A DNA stretch of 64,000 nt from Seiridium cupressi (Eukaryota; Ascomycota; Sordariomycetes; Amphisphaeriales; Sporocadaceae). Of this stretch, positions 1 to 64,000 are shown piece by piece. Below the pieces are notes generated by a model. The model had not been told where the DNA came from and searched no databases. It saw only the letters and a program-made list of their open reading frames with translations. The translations under genes and the position numbers were made by a program. How positions within the stretch are numbered: position 1 is the first letter of the stretch; every line of letters begins with the position of its first letter. The stretch spans positions 62,001-126,000 of the forward strand of contig JARVKI010000046.1 in the NCBI GenBank assembly GCA_036674765.1, read 5' to 3'.

Positions 1-830
1 AGGATCCACTTCCGCTGAAGTCCAGATCAGGGCGTCGTTGGCTGTCTCATAAATCCAAGAGGATAGGCCGATGGTCCTCCGCGTAGTGGGTTTTATATGG
101 ATAATCATATGCACTGTTGTCGATCTACCTACTCGATATGGGGAAAAGTAAACAGGAGCGAGGTGCAAAACTCTTCGGCAAGGGATCTGCCTCATTATGG
201 CTAACATAATAGATAATGCACCTGAGGTCTTCTTGAAATATATGGCCTTTTTGACATGCTATCAAATAACGCCTCTCGGGTGGCATGTCACATTGAGCCG
301 CCCATCAAGTATTGCTACAATATAGCCTCCACGCTGCACTGGGCGATGCGGCGCGCGGCACACTTGTACAGCGGGTGGCTTCAAACCAATGAGACCAAGA
401 CATTCCTAATTCAATAAACCACTCTGACCTTTCGAGTCAGGGATGGTTCACTGATTCGACAATGGTATTTTCCTATCAGTGGAGCAACCGACTTTCCGCT
501 GTCTGCATTTCGGAATGGCCCGGATTCCGCCTAGTTAGTCGCTTCGGAAAGCGATCACGAGATTGTCACCGATACTAGTCTCCTCAGGTGACATAGCAGT
601 CAGTGCTATACGTTATATGTGTTAGCATATGGTTCGCTAGAAGCTGTAGACTAGATGCTACCGTTTGCTCCTGCTCAACCGGAGAATACTGATTTGAAAT
701 GCCAACCATGCTTATGCGCGCTAACCCGTCCTTTATACGCGGTGCAGCTCGTATGGTAATGCCGTCTGCTGTGCAAAGTAGAGTAATCCCACGAAGCACG
801 CAGATAGCTTCACATTTCCATCCAGTCAGA
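1..830. other. Intergenic, no gene recognised
   Basis: No reading frame here resembles a known protein and I see no RNA gene. The last part is the promoter and leader of the RidA gene that starts at 831. Confidence 0.5.
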
Positions 831-1450
831 ATGCAATCTACGATTCAAACCATATTCACAGAGAAGAGCTATGCGCGTAAGTCTACTGGCCTGCTAACCG
901 TAGTTTTCTTTTCAAAATGTGCTGACCATTTCCTTTGCCACAGCCATTGGCCACTACGTACGTTTTTCAGCCAGAATATTGCCATCAGACGGATCTCGTC
1001 CCCTAACGTTAATTTCATTCTAGTCGCAGGCCTTTGCAGCGAACGGACAAGTCTGGGTAGCAGGACAAGTCGCTGCAGATAGTGAAGGTAACCTGGTCAA
1101 GGGCTCCGTGGCAGAACAGGCCCATCAAATCTGCAAAAATACGAGCGAGATTCTCAAGGCAGCAAATTCGAGTCTGGAGAAGGTGGTTAAAGTTACCGTG
1201 AGAAATGATCCCTCAATTGCATTCCGTCCACTCAAATCTCAGCCCCATCAGTCGTCGGGCAATCCTCATGCCGCATATACTAATTCGAAGACTGCGCGGA
1301 TAGGTATATGTGATCGATTTCTCGACCCTTCCCGAGTTCAATAAAGTCTACAATGAATACTTCCCGCAAAAGCCCCCAAGAACTTCGATGGAGGTGTCAA
1401 AGCTGCCGCTTGATGTTCAGGTAGAAGTAGATATCATTGCTGTTATCTAA
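831..1450 (+). CDS. RidA/YjgF/YER057c family imine deaminase (4 exons)
   Basis: Exons 831-876, 944-957, 1024-1197 and 1304-1450 join in frame into a protein of 126 residues, the usual RidA length. The 14-nt second exon supplies the PIGHY motif typical of the family N-terminus. Exon 3 gives NGQVWVAGQV followed by a helix around EQAHQICKN, and exon 4 gives YNEYFP and PPRTSMEV, which contains the Arg that in RidA enzymes contacts the substrate carboxylate. All introns are GT-AG (67, 66 and 106 nt). RidA proteins hydrolyse reactive 2-aminoacrylate and other enamines/imines to keto acids. Its neighbour at 2443 is a D-amino-acid oxidase, an imine producer, so a joint role is plausible (inference). 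No targeting signal is obvious. Confidence 0.88.
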
Positions 1451-2442
1451 ATATATAAAGAATATCCTGTTCACGATATGAAGTTTGGATGTCATAGAGA
1501 GTACGCCAGATCCATTTTTGTCCTTCATGCCACCTCGACTAGTGCTTAGGGCACTATAACAACCTCGCCGATGATATCATATTGCTGCATATCCGGTAAT
1601 GCGTTTGAACCATGGGATGGGCCTTTACCTGCTGTGTTAATTTGGTCCGAGTATGGATGCACACTATTCCAAAGAGTCGAGCCTACCTCGAGAGCAAGGA
1701 TGTTGGTCTCAGGAACAGAAGTCGATCAAACTTCTTTAGGTTCGGTATCGCTACAATTGAATCAATATAGGGTAGACCCCTCTTTGAGCTTTATATTATA
1801 TGTAGGTCTCTATGACGAATGTCTGAATCCGGAAGCCGCTGCGAGCCGATTATGGCCCTCACAGCCCCGTTATCGGCTTGTATACCAAGCGCCGTATCTT
1901 GCTAGCGTGCGTATAGGACCGCTGCTATGAAAGATCCGGTGGTATGTGAGGGATAAATACGAAGTTGTTTTTATCTTGCAATGCTGAATCAAAACTATAT
2001 TCAAGAGTTCATGGTCGTCCTAAATGAAACTTTACCGACAAGCCGAGAAAGTATTGTGTAGTAATTATGGATAGCTGGACTGCATGCTTGAGGATTCCCC
2101 ATCTTGGTCCACATTGAGGCGATATCGGACGATCGAAATGGTTATCCAAGTGGCACATGGTACGAGTATTGTCTTGAAGGCCTCCGAGTCATGCAGACGA
2201 GGCTGCATGTTGATCGGCACCGCAAACCGCCTTGGACGTCATCTCCCTCCCCTAAGCCGCAGCTATCCATATTACTTTAGCTTTGTACGTCCTGCAACAT
2301 GATAGCACAGATACATATATGCTAGGACAGTGTCAAACACTGTTATAGCTAATTTGATGATCTTGCTCGAGAGTCACGCCACTTTTAAATAACATCTTCA
2401 CTTTCGTCTTACTGCTTTTCTGAATCCCCACCACAGATAACA
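1451..2442. other. Intergenic, promoter side of the D-amino-acid oxidase
   Basis: About 1 kb without a recognisable gene. A forward frame of 119 codons at 1571-1930 has no recognisable motifs. A TTTAAATA box near 2384 and a pyrimidine-rich stretch lie before the start codon at 2443. Confidence 0.45.
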
Positions 2443-3608
2443 ATGAACGACGCGAAGACCGTCGGAGTATTAGGTGCAGGGGTTGTAGGACTTGCTTGTG
2501 CCTTGAGTCTCACTGATGCTGGCTATAGGGCAGTAATTGTGGCTAGAGATTTCCCTGGTGACTACTCCCACGACTGGGCGAGTCCGTGGTAGGTTACTGC
2601 CTGTCCCTGGACGTCTTTTTCGAGTGATGTTAGGACTGTTGTTGTATTCCAGCATTTGGCGAGCGCCTGACTGAGAACGCACAGGGCAGGTGCATTGCTC
2701 GCTCCTCATCCTAGTGGGGACCACGAGATGCAGAAAAAGTCGCTAGACTTCTACAAGAGTCAAATGCACGTAGAGCAGAATGGGATCTGTGTAAGCATTC
2801 CTCCCTAGCTGAGCCTTTCTACAGGGAGTTAGTCTTAGGCTGACGGATATAGGAACTAAAAATCACTGAGTATTACGATGACCGCAACACTAATGAAAGT
2901 ATATGGTATAAATATTTATTCCCGGATTTCAGGTGGCTTCCGAGGTCCTCTTTACCACCACATGCAAAAATTGGCTTCACGTATACTGGTATGGCCGTTG
3001 ACCCAGCGAACCTCCTTCCTTGGATGGTGAAAAAATTAAAGCAACGCGACGTGCAATTCAAGCGGTACTCGGTAGAATCGATAGACATGGTCCGCACATT
3101 GACTGGCGCGGACTTGGTCGTCAACGCTTCAGGTCTTGGAGCTGGCGAGTTGTCTGGCGATAGCGCAGTCGAACCGATCCGCGGGCAGACCATGTTCGTA
3201 AGCATCCCGCATGAACGGTCGTTCCTTTGCGACCAGGCATTCTTGTTCCAGGGATCGGAGTATTCATACGCGATTCCGCGGCGCTCTAGTGGAGGCATAG
3301 TTCTTGGTGGCGTTTCGCAGCACGGTTCTGTGGATTGCAAGATACAGGCTGGCCTCCGCGATGACATCAAACGGCGCGTGAACGCAATCTCTGATGACGC
3401 TTTCGGGTGGCTGGATGTGAGCCCCGGGAACGTCGCAATCAAGGACATTGTTGGCTTCCGGCCGGGAAGAAAAGGCGGGATCCGGGTGGAAAGGGTGCGA
3501 AATACAGTTCATGCATATGGTGCCGGAGGGCTGGGTTATGTCTATGCATTTGGGATGGCCGCGCGCGTGAGGGATCTTGTTGAAAAGCATCGTAGTTCTA
3601 AACCATAA
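2443..3608 (+). CDS. D-amino-acid oxidase (FAD dependent, 3 exons)
   Basis: Exons 2443-2588, 2685-2790 and 2853-3608 give about 335 residues, close to the usual DAAO length. The N-terminus carries the Rossmann FAD motif GAGVVGLACA. It is followed by the DAAO hallmark HDWASPWAGA, which is completed across the first splice, and by a C-terminal block with GFRPGRKGGIRVE and YGAGGLGY, where the substrate-binding Arg and the FAD-contacting glycines of the family lie. The enzyme oxidises D-amino acids to imino acids with H2O2, normally in peroxisomes. The protein ends in SKP rather than SKL, so a classical PTS1 is not certain. It lies downstream of a RidA gene and converges on a P5C reductase. Confidence 0.9.
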
Positions 3609-3894
3609 GGTTTGAGTACAAAGGAATGGGGATGAAGCTGTAGCCAAAAGCTTTCACAAACCAGAGCTTGCGACTGACATGGTTAAATTCTGCAATACTA
3701 ATTGCGTCATATTGTGTCTTGAGATGCTGCCTAATAGTATGACTACGAAGTCTCAAGGATTTATCTTCAAGACAAACACAGATTTGCAAGTCGAAGGCAT
3801 GCAATCAGGAGTGACTTGTCGTAATCAAGTACCAGACGCCCTGAGATATACTATCTGCGTCATTAGCACCCTGCTCAAAGAACTGGTATACATT

Positions 3895-4836
3895 CTATTT
3901 GCTGTCTAGCTTATCCAGCAATTGAACACCATCGATGAGAGCCTGCGCGAATGCCCCACGAGTACCAGCCTTCTCGATGGAAAGCAACGTCACGATTGTG
4001 CACCCGCGTGGTGAAGATATACTCTCCCTTAAGACAGCTGGATGCGTTCCTTGTTCCAGCATTGCAACAAGGCTTTTCAAGCTCTGGACTGCCAAGTCCG
4101 TGGCTTCATGTCGTCTTAGTCCTTGGTGGACAGCGCCATCTAGAATGCCATCTAACGGCACCGATAACGCAGCTAGGCAAGATGTCGTAACCATTGTGCC
4201 GGCATTCATCAGGTCCGAGCGTAGCACCTTGATGGTACCGACCATATTCCAAAACCAAAACACAAATTCTTCCTCCTGACGTGGTAGCGGCGGGTTCGGC
4301 TCTTCCATCAGCGTCATCGATTCACGGTAGCGAACGGCGACGTTGGGTATTGTTTTGACAAGCCACGGCCCTTCACTGAGAGAGGCGTCACTGTCTTTTT
4401 GGATGTAAGATCTCAGCTCATCAAGTTTACCACCAGCCAGCAGACTGATGATCAACTTGCCCGCGACAGCTTCCCGGACGCCGGCCTCCTGCAATACTCC
4501 TTTTGCGAAGTATGGTTTGATGCCAAGAACTATCACATCAGCAAGTGACATGGCACGAACATTTGAAGCGTACAGCACTTCGACGTGGGGGCGGTGCCGG
4601 CTCATTTGTTGCTCTAGTCTGTCGGCCGATGCCTTGGTGTTGGTGCAAGCTATGAAGCGCGGCGTCCATTTGGGCGGTTGTGCCGAAGAAGTTCCACTAT
4701 ACAGAGTATCAAGAATCCCTTCCAGAATGGCGCTCCCCATATTGCCTTATAGTCGTAAGAATTGGGTCCCTGGTGGAGAGGCAGGTGTGGACTTACCGCA
4801 GCCAATAAAGGCTACCGTCAGATTTTGCTCCTTCAT
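3895..4836 (-). CDS. Pyrroline-5-carboxylate reductase (2 exons)
   Basis: Exons 4797-4836 and 3895-4745 (minus strand) join to a protein of about 296 residues. The 13-codon first exon supplies the beta strand VAFIGCG, and the splice completes the NAD(P) motif GCGNMGSAILEG. Further family marks are VLGIKPY, a central KTIPNVAVRYRES block and, near the C-terminus, the P5CR signature SPRGCTIVTLLSIEKAG. P5CR reduces pyrroline-5-carboxylate to L-proline with NAD(P)H; some members also reduce pyrroline-2-carboxylate, the product of D-proline oxidation. Its stop lies 286 bp from that of the D-amino-acid oxidase in convergent orientation. An upstream ATG replaces the internal Met at 4740, because only the spliced form has the complete nucleotide-binding loop. 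Confidence 0.93.
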
Positions 4837-5671
4837 TCTCAGCTTGGTATTTCCGCACAGAGATGGGCTTGGTCAAAATTTCCTGCTCTCTGGTAGACTT
4901 GAGGGCGTAGTTGATAATGTCATCAACTCTCACTTTGTAGGATAAAACACCGAGTATTGGGCCTTGTCGTCGGGAGAGGGACCCGTGCTTACAATGTAGT
5001 TGCCATATGTAGTTAATGTCTCCACCGAAGGCGGGTAAAGCGTTCCGGGCTGATAGTACAGCCAAAGCTGTCCGTAATACTGGACTAGTTTACCGCGAGA
5101 ACATCGGCGGTGAATCTACATCTTGTTCACCCAATCCGCCCCAGACGCCTATAGCAGATAGGACAGTGACATTGATGCATGGTGGTATAGCACCTGCGAC
5201 GATTTCAAGACCATAGTCCTTCTGCCAAGGTTGGACGCTAGGGTTCAGATGGGCGTTGGTAAAGGCGCCGTCGAAGAGGCTAACACTACGCGCCTGTAGA
5301 ATACAAGTTTTTACGCTCAATCTACGCTTTATATATACGTAGAATTGAGACGATATAGCCGTATAGATCTGAAAGGACAATAGTTGGAGGTATCGTTGCA
5401 TTTGTTATTGATCTTTCCGATGATGGCAGGAAGGTAAACATTGGTAATAATCAAAAGCCCCGTAGTTATTTCAGTTTTATTGTTGATTATACGTAAACTG
5501 AACCCTTCGACTCCCTTTTCCTGCGTACCATCGGCAGTTGCTTTAATGGCGTACTTGCTGGTCCTACTACAGTGTTGTGGGTGATAAAAAAAATCAGTAC
5601 TGGGGCATGCATGTACTTGCGGGGCATTTGGTTAATTGCAGCGATTTCTGGCGCGCGGTTTTACTCCAAAA
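4837..5671. other. Intergenic or decayed coding sequence, unidentified
   Basis: Minus-strand frames at 5090-5401 and 4793-5065 are open, but I could not link them by credible splice sites to any known family. The second frame overlaps the first exon of the P5C reductase in another phase. I see no firm feature here. Confidence 0.3.
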
Positions 5672-7510
5672 TCAGATGTCCTCAAGCTGTATCCTTTCTT
5701 TGCCTGCAGCAGACCATTGCCTTCGGTTGGCCATGGCGGACTCCAGGGCGAACCTGGCGTGGCTGGCGTTGGGAAATGCGTTACGGGACGCCAGGTTACC
5801 GTGGACTGAAGTTTCGCTTATGTCTTCCAAGTATCTTCGCATCATGGCGCTTTCCATCTTGGGCATCCTGCTGTGGGATTCTATATGGCCATCATCACCA
5901 CTAAAAGAAACAACCTCGTTAGTTTGGTAGCATCGTGGGAGTGACTTGAGGGCTATTGACTGTAGGTGGCTAACAATATGATCAAGTAAATCATTAGAGG
6001 GCATGTCGTTGTGCTTGCCGTAATCTTTATGGCAAAGCGGGCAGATCTCGAACAGGGGACCCAAAGCACAGCTGCTCTTTTCTGAAAGTAACTCAAGCTG
6101 TGCCTCAGTGTAAGCTTTTCCGTGAAAGTTCTTTTTGTAAGCCGCAAGCTCTTCCAAGTCAGAGAAAGACTCAATAGCATGATTCTTGGCTTTGCAGTAC
6201 CAACGTTGAGTATGTCTGAGTTGAGTTAGCCATCGCTCAAATCCGTGAATTGTATGACTCAAGCAAAATTTTAAGCACTGACGATATATCGCACCAAGGG
6301 TAATACGCGAAATCAAGCAATAGAGCTAAGGAATTGACATTGAGGGATGAGTAACTTCCGCATATGTTGTAACCAGTCTCTGTTGTGGTTATACAGGACT
6401 TCTGGTTCATCGCAGGGGTCGAATAGGCAAACCAATGCATCCAGATCGCCTAAATGTGCTTCCTGAGCCAATTGTTAGTAAATCCAACTAATAATGGGCA
6501 ATGCTCACGAACCGCCATTTCGTTTCGTCACTGAGTTCAGAACCTGAGAAAGCGTAAAGGCAGTACGGACAGGTCACCTCCCCTGAGCCAGGCGTTTGGC
6601 CAAGTGCAGGGGCTGGCGGGAAAACTAAACCCTCAGCAGAGCTTAGATCAAGGGGTCCCCTACTTGAATCATCTGATGGGGCCGAAGCATTTTCATCAAC
6701 CCAGCGAGCCAGGGTTAACTTCCTCGATAACAGCTGTCGACGTGATTTCACTGTACCTCTTTTTTCTCGGGACTGTGGCGGACTTATGAGTTTGGGCGAT
6801 ATAAGCGGCTTCCACAAAGGTTTCGGGGGTTCAATGGGAGCGATCGCATAGCGATCACATTGATACAAGATTCTCTTCCGTCGCAGGACCATCGTGGCTG
6901 CTAGCCTGTTGCGTATCGCTTCAGTGCTCTTTGGGAAGCAATCCTGGAGATGATGCGCGAACGTTTCTTTCAGCACACCTTCCAGGTCGTTACCTTCCTC
7001 ATCGTGGAGGGAGACAGCAGCGTTGCTATTTTGTATTTCCCTGCTGGCTTTGCGAATTATGTTCGCAAGCTAATGTAACAATCCGACTTGTGTATTCATG
7101 TCGCCAGTAATATGTTTGAATTCTACATCCTCCGGGGTTGTGTAGTGCACAACGGTGAGATTGTGCGGAGTTATCAGCTGCCGCACAAATTCTTGGTCTG
7201 TGCAAGTAGATAAATTTAAGAGCTTGGAGGGCATAAGAAGCAATCTACCAGCTTCCTCTCCCTGCCTTGAACATGATGGATGTGTGAGTGTCAAAGCTTA
7301 CATTGGCAAATTCGGCCTTCCAACACCTCCAATATGCCTATAATTTAAGCGCTGGACATCTGGGGCTTCGCGTAGGCGGTGATCTATGCATAATTTCCCA
7401 GGTTCAAACACGGCCATGTTCGAAGTCCAAATGGAGAACCGCGCCATTTGGTCCTCAAGATCCGGCGCGACTATGCAGCAGGTGTAACTAACCAATTTGG
7501 GAATGGCAGC
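5672..7510 (-). pseudogene. Fungal C2H2-type protein of the STAND-associated family, damaged
   Basis: Minus-strand pieces match, in order, the conserved N-terminal region of a large Pezizomycotina family. First comes DLEDQMARFSIWTSNMAVF with DHRLREAPDV (about 7490-7345), then ETFAHHLQDCFP with RLAATMVLRRKRILY (about 6970-6860). Zinc-finger-like units follow: CPYCLYAFSGSEL (about 6570), LVCLFDPCDEPEVLY (about 6450-6400) and ICPLCHKDYGKH with HIVSHLQSIALKSLP (about 6050-5950). Several GT-AG introns separate them, e.g. the one starting GTAAGC near 7305, but not all boundaries can be set. Near 7345 the reading frame must shift by one base in an AAA run to reach the expected IIGILEVLEGRICQ. The usual N-terminal exon is missing where the AT-rich island begins. 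Function is unknown; relatives are linked to heterokaryon-incompatibility or NLR-like genes. Confidence 0.6.
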
Positions 7511-7539
7511 TTTACCAGGGCTCTTAAATACTTACAACT

Positions 7540-8600
7540 AAGCTTAGGTATTTTAAACACGGCGGCGAAACTGTCGGTTACCGTAAATAAGGTCGAGTTA
7601 ATATAATAGATTTTAATATTGCAAAATGCGTTTTATTAATAATTTTTAATTAAAACTTTATAATTATTTTATAATTTTATATATAATAGTTTTAAAAGCT
7701 TTTATTTTATAATATAAATAAAGTTATCGTTAATATTACCGGTATTATTAATTAAAACTAGTTTAAATAATTAAAAAAGTATTAAAAGTATTAAAAGTAT
7801 TAAAAGTATTAAAAGTATTAAAAGTATTAAAAGTATTAAAAGTATTAAAAGTATTAAAGGTAATAAAGGTAATAAAGGTAATAAAGGTATTACAAGTATT
7901 AAAAGTATTAAAGGTATTAAAGGTATTAAAAGTATTAAAGGTATTAAAGGTATTAAAGGTATTAAAGGTATAATAAACTGTTACGGTCCTATATGCTGGT
8001 GATTTGGTATATTGTTGTTGCACGAAGAAGAAAGGAGGAAACTAAGTTTTAGGCTAGTGTGACGGCTTTTTGTAGGCGCCGTGCCGCTAGCGTCTTAGTG
8101 GCGTTTTGGTGCCGTGACATAACCCTTAAGTATTAGTTATTTTATAAACGTACAGCTATTTTCGCTTATTTTTGATAGCCTAGCCGGTAATTTAATTGGG
8201 TTAGTTACACCTGCTGCTTAGTGAAATACACCTGCTGCATAGTCGTGCCGCACTCAGTCATATCAACACAACCCCAAATGGCAATAACCACAGTGCGGTT
8301 CCAGCGCTACTTATAAATGCGGTTGGTTTCGCAGCTGGCACGTTAGCGCTGCCAGGCTGTATGTACGATCAACTTTAGAAGGTACTTGTCAGGCGTGACA
8401 CTCGCAAGTTGGCTCCAAATTTAATTATTCATACTATATACATATAGAATACTATACAAAAAAGTTTTATTAACTTCTTGGACTGTAAATCCCCGCGTTT
8501 ATTGAGTATGCCATTTAGTTAATTTTATTTTATACTTGTGCTTCGTTTGGAAAAGCCGTAACGGTGTGCGTGGACAAAGGAGATGCATATACTTTGTTTA
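7540..8600. other. AT-rich, probably RIP-affected island
   Basis: Base composition drops sharply to A/T-dominated sequence with long TTAATA and TTTATAATT stretches and no credible gene. It begins exactly where the damaged C2H2 gene loses its 5' end and contains a 9-bp minisatellite. This is typical of repeat-induced point mutation (RIP) in ascomycete repeats, though the source element cannot be recognised. Confidence 0.6.
7781..7969. repeat. 9-bp minisatellite, 21 tandem copies
   Basis: Twenty-one head-to-tail copies of a 9-mer with consensus ATTAAAAGT. The first eight copies are identical. Later copies carry ATTAAAGGT, three successive AATAAAGGT and one ATTACAAGT, so variants are clustered as expected from local duplication or slippage. 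On the minus strand the array reads as an open (Asn-Thr-Phe)n frame, which is a by-product of the 9-bp period. Confidence 0.95.
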
Positions 8601-9009
8601 GAGGTCTAACACATCGCATGTGCGGCTTCTGAGCATATAAAGTGCCTTGAAGTCCTGAGTGGGGTAGACAACATCGAGTGATAGAATTTTAGGGCGCGCC
8701 TTGGTTGACAGATTGGCAGATTGACTGAGTCGAGTCTCGCCGACCAGGGTACACACTGCACCTGGCTCTGAACCGATCTCGGACAACTCCGTCATCCTTG
8801 ATCCGTTGCTGACAGCGATTAACACAAACAGGAACATTTAGTTTCTCGAATGATAACTCGAAAGCGAGTATAGTCCGCACCCAGTTTCGTCCCTTCGCAC
8901 CAACCTGATCCTATTGAATCGATATGTAGGCAATCCTTGCGCGCCCCTCCTCCGACTACCCTGAAAGAGCACAATTGTGATTGCCTACATATGTACTGTG
9001 CAGGCGAAT

Positions 9010-9954
9010 ATGGTATCTCGGCATGGATGGAAAGTTCAACTAATCCCTTGGGATCATACCTCGGAGGAACAGATCACCAGACTACTCGACCAGCGAGTGG
9101 CATGTGGCTGGAGAGCAGACGAGGTTCCATCGTATATAGAGTCGGCAAAAAAAGGCGGGAGAATATTCTACTGGGTCGTAAGTATTTGAGCGATCGATCG
9201 GCGAACCCGAGATATGACGGATTTGTGCAGCAATTCTAGTCTGCTCGTAATGAATCACTTGGACTGATTATATCCTAGACTCTCGCCGACGAATTACCAG
9301 ATCGCCACAGCTTGTTAGAAACTCATGCCAAACAATATCCCAAGGTATCCGAAGAATTTCTGTTGGAAACAACGTTTATTGACGACGCTCCAGGAAGCCA
9401 CCCCAATAAAAGATACTGCCCAAGAAGTGCGACTACTTCCTCGTCAACCAAGTAGGAAGTCATTCATACCTATCGGTCATCTCGCCTTGGAGACACATGC
9501 GGCCGAAGAGGACACCAAGCTAGGGCTGCCATCTGAAGGGGCTGTCTGGATACACCAGCTCTATATATCCTATGCACTGCAGCGTGGAGGTTTTGGCGCA
9601 GGCGCTATGGATCTGATAGAAGCGGTTGCAGCCGAGAAGCCCTGGAATGCGACGATGGTTGTACTAGACACTATCCAGGAGGAGATGCAGTTGAGTTCGG
9701 ATGGCATCAAACACATGTACGTCGACAGAGGTGTCCCAGTCCCCAAAGTAGGTGAGCTAAATGCACTCCCCGCAAATCTCGGAAATTATCAGATGATGAA
9801 CTGTGAGAACCAGGTGTCCACGCAAGGATGGTATGCGCGAAGAGGATATGAGGTGTTTCTTCGGGCGAAGCAGGGATACGTATGGAATTACGGATCGGGT
9901 ACCATTGCTTTCGACATCGCGTACATGAGGAAATTAGTGGCTAGGGTCAGATGA
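9010..9954 (+). pseudogene. GNAT family [18 protein letters not shown], with an apparent frameshift
   Basis: Exon 1 (9010-9177) encodes a start MVSRHGWKVQLIPW typical of a fungal GNAT family. A GTAAGT...CTAG intron (9178-9278) leads to TLADELPDRHSLLETHAK. From 9442 the next frame carries the [17 protein letters not shown] core: FIPIGHLALETHAAEED, then WIHQLYISYALQRGGFG (the acetyl-CoA binding turn), MVVLDTI, and the C-terminal STQGWYARRGYEVF. Between these parts the frame changes by one base, and no intron of normal size can bridge it. An A-run near 9408 is the likely site, since one A fewer restores continuity. It is either a pseudogene or a sequencing error. The substrate is unknown. Confidence 0.6.
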
Positions 9955-10952
9955 TACTCGCTCCGAAGTATAAAGTGGCGGTGGGTGATAGGACACGAAA
10001 GCTCGGCAGTGACAGGCGGAAGTTGTTATGGTATAAAAGGGTGCGGGGGAATATGACAGGTATGATATTATTCAGATCCAGGAGAGCTTCCAATAGTCGC
10101 ACTTTTTGCAAAGTATCATATACAATTGACTACCTGGCGAAGGGCTCGAGTGTATTTACAGCTGCGGCGCTTCCAAGGTCCCTGGGCATCAACGAGGAAG
10201 CAAGCAGTCAAAAATGGCGTCCCGACGGGCAAGGTACGATTCTGACACTAGCCAATGGAGTAAACGGCGCACCGACAGAGACGTGGCTCTCCTATAATGA
10301 ACCATACGGAAGCAATGCCTGCGCAGTTGAGATATTGCAGGTAGGGGTCCGACCTAACGGTCGCTAGTCGCGGAACTCTCAGCTCTGATTCGAGCAATTG
10401 GCGTCTTCTCAAAGGATCCCCAGTTGTATAGCCGCGCCATAAGACCCCATTGGCTGGTATAATGGCATGTATATGCAGGACAGCTCACCGGGCATGCATT
10501 CAGCAAGTCCAAAGATGAGGCGACGAGTGTCGTGGGAGGATTCGGCGCGGCATGGGGAATTGGGCAGAGCAATTGGCCCATGCGTTTCGTCACATGACAG
10601 CGCGCGTCCACTTCGAGGCTTCAGAGCCGGACAAGCTCTTGCCAGTCACGCTGCCAATTCTCACCACCTCATTAATTGGGTGGTTCGTGGATGCAACCCA
10701 GCTAATTCACCAGCGGTATCATTGCGACCCAATGCCCATCCTCGTCATTGGGCAGTATGACAGCATGATACATAATCCGGCTGTGTCTTTCATCCACCCG
10801 TTTTGACCGGCTTTCGCAATTGAAACACGTCGGACCTCAGCACGCGTCTTCGTCCAAGTCAGGACTCGCATCAAAATAAACAAAGACTCAGACACAGACG
10901 GGGCTTTTCAATGCGCTTCTGGAAGTGACGCCAGCAAAGCAGCTGCCATTCA
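9955..10952. other. Intergenic, no gene recognised
   Basis: About 1 kb between the [17 protein letters not shown] remnant and ECM11. Open frames are short and overlap on both strands without family motifs. The last 150 bp are the probable ECM11 promoter and leader. Confidence 0.45.
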
Positions 10953-10988
10953 ATGGCGCCCCAATTTTTGCACAACTCCAGATCCAAA

Positions 10989-12611
10989 ATGCAGGCCTGG
11001 GTCCTGAACAATGGCCCTGGGGCCAAGCCAGGACCGGGCGAGAGTCAGGGTTACACCTACGACCACTCTGGAAGTCCCCAGAAGAGCCACGTCGTTCACA
11101 GTCAGCCGAACCCAGCCCACTCAGCTCCCGCTGCTGGCAATTCGCCCCCAAGAACTCAACCTCACTATCAATCGCGCATGCCCATCGTCAATGCCAACGC
11201 AAATTCTCGGGCTGCGGGTGCCGCTGCCGCTCGCCTGCCAACCTCAATGAGCCGGCCCAGCTCGAGCCGTCCAAGTCACCAGATCAGCCATAGCAGGGAA
11301 GCTTCCCTGAATGTGCAGCGCAACCGAGGAGTCTCGTCAGAGCCATTGCAGAACACCCAACGACAAGGCCAAGGTCCTTTCTGGGAGGGTTCGACCATAG
11401 AGGGCTCGACTATGAGTGAGACTGCTAGTAATGCTGACTCGAGAATGGCTGCCCGTTCTCGCATGCCATACCTAGAACCTGCCTTCAAACCACGTCCACG
11501 TCAAGAGTCCAAGAGAGACTCTGACAGGGACCGCCCACCTTTTATTATTGGCGAAAATGGATTGATTGATGTATTGGCGAGCCCACCTGCACGGAGATCC
11601 TCAACGCCTGATTTTAGAGCGCGGTCTGGTTCTAAGGGCTTCAGCCAGGACTCTGACCAGGACCCATATGTAGAGGAGACACGTTATCATACCGATCTCG
11701 AGAAGACGCCTCCGAATATCCTCAGCCACCGGGGAGCCAGACTTCCTCTCAGAGCCACTAAGCGTGAGACTTTTGCGGAGAGAGCCACGTACCCGGCTGC
11801 GGGTAACGATGTATCTTCGCCACCTGAGCAGGCTTTCCAGACCCCAGCCGATGTGATGGACTTTGCCCCGAGGGATGAAAGAAATCATTTAAGAATCCCC
11901 GCTACCCGTGAAGCTCACCGCTCCACAGTCTTTGAAAACATTGACACTCCTGTTGCTAGCCATCAAGATCTTCCAGAAGACCGCCCAGAATCCGAAGTCG
12001 GCCCTGAGAGCGTTGACGATCAGCTTACTCCCAAGCCATTGAAGAAATCTACCCAGCCGCTCAACCGGCAGCTGTTCACTGGAGAGAGCAAGACCAGCAA
12101 GGGTCGAAACAGCCTGCGTGAAAGTTCCATGCCGCGGCCTGCATCGGAGAAAAGACGATCATATCTCAACACCAAGAAACGATCCTTCGACCTAGACTAC
12201 GACGACAGTGCACTAGCCGCCATGAAGTACAGCGAACTGAAGAGTCAAGACTTTGATTTCGACCCTGCCCGAGCCGAGTCAGCCTCGGCTCAGCGTCCAC
12301 CACCAGGTACTTTACCTGAGAAGCTCGATCATTTCCTTCATAAGGATGCAGATGCGCAATCAACATTCTTCACTAGCATGCCAATGAGAGACTGGGACGA
12401 CTCAGGGGATTGGTTCCTTGAGAAGTTTGGCGATATCATGCACCGTCTCAAGGATGCTCGGAAGACCAAGAGGAAACTGGTCGATGATTTCGAAACCGAG
12501 ATTGCCGAGCGTGAAGACGCTGTCAGGAACAAGATGTATGGGATTGACCAGACCTTGACTGAGCTTAGAAACGACGGCGAGGTCATGATGAAAAACAAAG
12601 AGTTGGAGTAA
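10989..12611 (+). CDS. Ecm11 domain protein (meiotic synaptonemal complex related)
   Basis: A single-exon gene of about 540 residues. Most of it is low-complexity, Ser/Pro/Arg-rich and probably disordered. The conserved part is at the C-terminus: YDDSALAAMKYSELKSQDFD, then FFTSMPMRDWDDSGDWFL and a coiled-coil with RLKDARKTKRKLVDDFE up to the stop. This is the signature of the fungal Ecm11 domain, which in budding yeast belongs to a synaptonemal complex component. The frame is open from an ATG at 10953; the ATG at 10989 starts with a more typical MQAWVLNNG and I prefer it, but either is possible. The gene converges with the kinase gene at 12896. Whether the filamentous fungal protein has the yeast meiotic role is inference. 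Confidence 0.75.
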   Translation: MQAWVLNNGPGAKPGPGESQGYTYDHSGSPQKSHVVHSQPNPAHSAPAAGNSPPRTQPHYQSRMPIVNANANSRAAGAAAARLPTSMSRPSSSRPSHQISHSREASLNVQRNRGVSSEPLQNTQRQGQGPFWEGSTIEGSTMSETASNADSRMAARSRMPYLEPAFKPRPRQESKRDSDRDRPPFIIGENGLIDVLASPPARRSSTPDFRARSGSKGFSQDSDQDPYVEETRYHTDLEKTPPNILSHRGARLPLRATKRETFAERATYPAAGNDVSSPPEQAFQTPADVMDFAPRDERNHLRIPATREAHRSTVFENIDTPVASHQDLPEDRPESEVGPESVDDQLTPKPLKKSTQPLNRQLFTGESKTSKGRNSLRESSMPRPASEKRRSYLNTKKRSFDLDYDDSALAAMKYSELKSQDFDFDPARAESASAQRPPPGTLPEKLDHFLHKDADAQSTFFTSMPMRDWDDSGDWFLEKFGDIMHRLKDARKTKRKLVDDFETEIAEREDAVRNKMYGIDQTLTELRNDGEVMMKNKELE

Positions 12612-12895
12612 TTGAGGTGTTGCAGGTCTAATCGCCAAAGTGTCCCCCCGACGAATTTGTTGATGGTCCCGGCTGGCCTGACTTCACAAGAAGGCATGGC
12701 TTTGCTTTTCTCGGAGTACTGGCGGTATTCAAGGGAACGAATTATGAATTATCATGACGACCACGAGCGCATCATTTGGAGTTTCGCATTTACTGAGCAG
12801 CATGATTATTTACTTCGTGTGTGTCTGCGCTATCGGTACGGTTTTCTCGACTAGCTTATATAGATGAGGGTAAAGGCTGTTTACTCTCACGAGAT

Positions 12896-13837
12896 TCATA
12901 TAACAATCTTTTGCTTCACCTTCCTGTCCTTGCCTACCACAAGCCTCAATTGGCAACCTGACTTCCCGGGAAGCACAGCCTGCCTTAATTTGTCCGAGAA
13001 GAGCTCATAGGCTGGGTAATAAGCATCGACAAATTTGGTGACCTGGTCGTCGGTCATGCCCGTTCCTTTTTCTTCTCTGAGTTTGACTTCCTGCTCTCGC
13101 CGCCAGTCGTATACATACTGTGTGTCTTCGGCGTCAATATGAATGAATGCATCGAACAACTCCGTGATGGACTCGTAGCCTTGTAGGCGCTCGTTTACAA
13201 ATAGTAGATGTTCAAGCTTGTGCAAGTTCAGGGTCCTGCTGGGCGCCTGCCACTTGGTCTCGACTTCTCTTGGGCGGAGAGGCCTGAAACCCACGCACCA
13301 GCCCTCGAAAATGACCACCTGGACTTTGGGTTGGCAGGGCTGATTGATGGACTCCCACGATGATTCCGGTCCTCTATCGCCCTGGCCGGAAAAGGCAGAT
13401 TTGTCATATTGCGGGATCTTTGCCGGCTTCCCTTCTACGATTGCGGAGAAGAATTGGCTAGCTAGGACCATATCGTGCGTTCCTGTATCTTCGTTAGAGG
13501 GTCTTCTGCAAGTGTGCATTGGTATTGCCATGTGGGAACAATTACCGGGTTCGCCTCTACACGATACTAACACGTTATCCGGGTGCGACTCGGCTAGTGC
13601 CACCTGGTCCTCATGCTTCAAGTAGAAATCATCAATGCTGACGACTAGTGTCTGAAGCCCCTCCTGGTCTCGCAAGGTCGAGGAGAGCGCCTTGACGAGA
13701 GTCGTCTTGCCGACGCCTTGCACGCCGTTCAGGCCGATTATGAAGGGCTTTCCCGAGTTGCCGGCCTGGTGTCCTTGCAGGCGCTCGAGGATGAAGGGTA
13801 TGCAAATTGGCGATTTATCGTCGATGATGTGAGACAT
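12896..13837 (-). CDS. P-loop kinase, D-glycerate 3-kinase / Tda10-like (2 exons)
   Basis: The frame stays open over the whole span, but a 63-nt in-frame intron (13483-13545, GTAATT...ACAG) is likely: removing it restores RGEPGTHDMVLA, a block conserved in this family. The exons are 13546-13837 and 12896-13482, giving about 292 residues. The Walker A motif is GLNGVQGVGKTTL near residue 40; VSIDDFY is the Walker-B-like Asp-Asp; IPQYDKSAFSGQGDR and VVIFEGWCVGF follow, both typical of the uridine kinase/glycerate kinase group. The family phosphorylates glycerate or similar small hydroxy-acids; the actual substrate of the fungal Tda10-like members is not settled. No targeting sequence is visible. 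Confidence 0.82.
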   Translation of the reverse strand: MSHIIDDKSPICIPFILERLQGHQAGNSGKPFIIGLNGVQGVGKTTLVKALSSTLRDQEGLQTLVVSIDDFYLKHEDQVALAESHPDNVLVSCRGEPGNCSHMAIPMHTCRRPSNEDTGTHDMVLASQFFSAIVEGKPAKIPQYDKSAFSGQGDRGPESSWESINQPCQPKVQVVIFEGWCVGFRPLRPREVETKWQAPSRTLNLHKLEHLLFVNERLQGYESITELFDAFIHIDAEDTQYVYDWRREQEVKLREEKGTGMTDDQVTKFVDAYYPAYELFSDKLRQAVLPGKSGCQLRLVVGKDRKVKQKIVI

Positions 13838-15027
13838 ATTGGCAAGGGGATTTCAAGATACGGTTCGTCTTTTAGTATTCTGGATGATATGTGCTAGTGT
13901 ATCATAAAGGGGTGCTCAAGGGGCGGGTGTGAGTTTGTTCTTGGATAATGATTAGGCCGCCGGATCCAAGGCCGGTCGACTCCCGTCCGCACTTTTGCAA
14001 CCCCGGGATTGTTCTACTTCTGCCGTGCTTGTTTATGACCGACCGACTATATGCTGGCATACGGGGATGAAGATCTCTGCTTAATTCTGGAAGCACCTTT
14101 TGCCTGAAGTTACTCTCCTTCTTCATGACCGTCACCGAAACCGACAGTGAAGAGGCAATATTCAAATGTCTCACCACGACGGCATGTCATCTCACGCTCG
14201 GCCGTCATAGTCAAGTGAACCGGCAGCCGGGCAGTACGATAGCTCGATCAAATTGCTGCAGGTTCAGTGAGTAAATGTGGGGGAGACTGCGGGGTGCTCA
14301 GTACATTTAGCCTTGCAGTGTCTGGGACTCAAGGCTCATCAGGATGGACGACATCGGCGGCACCATCACCTTTGAGGGTACTGTGGTACAAATTCATCCT
14401 ATTAATGTGCTTTTTGGCAAAAGTGCGCGCATGCTCAGAGTGTCCCGGCAAACATGGAAACATGGAAACGGACTCTGCCGTCAGCTCACCACAAGATTCA
14501 TTCTACTTTAGGCTGGCATAGCTGTCAGAGAGTTGACGAGAGCCGGGCGCACCTAGCAAGCGGCTCAAGGGCTTGAACATGTGATACACCAAAAAGTAAG
14601 TGTTGCTTATGCTGAAGAGCGATTCATGATCTTACATGTATTTAGCAGCACCGACGGCAGCACATGACCTCATTCGTGGCGAAGGTCCGTCTGGGGTCTT
14701 GGGGGGGCTTCATGGAGAATTGGCATGTGAACTCACCCTAGACGGCCGCTGCATCAGGCCTAGCGCCGTCCCCGTCGGTAATGGGCGGTAGCGTAGCGCT
14801 GCCGCTGGCTAACGAAGTGCCTCGGCACCCGGGGTCATATCTGGGGCAGAGAGGACGGCAAGCTTGGACGGAGATCACCAGTGCAAGTTGCGCCGCAACA
14901 ATACCCAGCTCTTCGTCCGCCATAACTACAACCTGTCTTCCTTCATCATCATTCTGTGAAGTGAAGCATTGCATTCTATCCTGCCTCTTCTTTTCCTTCT
15001 TTTCCGCACATTGCAGAGCTTCACACA
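13838..15027. other. Intergenic, includes the FOX2 promoter
   Basis: About 1.2 kb with no recognisable gene. The final 100 bp before the FOX2 start are pyrimidine-rich, with CTTCTTTTCC runs, as in many highly expressed fungal promoters. Confidence 0.45.
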
Positions 15028-17966
15028 ATGGCAGACCAACTACGTTTTGACGACCAGGTCGTCGTCGTCACTGGCGCTGGCGGTGGTTTGGGCAAGGCAT
15101 ATGCTACCTTCTTCGGCTCGAGGGGAGCAAAGGTTGTCGTGAACGACCTGGGCGGCTCGTTCAAGGGCGAGGGCAACTCGACAAAGGTACGCTGCTCTCC
15201 AAATAGCTGATAGTCCAACGTCAGCGCAAGCCCGTGGCTCCATTACTAACACGCATCCTCTGCATAGGCCGCCGATGTGGTTGTCGACGAAATCAAGAAG
15301 GCCGGTGGTCAAGCCGTTGCCAACTACGACAGCGTCGAGAACGGCGAAAAGATCATCGAGACCGCCATTAAGAACTTCGGCCGAATCGATGTGCTGATCA
15401 ACAACGCTGGTATTCTCCGGGATATCAGCTTCAAGAACATGTCAGACAATGACTGGGACCTGGTCATGAAGGTCCACGTCAAGGGAGCATACAAGTGCGC
15501 CCATGCAGCATGGCCACACTTCCGTAAGCAAAAGTACGGACGAGTTATCAACACCGCATCTGCTGCCGGCCTTTTCGGCAGTTTCGGCCAGTGTAACTAC
15601 TCGGCCGCGAAGTTATCGCAGGTTGGTTTTACTGAGACTCTGGCAAAGGAGGGCGCAAAATATAACATCATCTCAAATGTCATTGCACCCATTGCCGCAA
15701 GTCGCATGACGCAGACCGTCATGCCGCCGGATGTGCTGGAGAACTTGAAGCCTGAATGGGTAGTACCGCTCGTGGCTGTGCTGGTGCACAAGAACAACAC
15801 TACCGAGAACGGCTCTATTTTCGAGGTTGGTGGCGGTCACGTTGCCAAACTGAGGTGGGAGAGGTCGAGTGGTCTTCTGCTGAAGGCAGACGACAGCTAC
15901 ACCCCCAGTGCTATCTTGAAGCAATGGAACAAGGTGACAGACTTCTCCAAGCCGCAATATCCCTCTGGACCCAACGATTTTATGACACTCCTCGAGGAGT
16001 CCATGAAGATGGGACCTAGTGAGCAGGGCGACAAAGTCGAATTCAAGGACCGTGTGGCGTTGATCACTGGTGCTGGTGCTGGCATTGGTCGTGCGTACGC
16101 CCTCGCCTTCGCCAAGGCTGGTGCATCGATTGTTGTGAACGATTTGGCAAACCCCGACACCGTTGTTGAGGAAATCAAGAAATTAGGTGGCAAGGCAGTT
16201 GGCGTCAAGGCATCTGCTGAAGATGGCGAGACTGTGGTAAAGGCTGCAATGGATGCATTCGGCCGAATTGATATCATCATCAACAACGCCGGTATCCTCC
16301 GCGACAAGGCTTTCACCAACATGGACGATAGTTTGTGGAATCCCGTCTTCAATGTTCATCTTCGTGGTACCTATAAGATCACCAAGGCAGCATGGCCCAT
16401 TCTTCTCAAGCAGAAGTTTGGTCGCATCGTAAACACCACTTCCACGAGTGGTATTTACGGTAACTTTGGGCAGTCCAACTACTCCGCAGCAGTAAGTCTC
16501 TTCTAGCGTTCACGACAACTTCCAATATACTAATGATGACTAGAAATGTGGTATTCTGGGTTTCTCGAGAGCTCTCGCACTAGAGGGCTACAAGTACAAT
16601 ATTTATGTCAATACCATTGCGCCGAATGCCGGTACTGCTATGACCGCAACGATCATGCCGGAAGAGATGGTCCAGGCCTTCAAGCCTGATTACATAGCGC
16701 CTCTCGTACTAGCTTTGTCTGCTGAGAAGGGACCCAAGAACCCGACTGGAGGCCTCTACGAAGTGGGTAGCGGTTGGGCTGGTCAGACAAGGTGGCAACG
16801 GACAGGCGGTGCCGCCTTCCCTGTCGACGTGCCGTTGACCCCAGAAGCTGTGGTGAAGCAGTGGGAAAAGGTCATCGACTTTGATGACGGTCGGGCAGAC
16901 CACCCCGAAAAGACTCAGGACGGGATCCAGAAGGTCATGGCAAACATGGAGAACAAGAGCGGGGCCGGCAAGGTATGAAATCCCAATTGTCTTTGCCCCA
17001 AGCTCAAATGTATATATCCAGTCTAGTGTAGAATGAAATTTGTTGACAATCATGTAATTCTAGAAGTCCAAGCCTTCTCCATCTGGCCCTGCCCCGTCAG
17101 GTGACAATCAGTATCTACAAGCAATTGCCAAAGCGCAAGCAGCCAAGTCTCCCGAGACCGAGTTTAGCTACACAGAAAGAGATTCAATGCTCTACAACCT
17201 TGGTATTGGTGCCAAGAGAACCGACCTTTCTTACGTCTTCGAGGGCCACGAGGACTTCCAAGTCCTCCCAACCTTTGGGGTTATCCCAGCTTTCGACGTC
17301 AATACGCCGTACAGCATGGACGAAGTCGTTCCCAACTTCAACCCCATGATGCTTCTCCACGGCGAACAATACCTCGAGATCAAGAAGTACCCGATCCCGA
17401 CATCGGCCAAGACCAAGAGCTACGCCAAGCTGATCGAGGTCGTGGACAAGGGCTCGGCCGCCATCCTCAAGGGCGGCGTCAGCACCGTCAACGCCGAGAC
17501 GGGCGAGGAGCTCTTCTACAACGAGTCGACCGTCTTCCTGCGCGGCTGCGGCGGCTTCGGCGGCCCCAAGAAGCCCCAGGACCGCGGCGCCGCCACCTCG
17601 GCCAACGCCCCGCCCCAGCGCATGCCCGACGTCGTCGTCGAGGAGAAGACCACCGAGGAGCAGGCCGCCATCTACCGCCTGAGCGGCGACTACAACCCGC
17701 TGCACGTCGACCCCAACTTCGCCAAGATGGGCGGCTTCAAGCGCCCCATCCTGCACGGCCTGTGCTTCATGGGCATCGCCGGCAAGGCCGTGTACGAGAA
17801 GTTCGGCCCGTACAAGAACATCAAGGTTCGCTTTGCGGGCACGGTCCTGCCGGGCGAGACGCTGGTCACGGAGATGTGGAAGGAGGGGAAGAAGATCTAC
17901 TTCCAGGCCAAGGTCAAGGAGACGGGCAAGCCTGCCATCTCGGGGGCAGCTGCTGAACTTGTCTAA
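15028..17966 (+). CDS. FOX2: Peroxisomal multifunctional beta-oxidation enzyme (FOX2 type, 4 exons)
   Basis: Exons 15028-15186, 15268-16491, 16544-16972 and 17064-17966 give about 904 residues, the normal size. The order is two short-chain dehydrogenase domains and a C-terminal MaoC/hydratase-2 domain. SDR1 has [11 protein letters not shown] (from about residue 14), NNAGI and YSAAK (about 163). SDR2 has [11 protein letters not shown] (about 316), NNAGI and a second YSAAK split by intron 2. The hydratase carries [12 protein letters not shown] (about 810-820) with the catalytic Asp and His. The protein turns trans-2-enoyl-CoA into 3-ketoacyl-CoA through the D-3-hydroxy intermediate. No SCP2 domain is present, as usual in fungi. 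The C-terminus is AELV with no SKL-like PTS1. GC3 rises strongly in the 3' third. Confidence 0.95.
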
Positions 17967-18402
17967 ATAAGATGCTGTGTAGGCGTTTGTGTCACGAGGA
18001 AAATGACATTCTATGTATGATATTGGTCGCCGAGAGTTCAGAGTCAAGGTTTTAGCAAAGTTCATTTGCAAATATTTCATTTCTCTTACACTGCCTAATA
18101 GTATCATGCTACGTAAGTGCAGGTCTAAATTATTTCACGGACCAATGGAGTGAAGGCGGGTATACCGTAGTCTAGGTCGCTCCGTGCTGTTCTCCGTCCA
18201 TGGTTTTCCAACCCCCGAAGAGCTCTGTATCCATAAGCTAAACGCCAGTTCCACGATGACCCAAACCTCCATGCATGTTTTTAGCAACTTCCAATGGGTT
18301 GCTCTCAATGCTCCCCGTCTAATGCGTGCGCCTAACCAAAAGACAGAATGAAATTCTCTGATAATGATTGTGATATGACGGTGACATTCGTCCACAACGT
18401 GA
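17967..18402. other. Convergent intergenic spacer
   Basis: 3' flanks of FOX2 and of the RBR ligase gene; no other feature seen. Confidence 0.5.
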
Positions 18403-20397
18403 TCACGGACCAACAACAAATAATGTCTCAATAACACCGTCACAGATGTTCTCCACACTGGGCACCTTGCTTCCACCAGAGAGTAACCGAGTCACGACGT
18501 CGTCTCGTTTACTCGCCACTCCGGTGTCGAGGTAGGCTTTCTCGGCTTCGGACAATTCCCTCTGTTCTGTCTCGCGCCACTTCCTTTCGGCCTCGATTTT
18601 TGCCTCCCTTAGGATAGCTTCGGTATCTTCTGCTTCCCACAAGTTGCATTTGGCACACTCCTTACATTGCCTCCCGTCACCTTCGGGTCGGAAGTGTTGG
18701 CAGAAATGCTGATATCCCTCGGTGCTTGAGCCGATGTCTTTGCGGCAGACATAGCACATTTTGTACCCGCAAGGGCAGGTCAGCTTGTTGCATCCCGCCG
18801 TCTTGACGAAACTCGTGTTACACCTAGGGCAAACTCGTTTGATCGCCATTGACATGGCCTGCTCCACTTGCGTTCGGAGGGCGACAAGACTTGATTCATG
18901 GCAGATATGAATGTCTACCCAGGCTTTGGAGCAGGATATGCAAGACGCCCGGCCGCAGGACGGACCTTGACAGACGAACTTGAGACCTAGACGACGTCGC
19001 TGATAACGCGAGATTGCAGAGCGAAAGTGTGACGCGACGTAGTTGCGGAAAGTCAAGCTGCACGATAGGATTAACCCAATGAAAACCAGGCAGAGCAAGG
19101 GGATCGAGAGGGGCGAAAACATTGCGCAGAGAAATAACAAGATTATGTTTGGGATATTGCTGGCTCGCAGCTTCAATCTCCTTTGGTGCGTGGGCACGTA
19201 TAAGTCGTCAACTTCGGCGTAGTTGCAAAATGGGCACTGAATCAGCGGGAGGTTGCTAGCAATAAGCTCATGCTCGGCGAGACGCTGATCCATCTTGCGG
19301 AGAACTTCGGCTCCGTTCTTCTGTAACTGCATGGCGCGGTAGATGTGCTCTGTTGAGATGCAACCAAGACATTCATCAGAAGATACAGCTGGACAACGAA
19401 GGGTTCCGGTCTCCTTGTTGATGGTTCGTATCCACCCCTGTCCAAAAACAGCTTCTGTGATGGAATGCTGGACACATCTGAAGCAGACCATGTGTTCCTG
19501 GCTGTTGCAAGTTGTTATCTCCTCAAAAGTGACGTCCGCGTAACAGCAAGCGCATTCATACATAGCCTCGCAGGCTTCTGCCTCTTCATTGTGAAGCCTC
19601 GAAGCTAGCTCGTGATCATGTTCCTCCCTCGTGGCTGCCTCATTTCTCTTCAATGGCACAATGAACTCCCCAAACAGTTCGCGGTCAAGCTCGGAGTTTC
19701 CGGTTGACTTGATAGTCGGAATGATTGATCCATGACCCGATGATCTCCATATTACCAAAGGATGATTCTCCGCTTCACCAGTCGTCACGGGCTTGCGCCG
19801 GAAGAAGATTGTTTGAAACGTAAACTTCCAGGATTTCGTTGACAAGTCCACTAGGGTCGGTCTTGCATCGAGATATGAATAGTTTGTCTCCGAAAGTACG
19901 GCTTGAATCGAGGATCGTGATAGACCCTTGAACTCGGACTGAGCCAAGGTGCGAACAGCATTTCGGTAGTCATCCCCTCGGAAAGCCTCCGTCTTCGGTA
20001 TCAACGGCTCTGGCACGGCACTCTGATGCTTCTTCTGGTGTGCATGGAGCTTCCTTCGGCCCTTCACCCATGCTGAAGGGTTCTTTAGCATTGCATCGGC
20101 AATAACGGCCACTCTTGACTCCTCCGAGAAGCTGAGCAGCATTTCCCGGAAGACCTCAATCTGCACATCCGGGAACACAGTGGCAAGTATCTCAAGACTG
20201 CTATTCAGGTCCAACGTCTCGTTCGGGAGGGCTTCTACGGGCCGTAACTGCGAATCGTCCGATATGTAGATTGCGGATGTCGGGTCCGGACTTCGTTGTC
20301 GTCGTGCAGGTGAGACCTCGTCAGTCTCACGATCTCGGGACTTGGACTTGTAGGAGCTACTACGCCCGGAGGTGCCAAGCAAATTAGATAAGAACAT
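18403..20397 (-). CDS. RBR (RING-IBR-RING) E3 ubiquitin ligase, RNF216-like
   Basis: One uninterrupted exon of 664 codons. Residues about 60-115 (LNSSLEILATVFPDVQIEVF) resemble a CUE-like ubiquitin-binding helix bundle. RING1 starts near residue 280 with CACC, continues with HMVCFRCVQHSI and ends at the CPFCNYAEVDD block. An IBR-like region has CQGPSCGRASCISCSK. RING2 begins near 520 with CPRCNTSFVKTAGCNKLTC, whose conserved Cys after GCNKLT is the expected acceptor of the thioester, then CGYKMCYVCRKDI. Between RING1 and IBR lies a strongly hydrophobic stretch of about 40 residues (IILLFLCAMFSPLSIPLLC and following), which suggests membrane attachment. RBR ligases take ubiquitin from E2 onto their own Cys before transfer. 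The substrate is unknown. Confidence 0.88.
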   Translation of the reverse strand: MFLSNLLGTSGRSSSYKSKSRDRETDEVSPARRQRSPDPTSAIYISDDSQLRPVEALPNETLDLNSSLEILATVFPDVQIEVFREMLLSFSEESRVAVIADAMLKNPSAWVKGRRKLHAHQKKHQSAVPEPLIPKTEAFRGDDYRNAVRTLAQSEFKGLSRSSIQAVLSETNYSYLDARPTLVDLSTKSWKFTFQTIFFRRKPVTTGEAENHPLVIWRSSGHGSIIPTIKSTGNSELDRELFGEFIVPLKRNEAATREEHDHELASRLHNEEAEACEAMYECACCYADVTFEEITTCNSQEHMVCFRCVQHSITEAVFGQGWIRTINKETGTLRCPAVSSDECLGCISTEHIYRAMQLQKNGAEVLRKMDQRLAEHELIASNLPLIQCPFCNYAEVDDLYVPTHQRRLKLRASNIPNIILLFLCAMFSPLSIPLLCLVFIGLILSCSLTFRNYVASHFRSAISRYQRRRLGLKFVCQGPSCGRASCISCSKAWVDIHICHESSLVALRTQVEQAMSMAIKRVCPRCNTSFVKTAGCNKLTCPCGYKMCYVCRKDIGSSTEGYQHFCQHFRPEGDGRQCKECAKCNLWEAEDTEAILREAKIEAERKWRETEQRELSEAEKAYLDTGVASKRDDVVTRLLSGGSKVPSVENICDGVIETLFVVGP

Positions 20398-21505
20398 GTT
20401 GAATTCCTGGCTCGACCAGAGACCATAGCATTGCGCAAGTTGGACTGGGAGCTGCAGGCTCGTGAAGGCGCGGGCCTCAGCCTAAAGTTTGGGAATGCTT
20501 TGGAAAGTGCATGTCTGCCTCTCGACGGCTGACTTCGGTGACAGCAGGACAAATGCAACTTAAAGGCCTGGATTCGCACTCAAGAACAAGTACGAGGCGG
20601 TTCTCAAGCACACAACATCACCCGTTGACAGTCGAGGGATACGAATCAAATGACAAAGGGTGATTCTGTATTCGGAAGCGGCTCGTGTCGTTCACCCCGG
20701 TTCGTCACGCTCAGGGTCTTGGTCCCCACTCCCTCTCCACTTGCCGCAGCCACATTATGGATGCAACTAACGAATATTCTCAGGTATCCCACATACTGCA
20801 CTACGACAGCTTCTTGACTACCGGTAATACAAACCACCAGAAATGCTCGTGGTAATTTACTATATGACATGATTTCCGTTGTTACCTTCTCATCTCCTTG
20901 TATTGATATTATAACCCATTATTTTTTACTTCAAGTCATTATGTACTATTTTGTTATTAATCCATAAAGATGTCCTAAATCGTTCTGAATATCCTATATA
21001 AATAGGTAACTTCTTAGTGAAACTGGTTTGGTATGCCAACTTCCGAGGCTAGCTGCCAGTCGTGGGCGATTCTAGGGTCATGCTTGACTGTGGCTCCGGC
21101 CATTGTAGTTGAACGCTCGCTATCTCATATTGCTATGAGAACTTCATGCGCCAACTTTTTGAGCTTTTGGACAAGTATCATTTCCCCTATTTTAGCTGTC
21201 CATGGTCCTTGCTAAATATTGACTGACTGACTACACCTACTTCAATTTACTAACGACTTTTTCCTTCAAACTTCACTCTTCTTGAATTGCCTGATGAATT
21301 TTAGTAAAGTGTGTTACATGTTATCACAGAAACGCGGTATTTTGTGATGAAAATGGAAGCTTAATTGGGTAGCTAGCCTCTGTTTGTTTCTTTTCCGCAA
21401 CAGAATGTCCTAGATGCACCGAAATCTAGTCTAGTCTAGAGAGCATGATTTCGACGGGTATCTCAAAGCTCAACAACAGGAAACAATACATAAGCAAACA
21501 GTCTA
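20398..21505. other. Intergenic, AT-richer in its second half
   Basis: About 1.1 kb with no gene recognised. The segment 20870-21300 is A/T-rich with no open frame of note. The end is the NTE1 3' flank. Confidence 0.45.
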
Positions 21506-24500
21506 CTAGATACTGGCTCTACGGGGCGCCATAGTCCTCCTCAGGGCCTTCTTGGCTTCCGTCTCCTCTACGAGCGGAAGTTCGCCCTCCTCTCGCAGAC
21601 GAGCTAGGGTCTCCTTACCGTATTGGTATCCCATTTGGTAGATCTCATCAAACTTGCCAAAGTCAAGAGTCCCATAGTCATCAATAGGTGGGCGCAAGTA
21701 GATACAACCCGGCATTGTCTTGGCCCTCTCCAAGGCATCGACACTTGAGACATATGCCAGGCGACCTTGAATCTCGGCCAGAGTCGGAGGGTTCGGGATG
21801 GACGAAAATGGGTTCCATCGATTCAAGAAAGCCCACATCCCCGATAGAGAGTCTCCATATGCTTGCGGCGTATCGTCACCTAATGCTCCGACGTCAATGG
21901 CGAAAATTACATCAGCACCAATGGACTTCATGTGTGAGACGGTTAGGTTATCGATATAGCCGCCATCCAGCAACATACTGCCTTCGTCGCAAAGAGGCGG
22001 TAAGAGACCGGCCAAAGACATGGACGCTCGTACATATCGCCAAGCATAACCACTCGTGTGGATCTCGCCTCTGCTCTTGCTGATATTCGTGGTGTTGCAG
22101 TAATACTCCAGCCAAAAGTCCTCGATCTGATGGTTTCCAAAAGCTTTGAAGATTCCACGATTGAACTCGTGGCCAGTGGTGTAGGACGCGGAGGGGTAGG
22201 TCAAGTCTAGTGCGAACCGCCACATACTAGCCATCCGACCTGCAAACTTCTTGGCGAGGCCGAGCATGGGAACTACATCCGCGTGCCTGGCGTATAGAGC
22301 CCCAATAAAGGCCCCGATTGAGGTGCCGCCAATGACATCAATCGGAATTCCGGCCTCTTCCATGGCTCTGATGATGCCGATTTGCGCGATACCACGGGCT
22401 CCGCCTCCACCTAGAACCAGGCCGGTGGATTTACCACATAGGCGTCTTGCTAGCCGGTGGAAATCGCCCTTGAAAGGTGCATCGGGCGAGTAGTATGGAG
22501 TATGCCGGACTTTACGGCTGGTATACTTCTGAATCTCTGCTTGGAGAACTTGGACTCGTTCTTTCAGTGTAGCACCAAGCCGCCTAGATGTAGAAATCAC
22601 AGGAACCGCATTTGATTTAAAGGACATCTGGATATGATAATGGCCACCGTTAATCCAGACACGGTTTCTCAGCCATGACCTAGTGAGACCTGGCGGAGAA
22701 TATCTGTCGGCATGAAGCAGGACCAATATTTTGCGTGCTGTTGACTTCTGACCGAGCATAAATCTTTCATATTCGCCGATCTCCGGAGAGCCCTCAGCCA
22801 GCCCCACAAGGAGAATACAATCAGCCTGTGTTATGCAGGTCTGAGTCCAGGGTGAGTTGACGTTGGTATCTAGCCAGAAAATTAGCTTCCGCATCGCAAT
22901 GAGCGAGTCGAGAGATCGTATAGATGGAGATGCAGTCAGGAAAAAATTAGAGTATGTTTTAGCCGTCATCGAACGAGCTTTGGAGTTTTGTGGAATTTTC
23001 ATCATTCTGCAAGGGGTTTCATGAAGAGAAAGAGAAAGGGCTTACCTGCAACATAAACAACCAATCCGTATTTCTCTTCCAAATCAGCAAGGTATTGGGA
23101 GAGCTTGAGCTTGCCCATCTTGTTGAAAGCGTACTTGCCGAGATGGTTGAGAATTGCGGATTGGTTCAGTGAAGTGGCACCACCAGGAACGCCGACTTGA
23201 GTCAAAGCATTCAAGAGACGATTACCAAAATCGACGATAGGTACACCCGAGGTGATGGGCAGAATGGCAACAGTCCTCAAATTCAGAGTCGAGGAGATCT
23301 TGTTGATCGAGTTCCCAGCTGTGTTTTCTTTGCTCATAGCCTTGGACGGGTCATCCACTAACATTCTCATACGAGAGGCTATGATCTTTGAGATCTTGAT
23401 GGTGATATTGGGATGCTCTTGTGCGAGGCTGTTGAACAATGTCCGGGGAAATTTGACCAGTTCGGTGTCTCGAATTGCATGCAGAGTTCCAGACCGAGTG
23501 GACTCGGTCAAGACCTCCAGCTCACCTACGCTGTCACCCTGACCAAACTCAGCCCGCACGTTGAGCCCGCCCCCTTTCCGATCTTCAATCAAACGCAAAC
23601 GTCCATTGAGCACCAAATAGATCGCCTCGCTCTCCTCATCCTTGTGGAACAGCACCTGGCCAGCGTTAACTTGCACCCACTCTAGTGCAAAGTCAATGTG
23701 TAGAATCAGCCGAGGCAAGAGATTGGCGAGCCTCTTAGCCATAGTGAGAAGAACGATTGGGTATTTCTCGACGATGCGCTCCAATGTAGCACGAGGCACG
23801 AATCCAACATAAACATCAGTCTTCGCTACAACATCAATGAAAGACCGATAGGATGAAACAGTGCCGATGTAGCCAGCCAAGCCTCCAGGTTTTACCAGTC
23901 CAACACTCCTGCGGCCAGACTTGTGCTTCTTCTTTGCATCAGCCGCCCCGAGTCCTGGAGTGGAGCTGGTCAAGGGAGGAATGGTGGGTTTGGAAGATGA
24001 ACGCCGATTTGGTATTTGTGAATCTTCGCGCTGCATCGCCGACAATGACATCTTACTGGAGGAAGTCAAGATTTCACTGCTCGAATCCTCAGACGGTACG
24101 CCAATGTCAAGGAAGCCATCAATAACGTAGTAAAGACCAGGGCTGCGTTCGCCTTGTTCTACCAGTACTGAGCCTTGTGGAAAGAAAACAATCTCGACCT
24201 CCTGCCTCATCTCGGCCGCAAGGAGCTGAGGATTTGGCGTGCCAGTCGTAGAAACGCCACCAGATGTCATTGAATCTGCATCCCAATCTGTAGACCCTTC
24301 GAAAGAATCCATGAACCCGAATGCATTGTTGCTGAAGACTGCTCTTTGCCTGCGCTGATCATAAGAAACAAGGCGCGGGGATGCTTCTACCGAGTCGAGT
24401 CCTCTCGAAGACGAACCCGTGGGGGCCATCCCCAAAGCAGTGAAGACACATTCCAAGATCGACACCCGAAATAGGTTATCTTCATCGATAGACTCCCTCG

Positions 24501-26292
24501 GGTCAATGGATATGCGGGCTCGTTTCTGGGTCGAGAAGGGATTAAAGGCATGGTGCGCCAAGGGACTTGGCGTCTCCGAGTGCAGTGAGTCTCTAGACTG
24601 CCACGGCGTAACAGCAATGTCGATTGTTCCCGGGGTACGAGAGCCGCCGGTACGTGCAGACTGAATATTAGCGAGCAAATCACCAGGCCCAGCGGTGTGA
24701 AGAGATGAGCGCTCCTTTGGCGGGGCAATCGTGGAGGCCACGACGGAGGTCCCACGAGCTTTGGCTAAAGCTTGCACCGCAGCGTCTCTTCGCAGACCTG
24801 TACTAGATCTCCGGCGGCGTGACGTTGCTGAAGCATTGTGCAATGCAATGCCCTTGCCGCTATCTTCCTCGTTTGTACGCTCCCTCTCTGGTTTGAACTT
24901 TTCCTTGAGGCGCTCAAGTGCATCACCACGGAGAATGTTTGGCAGCTGACATGTTGTGAAGTTGATCATGTTCCTCTCGATTTGCAATACCTCATTCGAG
25001 AGGCCGAGATAGTTGTAGCCCGTGGCAAGAGTCACACGCTGAAATCGGGAGAGAATGACATGGACGATATGCGCAGTAGACTTTGGGTACATCTTGATTA
25101 ATCGGCGAAAGGCGTTGGCCGGAATGATCGCAATTGTGGTATCCACGGTTGCTCGCGCAACAATGTCAGGATGAACAGACTTGGTGGCAATCCTTTTCGG
25201 AGCCGGACGAGCTGGGCGTTGGGACGTGGATGACTGGTCGAGGGACATTGGTGGGATTTTGTGAAAATAACTCCCATTTGGAGAGTTGGGCGATATAATC
25301 TCTGGTTCTTCCACAAGAGTAGCGCGCTTTCCGTCTTTATTTGCCTGAGGCGTGGTGGGCAATGAATCCGATACATGTCGCGCGTGGGACAGGCCAGCGC
25401 TAGGGGGTAAAGGATGCTCGGTGAATGGGGTTACGGATGAGTTGGGAATGGAGTCTTCGTCCTGAGGCAGTCGTAACCGTACATCTTCCGTGAACAAGGA
25501 CATGATGGAGAACAGAGAAGACATTGGGGCACCGTTTCGGACCTCGGTGAGAAGTTGGTACGGCTGAGAGCTTGAAGAAAATGGCTGGTCGTCTTCGTCG
25601 AAAGAGCCTGTATTTTGTGAGCTCTCATTTCGGTTCGAAGACTTGACAAATATCTCGACAAGACCATCGACAACGAGGCAAAATCCTTGTTCCTCTTCCA
25701 AGTTCAACGTTTCACCAGCAATGAGCTTTCTGGTCTGCATACTTCGAGTCAACTCGTGGAATACAGGCCGCTCGAGATATCCGAAGATTTTGAGGCCACT
25801 CAGAAACTCATCAAGATAATTCGTCAGGCCAGGCTTGCTTCCTTCCTCGTGTGATTCTGGTGGGAGATCCAGTTCAGGCTCCTTGCGCTGAGGTTCGGGA
25901 GGAAGACGAGAGTACATGTTCAAGTACCGGTACCGTACAACCCATGTCGCAGCGCCCACTACCATAGCCACAATCAATGCTCTGTATCATCGTTAGCATT
26001 GATGTATACGCGGGACCATGCATAAAACCTACAGTGTGGTGAAGTTCATGGTGACAGTCATCTTAGTTGAAAAGAGCTGGGATAGCAGAGCTGAGACCGA
26101 GATGGTCGTGAGTCTCAAACTCCAGTATACTATAGACGACAGCAGCTGGAGAATGAAGAGGATTGCTCTTCCGACCCAGCCGAGCCATGATGAACTCTTC
26201 GAACCCGCAACTGCATCGACTTCCGCCAATGCAGTGTTGGCTGCGCTAATGGCCGTCTCCAAAGTGGAGGACAACGTTTCCGAGGAAGCCAT
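21506..26292 (-). CDS. NTE1: Lysophospholipase NTE1 (neuropathy target esterase, 3 exons)
   Basis: Exons 26033-26292, 23046-25981 and 21506-22869 splice in frame to about 1519 residues, the family length. Exon 1 and the start of exon 2 encode N-terminal hydrophobic segments for ER membrane anchoring. The middle holds cyclic-nucleotide-binding-like domains, e.g. [13 protein letters not shown] and [13 protein letters not shown]. The 176-nt second intron removes an alternative start and restores [15 protein letters not shown]. The patatin domain at the C-terminus has the oxyanion loop GGGGARG, the nucleophile motif GGTSIGAF and the catalytic Asp in LLDGGYIDN. The enzyme deacylates phosphatidylcholine and lysophosphatidylcholine at the ER. 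It is divergently arranged with SUI2, separated by about 730 bp containing a 17-A run. Confidence 0.95.
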
Positions 26293-27020
26293 GTTGGCGC
26301 GTGAGAACAGGAAAAAACAGAAAAAAAAAAAAAAAAAGGGTGCTCTCAGTGTGGTGCAGAGACGCGTTCCTTACTTCATGGCTTAATAAAGAAGGAAGAT
26401 ATTGCGTTTGAGCACACCAGATTGTAGACAAGGATGACTCCGTAAGTACTGCTGCCGCTAGGTAGGCGATTTGGCAGTCTCGCTCAAACTGGAAGCGCGG
26501 CTCCGGATGAGGTGGTGTGCCGGAGACATCTGGAAAACAACAAATGTCTTGGGTGGTCTGGTGTATTTTGCGTTAGGCAGGGAAGAACGCTCCGAGGTTC
26601 CAAAAAGTCGGGGAAGCTTGAGGTGTGCTTTTTGCTAAGCCCGGAGCTTGTGATCTTCCGCTGTGGCTAGTCCCGCTGGTGGTGTCCTCGGCCTTAGCGG
26701 CTTTTTTTGGTCCAAAGTGTGGCCGTGCACCCGCCGCGGGGCACACCCCACCAAAGACGTTTCTCCCAGCAGCTCACTCAAATTTACTGCGTGACTCCCA
26801 ATAATTCTCGGAAAACCGTCACTCAGCCCAAACGCGATCGCCTGAGCAGAGCCCGTTTCGCCGATACGAAGTCTTACCGTACGGACATTTCGACGCTCGA
26901 CATTTCTCAAGACTCAAGAGATACAACCCCCGACCGATTGCGGACTCGACCCGCTGGCCTCAGCGCAACCGCAGCCTCCTACCTAATTCCTCCAGATTGC
27001 CACCACATACAACCGCCAAG
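26293..27020. promoter_or_regulatory. Shared divergent promoter region, NTE1 / SUI2
   Basis: 728 bp between two divergently transcribed genes. It contains an A17 tract (about 26322-26338), which is a nucleosome-disfavouring poly(dA:dT) element in fungi. No other motif is assigned. Confidence 0.45.
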
Positions 27021-28137
27021 ATGTCGTTAACAAACTGCCGGTTCTACGAGGAGAAGTACCCGGAGATTGACTCCTTCGTCATGGTGAACGTCAAGCAGAT
27101 CGCGGACATGGGTGCTTACGTGAAGGTGAGCTGGTTTGGTGCCCAGCCCGGAGCCTTCTCCACTGACCGTTGACCTAGCTTTTGGAATACGACAACATCG
27201 ATGGCATGATTCTTCTCAGCGAACTCTCAAGACGTCGTATCCGATCGATCCAGAAGCTCATCCGCGTGGGTAGAAATGAAGTAGTCGTCGTGCTCAGGGT
27301 CGACAAGGAGAAGGGTATGTTTGAAAGTCCAATTGCGTATGGGGGGAAGACTGCCTACTAACCTGTGGTCCATTTGCAGGTTATATCGATCTTTCCAAGC
27401 GCCGAGTGTCCCCCGAAGATATCGTCAAGTGCGAGGAGCGGTACAACAAGAGCAAGATGGTGCACTCCATCATGCGCCACGTCGCCGAGAAGACGCAGGT
27501 ACCTATCGAAGAATTATACGAGAGCATAGCATGGCCTCTGAACAAGAAGTACGGGCACTCAATCGATGCTTTCAAGCTCTCTATCACGTAAGTTTCCATA
27601 AACTCAAGCTCTCGTCCGCGAGCTACTAGAGGACTGACTCTTCGGCTCTGCAGAAATCCTGATGTCTGGAACGATGTCACCTTTTCCAGTGACGCCGTGG
27701 CCGAAGAGCTCAAGTCGTACATCGGAAAGCGCCTGACACCGCAACCAACCAAGGTGCGAGCTGACGTCGAAGTCACTTGCTTCGGTTACGAGGGTATCGA
27801 TGCTGTGAAGACTGCCTTGCGAACTGCTGAGGCCAAGAACACCGAGGACAACCAGGTCAAGGTGAAACTGGTATCTCCGCCGCTATACGTGCTGACCAGC
27901 ACGTGCTTGGACAAGAGCGTTGGCATCGCAAAATTGGAGGAGGCAATCATCGACATCAGGAAGAACATTGAGGGAGCTGGCGGTTCCCTAATCGTGAAGA
28001 TGGAGCCCAAGGCTGTCACCGAATCTGACGACGCTGAGCTGCAAGCCCTCATGGAAAAGAGAGAAAGGGAGAATGCCGAGATCAGTGGAGACGAGGACTT
28101 GTCTGAGAGTGATGACGAAAACCCCGACACCATCTGA
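27021..28137 (+). CDS. SUI2: Translation initiation factor eIF2 alpha subunit (4 exons)
   Basis: Exons 27021-27125, 27179-27314, 27380-27587 and 27654-28137 give 310 residues. The S1 RNA-binding domain spans residues about 17-88, and the regulatory loop [12 protein letters not shown] has its phosphorylated serine at position 52 (Ser51 without the initiator Met). [10 protein letters not shown] follows across intron 2. The helical domain ([18 protein letters not shown]) and the alpha-beta C-terminal domain with an acidic tail ([15 protein letters not shown]) complete it. It is a subunit of the eIF2 GTPase that brings Met-tRNAi to the 40S subunit; phosphorylation by Gcn2-type kinases lowers initiation under amino-acid stress. 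All introns are GT-AG, 53-66 nt. Confidence 0.97.
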
Positions 28138-29725
28138 GCCACACGTTGATATAGCACGACTCGGACCTTTAGCGGCTCGGTGCCTGGCATCAATGAGGTG
28201 GACGGTCTGTCGTCATGTGAGAGGATGCTTACGAGTATCTTCGATAGATATCTGATGGACAGGTGAATGGAGTCGATGGCCAGGTTAAGGTATCTCAGGC
28301 GCTCTCAGCCATCAGTCACGGAGTCTAAAACAGCATTGAGATAGAGGTATATCACCAGGGCTAGTGCATCGGGGTCAAGTCGTTCACCGGCCAATGGGAA
28401 CATATAATTTTGAGCAATCTCGTCGACACATTAAATGCGTCTTGGCCGACTACGTTACCTTGCGGGTATTGAGTATTAAATTAAGAAGTGACGCACACAA
28501 GCGGGCGAATATCTGGCGTGCAATCATCGCGCATGGACTGGTCGACCCTGGAAATGAAAATGCTCTTCCTGCCTACCATGTACAGACGGGAACAAAGAAC
28601 ATTGCTCTATGCCCGTACTTCATTCGACAGCTATTTATAGGAAACACCGATTTGATCAAGCTGAAGTCATGACTCCAATAAATCGAGTTCAGCTCCAAAT
28701 CGTTCTTCTTTTTGGAGGCAGCACTCGGTTGCTAACACTATCTGGCTTAAACGCATAACAATGATTTCTTATGTATGGGCACCTCATGTTTGCTCTTCAT
28801 CAGTCTTCTTCTTCATTTTCCTAATGGTTCTACCCACAAGCACACCTAATAGTTGGACAGTATATTTTATCCTTCACAAAGACCAACTAATACAAAGAGA
28901 CTGTGTAGTATGTACGCGGATGATGGATGACTCCAAAATTAGGGCGTTGTAAAATGTTTTCACCATAAAATTTGAGGGTCTCAACAAGGTCCTGCCGCAA
29001 ATAACTTGCTGGTGCAATAACATCAAGGAGTATGAATACTACATCAACCGCGTCACTCGTTAATAATTCCTTGGGCTCGACCTGGAACAGTCGACAAATC
29101 TTCAACTTTAATTATCTGCTGGGCTAGGGCCAAAAAGCTATTCAAGGGCTCGACCCGCCGATTCTGATACATATTGCCACTTAATGCGTCTGAGGCGCTC
29201 ATCCTAATATACGTTTAATACCCCAGCGGACTTCGAACCCATAATCAGAGCTTTTCTATATTTCAACCTAGAAGCGAGTTCTTTCTAAAATTAACACTCT
29301 TTGGACTTCCATGGTTTCGCTAGGCTTGACTAGCAACGGACTTTGTTCCCAGGGTCGTGGCGTTGGCTGCTGGCTAATTAATATGGCTAAATGCCCTTCA
29401 AATCTAGCAGATGATCGAGCCCTGACTGTGGCGACCGAAGGCCGGAGAGAACCACTGATTACGGCCGTGGCGTCTGTGGGAATCATGTGAGATCATAATA
29501 GAATTGTATTTGGGATGTCGCCGTGGAACGACGTGCCAGGCGAACTGAAGCTCATGGGTTGGAAATGCTTGCGTATAAGAGGATTGAACTATCGTCACAC
29601 TGCTGGTTTCCCGACTAAACTGATAAGCACTCCTTTTCGTACCATATGATATCCATCTTACTTAATATCAGTATAACTATAAGCATCATAATTGAATCAC
29701 ACAGCTGAATTCAGGAGCTACCACA
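28138..29725. other. Intergenic, 1.6 kb
   Basis: No gene firmly recognised. A minus-strand frame at 28887-29105 has a protein-like composition (SDAVDVVFILLDVIAPASY) but no family I know and no adjoining exon. It may be a remnant. Confidence 0.4.
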
Positions 29726-30432
29726 ATGCGCCATCACACGATATTTCCCCTGGTCACACCTTTGGTCGCCGCCGCCACCAATCAGCTCAATCATCGTGAT
29801 GCGCCTGCCTCTCTGCCCTATGTGACCTCTGTTCAGTATTCTGGCTCGGGCTGTCCGTCCAGCGCGCCGGGCGTTGATAAACTCGGCGCATGGAACGACC
29901 TCGCCTTCCGCATGAACGCCTTCGAGATCTCGCTACCCAACGTAGCGGACAGTACGGAAAACTGCGAGGTTCATCTCCAGATTGAAGGCTGCTCTAGCGG
30001 CTGGCAGCTCGGGATCAAGGATGTGTATGTCAGGGGGCACCTGGTTTTTGACCCTGGCTCCGAGTTGGACTTCTGGATCACCATCTTCTGGAGCCAAGAT
30101 GCTGCCACAACGGTAAGTCATCAGTTGGTCAATTGAATGCGGCTTGTCCGATCACAGAACCGGATAGTTAACCATGGTGATAGTCCACTGTCAAAGCGAC
30201 CATCGAGAACAATGGTGCAGGCCGCATCGACGAAGTCGCAACTGCTCACACTGTAATCCCCAGCTCGCAAGTAGTCTGGTCGCCATGCAGCTTATCCTCT
30301 GGCTATATCGGCATATTGAATGTGAATTTCAGAGCAGCTCTCCAAGCTGATGGTAGTCAATACGGGTATTTCGGTAAGGGGAGTGATGCGACGGCTACCG
30401 AGAGTTATGGCTATGTTTGGAGGAGGTGCTAA
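29726..30432 (+). CDS. Secreted DUF4360-like protein (2 exons)
   Basis: Exons 29726-30112 and 30184-30432 give 211 residues. The N-terminus MRHHTIFPLVTPLVAAAT looks like a signal peptide. YVTSVQYSGSGCPSSAP, a later NCEVHLQIE and GWQLGIKDVYVRGHL follow the pattern of DUF4360, a family of small secreted ascomycete proteins with conserved Cys and a beta-sandwich-like layout. At least five Cys occur after the signal peptide (GSGCP, ENCEV, EGCSS, SPCSL and the final RRC). The first intron donor is GTAAGT. Function is unknown; relatives are often found among secreted proteins of plant-associated fungi. The gene is isolated from its neighbours by more than 800 bp on both sides. Confidence 0.75.
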
Positions 30433-31317
30433 AGGAAAAGGCTGTCCGTTTGTAGGGATATTCGGTTTTCTGCGGAGGCAGTGCAGAGGTCTAGGATAAA
30501 ATGGTCTAGATGTATATACTTGTTTGATTCTCAAGCATATGAAATGTCTCGGAGGAGTCTCGTTCTATACTCTACACAACAGTTACAACTTTTCTTGATG
30601 CTATCACATCCTTAGGTGGGACGGGATTGATAAACTCGGGGTAACGTGGACGTGGCTAGTGTTTGAATATTGATGTTAAGGGCTACATAATAAGGCAAAG
30701 AGCGATACAAATGTCAGACATGGTGAACAATGTATGACAATATTGGTTCATATGTAAATATACATATCATGCCTCGACGTTAGTTACCTTCATCGACATA
30801 CTTGGTTAAACAGTGCTGGAGTCTGGAGTATGTGGTCTCAGTTGAGACACTTGTTCATCGAGGGACAAATGATGCAAGGAGAATGGATCAGGCGTCCCTC
30901 AATACCCAAGTTGCACGCTGATTTGTAGTGTTTACAGCCCAGGATAAATGAGGGCATATCAATGTTTCACTGCATTTCTAGCCCTGGATGGTCACAGACG
31001 AGCTCAACCTGCGTGCCAGTGAGGCGAAGTATTCGCAATGACGCGTGCAGTCACGTGCTCCTGGTGCTCAATTGCTAGAAGCTGTTGTTGGCTCGCCTGC
31101 AGAGCATGTGCGTTGCTGCTCGAGAACCCCTGCAAGTCAACAGTGGTAGCGGGTCCTGAGTGCTGAGTCTCCCCTTAAACACAGCCAGAGCTGCTGATAG
31201 GCACCCACTTGGCCAACTTGTCAAACTTGCTGGAGTACTTGACATTTGTATCCATTAGCAAGCTCCTCGTCGATACTTCATACCGATCGCAATACCCATT
31301 CACATCAGTTCGCCAAC
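30433..31317. other. Intergenic, no gene recognised
   Basis: Nothing supported here except the probable promoter of the BAR protein gene in the last 200 bp. Confidence 0.45.
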
Positions 31318-32474
31318 ATGGACAACTTCAAGGCCTTCGGCAACAGCCTGACGTACGTAGCTATCAAGCAATGCCCCTCATCGTCATAGGCTTTATCGGG
31401 TTGCTGCTGATTTGCGATATGTAGCTCTATCGGGTCACAGATCACCCCGTTCGCATCGCGAACCTTCCAGTACACCAAGGAGCAGCTTGGCCAAGCTGAA
31501 GACAAGGTACGGCTCGCCACGCAGATCAAGGTATGCTACCAGTGCTTACAATGGCCCATAGACCCAGCTCCCTCCCGACTACATCGACCTCGAGAAGCGA
31601 GTCGATGCGCTCAAGCAGGTGCACCAGAAGCTACTCTCCGTCACGTCGCAGTACGACCACGAGTCCTATGACTACCCACCCAACATCAAAGAGACCTTCG
31701 GCGACCTCGGCCGCACCGTCAGTGAGAAGGTGCAGCTGCTCTCAACTGCTTCCACCCCCGCCGAGGCACAGGCCGCCCTGACCGCACCTCCCACCGCCAA
31801 GCCCCAGCCGAAAACCTTCAGTCATGCGCTTGCCCGTGCCTCTCTTGCTGGCTCGCAGGTCCTGCACCAGCAGCATACCGGCGCCGGCGAGGATCCCCTT
31901 GCGGCCGCGCTCGAGAAGTACGCCTTAGCCAGCGAACGTGTTGGTGAGGCCCGTCTCGCCCAGGACGCCCAGATCCAGAGCCGATTCCTTGCCGGATGGA
32001 ACACGACCCTGAACACAAACCTGCAATTCGCTAGCCGTGCGAGGAAGAACGTGGAGAAGAGCCGCCTGACGCTCGACTCGGTCAAGTCCCGCGTCAAGGG
32101 TACGACGTGGAAGATTAACAGCCCCAGAGATGAGCACCACAATGAGCACGAGCTCAGTCCAGAGGCCCAGGAGGAGATCGAAAAAGCCGAGGATGAGTTT
32201 GTTACACAGACCGAGGAGGCAGTTGGTGTGATGAAGAATGTGAGTTCTACCATGATGAAAATGTACACCTTTCGGTCATATCTCGTACTAACAGCAATCC
32301 CTCTAGGTTTTGGACACCCCAGAGCCGCTTCGCAACCTTGCTGAGCTTATCCAAGCCCAGGTCGAATACCACAAGAAGGCATATGAGATCCTCAACGAGC
32401 TCGCACCTGTCATTGAGGGGCTTCAGGTTGAACAGGAGGCCGCCTACCGCAAGAGCCGTGAGAGTGCTTCATAG
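31318..32474 (+). CDS. BAR domain protein, Gvp36-like (4 exons)
   Basis: Exons 31318-31352, 31425-31506, 31562-32239 and 32307-32474 give about 320 residues. For intron 2, the donor at 31507 is chosen because the alternative at 31531 would leave only 31 nt. The protein opens with MDNFKAFGNSL and has SQITPFASRTFQYTKEQLG, then the BAR helices with ELEKRVDALK-like LEKRVDALKQVHQKLL, NIKETFGDLGRTVSEK and FLAGWNTTLNTNLQFA. The end is LDTPEPLRNLAELIQAQ and YHKKAYEILNELAP. Such BAR proteins bind curved Golgi or endocytic membranes; yeast Gvp36 acts in vesicle traffic. No SH3 domain is present. Confidence 0.9.
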
Positions 32475-33576
32475 ATCGTTGGTCTCGACTATCACGAAGA
32501 ACGGAAGTTACTCGGGGAAAACTGACATGAAGGTTACAGGGGTTCGGGATTGCAAGGATTTGACTTTGGCCGTACTTGAGGAGAATTCGTCAGATGCTCC
32601 ATTTCGATTTGCCCTTCTCTTACTGTGTAGTGGAGTGGCTGGACACATTCTCATGCGCCTTTTTTTCAGTATGATCAGCAGACAGAGGGAAGTACTGCAA
32701 TCAAGTGTCTGCCGTTTGTTTGGATGCAGAATTCAAGATTCATCTTGAACATTATTTTTGTTCCTTGTTGCCCACCGGCGTGATGATATAAATGTTTGCC
32801 CTTTCGACTAAGTCGTATGCTAGATCATACCTACGGTTCACGTGCGTTGATGCTTATTGTGACTGACCATGAAATAAATGTTAGCACTAAATGTCAAGGG
32901 ATAAGCTCTGTCCTATAAAATAAAAATAAAGGAGCCTGCCCTTGGGAGATCATAAAAGTATTTATTATGATATCCCGTCTTGGACGATTATCAGTCTCTC
33001 GATTACTAAAATATTTATTGTTTCTGGTGGCTATATTTTTCTATGTTGCTGAGCTTGTCCTCTTGTGGGACATTGGATATAGGTGCACCAATTCCTCCAT
33101 CTACTGCGCAACTATTTAGGATTTAGCACACCGGTTCCAAGAAATCAACAAATTTCTTAGGTTATTGTAAACTAGCAGAGCCTCTTAAATTAATGGTCAA
33201 TCTGTGTTTCATTGTGTACACCCTAGCAAGAGTCGAAGCTCCAATCCCTAAAAGGAAACCGAATAATATCATAGGTTGGAGATTGTCCTGCTGGGCAACT
33301 GACGTTATTCGGATGACGTGACTTCCACCTTCAGATCACTCAGACGATGAAGCGGTCACTGATCCCGTTGCTCTGGACTCGCAACCCACTGACCAACAAC
33401 TTTTACTATTGGTCTTGACACCAGACTTCACAAACACGTTTTCGTTCATCTCTGCTTCCTCCACAACCACAGCGTTCTCTCCGTCGTTACTCACGGACAA
33501 CTATTTCGAGCTCACACTCCTGTTGTCGACAATACTACTTCCACCCCACCAATTGTGAACATCGAGCAAAAGCACA
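32475..33576. other. Intergenic, AT-rich centre
   Basis: About 1.1 kb; 32750-33200 is A/T-rich and without frames. The last 200 bp form a pyrimidine-rich leader of the wall protein gene. Confidence 0.45.
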
Positions 33577-34368
33577 ATGAAGTATCTCGAAGCTCTCGGT
33601 ACCGTCGCCCTCTTGGTATTCGGCATTTCTATCGTCCTGGCCCAGAGTGACACCGGCAACACGGTTGCCGCCTTGCCCTTCGAGACCTCGACGGCACTTC
33701 AGGTTATCCCTAAAGTTACATCGTCGAAATTCACGACCTTCCCCCTCGCTAACTCGTATGCCCGTCCACCGACTTCCGTGGTCACTGCATCTCCCACCAT
33801 CCAGGCCACTTCTCTTGAAGTTCGCGATTTCGATCAGAACAAGGCTGTCGCCCCCAACAATCCACTTTATGGTTCCCTCTCAGAGATGGATCCACGCGAG
33901 CTTCCAGGCCAGGTCATGCAAGAGCAATCCCATGAGACCCTCACCACTGTTCGAGCTTACGGTACCATCACAATCACCCTCTCGGAGGCGGGTAGTACTA
34001 TTGATGTTACATACACTGGTTCCATCAACGTAGAAAGTATGGTAACCCTCGAGTCAGTCACTCACACCACCACTGAACGTGTCGAGACGACCGTAACAGA
34101 CGATCCTCCGAGCTTCACTGCAACAACCACCGGTACGCCCAGCATTTCTTCCGGCACCACTTCTATCTATTCTCAATCGACTGATTCGGATACGGCAATT
34201 ATTCTCAGCAGCCACAGTACCAAGGAGCCGGTCGCGTCCATCACGTCTTCTGCCACTACTACTGACACTTCGACCATGACTGAATCAACCGCTGGCGTTG
34301 CGCCAACTTTAGTCGAAAAGACTATAGCCGTTTTGGGAGCGTTGGCAGCCGTTGCCCTAGCACTCTAA
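33577..34368 (+). CDS. Ser/Thr-rich GPI-anchored cell-wall protein
   Basis: A single exon of 263 residues. MKYLEALGTVALLVFGISIV is a signal peptide with likely cleavage after LAQ. The mature part is Ser/Thr-rich, especially residues 150-240 (short TTTGTP and TSSATTTDTS runs), which predicts heavy O-mannosylation. The last residues, EKTIAVLGALAAVALAL, form the hydrophobic GPI attachment signal, preceded by small residues. No catalytic domain is visible. The likely role is a structural or adhesive wall component; this is inferred from layout alone. Confidence 0.75.
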   Translation: MKYLEALGTVALLVFGISIVLAQSDTGNTVAALPFETSTALQVIPKVTSSKFTTFPLANSYARPPTSVVTASPTIQATSLEVRDFDQNKAVAPNNPLYGSLSEMDPRELPGQVMQEQSHETLTTVRAYGTITITLSEAGSTIDVTYTGSINVESMVTLESVTHTTTERVETTVTDDPPSFTATTTGTPSISSGTTSIYSQSTDSDTAIILSSHSTKEPVASITSSATTTDTSTMTESTAGVAPTLVEKTIAVLGALAAVALAL

Positions 34369-34949
34369 CGAGGAAATATTGATGGACTCGGTACATTGAT
34401 TCTTTCCGCAGGCGTTGGAACTGCGTGGACTATTTCGATTGAGCTTTGTATATTGATGAACACACATGGAAAGGAAAGCTGTTGGCTTTTCAAGCAGCTT
34501 GCGATGCATTTGGCAGTGTTGACAGAACCAACCAGAAATCAGAATAGAAATTTGCGAGTTTCATCGTGATTCAATTCTCAACATGCACATTCGTACTAAA
34601 TTGAGTATCTGGAAAACGCAATATTAACTGGGACAAAAGTCTTGCATTCTATTGAAGGAATACAGAAACACCGAACCACAGACTCTTTCTTGTTATCAAC
34701 CAATGGTTTCTTTATGATAGGCGTTAAATCTGGTCTCCTCCAGTTGACTGGCTCTTGCCTCGCCAGGTGTGGGCTAACGAGGTGACCTGGCGCCACCTGT
34801 CAGCCTGCTAAGCCGGAATCAGGCACGCAGTTGAAGCTCAATCGCAGCATTCAAACCCTCGATCTTTTGATGAGAATATCAAATTACATTTGATAAATTT
34901 AGTCTTAGGAACTTGAGGCCCAAAATCAAATTGATCATGTTTGGCAAGT
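34369..34949. other. Intergenic, no gene recognised
   Basis: 3' flank of the wall protein gene and 5' flank of the TTI2-like gene; no other feature seen. Confidence 0.45.
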
Positions 34950-36800
34950 ATGTTTGAAGCATTGATCCAAGCTACTGCACGGCCTGTCCAGACCGAGACA
35001 CTGTCCGAGGTACCGGAACGACTCACAAAATGTGCTTCTGCCCCCTTGCTTCACTATTTCGAACGAACACTTACGCGATGCAGACTTACCTACTGAATAC
35101 AATATCGCCGATGTATTTAATGGAATTGTCAAGCTAGATGATAATGTAAGCGCCAAATCGTCCACGCGTTTTGTACTTTCTTCTCCATCTCACCTCTGAC
35201 TAATGCACTACGCAGGGAAGCTTTCAATATTTGAGAGCACTCCAAGTATGCCTGAGCAGTAGCCACTTGCAAAATGACATTTCGGACAACCCAGAAGCTG
35301 TCAAAGAGATCGCGGTGTACGTGGCAAGAAATATCTTGCCAGTCGCTCCAGACTCAGAAGATGGTGAGCAGCATCGAGTGTTAGGGACAAAAACTGTGGC
35401 TAACTTCATTCAACTAGCCAGCGCGGAATGGCAGAGCATTGCAATTAAAGGGGAAGTTGGCCTCCGCATATTGAAAGTTTTGTGTGAACTACATAAACTC
35501 GTTCTTGATTCGAAAGCTCTCCTAGCTATTACAGCTTATAGCAGCACACAGGACTCATGGACTTTGTCCACATCAGCAGCCACGGCCCAATCTATTCTGG
35601 AGAAGCAGTTCTCTACCAAAGAGGAAAAGGCCAACTTTATTATCTCAGAGGTACTCACAGCCTTTCTCCGCCCGCTCTTCTCCAAGTCTCAACCTGCCAC
35701 CGTCACAGCATCCGGCCGCAAGGCCGAATTCGTAGAAAATGTTCGATTCGCCGGGTCCTTCAACGATCCCTCCGACTCCGAGCTGAAGCCTTGGAAATAC
35801 GCGCATGTCTACGCAATCAGCATCTTCGAGTGGGCGGTGCTCCAGGCCGATCAAGAACTCCTGTCCAAGCACTGGCACCTGTTCACACCAGTACTCCTGA
35901 CTCTTCTCGATGAGCCGCAGACGGACATCAAGGTGCGCGCCATGCACATCTTCAGCGCATTCTGGGAACACTGCCCGCCTGGTCAGATGGCGAAAGTAGG
36001 ATTGGAGGAGGTATTCGAGCAAGCTATCTTCCCGGCCGTCCTTTATCTCCCTAATTTGACACCCGAGGATGAGTCTATTCAAATACTGGATGCCGCGTAT
36101 CCATCTCTGTTTCAAATCGCCGGATTGCCTTATCCGGAAGCTCGTATTGGCAAATCGGTCAAGCAGCCAGAGTTCACGTCGAACCAGAGAAAGATGCTCG
36201 ATAAGATTGTTCGGCAAGGAATACTCGTTGGATATCATCATGCCAACGAACATATTCGCCTCACAGAGCTATTTTGCAAAAAGACTGTGGCTATTGTCAA
36301 CGGCATGGGTATTTTCACGGTGAAACATCTCAAGGTCCGTTGTCCATGAGTATAACCTCTACAAGACCTTACAAGCAACCACTGAATGTCTTCCATGCAA
36401 TACTGACCAGTTTACGCAGGACATCATCCCCATGATCTCGGGAATAATGACAGAGCCCTTTGGAACCAAGTACCCACCAGCTCTACTTGCTGCTAATGAA
36501 CTCCTTCAAACCATTATGCGATGCTGTTGGCCACGGATAAGTGGCTATGCCACCGAAATCGTCCAGATGCTGACAGTCTGCTATCTCAATATCGAAGACG
36601 AGGATGCCTTCCCTAGCGGATCGCCTAGCCGGCAAGAGCTCAAGTCCGCTCTTTCAAGTACAGCCGAAATACTCGTGACTATCCTAAGGACGGGCGACAA
36701 CTCACTTTCTGAAATCATCTCTCCACTAGTCGAAAAAGAGCCACTTCTCAAAGCTCTTTTCACACCCATGAAAACCCGCTCGGCTGATTCCCAAACATAA
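34950..36800 (+). CDS. Tel2-interacting protein 2 (Tti2) family, 5' end uncertain
   Basis: Secure exons are about 35084-35145, 35216-36334 and 36420-36800, all joined by GT-AG introns (70 and 85 nt). They give an alpha-helical, HEAT-like protein with LFTPVLLTLLDEPQTDIKVR, AFWEHCPPGQM and a conserved final helix region GYATEIVQMLTVC, matching the Tti2 family. Tti2 works with Tel2 and Tti1 as an HSP90 co-chaperone for PI3K-like kinases such as TOR and ATM. The 5' part is unclear: an ATG at 34950 opens MFEALIQATARPVQTETL in another phase. Either a 52-nt intron with a weak GTGCTT donor (35032-35083) or a frameshift near 35070 connects it. The gene ends 58 bp from the FIG4 stop. Confidence 0.72.
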
Positions 36801-36858
36801 CATCTTCGTCGAAAGTGCCGCTCATAGGCGTCTGCGGCATGCCCACACCCGTCGGGTC

Positions 36859-39800
36859 CTAATCGACAGGTTGCTGCTTGAAGAGACTTTTACCTCTCAG
36901 CCATTTGTTGTAGGCCTTGTACCTCTTCTTCGGCAAATCCTCATCTGTAACCGTCAGAGGATTATCACCAATCCTGAGCAAGTCCCAGAACGCGTTGATG
37001 TCCTCCTCGGGTACGGTATTGTTGCGATCGGCGAGCCCATCCGTCTGCCTGCTGCCATTGAGGTAATCGGTATACTCGGAAGCATCGACATCAGCGGGAG
37101 CCTCGTTGGAGATGACGAGTGGCAAAGATTGTGGGTGAGAGATGTAGCGCCGATACTCGTCCGTATCATGCGCATTAACGGAGGGATTGAGCGATTCATG
37201 GACCATGGTTTTGAAGGTCCACTGTGCAGCTTTGGACTTTTCCTGTGGAGTCTGCTTACGAGGCGCACCAGGAAGTTGCTCGCCGCCAGTGGTTTCCTTC
37301 ATGATGCCTTGGGGCACTGTGGGCTTATTGTCGAGCGCGACGGGTTGTAGCCACCGCTGGATCGAGATGCCACGGCTATTACTGCGTTCAGTCATTAGGT
37401 TGTCGGGATCTTCTTGATTCGCCTTGCGGTAGTCCTGAGGATCGATTATAGTGACCTCCTTCTTGCCCGTATGAGCTGGCTTCTTTCGATCTTGAATGTC
37501 TTGATCGCCTTCAGTCCGGACACGGAAAGGACTTAAATCGTAGCGGCCTTCTTGAGTAGACTTGAAGGGGATGTACTTGATTGTTGAGTTCATTTTATAG
37601 GGGAACATCTTGAGAAATGAGGATAAAGTTGATGGTCTGTAGTATTCCAACCAGTAATCGTCGTAGAGTGAAACTGGTTGCTTTGGGTCACGGCCCTTTT
37701 GTTCGACATAAGCAGGCAAGGTGCGCTTCTGCAGATACCTCGGATTGAACCAGCGAATGTAATGATGCGGGACCTTCTCCAACCAAGTCCGCGGATCCGC
37801 ATGATGCAGGTAATAATCTGTCGACAAGTCCCACAGCATGGGTTGCCCTTGAGCGAATATGTAGTTTCCCAAAAACAGATTATAAGCCTCTTGGCGCTGG
37901 CTGTCCATGAATGAGTTGTTGTAGTAGCGCTTGAAACTCTCGATCATGTCACGGGAGTGGCTCGTCCACTGGTTGATCTTGCGGTACGTCTCCATCGTGT
38001 TCACGAGCTGCGATCCACCATACTGCACGGCAATCGTGTCGCCGTGATCGTGATACATGTGGGTGAAGAGATTGACGGCATCCGTGTCATACTCGACCAA
38101 GGTATCCTCAATGATACCCAGCGCGTGAAGCTGGTGTCCAAGAGCGCGCTTACCAATGACAAATTGGGCGGCATTGGTTCGGTCTAGACAATCTATACAA
38201 TTCGTTCTCGCCACACCGTTTTGCACACTGGTTGGGGAAATGACGCCGTCGCCGTTCTGGAAAAAGCCAGTTGTCGTGACGACATGTTCAGCGATGCTTT
38301 CTAGAGTCCCAATAACGTCCTGATCGCGACTCTTGGCCGCCCGACTCATATCCCAGTGCTTCTGGATGATCTTGTGGTCGTCGGGCAAGAATTGATTGAG
38401 GTAGTTGATGCAGTTCGTGTATTCATCGAGCAGCTTGGACTCTCTTGGTGTCCGCTCTCTTGCCTTGACAAGGTTCAGGACATAGATAGGTGAGCCATAT
38501 CTTTCGAAGAGATTGTTGAAGTGCAGAGCTGCAGCTGTGTAAAAAGGGTCAACCAAGTTGAGTTCAATTGGTGGTTTGGGTGTTACGCCAATGTTGTCTT
38601 GAGTCCAATACAGGGGAATGCTGCCTCGATGTTGAACATAAGATGTGTATTGAGGACTAGCAAAGAGTTTCGGGCCTGGCGAATGAAAGGAGGTAGTAAG
38701 CGACTCTGACACGATCTGCTCTGTTTCCACATCATTTGCAACATATCCCACGTCATTGGCACCTCTTTTCAAGAACCGAGCGCCAGCGAAGAAACGAGAT
38801 CTTCTGGCAATGACTGTGATATGGGCTGTTCGGCCGTATATGGAGACTGCAGCTTGATCAATGTAACCGTGAACAATGGCGCGACACCAGTCGAATGGCT
38901 CATGTAAAGCCTCCAACCCTGGCTCCAGGAGATGGCTATTCCAGACGAACATAGGATTTGGGTCTTCATAAGTGGTTCCAGGTAAACCATTTATCAACGC
39001 AACTCGTTCCCTTGTAATGTTGTGCTGCAGAGTCCGGGTAATGTCATACGAGTAGCTGTAGTAAAATGACCTTGTCAGGTCAAGATTGTTCAAGATGCCC
39101 AGAAAACGTGACTCTTCAGTATTTCGAATATCTGGCTTGAACTTGGCCGGTGTCAAGGGTATCAATTCCGTGCCATCGATTTGATATATGTAATGGCCTC
39201 CTACCATGGCCACAGTGCTCTTCTTGGTGATCAGTAGCATGTAATATGGGCCTGTGAACTTGATGAATCCCAGTAAACCCCACGTTGTGCAGCGCTGTTT
39301 GATACCGCCTGTCCCTCTGTTACCATCGTCAATGGTGTCCACTATTGAGGCCATTTCCTTCTGGCTGTATATGATCTTTTCGTCTACAATGTTCAGGTCT
39401 GAATCGTGTGTATTCCGGTCAATCTTCAGAATGCGGTAGCGCTTTTCCGTGACATCTCCACCCACAATGTAGTACCGACTCGCCGTCTCGTAGAGAGTAA
39501 ATTTGTGCATCTTGTAGAATGACCGGGCCGACGCTTTACCGTCTTCTTGGGGTGTATCTTCTCTCGAAGCAGAGTCGGGACTGCGCGTACGGACAAACGG
39601 TTGGGCGACCGCAGGCTCTTCGTCGGTGTCATCTTCGACAGCTCCTCCCTTTTGCGCCTGGATGTTCTGCGCCAGAGTCTCGCTGCTCGCATTGTTCTGT
39701 AACAGAGGGAAGGCCGGCTCGAGGGGTCGTCCGTCCACGGACTCATTATTAACACCATCACTTCCAGCGCTGTGAGGGGGGGGATTCCCGCCACTTTGGC

Positions 39801-39876
39801 TGCCGGCCTTTGGAGTCTCCAAATCTGCCGAATCCGCCATAGTGAATGCCTCTATTTCTGCTGCTTCGCTGTTCAT
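36859..39876 (-). CDS. FIG4: Fig4, Sac-domain polyphosphoinositide phosphatase
   Basis: A single exon of 1005 codons. After a disordered acidic N-terminus (about 110 residues) the Sac domain begins with MHKFTLYETASRYYIVGGD. It contains the catalytic CX5R-T/S motif as CIDCLDRTN near residue 558, with upstream VARTN, followed by FVIGKRALGHQLHALG and MYHDHGDTIAVQYGGSQLVN. The C-terminal part after the Sac domain (WFNPRYLQKRTLP onward) is Fig4-specific. Fig4 dephosphorylates PI(3,5)P2 on the vacuole and also stabilises the Fab1-Vac14 complex. The start Met at 39876 is followed by a second in-frame Met (TMADSADLET) that could serve instead. It is convergent with TTI2. Confidence 0.95.
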   Translation of the reverse strand: MNSEAAEIEAFTMADSADLETPKAGSQSGGNPPPHSAGSDGVNNESVDGRPLEPAFPLLQNNASSETLAQNIQAQKGGAVEDDTDEEPAVAQPFVRTRSPDSASREDTPQEDGKASARSFYKMHKFTLYETASRYYIVGGDVTEKRYRILKIDRNTHDSDLNIVDEKIIYSQKEMASIVDTIDDGNRGTGGIKQRCTTWGLLGFIKFTGPYYMLLITKKSTVAMVGGHYIYQIDGTELIPLTPAKFKPDIRNTEESRFLGILNNLDLTRSFYYSYSYDITRTLQHNITRERVALINGLPGTTYEDPNPMFVWNSHLLEPGLEALHEPFDWCRAIVHGYIDQAAVSIYGRTAHITVIARRSRFFAGARFLKRGANDVGYVANDVETEQIVSESLTTSFHSPGPKLFASPQYTSYVQHRGSIPLYWTQDNIGVTPKPPIELNLVDPFYTAAALHFNNLFERYGSPIYVLNLVKARERTPRESKLLDEYTNCINYLNQFLPDDHKIIQKHWDMSRAAKSRDQDVIGTLESIAEHVVTTTGFFQNGDGVISPTSVQNGVARTNCIDCLDRTNAAQFVIGKRALGHQLHALGIIEDTLVEYDTDAVNLFTHMYHDHGDTIAVQYGGSQLVNTMETYRKINQWTSHSRDMIESFKRYYNNSFMDSQRQEAYNLFLGNYIFAQGQPMLWDLSTDYYLHHADPRTWLEKVPHHYIRWFNPRYLQKRTLPAYVEQKGRDPKQPVSLYDDYWLEYYRPSTLSSFLKMFPYKMNSTIKYIPFKSTQEGRYDLSPFRVRTEGDQDIQDRKKPAHTGKKEVTIIDPQDYRKANQEDPDNLMTERSNSRGISIQRWLQPVALDNKPTVPQGIMKETTGGEQLPGAPRKQTPQEKSKAAQWTFKTMVHESLNPSVNAHDTDEYRRYISHPQSLPLVISNEAPADVDASEYTDYLNGSRQTDGLADRNNTVPEEDINAFWDLLRIGDNPLTVTDEDLPKKRYKAYNKWLRGKSLFKQQPVD

Positions 39877-40859
39877 CGGGACCGAGGATTTGAGCGACCC
39901 AAGTCTCTATTGCGCTGCAGATCACCTAGACGCGCGGTTGGGTGGCCGTCATGATGCTAGTCATGGTATGGACATGAAAACAAAGGCTCCGCCTGAAGAA
40001 GGTGGCTGCTGGGGTTTCGTGCTTGCGAGCTGCAGATAAGGTGTATCGTGGACCTGGTGAATTTGTGTTGCAAAGTAGGTAATGTAGGGTGTTGTAATGG
40101 TGAATCGGGCGGTCTATTGACGATTGACAGGCGGCAGGCGATGCATCAGTAAATGTAGGTTAGTGGGGAAACGCCCCGCAAACCCGGAATCGGGGCCGCT
40201 ACTAATGTAGGCATTCCCCGTTCTAGGTTCAGCTTTATGTTTCCAGTTACCTACATTAGCTTAGTTACCTTGATTATATGCGTGTATCATATATTGTGTA
40301 ACCAGCGACCAAGAGCTCATTACTACCACACACTAAGACTTTGTTAACACGTTGCACATCAAGCTCGGCCTGAGGCAAACGTCAAACCACGCTGTTTCAT
40401 ATATATCCGATGTAATCCGATCCGTGGATGGGTAATTCACAGGTAGATACTCTTTTTACTCCGAATGTATACATGTATGTATTGTGCATGTACCCCATAC
40501 CGGTCCGAAATTGGCTTCCTATCAGTGGAGATGGTACTCAAAAGTTAAGAGTAACAAGTATAAAAGGAAAACACGAGGTCTATATTCCATGTACATAAGA
40601 CGAATACGTAAGCTCGAAGCAGAGCAGCTATGTAGAGATCTCCCGACCATTTCCACTTTGGCTAGGACTATTGGCGGAGCGGCCTGTGGAAGCCACATGT
40701 CTGGGCCACTGCTCATCTATCAAAGTTGTGTCATAACCAATAAGGCTTCTTCGTAGGATTACACCAAGATAGGGTATAAACACGTTAATACTGGACCCTG
40801 GAATGTAAAGACTGATTTGAGCTGACGTTGCATTGTTGTGTGCAGATCGTTAGGCATAT

Positions 40860-41130
40860 TAAATTATAAGCTTCGATAATTAGGAAAGCTTCGCTCAGCA
40901 ATTGTATATATTATATATAATAAAACATAATAGCGAAGCTTTTATAAAGTTAAATTGAAACCTAAAAATACGATAAGAAATATATATAAATACGTACTTA
41001 AAAATATACGTTAAATCGTTAATTTGAAGGCTTTAGCCTTTAGATTTTAATTTATCGAAATTAGGAAATCTAAAGGAGCTTTCCTAATTTTAGCGAATTC
41101 CCTAACAGTCCTAATTGAATTCGCTATCAG
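40860..41130. repeat. MITE-like AT-rich element with nested inverted repeats
   Basis: A 13-bp segment AATTAGGAAAGCT at 40878-40890 reappears as its exact reverse complement at 41077-41089. The left end TTATAAGCTTCG (40864-40875) has a near-complementary partner around 40934-40947. The right end carries a separate 10-bp hairpin. Sequence between is A/T-rich and noncoding. The size and architecture fit a miniature inverted-repeat element, but terminal repeats and a target-site duplication could not be fixed. Confidence 0.45.
41091..41126. repeat. Perfect 10-bp inverted repeat (hairpin)
   Basis: TAGCGAATTC at 41091-41100 pairs exactly with GAATTCGCTA at 41117-41126 over a 16-nt loop, at the right edge of the AT-rich element. 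Confidence 0.85.
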
Positions 41131-42885
41131 GTCTTGTTCTTGTACGAAGTCGGATTATTCTCATGACATCAAGCACTTGTCTCTTTCTAATGCTTGGGAT
41201 AAACTTACACCACTTAATAAACTATATATTTGATCCGCGCCACGCATATGCTGGCCTGTTATAAAGAATACTTGACTACCCACCAACCTGATTCACCTAT
41301 TATGGATGGCTGCATCCGAGGACACATCCTATACAAATATTATCCCTGTTTCTTGGGAGAAAAAAGAGATTGTCCACGGATATCAAATCCCAAGCTAGTA
41401 CGTATTGTGCTAGGTGATAGATGGCAAGTCAGAAGCTCTCTTCATGTGATGCGTCCAGCGAAGTGCCTGCTCTGGTGACACGGCATCTGGATCACTTCAT
41501 AACCAATTACACTAGGTTACGGACGTATGATTAGTTGACGGGCGTTTCGATGTCAGCACAAGCAGTTTGTGGAATATTATTTTCACCGCCAACGCTGAAA
41601 GTTTCGAACCGCATGTGGAAAGACTGAGGTATCCCGGAGCAACATGTCTTTTTGTTCCTCGATGATTTTTATGTCTCCTAACTGAGATAAACGTCTCAAG
41701 CCTCCGCGCTGTTGTGGAACCCTTAACCTACACAACTCCCAAAGTGGCCCGGGAAGTGGATCGGGTTAGGCCCCATTGTTGACGGGATAAACTGTATGCC
41801 CACTACTATGGCATTCATTAGATCCGTATCGTTAAGATCATAATAGTTTGACATGTGACTTTTAATAGGATGAATAATATTTCTTTTGCTCTAGCCAACA
41901 ATGTTTTGAGCGCATATAAATCCGAAATCCTGCGTCAAGTCAAAATCAGAAAGACATACCATCTACACTTAAACTAGAGGACTTTAATTACAAAAGCCTA
42001 ACAGAGACTTGAGTTTAAACTAATAGTGCACATTCGGTATACATGCCGATACTTAAATCCATCAACATAGCCTAAGAGAACATTGTCGGTAATAAGAATA
42101 TGGCGAACCAAGAGAACGGGAGTGTTCTACCGCAGGCCCACACAGTGCTGGCTCGAGGACAAATCTAATATGAATGAAGAGGACGGTGATTATTTCTACA
42201 AGAACCAGCACCACTTTACACCCAGTCGAACTTTTTTCGACGAAACCACGTATCCAGAGCGAGCCGAGTGTGCAAGTGGAAACAACCATTGCAGCCATCA
42301 GTCTTCCACCGACCATTATGTCCGCAAAGAGAGACGGATCTTGTCATAGTCAAGGCTCTCTAAGTGCCGCTATCTTGCCTTCAAACAGCAAACCGACAGG
42401 GCCAAGTAGTAGCAGATGAAGCACAAGCACTAGACCAGTACCATCGTCCACCATATTTCCCCAGTTCGACCAGCAGCGCCCCCATATGCTGCATGCCGTT
42501 GCCCTCCAGCAGGCTGGGTGCATGATTCCGCCCACGCCGTATGGCTAAGACGGGATGGGAACATTTCGTGGTCGGTCAATCAGTGCTGAGCTGTTCCAAA
42601 TTTTGGAAGACCACAGTTTAGCGCAAGAGAATGCCTGGCAATTGACAAGTGGGAATAGTCGATGTGAGACTAAAATTGAAAAAGTTGATAGCTCTAATAG
42701 CACTGGGGCTACTGGTCAACGCACGTAAGGGTTGGTCGATGAGTACCGGAGGGCTAACAATATTTAGTCTGAGGGAAGGCACACAACCGTTACAAGTAGA
42801 TTAGGAGCTAATTCAGCGAGATAGAAACTTTTTTCTGTTTGAGGAATTTGTTCTAGGCCCGCTCTGATTCTGTTAAGAGGGTGAA

Positions 42886-43578
42886 TTATACAGCAACGAC
42901 CGCATGTTCCAAGGGATCTCTTTGTGCTTCCCATGCTAGCCAGTCTGATCTCGTCGTCCTGCAAATGTAGTTAGTATAATTCCAGAGCAACCCTTCCTTT
43001 CTCGTCTGGGCACGACAAGAGTTGACGTACGGTAGTAGTCCCATAGCATTAACCTTCCATATCCCTAGTGCCAGTGCAACGACTTGCATCGCGACATATG
43101 CCAACTTGGCCTGCAGCATCTTCCCCTTGTTGCCATCGCTCTCGAACCGCTCAAAAGCTTGATTTGTACCTAGGACTCCCATGATCGGATTCTTGAAGGC
43201 CATGAACACCATCATGATGCTGAAGATCTGTAACGAGTTTCCAGACATGTACATCATGATTGCTGTCATGGGAAGCTGCTTTACAGGCGCCAGAGCGACC
43301 TCCCAGGCCTTCTTGAGTTTGAGTTTGTCCATTTCGTCGGAGGTGGGCGCTTTGCGGGCAGGGGTTTTGGCTGCTTGTTTCTGTCATGGGATTGTCAGCG
43401 GATTCTTTGATACATTCAGAGTAATGCTGTTAATCGCCAGGAGAACAGGATGCCGTACTTTGGAACCAGCAACCTGCGATGAATAACCCGGCGGATCGGG
43501 AATGCCGCCACTCTTCGTCCTGGCCTGCGGTGGATCGTTGAGGTCGATGACCCATTTGGGAACTGTTGTTGTCGACAT
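42886..43578 (-). CDS. EMC4: ER membrane protein complex subunit 4 (3 exons)
   Basis: Exons 43459-43578, 43031-43380 and 42886-42958 give 180 residues, the EMC4 length. The first exon encodes a soluble leader (PKWVIDLNDPP). The second exon has the charged KLKLKKAWEVALAPVKQLPM, then the hallmark MYMSGNSLQIFSIMMVFMAF with the first membrane segment, and a second segment AYVAMQVVALALGIWKVNAMG. The third exon restores LLPTTRSDWLAWEAQR, the conserved end. Both introns are GT-AG (78 and 72 nt). EMC inserts tail-anchored and multi-pass proteins in the ER membrane. The gene is divergent from APL2, 856 bp apart. Confidence 0.94.
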
Positions 43579-44434
43579 GCTGAAGGGGTATAGGTCTGGT
43601 CCGCTGTGTCCGGTGAGCGAGGCGGTTTAGCTATGTCGTGGGTTGGCTTGGACGGGAGGCGACTTGAATGATGAGGCTGGCGCAGTAGGGCAAGGCGTGG
43701 GGAGTCGAAGCAGTTCCCGTCGAACTGTCAACGTCAAGCTGGGCGGGAGCTTCCCACGTTTGCTCCACTAAAACGACTACGGATCCACTGAAGAGCGGCG
43801 TGCTGGGGCCTGGGACATCTGGGCTCTCCGACATGCTGCTGAGCCGTGCGCACTAAGCGAGTCCAGCGAACCCAGTGCCCAAGGGTTTCGCCTGCCAGAT
43901 TGCATGCCATTACTGTCGCCCAATGGGGGCTCAGGGGTCGGAAGCAACGGTCTTTGGTGGAGCGACCGCTCCGGACATCACGAATCCAACCGCATCGACG
44001 TCTCGCAGCAGCAACTCAACTTATTCTCAACACTCCAAGGGATGCCGCCGAACCCGCGATTCCGCCTGCCAATTCCACCACTGCTGCGAAACCTGCGGAT
44101 TGGGGAAACTCGAGCCCTGCACATGTGACGACGCTTCTCACCGCGAGCCCCTCCATCCTTCACGCTCCTGGCGACGAACAAAACTTACGATTGGACGGTC
44201 AGACGTACAGAAAGCCTGGTTGGCCACTCGCTGCGTGAGGGGCTTGCAAGCTGTCAGGCGACTCTACAGAGACACACCCTATCTGCATTTGGTCTTTCGA
44301 TCGCTAGGCGCATTGCCATAGCTCCTCCTGGACTGTCGGCGGGCTGGGCAAGACTGGAGAGCAGCCGAGACACCACGGGAAGCTTGTGAAGCAGGAAACC
44401 TTGACAGCCGCCGCATAGCTCAACACCACACACC
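43579..44434. promoter_or_regulatory. Divergent spacer EMC4 / APL2
   Basis: 856 bp between divergent start codons, moderately GC-rich. Several overlapping open frames on both strands show no family motif and are taken as chance. Confidence 0.4.
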
Positions 44435-47153
44435 ATGTCGGCCGCTCAGGGTGGCGGAGACTCGAAGCTGTTCGCTCGGGTAAGTGCCATACTTCGCTCA
44501 TTTGCTCACTTCCCACTCCGAGACACTCGCCAGAGCTCTTTTATCATGAGACTTCATCCACATGCTGTCTCACCTTTTGCTTCCCAACCCATCTTGTTCC
44601 TGCATCCTTACCAGCTCGGTACTCGTTCACATACACTCCCGTACCTGTCCACCTTGCACACGTGATACCGTTGCCGAAAGCCTGGACGAAGCCACCCATC
44701 TCATTGCGCTCCCTTCACGACGCATATGCACAAGCAGCAGCACTATGACTTGTCTCCCGTCGCCACATCAATGCCGCAGCCATGTTTCTAGCCTACGCCG
44801 CATCTCCGTCCTATTACTCACGTCCTATGACAATGCAGGGCAAGGTCGCCGAATTGCGCCTCGAGTTGAACAGCGGTGGTAAAAAGGACAAGAACAATAC
44901 ACAGAAGAAGGTCGCACTCAAGAAGATCGTCGCAAATATGACCATGAGCAACAACGAGATGGTTTCGCTGTTCCCGGATATAATTGCTTGCATGCACATT
45001 CAGAGCTTGGAGATCAAGAAGATGTAAGGAACATATGTGTGCAGGATGATCGAGGTACACGGGCTGATGATTGACACTAGGTGCTTCTTGTTCCTCGTCA
45101 ATTACTCAAGGATGAAGCCGGAGATTGCGGTCAAAGCGATACCAGTCCTGGAGCAGGTAGGCTCCTTCCCATGAGTGGGCGAACCTCCCTGATAACGAAA
45201 CTAATCGAAGCGCTAGGATATGCAAGATTCCAACCCTCTAGTTAGAGCACTGGCACTACGAACTATGTCATACGTTCATGTCCGAGAGTTTGTCGAGGCC
45301 ACCGTTCCGCTGGTGAAGCACCTGCTCAGAGACTCGGATCCTTACGTACGGAAAACAGCCGCTTTCTGCGTCGCGAAGCTTTATGACCATGATAAGCACA
45401 TGGTGGAAAGGTCGGACCTGATAGAACGGCTAAACTCTTTACTGCGGGACGATAATCCAACAGTTGTTGCGAGCGCATTAGCTGGGTTGATGGACATTTG
45501 GGAAAGGAGTGACGCAATCAAGTTAACGATTGACTACAACAATGCGTCGAAAATGGTGGCGATCCTAGCAGATTGCTCAGAGTAAGTTGTGGGTTAGATA
45601 TGTTATGTCACACGAGCTGACCTCTTTGCAGATGGGGACAGACGTACATCCTAGAGGCACTCATGTCATATGTTCCTCAGGATTCGGGCGAAGCTACGCT
45701 CTTGGCCGAAAGGATAGCACCACGCTTGTCGCATTCCAACTCGGCCGTCGTTTTGACATGTATACGGGTCATTCTTTACCTGATGAACTACATTGCCGAT
45801 GAAAAGCATGTTTCCGCGCTATGCCGAAAGCTTTCACCACCACTTGTCACCTTGCTAGCAAAGGGCCCTGAAGTGCAATATCTTGCTCTACGAAACGCCT
45901 TGTTGATTTTGCAGAGGCGACCAGATGTCCTCAGGAACGACATCCGTGTCTTCTTCTGCAAATATAACGACCCTATCTACGTCAAGGTGACGAAACTCGA
46001 GCTGATTTTCATGCTCGCGAATGAAAAGAACATCGACGAGGTGCTCACGGAACTGCGGGAATATGCAACAGAAGTCGATGTCCATTTTGTGCGGAAAGCA
46101 GTCCGCGCCATTGGAAAGCTAGCCATTAAGATTGAGCCAGCTGCCAGGCGGTGTATCAATCTGCTCCTCGAGTTGGTTGCCACCAAGGTGCCCTATATTG
46201 TACAGGAGGCTACCGTGGTAATCCGCAATATCTTCCGCAAATATCCCAACCAGTATGAGTCCATCATCGGAACTCTATGCGAGCATTTGGACTCTCTCGA
46301 CGAGCCCGAGGCCAAGGCTGCCATGGTGTGGGTCATCGGCCAATATGCAGCTCGAATAGAGAATTCCGATGTATTGCTGGAAGACTTTCTCTATTCCTTC
46401 GCCGAGGAGCCGGTGGAAGTTCAACTGGCTTTGCTGACCGCGACTGTCAAGCTCTTCATCCAGCGGCCAACCAAAGGTCAGGATCTTGTGCCCAAAGTTC
46501 TAAAGTGGGCCACCGAGGAAACCGACAACCCAGATTTGCGCGACCGTGCTTACATGTACTGGCGTTTACTCTCAACCGATATGAACGTGGCAAAGCAAAT
46601 CGTCATGGGCGAGAAACCTGCTATCACGGCAGAAGCCGAGAAGCTAGACCCTCAGACGTTGGAAGAGATGTGCCTCAATGTCGGCACGCTTGCCACCATT
46701 TACCTCAAGCCCGTGCAGACGGTCTTCAGATCAGCCAGGCCCAGGCGGTTACAGGATAGTCCTGCTCTACAAAAGCACACATTGCCTACTTCTCGGAACC
46801 TGCCCCAGTTTGAGAATCAAAAGCATCTGAGCATGCTGGGAATGGGCGGCCAGCCGGCCGTAGTACGGACGAATCCCAACGGTGGACTAGCCGGATTCGA
46901 GAACGACTTCAACGGCCTAGCGGGACAGAATGGACAAAATGGAAATATGGATCAAGCAACCAATGATGCAGATGCTTACTTTGCTGGACTTGGATCCCAA
47001 CAAATGGCGGCAATGGGAATTCACGAGGCAGGCGATGCGTTCGGAGGTAGCAATGGCACAGAAGCTGGCTTTGTGGTGAACCAGTATGCGCCGCAGCAGG
47101 TGATGATGCCTGCTCAAGGAGGAGGAAGCAACGGCGACCTCTTAATGTTGTAA
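44435..47153 (+). CDS. APL2: AP-1 complex beta subunit (beta adaptin, 5 exons)
   Basis: Exons 44435-44479, 44839-45023, 45081-45156, 45217-45581 and 45632-47153 give 730 residues. Exon 1 is only [15 protein letters not shown]; its 359-nt intron is by far the longest in the window. The trunk is a HEAT/armadillo solenoid with the adaptin pattern: [63 protein letters not shown] and [20 protein letters not shown]. The C-terminal part after residue 580 is Gly/Asn/Gln-rich (hinge) and lacks the full appendage domain, as usual in fungi. AP-1 sorts clathrin cargo between trans-Golgi and endosomes. The final NGDLLML may be a clathrin-box-like sequence (inference). Confidence 0.94.
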
Positions 47154-47873
47154 ATGATATGTCATAGGGTTTATAATAACTCGAGTGTGCGATATACCAC
47201 GGAGTCAAAGCCGCTTTGAGACACGTTGGACGGTCATTAATGTATAGAGATCTTCATATCTAGATGGAAATGATACAGAATGAAAGTCGAACCCCGAAGT
47301 AGCTCAAAGAGACGACCACAAAAGCGAATGTAGTAGAAACCTAAGCTGATTTTAGGATGTAGAGAGCGGCCAGGATTTTTGATTGGTCAACTTCTTGGTC
47401 TATCAGTGGGGTGCGACATCTTTCAATGCAACACAACTTTCGACTATAATTAAAACTTGGATGAGATCAGAATTATTCGGACCAATTCAAGGCCATCAGT
47501 GTCAAATACCTAGGTATCTATCTATACACGTCATAGCTTACGGCCTTAGAAGTCATAGAATTCCACTATCCCGTTCGACGTAGACACATCATATTAATTT
47601 GGGTTTGGTCTTATGTCGGGATAGGCCGATGGTGTATCATCCAGCTTGTCCCGGCCATATCATCTCCTAGCGCTTATTCCAAAATCATCCCGAGATTCCA
47701 AGTATATCAAGTCTCCGACAAGTGTTATAGAGCTTAATAGGATTCAAATTTTGGTGAATGGTCTTGCTCATCTTTATTATTACAGGGACTCCTCGAACAT
47801 TCATCTGTCAAAGAATTAACCTTGAAGCCTCAATCATCCATTGCTACTGCTCTAAGTCAGCCACTTATTCACC
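47154..47873. other. Intergenic, no gene recognised
   Basis: 720 bp, AT-rich in the middle. No supported feature. Confidence 0.45.
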
Positions 47874-48272
47874 ATGTCACTCAGCGCCCCCAGATCAGTA
47901 GAATACTTCGCCAACGCGACCTTTGTCGTGGGCATACTGCCGACAGTGCTGGGCATCAATGCCGTCCTGCGGCCCGCGAGCGCACTGTCTCTTGTGGGAG
48001 TATCACAACGCTCGCAGCCCCAGGACCAGAAACTCGCGCACTTCCTGATACAGATGTACGGCGCACGGAACATCGCCGTCGGCCTGCTGGCCCTGCTCTT
48101 GTGGTCGAGAGGCGAGCGACGTACCCTGGGTCTTGGCATGTTCGCCATGATGCCTATTGCGCTGATCGATGGATTCGCGAGTCGCATGCAGCTTGGTAGA
48201 GGAGAATGGGGTCATTGGTTCTTTGTTCCCGTTGGGGCAATTCTAGGAGCTGGGTCGTTGGGCTGGTTTTAG
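47874..48272 (+). CDS. Small integral membrane protein, DUF4267-like
   Basis: A single exon of 132 residues with four hydrophobic segments: ANATFVVGILPTVLGINAVL, NIAVGLLALLLW, LGMFAMMPIALIDGF and FFVPVGAILGAGSLGWF. The motif MYGARNIAVGL after the first segment is the mark of the DUF4267 group of small fungal membrane proteins. No enzymatic residues can be assigned. The gene stands alone between AT-rich intergenic stretches. Confidence 0.78.
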   Translation: MSLSAPRSVEYFANATFVVGILPTVLGINAVLRPASALSLVGVSQRSQPQDQKLAHFLIQMYGARNIAVGLLALLLWSRGERRTLGLGMFAMMPIALIDGFASRMQLGRGEWGHWFFVPVGAILGAGSLGWF

Positions 48273-49934
48273 GCGGGCGAAGATCTTTGATGCTCTTGGA
48301 TTCGATATCGTCGGCCTTGTATTGTTTTGTTGCTTCGGGTAACTATATGGGTTGGTGATCTAGAATTGAAGTACATATTGTGTATTATTGCTGACTTTCA
48401 AAGTTCTTATAGTCAGTCAGTAAATTTGACCTGTTTTACTCATCATGAAATACCATCAAGGTAGCGTCTATAAAGCTTTGGGGATCTCTGGTTCCTCGGT
48501 ACCGTTCGCGTGTTAAAGGTAGCCGCTATGGTGATGATCGAGAAGACTGCTGCACCGAGAACAAATTGATATAGAATAGTAGGAATCTTAAGTTGTGAGT
48601 CTTATCAAGCGAAGTAATTAATATAGAGAAACTGACTCAAAAACTTCAAAGGCATTTTATTCTTTTAAGAATTTCCTTCGAAAAAACTCTTTTTCCCGAT
48701 TACATTAACATCTAGAAAGTCAACAAGGGAATTCCCCAAGAATTTCAAAAGTTCGGTCAATATATATATACACTCTAATTCCGCCCGACCAACTATCGTC
48801 CTTACAAATAAATAACATGTCTGTATAAGGCAAACTACATATACCTAGCGTACAGATCTTGGTAAAAACAGAAAGCTAGGTATTTGTTCTCGTTATGAAT
48901 TCTTCCGGGCATATTGCTTCCGGATTAATAGTATTAGTCTGTACTTAATATGAAGCGAGCGTAATCGATAAATTGGCTCTATCATTGACTGGGTTGGCAA
49001 TAGAGTGGTGAAGAAGCCTGGTATCAAGCTGTCTGGCTTACGAACGTGTTAACATCCAACGCCGGTTATTGCGTTAACAACATAGAATAGCCCTTTCAAA
49101 ATAGGAAGACTAGGCTGACTATTGCAATAAAGACATTCGATGTTATTATAGGGAGCATTGTGGATGGATGGTAGACATAGTCGCGCGATAATGGGCTTGT
49201 AAGACGATTGACTCAGTAAGGATGGTTCAAAGCCACAACAGCTCCCAGTTGCCTAACTTTGAATCTGCTCTCCGAATAGAGAACCTTTCAATGCGACATG
49301 CATTTCGAGACGCCAATTGGGCCTTATCTCCCAACCCAGCGTATCATTGCCTGCCTATAAGTCGCAGTGTAAACCCGACGCATTGTATCACTCATATACA
49401 GCGAAAAGTTGACAGGAATGAAAGCATCGTATCTATCACACCTTTTGAAATTCGGACCTGACCATGAAGCTCTTATATAATCGCTTTTGATGTGGAGGGG
49501 ATATGCCTCTAGCCAGTATTTTCCATATATACCATATAGTCGCTAAGTTCCGTGGTTAAGATTGAGGCTAAGCCACCATTAGATTAGCACGATTTCGATC
49601 CTTAGAATCAATCGTATTGACCGATAGATGCTTTACAGCTAACGAAAGCTGCCAGTATTGAACACTGTATAGCCGAGTGTCTATAGTATAGCATTCAAGC
49701 ATGTGCACTCTGCCTTTCGCTCTTACAAAAACATAAATGTGATCGAAGAGCCTTAGTGCCACAACTAATGGGGAGTCCCTGCTGCCCTGGGCGTCGTATT
49801 TCCCGCTTATACTTCGGTTCTTACGCCAAGGTACGTTCCAGCATCTGACGCAGCCCGCATGTTCCACACAGACGATCCACACACACCTGTGCTCAGCCGA
49901 TGTATGTGATAATAAGATGATTTTAAACAACTCC
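48273..49934. other. AT-rich intergenic with degenerate repeat copy
   Basis: 1.6 kb without genes. Around 48500-48540 is a segment similar to one at 50420-50460 (listed separately). Long A/T runs around 48600-48800 suggest a decayed element. Confidence 0.45.
48498..48538 (+). repeat. Degenerate dispersed repeat, copy 1
   Basis: Shares GGTAGCCGCTATG exactly with the copy at about 50434, then a variable GATGATCGAGAAGA-type sequence, and upstream a similar TACCGTT block. The differences are mostly C/T and G/A, as expected if RIP mutated two copies. Confidence 0.45.
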
Positions 49935-49960
49935 GGCTCAATGGTCTAGTCGTATGATTG

Positions 49961-50009
49961 GTTTGTGTACCTTTCCAGGTCGATATAACTTCGAACTGAC
50001 AGTTCATAG
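49961..50009 (+). other. GT-AG insertion 1 in tRNA-Pro (spliceosomal-intron-like)
   Basis: 49 nt at the D-arm/anticodon-stem junction. It starts GTTTGT, ends CATAG and has a CTGAC branch-like motif about 9 nt before the 3' end. The length matches the shortest mRNA introns of neighbouring genes (45-53 nt). Confidence 0.6.
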
Positions 50010-50058
50010 TCGCTTCGGGTACTCCCTCACGTCTACCGTGAATGTGACAGGTCCCGGG

Positions 50059-50108
50059 GTAAGTTACTCTCGAATCACTCTTCAGTGCAAGGTGTTAACC
50101 CACTACAG
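50059..50108 (+). other. GT-AG insertion 2 in tRNA-Pro (spliceosomal-intron-like)
   Basis: 50 nt between the T-stem 5' strand and the T loop. It starts with a perfect GTAAGT donor, has GTTAAC as branch-like motif about 10 nt before the end, and finishes CTACAG. The 3'-terminal G recreates GTTCAAATC, so the Pol III B box core stays intact. Confidence 0.65.
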
Positions 50109-50133
50109 TTCAAATCCCGGTTGAGCCCAACTC

Positions 50134-50139
50134 TTTTTT
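50134..50139 (+). terminator. Pol III T6 terminator of the tRNA gene
   Basis: A run of six T begins 6 nt after the discriminator base, followed by further T-rich sequence, which is the expected Pol III termination signal. Confidence 0.75.
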
Positions 50140-50413
50140 CTCTTTTCCTTATTCTTTTTCTTTTCCGACTTGCTGTGCAGTATTTTTGCGATTTTTGCCC
50201 GATTTCTTTGACTAATCCACAACTGCGCTCATGTTCACCGTGCCGGCGTCGCTAAACCATAGTATTGCCAAACCTTAGAGCTCTTTTGGCTGTGGTAGGT
50301 CTGCTACTTCGGCGGGAGGGAGGGGGTGTTCCCTATTTCGTTCTATTAGACCCCCATGATTTGCAATGTAAAGTTGACGTTTTAGAAAGGAAGCAGCGTA
50401 ATTAACACTACGA

Positions 50414-50462
50414 TACCGTTTGCCAAACGGGGGAGGTAGCCGCTATGATAACGATTGAGAAG
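50414..50462 (+). repeat. Degenerate dispersed repeat, copy 2
   Basis: Partner of the copy at about 48498. It has TACCGTTTGCC upstream, GGTAGCCGCTATG in common, then GATTGAGAAGAGT. A long A/T tract follows about 170 bp downstream. Confidence 0.45.
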
Positions 50463-50626
50463 AGTACTCGACTTGAGATATACACTATCATAGATCGATG
50501 GTTTACATAAATGTAATTTATAAAGCTTACCAGATAGGATGAAGAATAATAAGATTCCCTTTCTTCTAAAATTTTTAATTATTTTTATATACAAAAAAAG
50601 TAAAAATTAAATTTTTTAAAATAAAA

Positions 50627-50629
50627 TTT

Positions 50630-50664
<35 letters not shown>
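50627..50664. repeat. T10-A28 homopolymer tract
   Basis: Ten T followed directly by 28 A within a generally A/T-rich stretch. It could be the tail of a retroposed element or simple slippage. Confidence 0.9.
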
Positions 50665-50667
<3 letters not shown>

Positions 50668-51785
50668 TGTTGGGACTATAAGGAACAGTTTGGAAGCCCC
50701 AAATAGAAGACAAGAGACATGGAGTGGCCAACGTATCTCATGAATAATTTAACTTCTCGGGTACTCTTTTATATTAGCATGAGCTGGTTAGACCTGAGAA
50801 TAGAAATCATGGCAAGATCCAGACCAGTATCTTGGAAGACGAGATGCAGGGTAGGGTCTCATCGACATTGACTACTCTTCGGATCGGATTTCTACCCTGT
50901 GATATCAAACATGCGGTGAAACCTTACATGGAGAAACAGCTGCATAGAGTGCCAATTATAGAGATTTTCAAATCGGATTGTAAAGTCTTGAAGGCCCATC
51001 AAAGAGATAGGATTTGGTATCTAAACCATCCAGTGCAATATCATCCCTAGGCCGTAATAGCAGTCAATTCAATGTAGATCTTACTTTGTCCTTAGTTACC
51101 TTGAGTAATGAATACGGCTATCATCTGCTAAAAATAGTAAACAATCAGCAGCTCCGGTTCGTTCTGATGCAACATATTCATTATGTATCTAGCAGGCAAG
51201 TAGGGAGTTGCAATTCCACTCCTACTTGTAAGTCAATATCGATATCATGGGAAGCAACGATAATCGAAAGCGGCGAGATACAGGTCTTCTCACTGGCCCT
51301 AGTCCATCTAGGTCCAGCAAAATCGTGAGATCGGCCAACGCATAATTCCCAGTTTGGACGAATCGCAGCTGCCAATGTTTTCAGTCCATTGCCACTTCCT
51401 GCATTGGGCGAATCCCGCCAGATAAACCTGGTCTGAACAACTTTTTGCTCGCCCGCTCCCGTCACGTTCACACTCACACTCGCACCCAGGTTTTACACCG
51501 ACAAGAGCGGGCCAAGTTGATCTCGATCATTTCGTCACGCTCGCGGCACCTCAAAGTTGGCTTGAGGGTATTTAGCAGCCGTAGCAATCTCTTTACGATA
51601 GGTCACCCACCTCTTCACTACACGCGGTTTCCCTCTCCAAGCTGAGAAACCTAGGCAGCCACGAAATCAAAATTCGGTACTGCCTAAAATATTTCGGCAC
51701 TGCCCCACCATCATTTCGAACACCACACCACAACAAGATACAGCTCAGTCCAGCACAATAAACCCATAGGGAAGCTGTTTCTATC

Positions 51786-54700
51786 ATGACGTCGCAAAGC
51801 TTCTCCGGGGTCCCTGACGATCCAGCAGCAACTGTAGGTCATCTACCGTCACTCATGGGTCTAACTAACTATCCACAGGGCCAGGTTAAATCGTCCTCTT
51901 TCCGTCAGAGTTATGGTCATCTCGGTCCAGAAGCTTTAGCTCGAAAAATGTGGGATGAGATCCGATTGAACTTAATCGACGACCACATTGCTACGAGCCG
52001 CATGACCCAAAACCGTTTCTGGTGGCTCTTTCCCCGCGGAACTACATCTGACGAGCAAATGAAAATTTTCCAACAGATCCTGGACACTCCAATGCTACTT
52101 TCTGACCAGGATTTGTGCAAGGTTCTCGACTTGGAACAATGCATTGATTCGTCGCAGACAATGCAAGGCGAAGGCCACAAATTCTACATCAGGACGTGGG
52201 CTATGAAGCAAGATCAATTGAAATCTGTCATCTCGTACCTCAGCCACGGGGACAACACCTTCGAGGAACTGCAGGTAATGGTTCACCATCATGGAGTCGA
52301 CCCAGGAAAGTGCTAATGTCATTATAGGAGTGGTTGAACATCATGGAGCTAAACCAACCTCATTTCAACGCAGGCGGCTTGATACACGTACGATACATTG
52401 GCATGTGTCAGCCACCGACAGTTCCGCTCTCAAGACTTTTGGAAGATCAGGTGTATCGCGCCGTTGAGGTCCTCGCGGAATTCCATTCTGCACTAGGAAC
52501 CCTCTTTCCAGATGTATCTCAATCAGCCAAAGTGCACATGATCAAGGATGCCACCATCGACTGGAAGAAATGTGTCCACAATGCAGATGACGTCGAGCGC
52601 GTCTTGATAGAATATTTCGAGTCGAGCAGTCTTCTCAACCGTCAGCGTGGCGGCTGGTTTCCAACCTATGTGCCTTCGATTCGAGACGCTAGCGCTTTCG
52701 AGTCATTGCAAAGTAACTTCTATCGCCGCGCGTTGGACAGCGTCCGTGGGCCTCCCACGCAGATCAAGGTGCAGCTGGCCGAGCTTTTCGATCGCCTCTA
52801 CGACATTGCCAATGCCCTACCTCAAGATACAGGAGCAGACAAACATCCTTTCACCCTGAATCTTAAAGATGCACTTTTACGCCAGGCAACCCCACGGGTC
52901 AACTGCAAATTCGGCACACTGATGGTTTGGTTGGGTAAAGATATCACCCTACAAGACTACATGCTTGAAGTTGGATTCTTGGATGGAGAAAGTCGCGCTG
53001 CCTCGTTGGCAAAGATTATGCTAGAACACCTTGCTCGCTCAGAGCTTTCTAGTTTGGGTTATAGCGATGAGTGGTATGGCCGTTTTGATTCGGAGATCTT
53101 CTGTTTCTACGACTTGTGGCCATGGATAAAACACGAAGACCTAATAGTTGTGGTGGTAAGTCTCCCACGGAGTAGATGAATTGTTGCAATTTCTAACAGT
53201 AATAGGACCTTCTTCGCGAGTTCCTGTCTATCGCAAGACCTCTGATTGTCAACACCTTTAGCAGGCCGGTAAATCACATCATACGTGCCAATCTTGTTCA
53301 TCAGATGGGTTTGCCACAAGGAGCGTTCACGGATCACGTAGGCGAGCTCACAATCCAGTATTACGACCCTCCGGATTGGACAGTGTCCGAAAATGCATCT
53401 CCCGACCCCAACACGGCTTTCATAAATATCCCACACATCCACCCTGGACGTGACAAGTATGGGGCAGAAGAGGTTGAGCTTCGCCGCGTCATATTCATGA
53501 CTATGCAGCTCAGCTTCCTCGTGGGAAGTATTGCTCTCGATGTCAATGAGCAACAAGCTACCTCGCTATACACACCAACCAGGTTAGCTCTTTGCCAGTT
53601 AGTCCTCCAGAAGGTGAAATTCCAACTCGAGAGCACTGAAAGCGGTCAGAAATGGAAGGATAAATTCGAAAATGCCAAGATTGACCTCAAAAAGCACTTC
53701 GCCAAGCAAGTCACCAAGATATCATACGCTTCTACTAGATCAGCAATTGGCCTTGCGGGAGACGATCTCTTGGCTGCCTTTGGCTTCGCGGTAGGTCAGC
53801 CACATTCCAATGAGAGAAAGCAGGACCTTATCCGTCTATGGAACTGCAATGTAGCAGAGCTTCACTTGATGGTTCCTCACGAAGAGGAGCGTCGATTCGA
53901 ATGGATGCATCAACTCATGACACTTCAACAAGGCCAGTCGTACTACCTTGCAGTGTCAACCCAGCTTCCAGAAGATCAGCATGTTCAAGAATTGGTCAGA
54001 ACTATGCGTCCCTCGTGGGCGACCCACAATGGCTGGCTACGAGATACAGAACTGGGAAATAAGACGCAATTGAGTTGCGGTTTATTCTTCCACAAACACG
54101 ACATCGCAACCAAGTCTGGAAGAAGTGCTCATGCATATTTTCCGAGCAGATAGCGTCTGGTTTCGGAGATACAAGGGCACAACATTGGTGTCTCTAACAT
54201 GAACTGTCAATTCATCATCCGGTGGCTCCAATATAACGATGTCAAGACAAGTCTCCGATTAACGGCTGCATGCGCAAGGACTTCGAAGTCCACTGATATC
54301 CGTTCTGTTCACTTCACATGTGAGGGCATCGACATAGTGGACGGTCAAGGCCACCCGTTGCGTCCCCTGCCGATAAAAGGCGTATCACCTAAGGCCACAA
54401 TCCCGCGGACTCGCTTTCCAACCTTAGAGCAAGGAGATGTGATCACAGAGCTTTGGAACCTCGTCACGAAGCATTTCGGCCTCATCCCAGACGAGATAGT
54501 CGAGGATGAAGCTACGTGGGAGGGCGTGGAAGGAGTCGACCGAGTTCGTCGCAATGTAAAGGACGAAAACCCTTTACAGAACCGACCTCCCCAGAGGATG
54601 GATGCAAACTGGCTGCTAAAGACTTTCATTGATGAGCGTTTTCCAAGCGGCGGCACCTTCAGGACCTCCCTCCGCAGCGATAATCCCAGCTCAACCGAAG

Positions 54701-55162
54701 ATCTGGCAGCTTTTGTTGCATTTCCCAAGCGACCGGAGCACAGGAAGCACCCTTTCACAGAAACCTGGTTGGCTGAATTCGACACTCCTAAACCCAATGT
54801 CCAGGTTTTGGGTCCGAATCTATGGGTGAGCCACCACTTTCTCTCTATTCCACAAGGCACTGCCGAAGTAATTTAATGGCCATACACTAATCCCGATACA
54901 GGTGCTCCAAAGTATGGAAAAGGTCAAGATAGGTAGATGGAACAAGGAACGAAAGCAGACTGTACAGGAGACAACATTCAACTTGGGACCTCCTGGCTCT
55001 GCTCGACCGTGGGCAGAAAGAGCAAATAGGGCTGGGGATGTGCAAGCCCGAGAGAAGCGAACCCAGCAGCGAACCCAGAGAAAGACAAAGCGTGAAGCCC
55101 AAGATGAAGATGAGGATGAGAGTGCGGCTGGACCGAGCCAGAAGAGAGGAAAGAACGTTTGA
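51786..55162 (+). pseudogene. Large uncharacterised protein gene with an in-frame TAG
   Basis: Exons 51786-51833, 51879-52274, 52328-53155, 53206-54825 and 54902-55162 join through four short GT-AG introns (45, 53, 50 and 76 nt). The reading frame is continuous for about 1050 codons except for one TAG at 54151. Before it lies a frame of about 739 residues, after it about 310 more in the same phase, starting RLVSEIQGHNIGVSNMN. I do not recognise the family with confidence. GGLIHVRYIGMC (exon 3) recalls the GIY-YIG nuclease motif, with a following LSRLLED; the rest is helical and soluble, and the C-terminus is a basic/acidic low-complexity tail ending KRGKNV. The TAG suggests a recent nonsense mutation. 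Alternatively there are two genes, the second starting at the ATG at 54199. Confidence 0.55.
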
Positions 55163-55379
55163 GTCGTAGCTTAGCCACCAGGGTTCTGCAAGCTACGACA
55201 CCCGCAGAGGCTAAGCTGCTGGGAAGAGTAGTCAAGTCTTTCGACTACTCGAAATGATTTTCCAAGTGCAATGCTATCGTAAAGAAAGGCACCTACTTGA
55301 AGTTTCATCAACCCTATCTGCGCCGTGGGAAACCCACAAGGGCCACATGTGTGGGACCTTCACTGCTGTAGGCCATCTG

Positions 55380-55654
55380 CTGGTCCGTGGCTGGCTGACT
55401 CATGGCCCCCGAAGAGGATTGCCTTGTGATACATCAGGTAGAGCTCCGATAATTTGTAAATAGATTTATTTTCGGGCTACGTAGTCGGGACCCCTAAAAG
55501 ACTGCATGAAGTTTTGACTTAGCCAGCCCTTTCCTCTTGTTCTATTGCCGTAGAAGAACATAATGTTCCTGTAGTCTTCGCCGTAAACGTTGAGCTTGGC
55601 AGATGCCGAATTGGCATCTGGATTGGCTTTACGTTTGGTGGACATGGTGGTCAA
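55380..55654 (-). pseudogene. Decayed NADAR-domain (DUF1768-like) fragment
   Basis: A 62-codon minus-strand frame (55466-55654) contains YRNIMFFYGNRTRGKGWLSQ, resembling the start of NADAR/YbiA-like domains. About 20 bp past its stop, another phase reads ELYLMYHKAILFGGHESA, which matches the next conserved NADAR block. The segment between (normally the substrate loop) is missing and no intron of workable size joins them, so it is probably a deletion-damaged gene. Intact NADAR proteins are N-glycosidases acting on ADP-ribose conjugates or riboflavin intermediates. Confidence 0.5.
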
Positions 55655-56207
55655 TAGGTGTGATTCTGTCAGAGGTAGGTCTTATGATTGCTCGGGCGAG
55701 TATATCTTGATACCGTTGCATCGGTTTTCCAATGGCTTGAGGGCAGACACAGGATTGATGGGAAGCGCACGTCGTGGATAAACAGTCGCACTCATACTAA
55801 CTTAGGGCCTCTGAGATTTAAGCAATAGCAGGGCGCAGGGGCAACAGGTCCCTCAAAATCTTGAATTTAACTTAACTCCATGCAAGGGAATCCTGCCAGC
55901 TGAACCATATTCTAACATCCGGCCGAAACTTAGCCAACGATGGCACTATTCTGTTAACGCTGTCACAATTTTGGGGTACTCACCATATATGATCGTAGTG
56001 GTAGGTTGTCTTAGTGTGCGAAACGTAAAGCGAATCCATGCTTCGTTCAAGCGTGATATTGCAATATCAACGAACTCCTACGTGTATAGTAATGCAACGA
56101 AGCCCTTTCTCCCATATCAATGGTGCGCCCTGTGCAATGCTGGTCGATTCTTCATGTACATTATCGCTTCGCCCCGCAGCTTGGCACAGGCTGAAACATC
56201 TAGGCCT
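55655..56207. other. Intergenic, no gene recognised
   Basis: 550 bp of AT-leaning sequence with no supported feature; the end is the VMA8 3' flank. Confidence 0.45.
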
Positions 56208-57309
56208 TCAAAAGATGACATCGTCATCTTCAGTCGATGCTAAGATATCGGCTGGTGCATCATCATCCTTATCTGGTGTAGCGTTCTCCTCATCCTTCTG
56301 TGCCTGTCTCTTGGCCTTCATCTCAGCGTCTGCTTCTGCTGTATCCCTCTGCTTCTTGCCAGCCACCTTCTTCAAACGGTAGAACTCCTCTCTGTCCAAC
56401 TCATCCAGCTCGGAATTGATGTCTGGAACAGACGTCAGTGTCATCTGAGAAGACTGAGTACAGAATGGACTTACATTTGATGGTGTTTTCTGTTCGGGGA
56501 ATAATAACATGTTCACTGTATTGAGATTAGCACAACGGGCCTACTTAGCATATACGAAGTTCACGTACATCGCGTTCACTGTAATGACGTTAGCAATTCA
56601 TCTGATTTATAGAGGATAGTCATCCTTACCTCTTCGGTTCACGACCTTGATGACCTCGTCTAAAATGACAAAGGCGGTCTGTAGACTTGCAAGTTCTACC
56701 AGCGTTTCCACAGCCCTTGCATACGTGTCTCTGCATCTCTGAACCTGCTGGCCACCCTTGCCAAGACCAGTCAAGCCGAAATCGTTATTGCCTTCGGTCT
56801 GGTAGCTCTCGAAGGCAGGTAGGAGCACACCCGAGACGTTCTCCTGCTTTGTCCGGATTCTGAAGCGTGCCTGCCGAGCCGACTCTTGTACTTGGTAGTT
56901 GATGTCTCCTCCCACTGCGTATGTGACCTCGGCGAGGGAAAATGCGGCAATCTGCATGACTCGACCCATCTTTCGCTTTGCCTCGTCAATCCTGCGTGTG
57001 ATATCTGGTATTGTTAATGTGTGATAGGGAGGACCTGTCGCTCGGGGGGCCTCGTACCTCGGAAGCGCCTAGCAACGTCAAAGGTTAGCAACATTTGGGA
57101 GTATTGAGCCAGATGACATACTTGGTTAGAGCTTCACTCTTCCGCTTCAGCAGACTGTGTCCTTGCTCGGCTCCCTTGAGCTTCGCCTTCATTATACCCA
57201 GCGACTGGCGCGTCGGGAAGACGGCCTCGCGGTCCTGTAGAGCATCAGCATTGTTATGATTCCGTCAACCTTAAGTCGCATGGCAGTGACGTACTCCGGC
57301 TCCAGACAT
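56208..57309 (-). CDS. VMA8: V-type ATPase subunit D (7 exons, two microexons)
   Basis: Exons on the minus strand: 57295-57309, 57122-57234, 57058-57068, 56630-57004, 56569-56578, 56475-56515 and 56208-56422. They join to 259 residues, the family size. The start MSGAGDREAVFPTRQSLG is completed across the first intron. An 11-nt exon supplies the middle of TKRFRDITRRIDEAK, and a 10-nt exon supplies the middle of NRRVNAIEHVIIPRTENT. The central helix (MGRVMQIAAFSLAEVTYAVG) and the end INSELDELDREEFYRLKKV are typical. Subunit D is the central rotor stalk of the vacuolar proton pump, linking V1 to Vo. All six introns are GT-AG and 51-60 nt. Confidence 0.95.
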
Positions 57310-58177
57310 TCTGGGTGGCTACGAGAAGGTTGCTGGGAAATACCAAGGGATGCGCTTGTGTCAGCCTGAGACAAGGTAAGGAACGAGGAGATAATTAGAT
57401 ATAGGGTTCGTCAAAGATGGCCGCAGTATATGGACGGGGAGACAGGCGATCGATAGCTACGTTAGCTATCACGACCGGGACCTTGGAAGCACAGTCCAGT
57501 GACGCTCCGGCTCCAAGCAACGGCGCTGTGCCCCACTAAGCGATAGGTGCATGTCATCCCTAGCCGTTGCATGTTTGGGCCATGGAGGGGTTTCTCGTAG
57601 CTGCACAAGTACTCAGTATGTGCATGGTTCAATAGCCACTCCAGATACGATGAATGTGAAGAATAGACCCTTTATAATGAGATTGCTTTCAAAGCAGATG
57701 ACATTTGCGCATAGGTTTTAGTTCCCAATGCAACTCACCCCATTGCCCGGCCACAAATACCAGCAAAAGCAGAGCGAAAGTTACAAGTCTCAGTCGATGC
57801 ATATTTATTCTTTGGTTATGTCTTGGCACCTGTCCTCGTGCAACCTTAATGGGTTGTCATTGGACCCACTCGGCAATCGACCCGCCTAAAGGAAACGCCA
57901 GCTGTGAGTGAGCTTGCAGAGTGCAGAATGCAGTAGCAAATAAAAATAGTTGGCGCCGCGACAACCACCACGAGATAGTGCTGCAGTAGCAGGCCACCCT
58001 CGTCCCATACCAACCTGCTCCTCCCAAGCCACCTTTGTCCTCACTCTTAAACACCATCTCGAGGGCCTGGGAGGATGTTGTGACGGCTGTTTCGACCCAA
58101 GTCGCAAAGACTGCCTCTCTCACCACTGGCGACAACCATTTCGCGAGCCGGTCGCACACAACCAACTGCCGCCTACC
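57310..58177. promoter_or_regulatory. Divergent spacer VMA8 / SYF1
   Basis: 868 bp between divergent start codons. No specific motif is assigned. Confidence 0.4.
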
Positions 58178-60798
58178 ATGGCGCCCAACGGCGTCCCCAA
58201 TGGCTCCAGTGCCATGAGGCAACCAGATCTTCACCTAGTAGTAGGTCAATCGTCCCCGGATCTATGCGCTCCCCTGACTAATACACCCGTGCAGTCCGAC
58301 GAAGACGCCGTCTACGAACAGGATATCCTGCGAGATCCGGGGAGCACGAAACCATGGCTGGCTTACATCGAGTTCAAGATACAGCACGGCTCCGTACACG
58401 AGCAAGCATTCATTCTCGAGCGAGCATGCCTACAACTTCCCCGATCATACAAACTATGGAAGATGGTGAGTAGACCCTGAAATTGTTTGCAATCTGAGTA
58501 CGTTGCAACTGGTCCCATGAGCAGAGACTGACCAGGCCATAGTACCTCCAATTCCGAACCAAGCATGTTTCGAAGCTGAACGCTGCCATCTTTGCTGTCG
58601 AATACCGGAAAGTGAATGCGCTGTTCGAAAGAGCCCTCATCTTGCTCAACAAGATGCCACGGATATGGGAGTTGTACTTGAAGTTCTTGCTCAAGCAACC
58701 CCTGGTGACCTTGACACGACGCACGTTCGATCGAGCTCTTCGCGCACTGCCTATAACTCAGCATAATAGAATCTGGGCGCTGTTCCGGCCGTTTGCGAAC
58801 TCGGCGGCCGGTGACACAGCTGTCAAAATCTGGAGGCGGTACATGCAAGTTCACCCCGAGGATGCCGAGGACTTCATCGAACTTCTCGTGCAGGTAGGCC
58901 TATACACGGAGGCTGTCAAGAAGTACATCGATATCCTCAACAACCCACGCTTCAACAGCAAGCAGAGCAAAGGCCACTACGAGTTATGGAGTGAGATGGT
59001 AGATCTCATAGTCGACCACGCCAACGAAATCGAGACGGGGCATGAAACGGGCATCGATGCAGAAGCCATCATCCGCAGTGGTATCGAAAGATTCCCCGAC
59101 CAGAGGGGAAAGTTGTTCTGCGGTTTGGCAACATACTGGGTTAGAAGAGGCAGCTTCGAGCGCGCAAGAGATATCTTTGAGGAGGGAATTACGACCGTCA
59201 TGACAGTGCGAGATTTCACATTGGTTTTCGATACATATGCGGAATTCGAAGAGTCCATCATTGGAGCCTTGATGGAGATGGCTTCCAAGAGGACAGAGAG
59301 CGGCGAGGAGGACTTGGACGCCGACTTCGACCTGGACATACGGATGATGCGGTTCGAGCAGTTGATGGACCGAAGACCATTCCTCTTGAACGACGTGCTA
59401 CTGCGACAAAACCCCAACACCGTTGCAGAATGGGAGAAGAGAGTAGCGTTGTGGGGAGACAACAAGCAGGAAGTTGTCCTAACCTACACGGATGCCATTG
59501 CTGCAATCCAACCAAAGAAGGCGGTCGGTCCCTTCCATCAACTATGGGCGAATTACGCAAAGTTCTACGAAAAAGGAGGCGATATACGCAATGCGAGGAT
59601 CATCATGGAAAAGGCAGTCAAGGTTCCCTTCAAGTCGGTCGCTGAACTGGCAGAGATGTGGATCGAATGGGCCGAGATGGAGCTTCGAAACGAAAACTTT
59701 GATGAGGCAGTCAGGATCATGGCCAAGGCTGTACAAGCACCAAAGAGGTCGACAGTGGACTATTTCGACGAGACCCTTTCACCGCAGCAAAGAGTGCACA
59801 AGAGCTGGAAGCTTTGGAGTTTCTATGTGGACCTGGTCGAATCTGTTTCTTCCCTCGATGAAACGAAGAAGGTCTACGAGCGCATCTTTGAACTGCGCAT
59901 CGCCACTCCGCAGACTGTTGTCAACTACGCCAACCTGATGGAGGAGCACCAGTACTACGAAGATTCTTTTAGGATCTACGAACGTGGGCTCGACCTTTTT
60001 AGTTGGCCTGTAGCCTTTGAGCTCTGGAACCTGTATCTCAGGAAAGCGGTCGACCGCAAGCTTGGTATCGAACGCCTACGAGACCTATTCGAACAGGCAG
60101 TCGAGTTCTGTCCGCCCAAATTTGCCAAGACGCTCTACCTCATGTACGGCAACTTGGAAGAAGAACGCGGCCTTGCCCGTCACGCAATGCGCATTTACGA
60201 CCGAGCGACCCAGGCCGTCTCCGACGAAGACCGCGCCGACATGTTCAACTTCTACATCACAAAATCAGCCTCTAACTTTGGACTGCCTTCTACGCGCAGA
60301 ATTTACGAACAAGCTATCGCTGCACTGCCCGACGAAGAGGCTAGGGACATGTGTCTCAAGTTCGCGGACATGGAGAAGCGCCTCGGCGAAATCGACAGAG
60401 CTAGAGCCATTTACGGCCACGCCTCCCAATTCTGCGATCCCAGAACCAACCCGGCATTCTGGACCAAATGGGAACAATTCGAGGTGCAGCATGGAAACGA
60501 GGATACGTATCGCGAGATGCTGCGGATCAAGCGCTCTGTCCAAGCACTTAAGAACACTGATGTCAACTTTATCGCCTCTCAGGCCATTGCCCGAAGCCAG
60601 GCTGCGAGGCAGCAAGCCGCAAATGGAGAGATTGACCAGGAGACTGCGGATGCGATGGAGCAATTGGAGCGACAAGCACGGGCACCTGCTGGCTTCGTGG
60701 CCAGTAGTACGGGAATTGCGGGCACGTTGACGCAGGATGAGCCGACACAAACTGTTAATCCCGATGCGATTGATATTGATGGGATGGACGACGAATGA
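58178..60798 (+). CDS. SYF1: Pre-mRNA splicing factor Syf1 (HAT-repeat protein, 3 exons)
   Basis: Exons 58178-58240, 58295-58465 and 58543-60798 give about 829 residues. The first intron is 54 nt and in frame; removing it (GTAGGT...GCAG) yields LHLVSDEDAVYEQDILR, as in Syf1 proteins. The rest is a chain of HAT (half-TPR) repeats, e.g. PWLAYIEFKIQHG, RIWELYLKFLLKQ, LWANYAKFYEKGGDIRNAR, FELWNLYLRKAVDRKLG and FWTKWEQFEVQHGNEDTYRE. The low-complexity C-terminus includes TADAMEQLERQAR. Syf1 is a scaffold of the NineTeen complex in the spliceosome. It is divergent from VMA8 and followed by about 470 bp before the next gene. Confidence 0.95.
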
Positions 60799-61270
60799 TT
60801 CTCATGAAATCGGGGATGGAAGACCAAATCAAGAATTTGGCTGATTTACTTGGCTTCTTTTGTGTAACTTATCAAATACCGCAGCGAAGGACAGTCTGCG
60901 TTTCTCTGCATCGTGTAGCCTAGGGAAGTGGTCTGAAACTGGAATGAAGATTTTATCCAAATCTAAGAAGAACGATCTATTCACATGGGAGATCATTGAA
61001 CATATTGGAATTTGGATGTTATTTGGTTCAGTTTACTCATGTGCGTGTCCTTTATGCCCGTACATGTCCTTCATGTTTCCTGGTTCACAAAAGGGGCTGT
61101 CAGAATTGCGTTGAATCAAAGCCCAGAAAGCCCGACTACGACTCGTAACCACAAACCTGAACGTAGCAAACGCAACAAATTCCTCACAGGTGGAAAGAAA
61201 ACCGACACTTCGACTCCACTTCGCCATGAACATCAATCCGCAAGAATGCAAGTATGGCCACCGCCCTCGA
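60799..61270. other. Convergent spacer, no gene recognised
   Basis: 3' flanks of SYF1 and of the small protein gene at 61271; nothing else supported. Confidence 0.45.
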
Positions 61271-62017
61271 TCAAATACTGCCCTTGCTGGCGCTGCTACT
61301 CGTGCGGCGATGGCTGCCAGTCACCTTCTCACTCGCCTCCTTGACCTTCTCCTTGGCCTTCCCAAAGAGCTTGGTATGCGTCTCGTGGAAGCCGGTGTCG
61401 CGGTCCTTGTTCTTCTGCACATGGCCGTCGCGCGATCCTTGCGTTGAGTAGATGGAGCCCTTGCGCTGCTGGAACCGCGAGGGGGGGACCTTGGATGCGT
61501 CTATATAAGAGAGGCATGTTAGCATTCATATATACATCGCCGTGTACAAATACCAAAAATACTCAATTCAGCAGAGCTCGCGCTGTGGTTCGAAGAGTGC
61601 ACTTTGAGGATGCTACCCCAAGCTTACACCATCCAGAACTGCGACTGCATTGCTTGCTGAAGGGATAGATATAGAAGAGGGTTTACTCACCCCACTCGTC
61701 GGTGTGCGAGAATTCTCCCTTCGAGCTACTGCGCTCCCTAGTACCCGTTCCCCCAATGGGGTTCTCGAGATGCGACTCGGTCTGTCCAGGGGCGAAGCTG
61801 TTGGTGAACTGAGGTTGCGTGTCCGTGGTCATCGAGTCGTGGCTGATGCCCTCTTGGGGACGATACTGATCTATGTCGTTGTATTAGTGATTGAAGTCGG
61901 AAGCAAAGCTTATCATAGAAGCTATGACGTCGTTTGCCGGCAGCAATGTACTACGAATGGCAGACGATATAAGCGACAAGTGAGGCACTGGGAGAACGAA
62001 CCTGTGGTGCCTTCCAT
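61271..62017 (-). CDS. Small hydrophilic Pezizomycotina protein (3 exons)
   Basis: Exons 62002-62017, 61691-61870 and 61271-61500 (minus strand) give 141 residues. The frame restored by both GT-AG introns reads MEGTTDQYRPQEG, then SFAPGQTESHLENPIGGTG, SHTDEWDASKVPPSRFQQR and GSIYSTQGSRDGHV, ending in a charged helix with KAKEKVKEASEKVTG. The KVPPSRFQ-KR-GSIYST-SRDGHV stretch is, to my recollection, a conserved motif of small filamentous-fungal proteins without known function. There is no signal peptide or membrane segment. The helix is LEA/CsbD-like in composition, so a stress-related role is conceivable but unproven. Confidence 0.7.
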
Positions 62018-63903
62018 AGTGAAGCTCGGTGAAGTCCAGAGTGTTTCGGACTTGTATGAAGTTGGGTGTAGTATGTATGGGTGTGTTGAGTGGTTTCTTG
62101 TTTACGAGGCAGTTGATACGTTTTCGTGACCTTATAGTGTAACGAGGTGGGTTAGACAAAGAAGTGTGTTTGTAGGATCAAAGGAAAGGGTTGGTGAGAG
62201 CTTCCAGGAACGAGCTTCACATATGTACTGCGGGGAGAATGCCAATGCCAGCAAGTCCCAAACAGGACTTTGCACTGACTTTTGAGAAGCTACGCGGAAT
62301 GCCATAGCAGCCAGCAGCTTCCCGGGAAAGGATCGTCCCTCTCGAGTATGATTAAGCTTGCAGTTGCCTCATATCCATGCACGTCTAGTCGCGGGCTCTC
62401 CAATGGAAGGGCCCGGATGCAGTCACGGCCAGTGGATGGTTTGGGATAGGCATTCGCTAAGCCCAGGCGAGCTTGCCTTCTTCCAACCGCCCTCGTGTAG
62501 TTTGGGTGAAACATGTATCTGAGCTTGTAATGGCGTCGTCACATGACAGCTGACCATTGCGAAGCCAGGCCCAAGAGTCTAGCGAAGGGCTGCAAATTGA
62601 CTTTTTGAGGGGAGTTTATTATCACGCCGGTAGTAAAACGTCTACTACGGCAAGCTAAGAAGCTGCCAATCCTTCCACAGCCTCTGTCCTCGCAAGATAC
62701 GCTCATGCGAGCAAAGCTTCCTCGTCATGCGCCGTGACTGATTCGTCAAAGCGCATCTCTTGGTAATTCCCTATCTCTGCCTATCTCTGTGTTGTCCATC
62801 ATCATCTCGCTTGGCAGGCGGCCTCACAGACCTAGCTGCAAGGCGTAATGCGCACGCGACGCCTATCAAATATCTAATCTCTGGCGGACCTGACGTCACG
62901 GTTTATGAGCTGCCCCGCCTTGCAAAAGCAAAAAGCATGAGCTATGACTAGGCTCTAGCTGCTGATCCCCCGCATTCGTGGTTATCGACAAGTCTCACAG
63001 ATGTGGCCGCCACCGGTGAGGAAGTTGGCTTCGCTTCGACAGATAGCAGTACGTAAACCGGAGGGAGTGTGTCATCCCGTGACCGGAAAAGAGACAGATA
63101 GATCTCGGACGTTTCATTCGAGTAATAAGACAAGAAAGCAACCCGACAGCTGTAGTTCGAACCAGCTTTCCAATCGGTATCACCCCAGGTCTGCCAGGTG
63201 CAGCAGTGTGGGTGCCATAGGGCCCAGACTCTGGAGCTAGGCAAACACTTGCAGCATTCTCGTGGTAGCAGGATTCGCCATTCGCTGCGTCTGCTGCACT
63301 CGCAGGTGTTTTAGTGATGACTCCATCGTAGTAGCTCACAGTGGAGTCTGGGGTAAGATCCCTAGGTCTCTGCTGCCGGCCTATCAGAGGCTGCAGACAC
63401 GGACTAGCCGATGGTCTACCGGTAAATTACTGTAGTGACGCAACGGAGCTTGTCAATGTCAACTTGCCAGTTTAGTGCAGTGGCAATGGGATCACCAACT
63501 CTATCTCGCGTGCAGTTTCACCTGCGCCTTGGCACTCAACATGCCATGCGGAATTTCATAGCTTTTGAAGGTTGTCAATTGCAACAATTCCTGTTGTTAT
63601 CGCTGTGTTTCTCGCACTGGCATTGGGAAGCATCACGCTTAAGCAGGTTCAGTATTGGAAGTTAGGTATTAAGGAATGTATTTGTCTTCTATACAAGGAG
63701 CTAGACCCGTCTCGCTTCTGATAGTAGCCAGTTTGACTTTTGGAAGTCTAAATACAGGTAGATGGATATAAACAGTAGAGGAAATTGTAGCATCAGCATC
63801 GGTATCAGTATCACAGCAGCTTCCGATCAATGCCTTCTTCACAACCCCACAGCCATGCGATTGGATTGATGTGTGCGGAGCTTTATCCTTGCGGTTCAGC
63901 CAT
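62018..63903. other. Intergenic, no firm gene
   Basis: 1.9 kb. Minus-strand frames at 62948-63339 overlap in two phases and show no family motif. The part near 63670-63900 is likely the 3' untranslated region of the gene entering from the right. Confidence 0.4.
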
Positions 63904-64000
63904 TTAGGCGATCTCGCCATCCTCACGGAGCTCATCGATCTCCTCAGGGGACAGGCCCTTGAGGGAGATAGCCCTCTTCCTCATGGCAAGGAGCTCATCC
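63904..64000 (-). CDS. 3' end of an unidentified gene (partial)
   Basis: The last 31 codons of a minus-strand gene enter from the right edge and read, in part, LLAMRKRAISLKGLSPEEID, ending EDGEIA with a TAA stop at 63904-63906. The frame is open to the window end and strongly codon-biased (CTC, AAG, GGC), suggesting a well-expressed gene. The tail is too short to name the family. Confidence 0.6.
   Translation of the reverse strand, partial: DELLAMRKRAISLKGLSPEEIDELREDGEIA

Follow-up and report, generated by a model that had tools for sequence, protein, structure and literature searches.

Can a tRNA gene carry introns of the kind that the spliceosome removes from mRNA? According to a 2026 review, tRNA splicing does not rely on the spliceosome (PMC13149111), and a 2014 review regards eukaryotic tRNA genes with insertions in the D or T arm as probable pseudogenes (PMC4090602). 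The question is raised by a tRNA-Pro(CGG) gene of the ascomycete Seiridium cupressi, which lies in a 64,000-nt stretch of DNA that we analysed at full length (the window; G000:C46:62001-126000) and which an earlier note had described as split by two GT-AG insertions in addition to a normal tRNA intron. On the basis of the window and the genome to which it belongs (45.36 Mb in 228 contigs, one assembly), we conclude that these inserts are real and occur repeatedly, and that spliceosomal introns within tRNA genes explain them best; this would place them in a known kind, the spliceosomal introns of non-mRNA transcripts.

A tRNA-Pro(CGG) gene in four exons

The gene occupies positions 49935-50128 of the forward strand, as do all of the parts named here, and has four exons separated by inserts of 49, 23 and 50 nt. 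Exon 1 (49935-49960), which contains the A-box region, runs from the 5′ strand of the acceptor stem through the D arm to the first base of the anticodon stem. It is followed by a 49-nt mRNA-type intron (49961-50009) that starts with GTTTGT, carries a branch-like CTGAC 9 nt from its 3′ end and closes with ATAG. Exon 2 (50010-50019) supplies the 5′ strand of the anticodon stem and the loop with the anticodon CGG, and precedes the ordinary 23-nt tRNA intron (50020-50042), which ARAGORN places one base later, at 50021-50043. Exon 3 (50043-50058) holds the 3′ strand of the anticodon stem, the variable loop and the 5′ strand of the T stem. The second mRNA-type intron, the third insert of the gene (50 nt, 50059-50108), starts with GTAAGT, has a branch-like TTAAC 9 nt from its 3′ end and closes with ACAG; exon 4 (50109-50128) contributes the T loop and the 3′ strands of the T and acceptor stems. 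The coordinates, insert lengths, GT and AG ends and 72-nt product that the earlier note had given are confirmed.

Standard tRNA positions were counted from the anticodon, bases 33-35 of the 72-nt form being standard 34-36. On this count, only the 23-nt middle intron fits the canonical eukaryotic site, 37/38. The first insert falls at standard 27/28, and its junction can slide by one nucleotide, to 26/27. The third insert lies between G53 and T54 (G / TTCAAATCC; standard 53/54), where it interrupts the T arm as well as the B box. Another possible 5′ splice site for the gene, GTATGA, is in the D loop; we rejected it because its use would delete part of the D arm.

Recognition of the gene by software depends on removal of the outer inserts. 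When all three inserts are taken out, ARAGORN reports the remaining 72 nt as tRNA-Pro(CGG); when the two GT-AG inserts alone are taken out, it recognizes tRNA-Pro(CGG) with an intron at 37/38. It finds no tRNA in the unspliced gene or after excision of the 23-nt intron alone, and the raw window yields nothing from ARAGORN and nothing from Rfam at gathering scores. Downstream of the gene, the segment at 50570-50664 is strongly A/T-rich, with long A and T runs.

The spliced form was said to be a cloverleaf with all stems paired, and this is correct for the stems: 20 of 20 pairs form, including one G.U in the anticodon stem. The D loop departs from that picture. It reads AGTCGTAT, with CG at the place where the other six tRNA-Pro genes of the genome keep GG (AGCGGTAT or AGAGGAAT), and so lacks a base that we take to be the near-invariant G18. 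The same change is seen in the A-box region, TGGTCTAGTCG, in which C replaces the first G of GG. The unspliced gene has a B-box-like match, AGTTCAAATCC (50107-50117), rebuilt by the closing AG of the third insert together with the exon that follows, and a T6 run resembling a Pol III terminator (50134-50139) that begins 6 nt past the gene end.

The earlier note had held that an intact tRNA-Pro(CGG) elsewhere, together with no spliced RNA from this locus, would make the gene an insertion-disrupted pseudogene. One such copy is present (L057, C3:429104-429201), with the ordinary intron only. Because the D-loop G18 is absent and this second Pro(CGG) gene exists, the window copy may be weakened; it could be weak, or on the way to decay, even if the related copies are sound, and we consider the chances that it yields a working tRNA to be roughly even.

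Related genes with and without the inserts

A genome-wide search with the core of the tRNA-Pro D arm gave seven perfect matches and five with one mismatch, against none and one in two controls. All seven perfect matches are tRNA-Pro genes (one TGG, two CGG and four AGG), and four of them carry GT-AG inserts, five in total. The Pro(TGG) gene (L054) is intronless, and one Pro(AGG) gene (L058, on C16) has the ordinary intron only and shows an empty site. The three other Pro(AGG) copies (L056 and L059, about 10 kb apart on C38, and L061 on C59) have an extra insert of the form GTAAGC...CTAAC...AG, located in each case exactly after GATT (base 25 of 72, standard 26/27). The first insert of the window gene lies one base away from this site, and that base can slide.

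The exons of L058, L059 and L061 are identical across all 72 nt. The inserts of L059 (60 nt) and L061 (59 nt), absent from L058, match in 48 of 65 aligned columns, with their ends and CTAAC kept. Identical exons around diverged introns fit removal of the insert from an RNA that is in use; conversion between copies could also keep the exons alike. In the five distinct spliced tRNA-Pro sequences, three of them representing classes that carry an mRNA-type intron, every one of the 100 pair cells is paired. Double changes occur at 9 of the 20 pairs, and neither value was equalled in any of 500 shuffles. Compared with the others, the window gene and L056 have double changes that preserve pairing.

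A second tRNA family is also affected. One elongator tRNA-Met gene (L113, also listed as L050; G000:C13:124207-124363) contains the ordinary intron and a 52-nt mRNA-type insert, GTTCGT...TACTAAC...ATAG, at the boundary of the variable loop and the T stem. A Met pattern allowing up to two mismatches gave 19 matches versus 18 in controls; the three exact matches are Met genes, and the two others of these elongator genes (L114 and L115, on C20 and C185) have no insert and show the empty site. L113 has a U.G pair in the T stem where L114 has C-G, and its B-box-like match, AGTTCGAGCCT, is the same in the intronless paralogues. The search for GT-AG inserts in other tRNAs that the earlier note had advised adds three tRNA-Pro genes and one tRNA-Met gene.

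ARAGORN calls L056 a tRNA-Leu and L059 a tRNA-Val, both miscalls, and misses L061, so that two intron-bearing genes are left blank and two others receive the wrong isotype. An Rfam tRNA search, in which 63 of 1321 candidates were scored, listed 65 matches, of which 18 are on a mitochondrial-like contig (C174); among the 44 that we read of the 47 elsewhere, the Met gene was the one with an mRNA-type insert. This list is far from complete, because it includes only one of the seven tRNA-Pro genes.

Pattern scans extended the search. A B box followed by a terminator was matched 222 times, several times per place, with 77 matches in controls; 35 loci among the matches listed (contigs C1 to C33) had no mRNA-type insert by eye, and ARAGORN called a tRNA in 19 of them, some of these calls being doubtful (L070, L077). 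L070, L077, L085 and L111 have tRNA-like B-box sequences with a common GGTGTAA-type 5′ part and may form a family of dispersed, tRNA-derived repeats. Searching for a branch motif ahead of a B box gave 25 hits versus 76 in two controls for CTAAC at 6-36 nt, 22 versus 78 for CTAAC at 36-66 nt and 52 versus 77 for CTGAC at 36-66 nt. The second of these recovers the three known Pro(AGG) genes; with all totals below controls, no further tRNA case was recognized by eye among the matches listed, which for CTGAC gave the sequence of 35 of the 52 hits. Among nine regions taken from the two CTAAC scans (eight from the first, one from the second), those on C87, C47, C122, C13, C28 and C7 (two) were set aside as not tRNA genes by eye, and one on C39 as an ordinary tRNA. 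A further region, L140 (C85:46960-47280), has acceptor-like pairing and a T arm, with a D arm that is not recognizable. A BLAST-type search with the 72-nt spliced tRNA, which is insensitive to split genes, found no match, and relatives were absent from the viral and genome contig collections, which are non-fungal. The survey may have overlooked additional cases, particularly genes that are split in the B box.

Splice signals, promoters and an intron in U6

All six tRNA inserts begin with GT and end with AG, as does the intron of a U6 gene (below) at its own ends. Each tRNA insert also has a branch-like YTRAC motif 9-14 nt from its 3′ end, which is CTAAC in four and CTGAC and TTAAC in the window gene. 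The 5′ site is GTAAGT or GTAAGC in four of the six; the first insert of the window gene (GTTTGT, with CTGAC) and the Met insert (GTTCGT) have the weakest 5′ ends and are off GTRNGY, which we adopted as the 5′ splice-site consensus. The third insert of the window gene combines a perfect GTAAGT with its TTAAC branch site. Insert lengths are 49-60 nt. Only one mRNA intron in the window was placed by homology, in SYF1, where the gap measures about 77 nt (pattern candidates were preset to 45-90 nt). The SYF1 protein (58543-60795) has 94% identity to those of Pestalotiopsis sp. NC0098 and Truncatella angustata, versus at most 91% for Hypoxylon and others, which identifies the host as a member of the Xylariales, probably of the Sporocadaceae, and excludes a basidiomycete or a lichen fungus.

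These signals would seldom arise by chance. Random inserts of equal length were placed at the same sites, with slidable junctions, and scored for GT-AG ends plus YTRAC in the last 25 nt. The chance per site was 0.00009-0.00056 (200,000 trials each), with 0.00056 for the first and 0.00048 for the third insert of the window gene, and multiplying the chances over the sites gives a value below 1e-15 even when L059 and L061 are counted once. Shuffling of the introns gave similarity z-scores of 9.1 for L059-L061, 5.8 for L056-L059, 4.8 for L056-U6 and 3.0 for Met-U6 (with the U6 intron one base short). Such scores are inflated by common splice signals, and therefore only L059-L061 counts as clear common descent; that of L056 and L059 is doubtful.

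Some features expected of a Pol III tRNA gene are retained. Every tRNA insert leaves a B-box-like match in place, and all lie between the A-box region and the B box except the third insert of the window gene, which is inside the B box. A run of 4-6 T follows all five intron-bearing genes, starting at +6 in the window gene, +7 in L056, +17 in L059, +15 in L061 and +6 in L113, and CAAC occurs within 20 nt upstream in four of the five (L113 is without it).

The U6 genes offer a parallel within the same genome. An Rfam search (47 of 2623 candidates scored) gave three U6 matches. L052, on C33, follows the U6 consensus up to GCACTAAGG, is interrupted by a 50-nt insert (G000:C33:71786-71835; GTAAGC...CTACTAAC...CCTAAG, with a CTAAC branch-like site and 3′ AAG) and returns to the consensus with ATGACACGC, continuing to the end of U6 and a run of T. 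L051 (C55:27051-27158) has no insert and an intact ACAGAGAAGATTAGCA core (ACAGAGA), and is off the U6 consensus in its 5′ part and after GGATGACA; it scores 62.6 bits versus 60.8 bits for L052, which was scored across its intron. L053 (C12:574434-574548), also without an intron, scores 49 bits and has ACTGAGA for ACAGAGA, among other departures. We regard L052 as the principal U6 gene and the other two as divergent or decayed copies; L051 may be functional. As L051 stands uninterrupted beside L052, U6 splicing is not necessarily compulsory here. Because one of the three U6 matches holds an mRNA-type intron, spliceosomal removal of introns from Pol III transcripts is plausible in this fungus. 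The 28 matches to 5S rRNA above the cut-off (119-121 nt; 47 of 2256 candidates scored, two further matches being below it) contain no intron, and RNase P RNA has one match, of 352 nt.

Together, the paralogues with and without an insert and the U6 intron strongly support, at the DNA level, the proposal that a Pol III tRNA gene harbours spliceosomal-type inserts.

Origin, processing and significance of the inserts

We consider it probable that the GT-AG inserts are mRNA-type introns which tRNA genes have gained alongside their ordinary intron and which the spliceosome removes. It also seems likely, as one joint claim, that two unrelated machineries act on a single Pol III pre-tRNA, the spliceosome at three kinds of site (where the D arm meets the anticodon stem, where the variable loop meets the T stem, and in the T arm) and the endonuclease at the anticodon-loop intron, and that tRNA copies gain and lose spliceosomal introns in the same way as mRNA genes. 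How the gene is transcribed and spliced, in what order, and what its product does are inferred from gene structure. Pol III would transcribe the whole gene, guided by the A box and a B box that is left usable; the spliceosome would act in the nucleus, excising the GT-AG introns before the tRNA folds or as it does so; and the tRNA splicing endonuclease and ligase would excise the intron at 37/38.

The strongest competitor holds that these are pseudogenes, that is, redundant and disused tRNA copies that have collected mRNA-type introns or intron-like fragments, with splicing absent or irrelevant. An insert-free copy is kept for each affected isoacceptor, and therefore none of the tRNAs is seen to require spliceosomal removal; the window copy is without its conserved D-loop G; and the 2014 review supposes that a D- or T-arm insertion in one of many synonymous eukaryotic tRNA genes marks a pseudogene (PMC4090602). 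Disuse, however, does not readily account for L059 and L061, the exons of which equal the uninterrupted L058 over 72 nt around diverged introns, although gene conversion could explain part of this. Nor does it predict that all stems pair in five distinct sequences, that the double changes in the window gene and L056 keep pairing, that three of the four Pro(AGG) copies have the insert or that the splice signals are kept. We regard this explanation as unlikely.

Alternatively, the inserts could be non-canonical tRNA introns that are cut by the tRNA splicing endonuclease, with incidental GT-AG ends. Archaeal tRNAs have introns at 25/26, next to one of the sites found here, and at 53/54, which coincides with another, and nucleomorph tRNAs have them in the D and T arms (PMC4090602). 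It counts against this reading that the eukaryotic tRNA endonuclease is considered in the same source to measure distance from the tRNA body. A bulge-helix-bulge test at the junctions gave low pairing scores, as it did for the ordinary introns used as controls. Against incidental ends stands the recurrence of GT, AG and a branch-like site in six of six inserts, with the chance product noted above, and we judge endonuclease cutting to be very improbable. An assembly artefact or chance, for which the use of a single assembly leaves room, has a negligible probability, given five genes on C46, C38 (two), C59 and C13 with different introns and the same signals.

The inserts can be compared with several known systems. 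Fungal U6 genes likewise have a short GT-AG intron with a branch site in a Pol III RNA, and U6 of S. pombe is spliced (PMC10484740). The difference is that the host RNA here is a tRNA, and that a single gene combines three introns belonging to two kinds. In S. pombe the intron is near the catalytic U6 bases, a placement for which the tRNA inserts have no counterpart. A later paper cites work whose title speaks of multiple U6 intron insertions in fungi. Fungal U3 small nucleolar RNA genes also carry normal spliceosomal introns in a small structured RNA, whereas tRNA genes have internal promoters and a splicing enzyme of their own. According to a 2017 paper, frequent interruption by an intron is known among small structured RNAs for U3 and U6 only, and tRNA is absent from that list (PMC5832005).

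The earlier note had named two further kinds of precedent. The rDNA of lichen-forming and other ascomycetes has spliceosomal introns in a non-mRNA transcript that are removed by the splicing machinery of the host (PMC8527467), but these involve Pol I and another RNA. Archaea, Cyanidioschyzon merolae and cryptophyte nucleomorphs have tRNA introns in the D and T arms, sometimes three per gene (PMC4090602, PMC3978253). Those ectopic introns are linked to the tRNA endonuclease and a bulge-helix-bulge or to no known mechanism, whereas the inserts described here have GT-AG ends and branch sites. The 23-nt middle intron is of the canonical eukaryotic 37/38 type, unlike the outer introns, which lie elsewhere and have spliceosomal signals. 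Searches of open-licence PMC papers, judged by title and the opening of the abstract, turned up none that reports tRNA genes with spliceosomal introns.

If the introns are removed, tRNA would be a further class of small structured RNA, after U6 and U3, to be spliced like mRNA, and the copies with and without an intron in one genome would constitute a natural experiment on intron gain. The spliceosome would then act on Pol III genes with internal promoters, and one tRNA would be matured by two unrelated splicing systems. It would also follow that annotation programs miss or miscall such tRNA genes.
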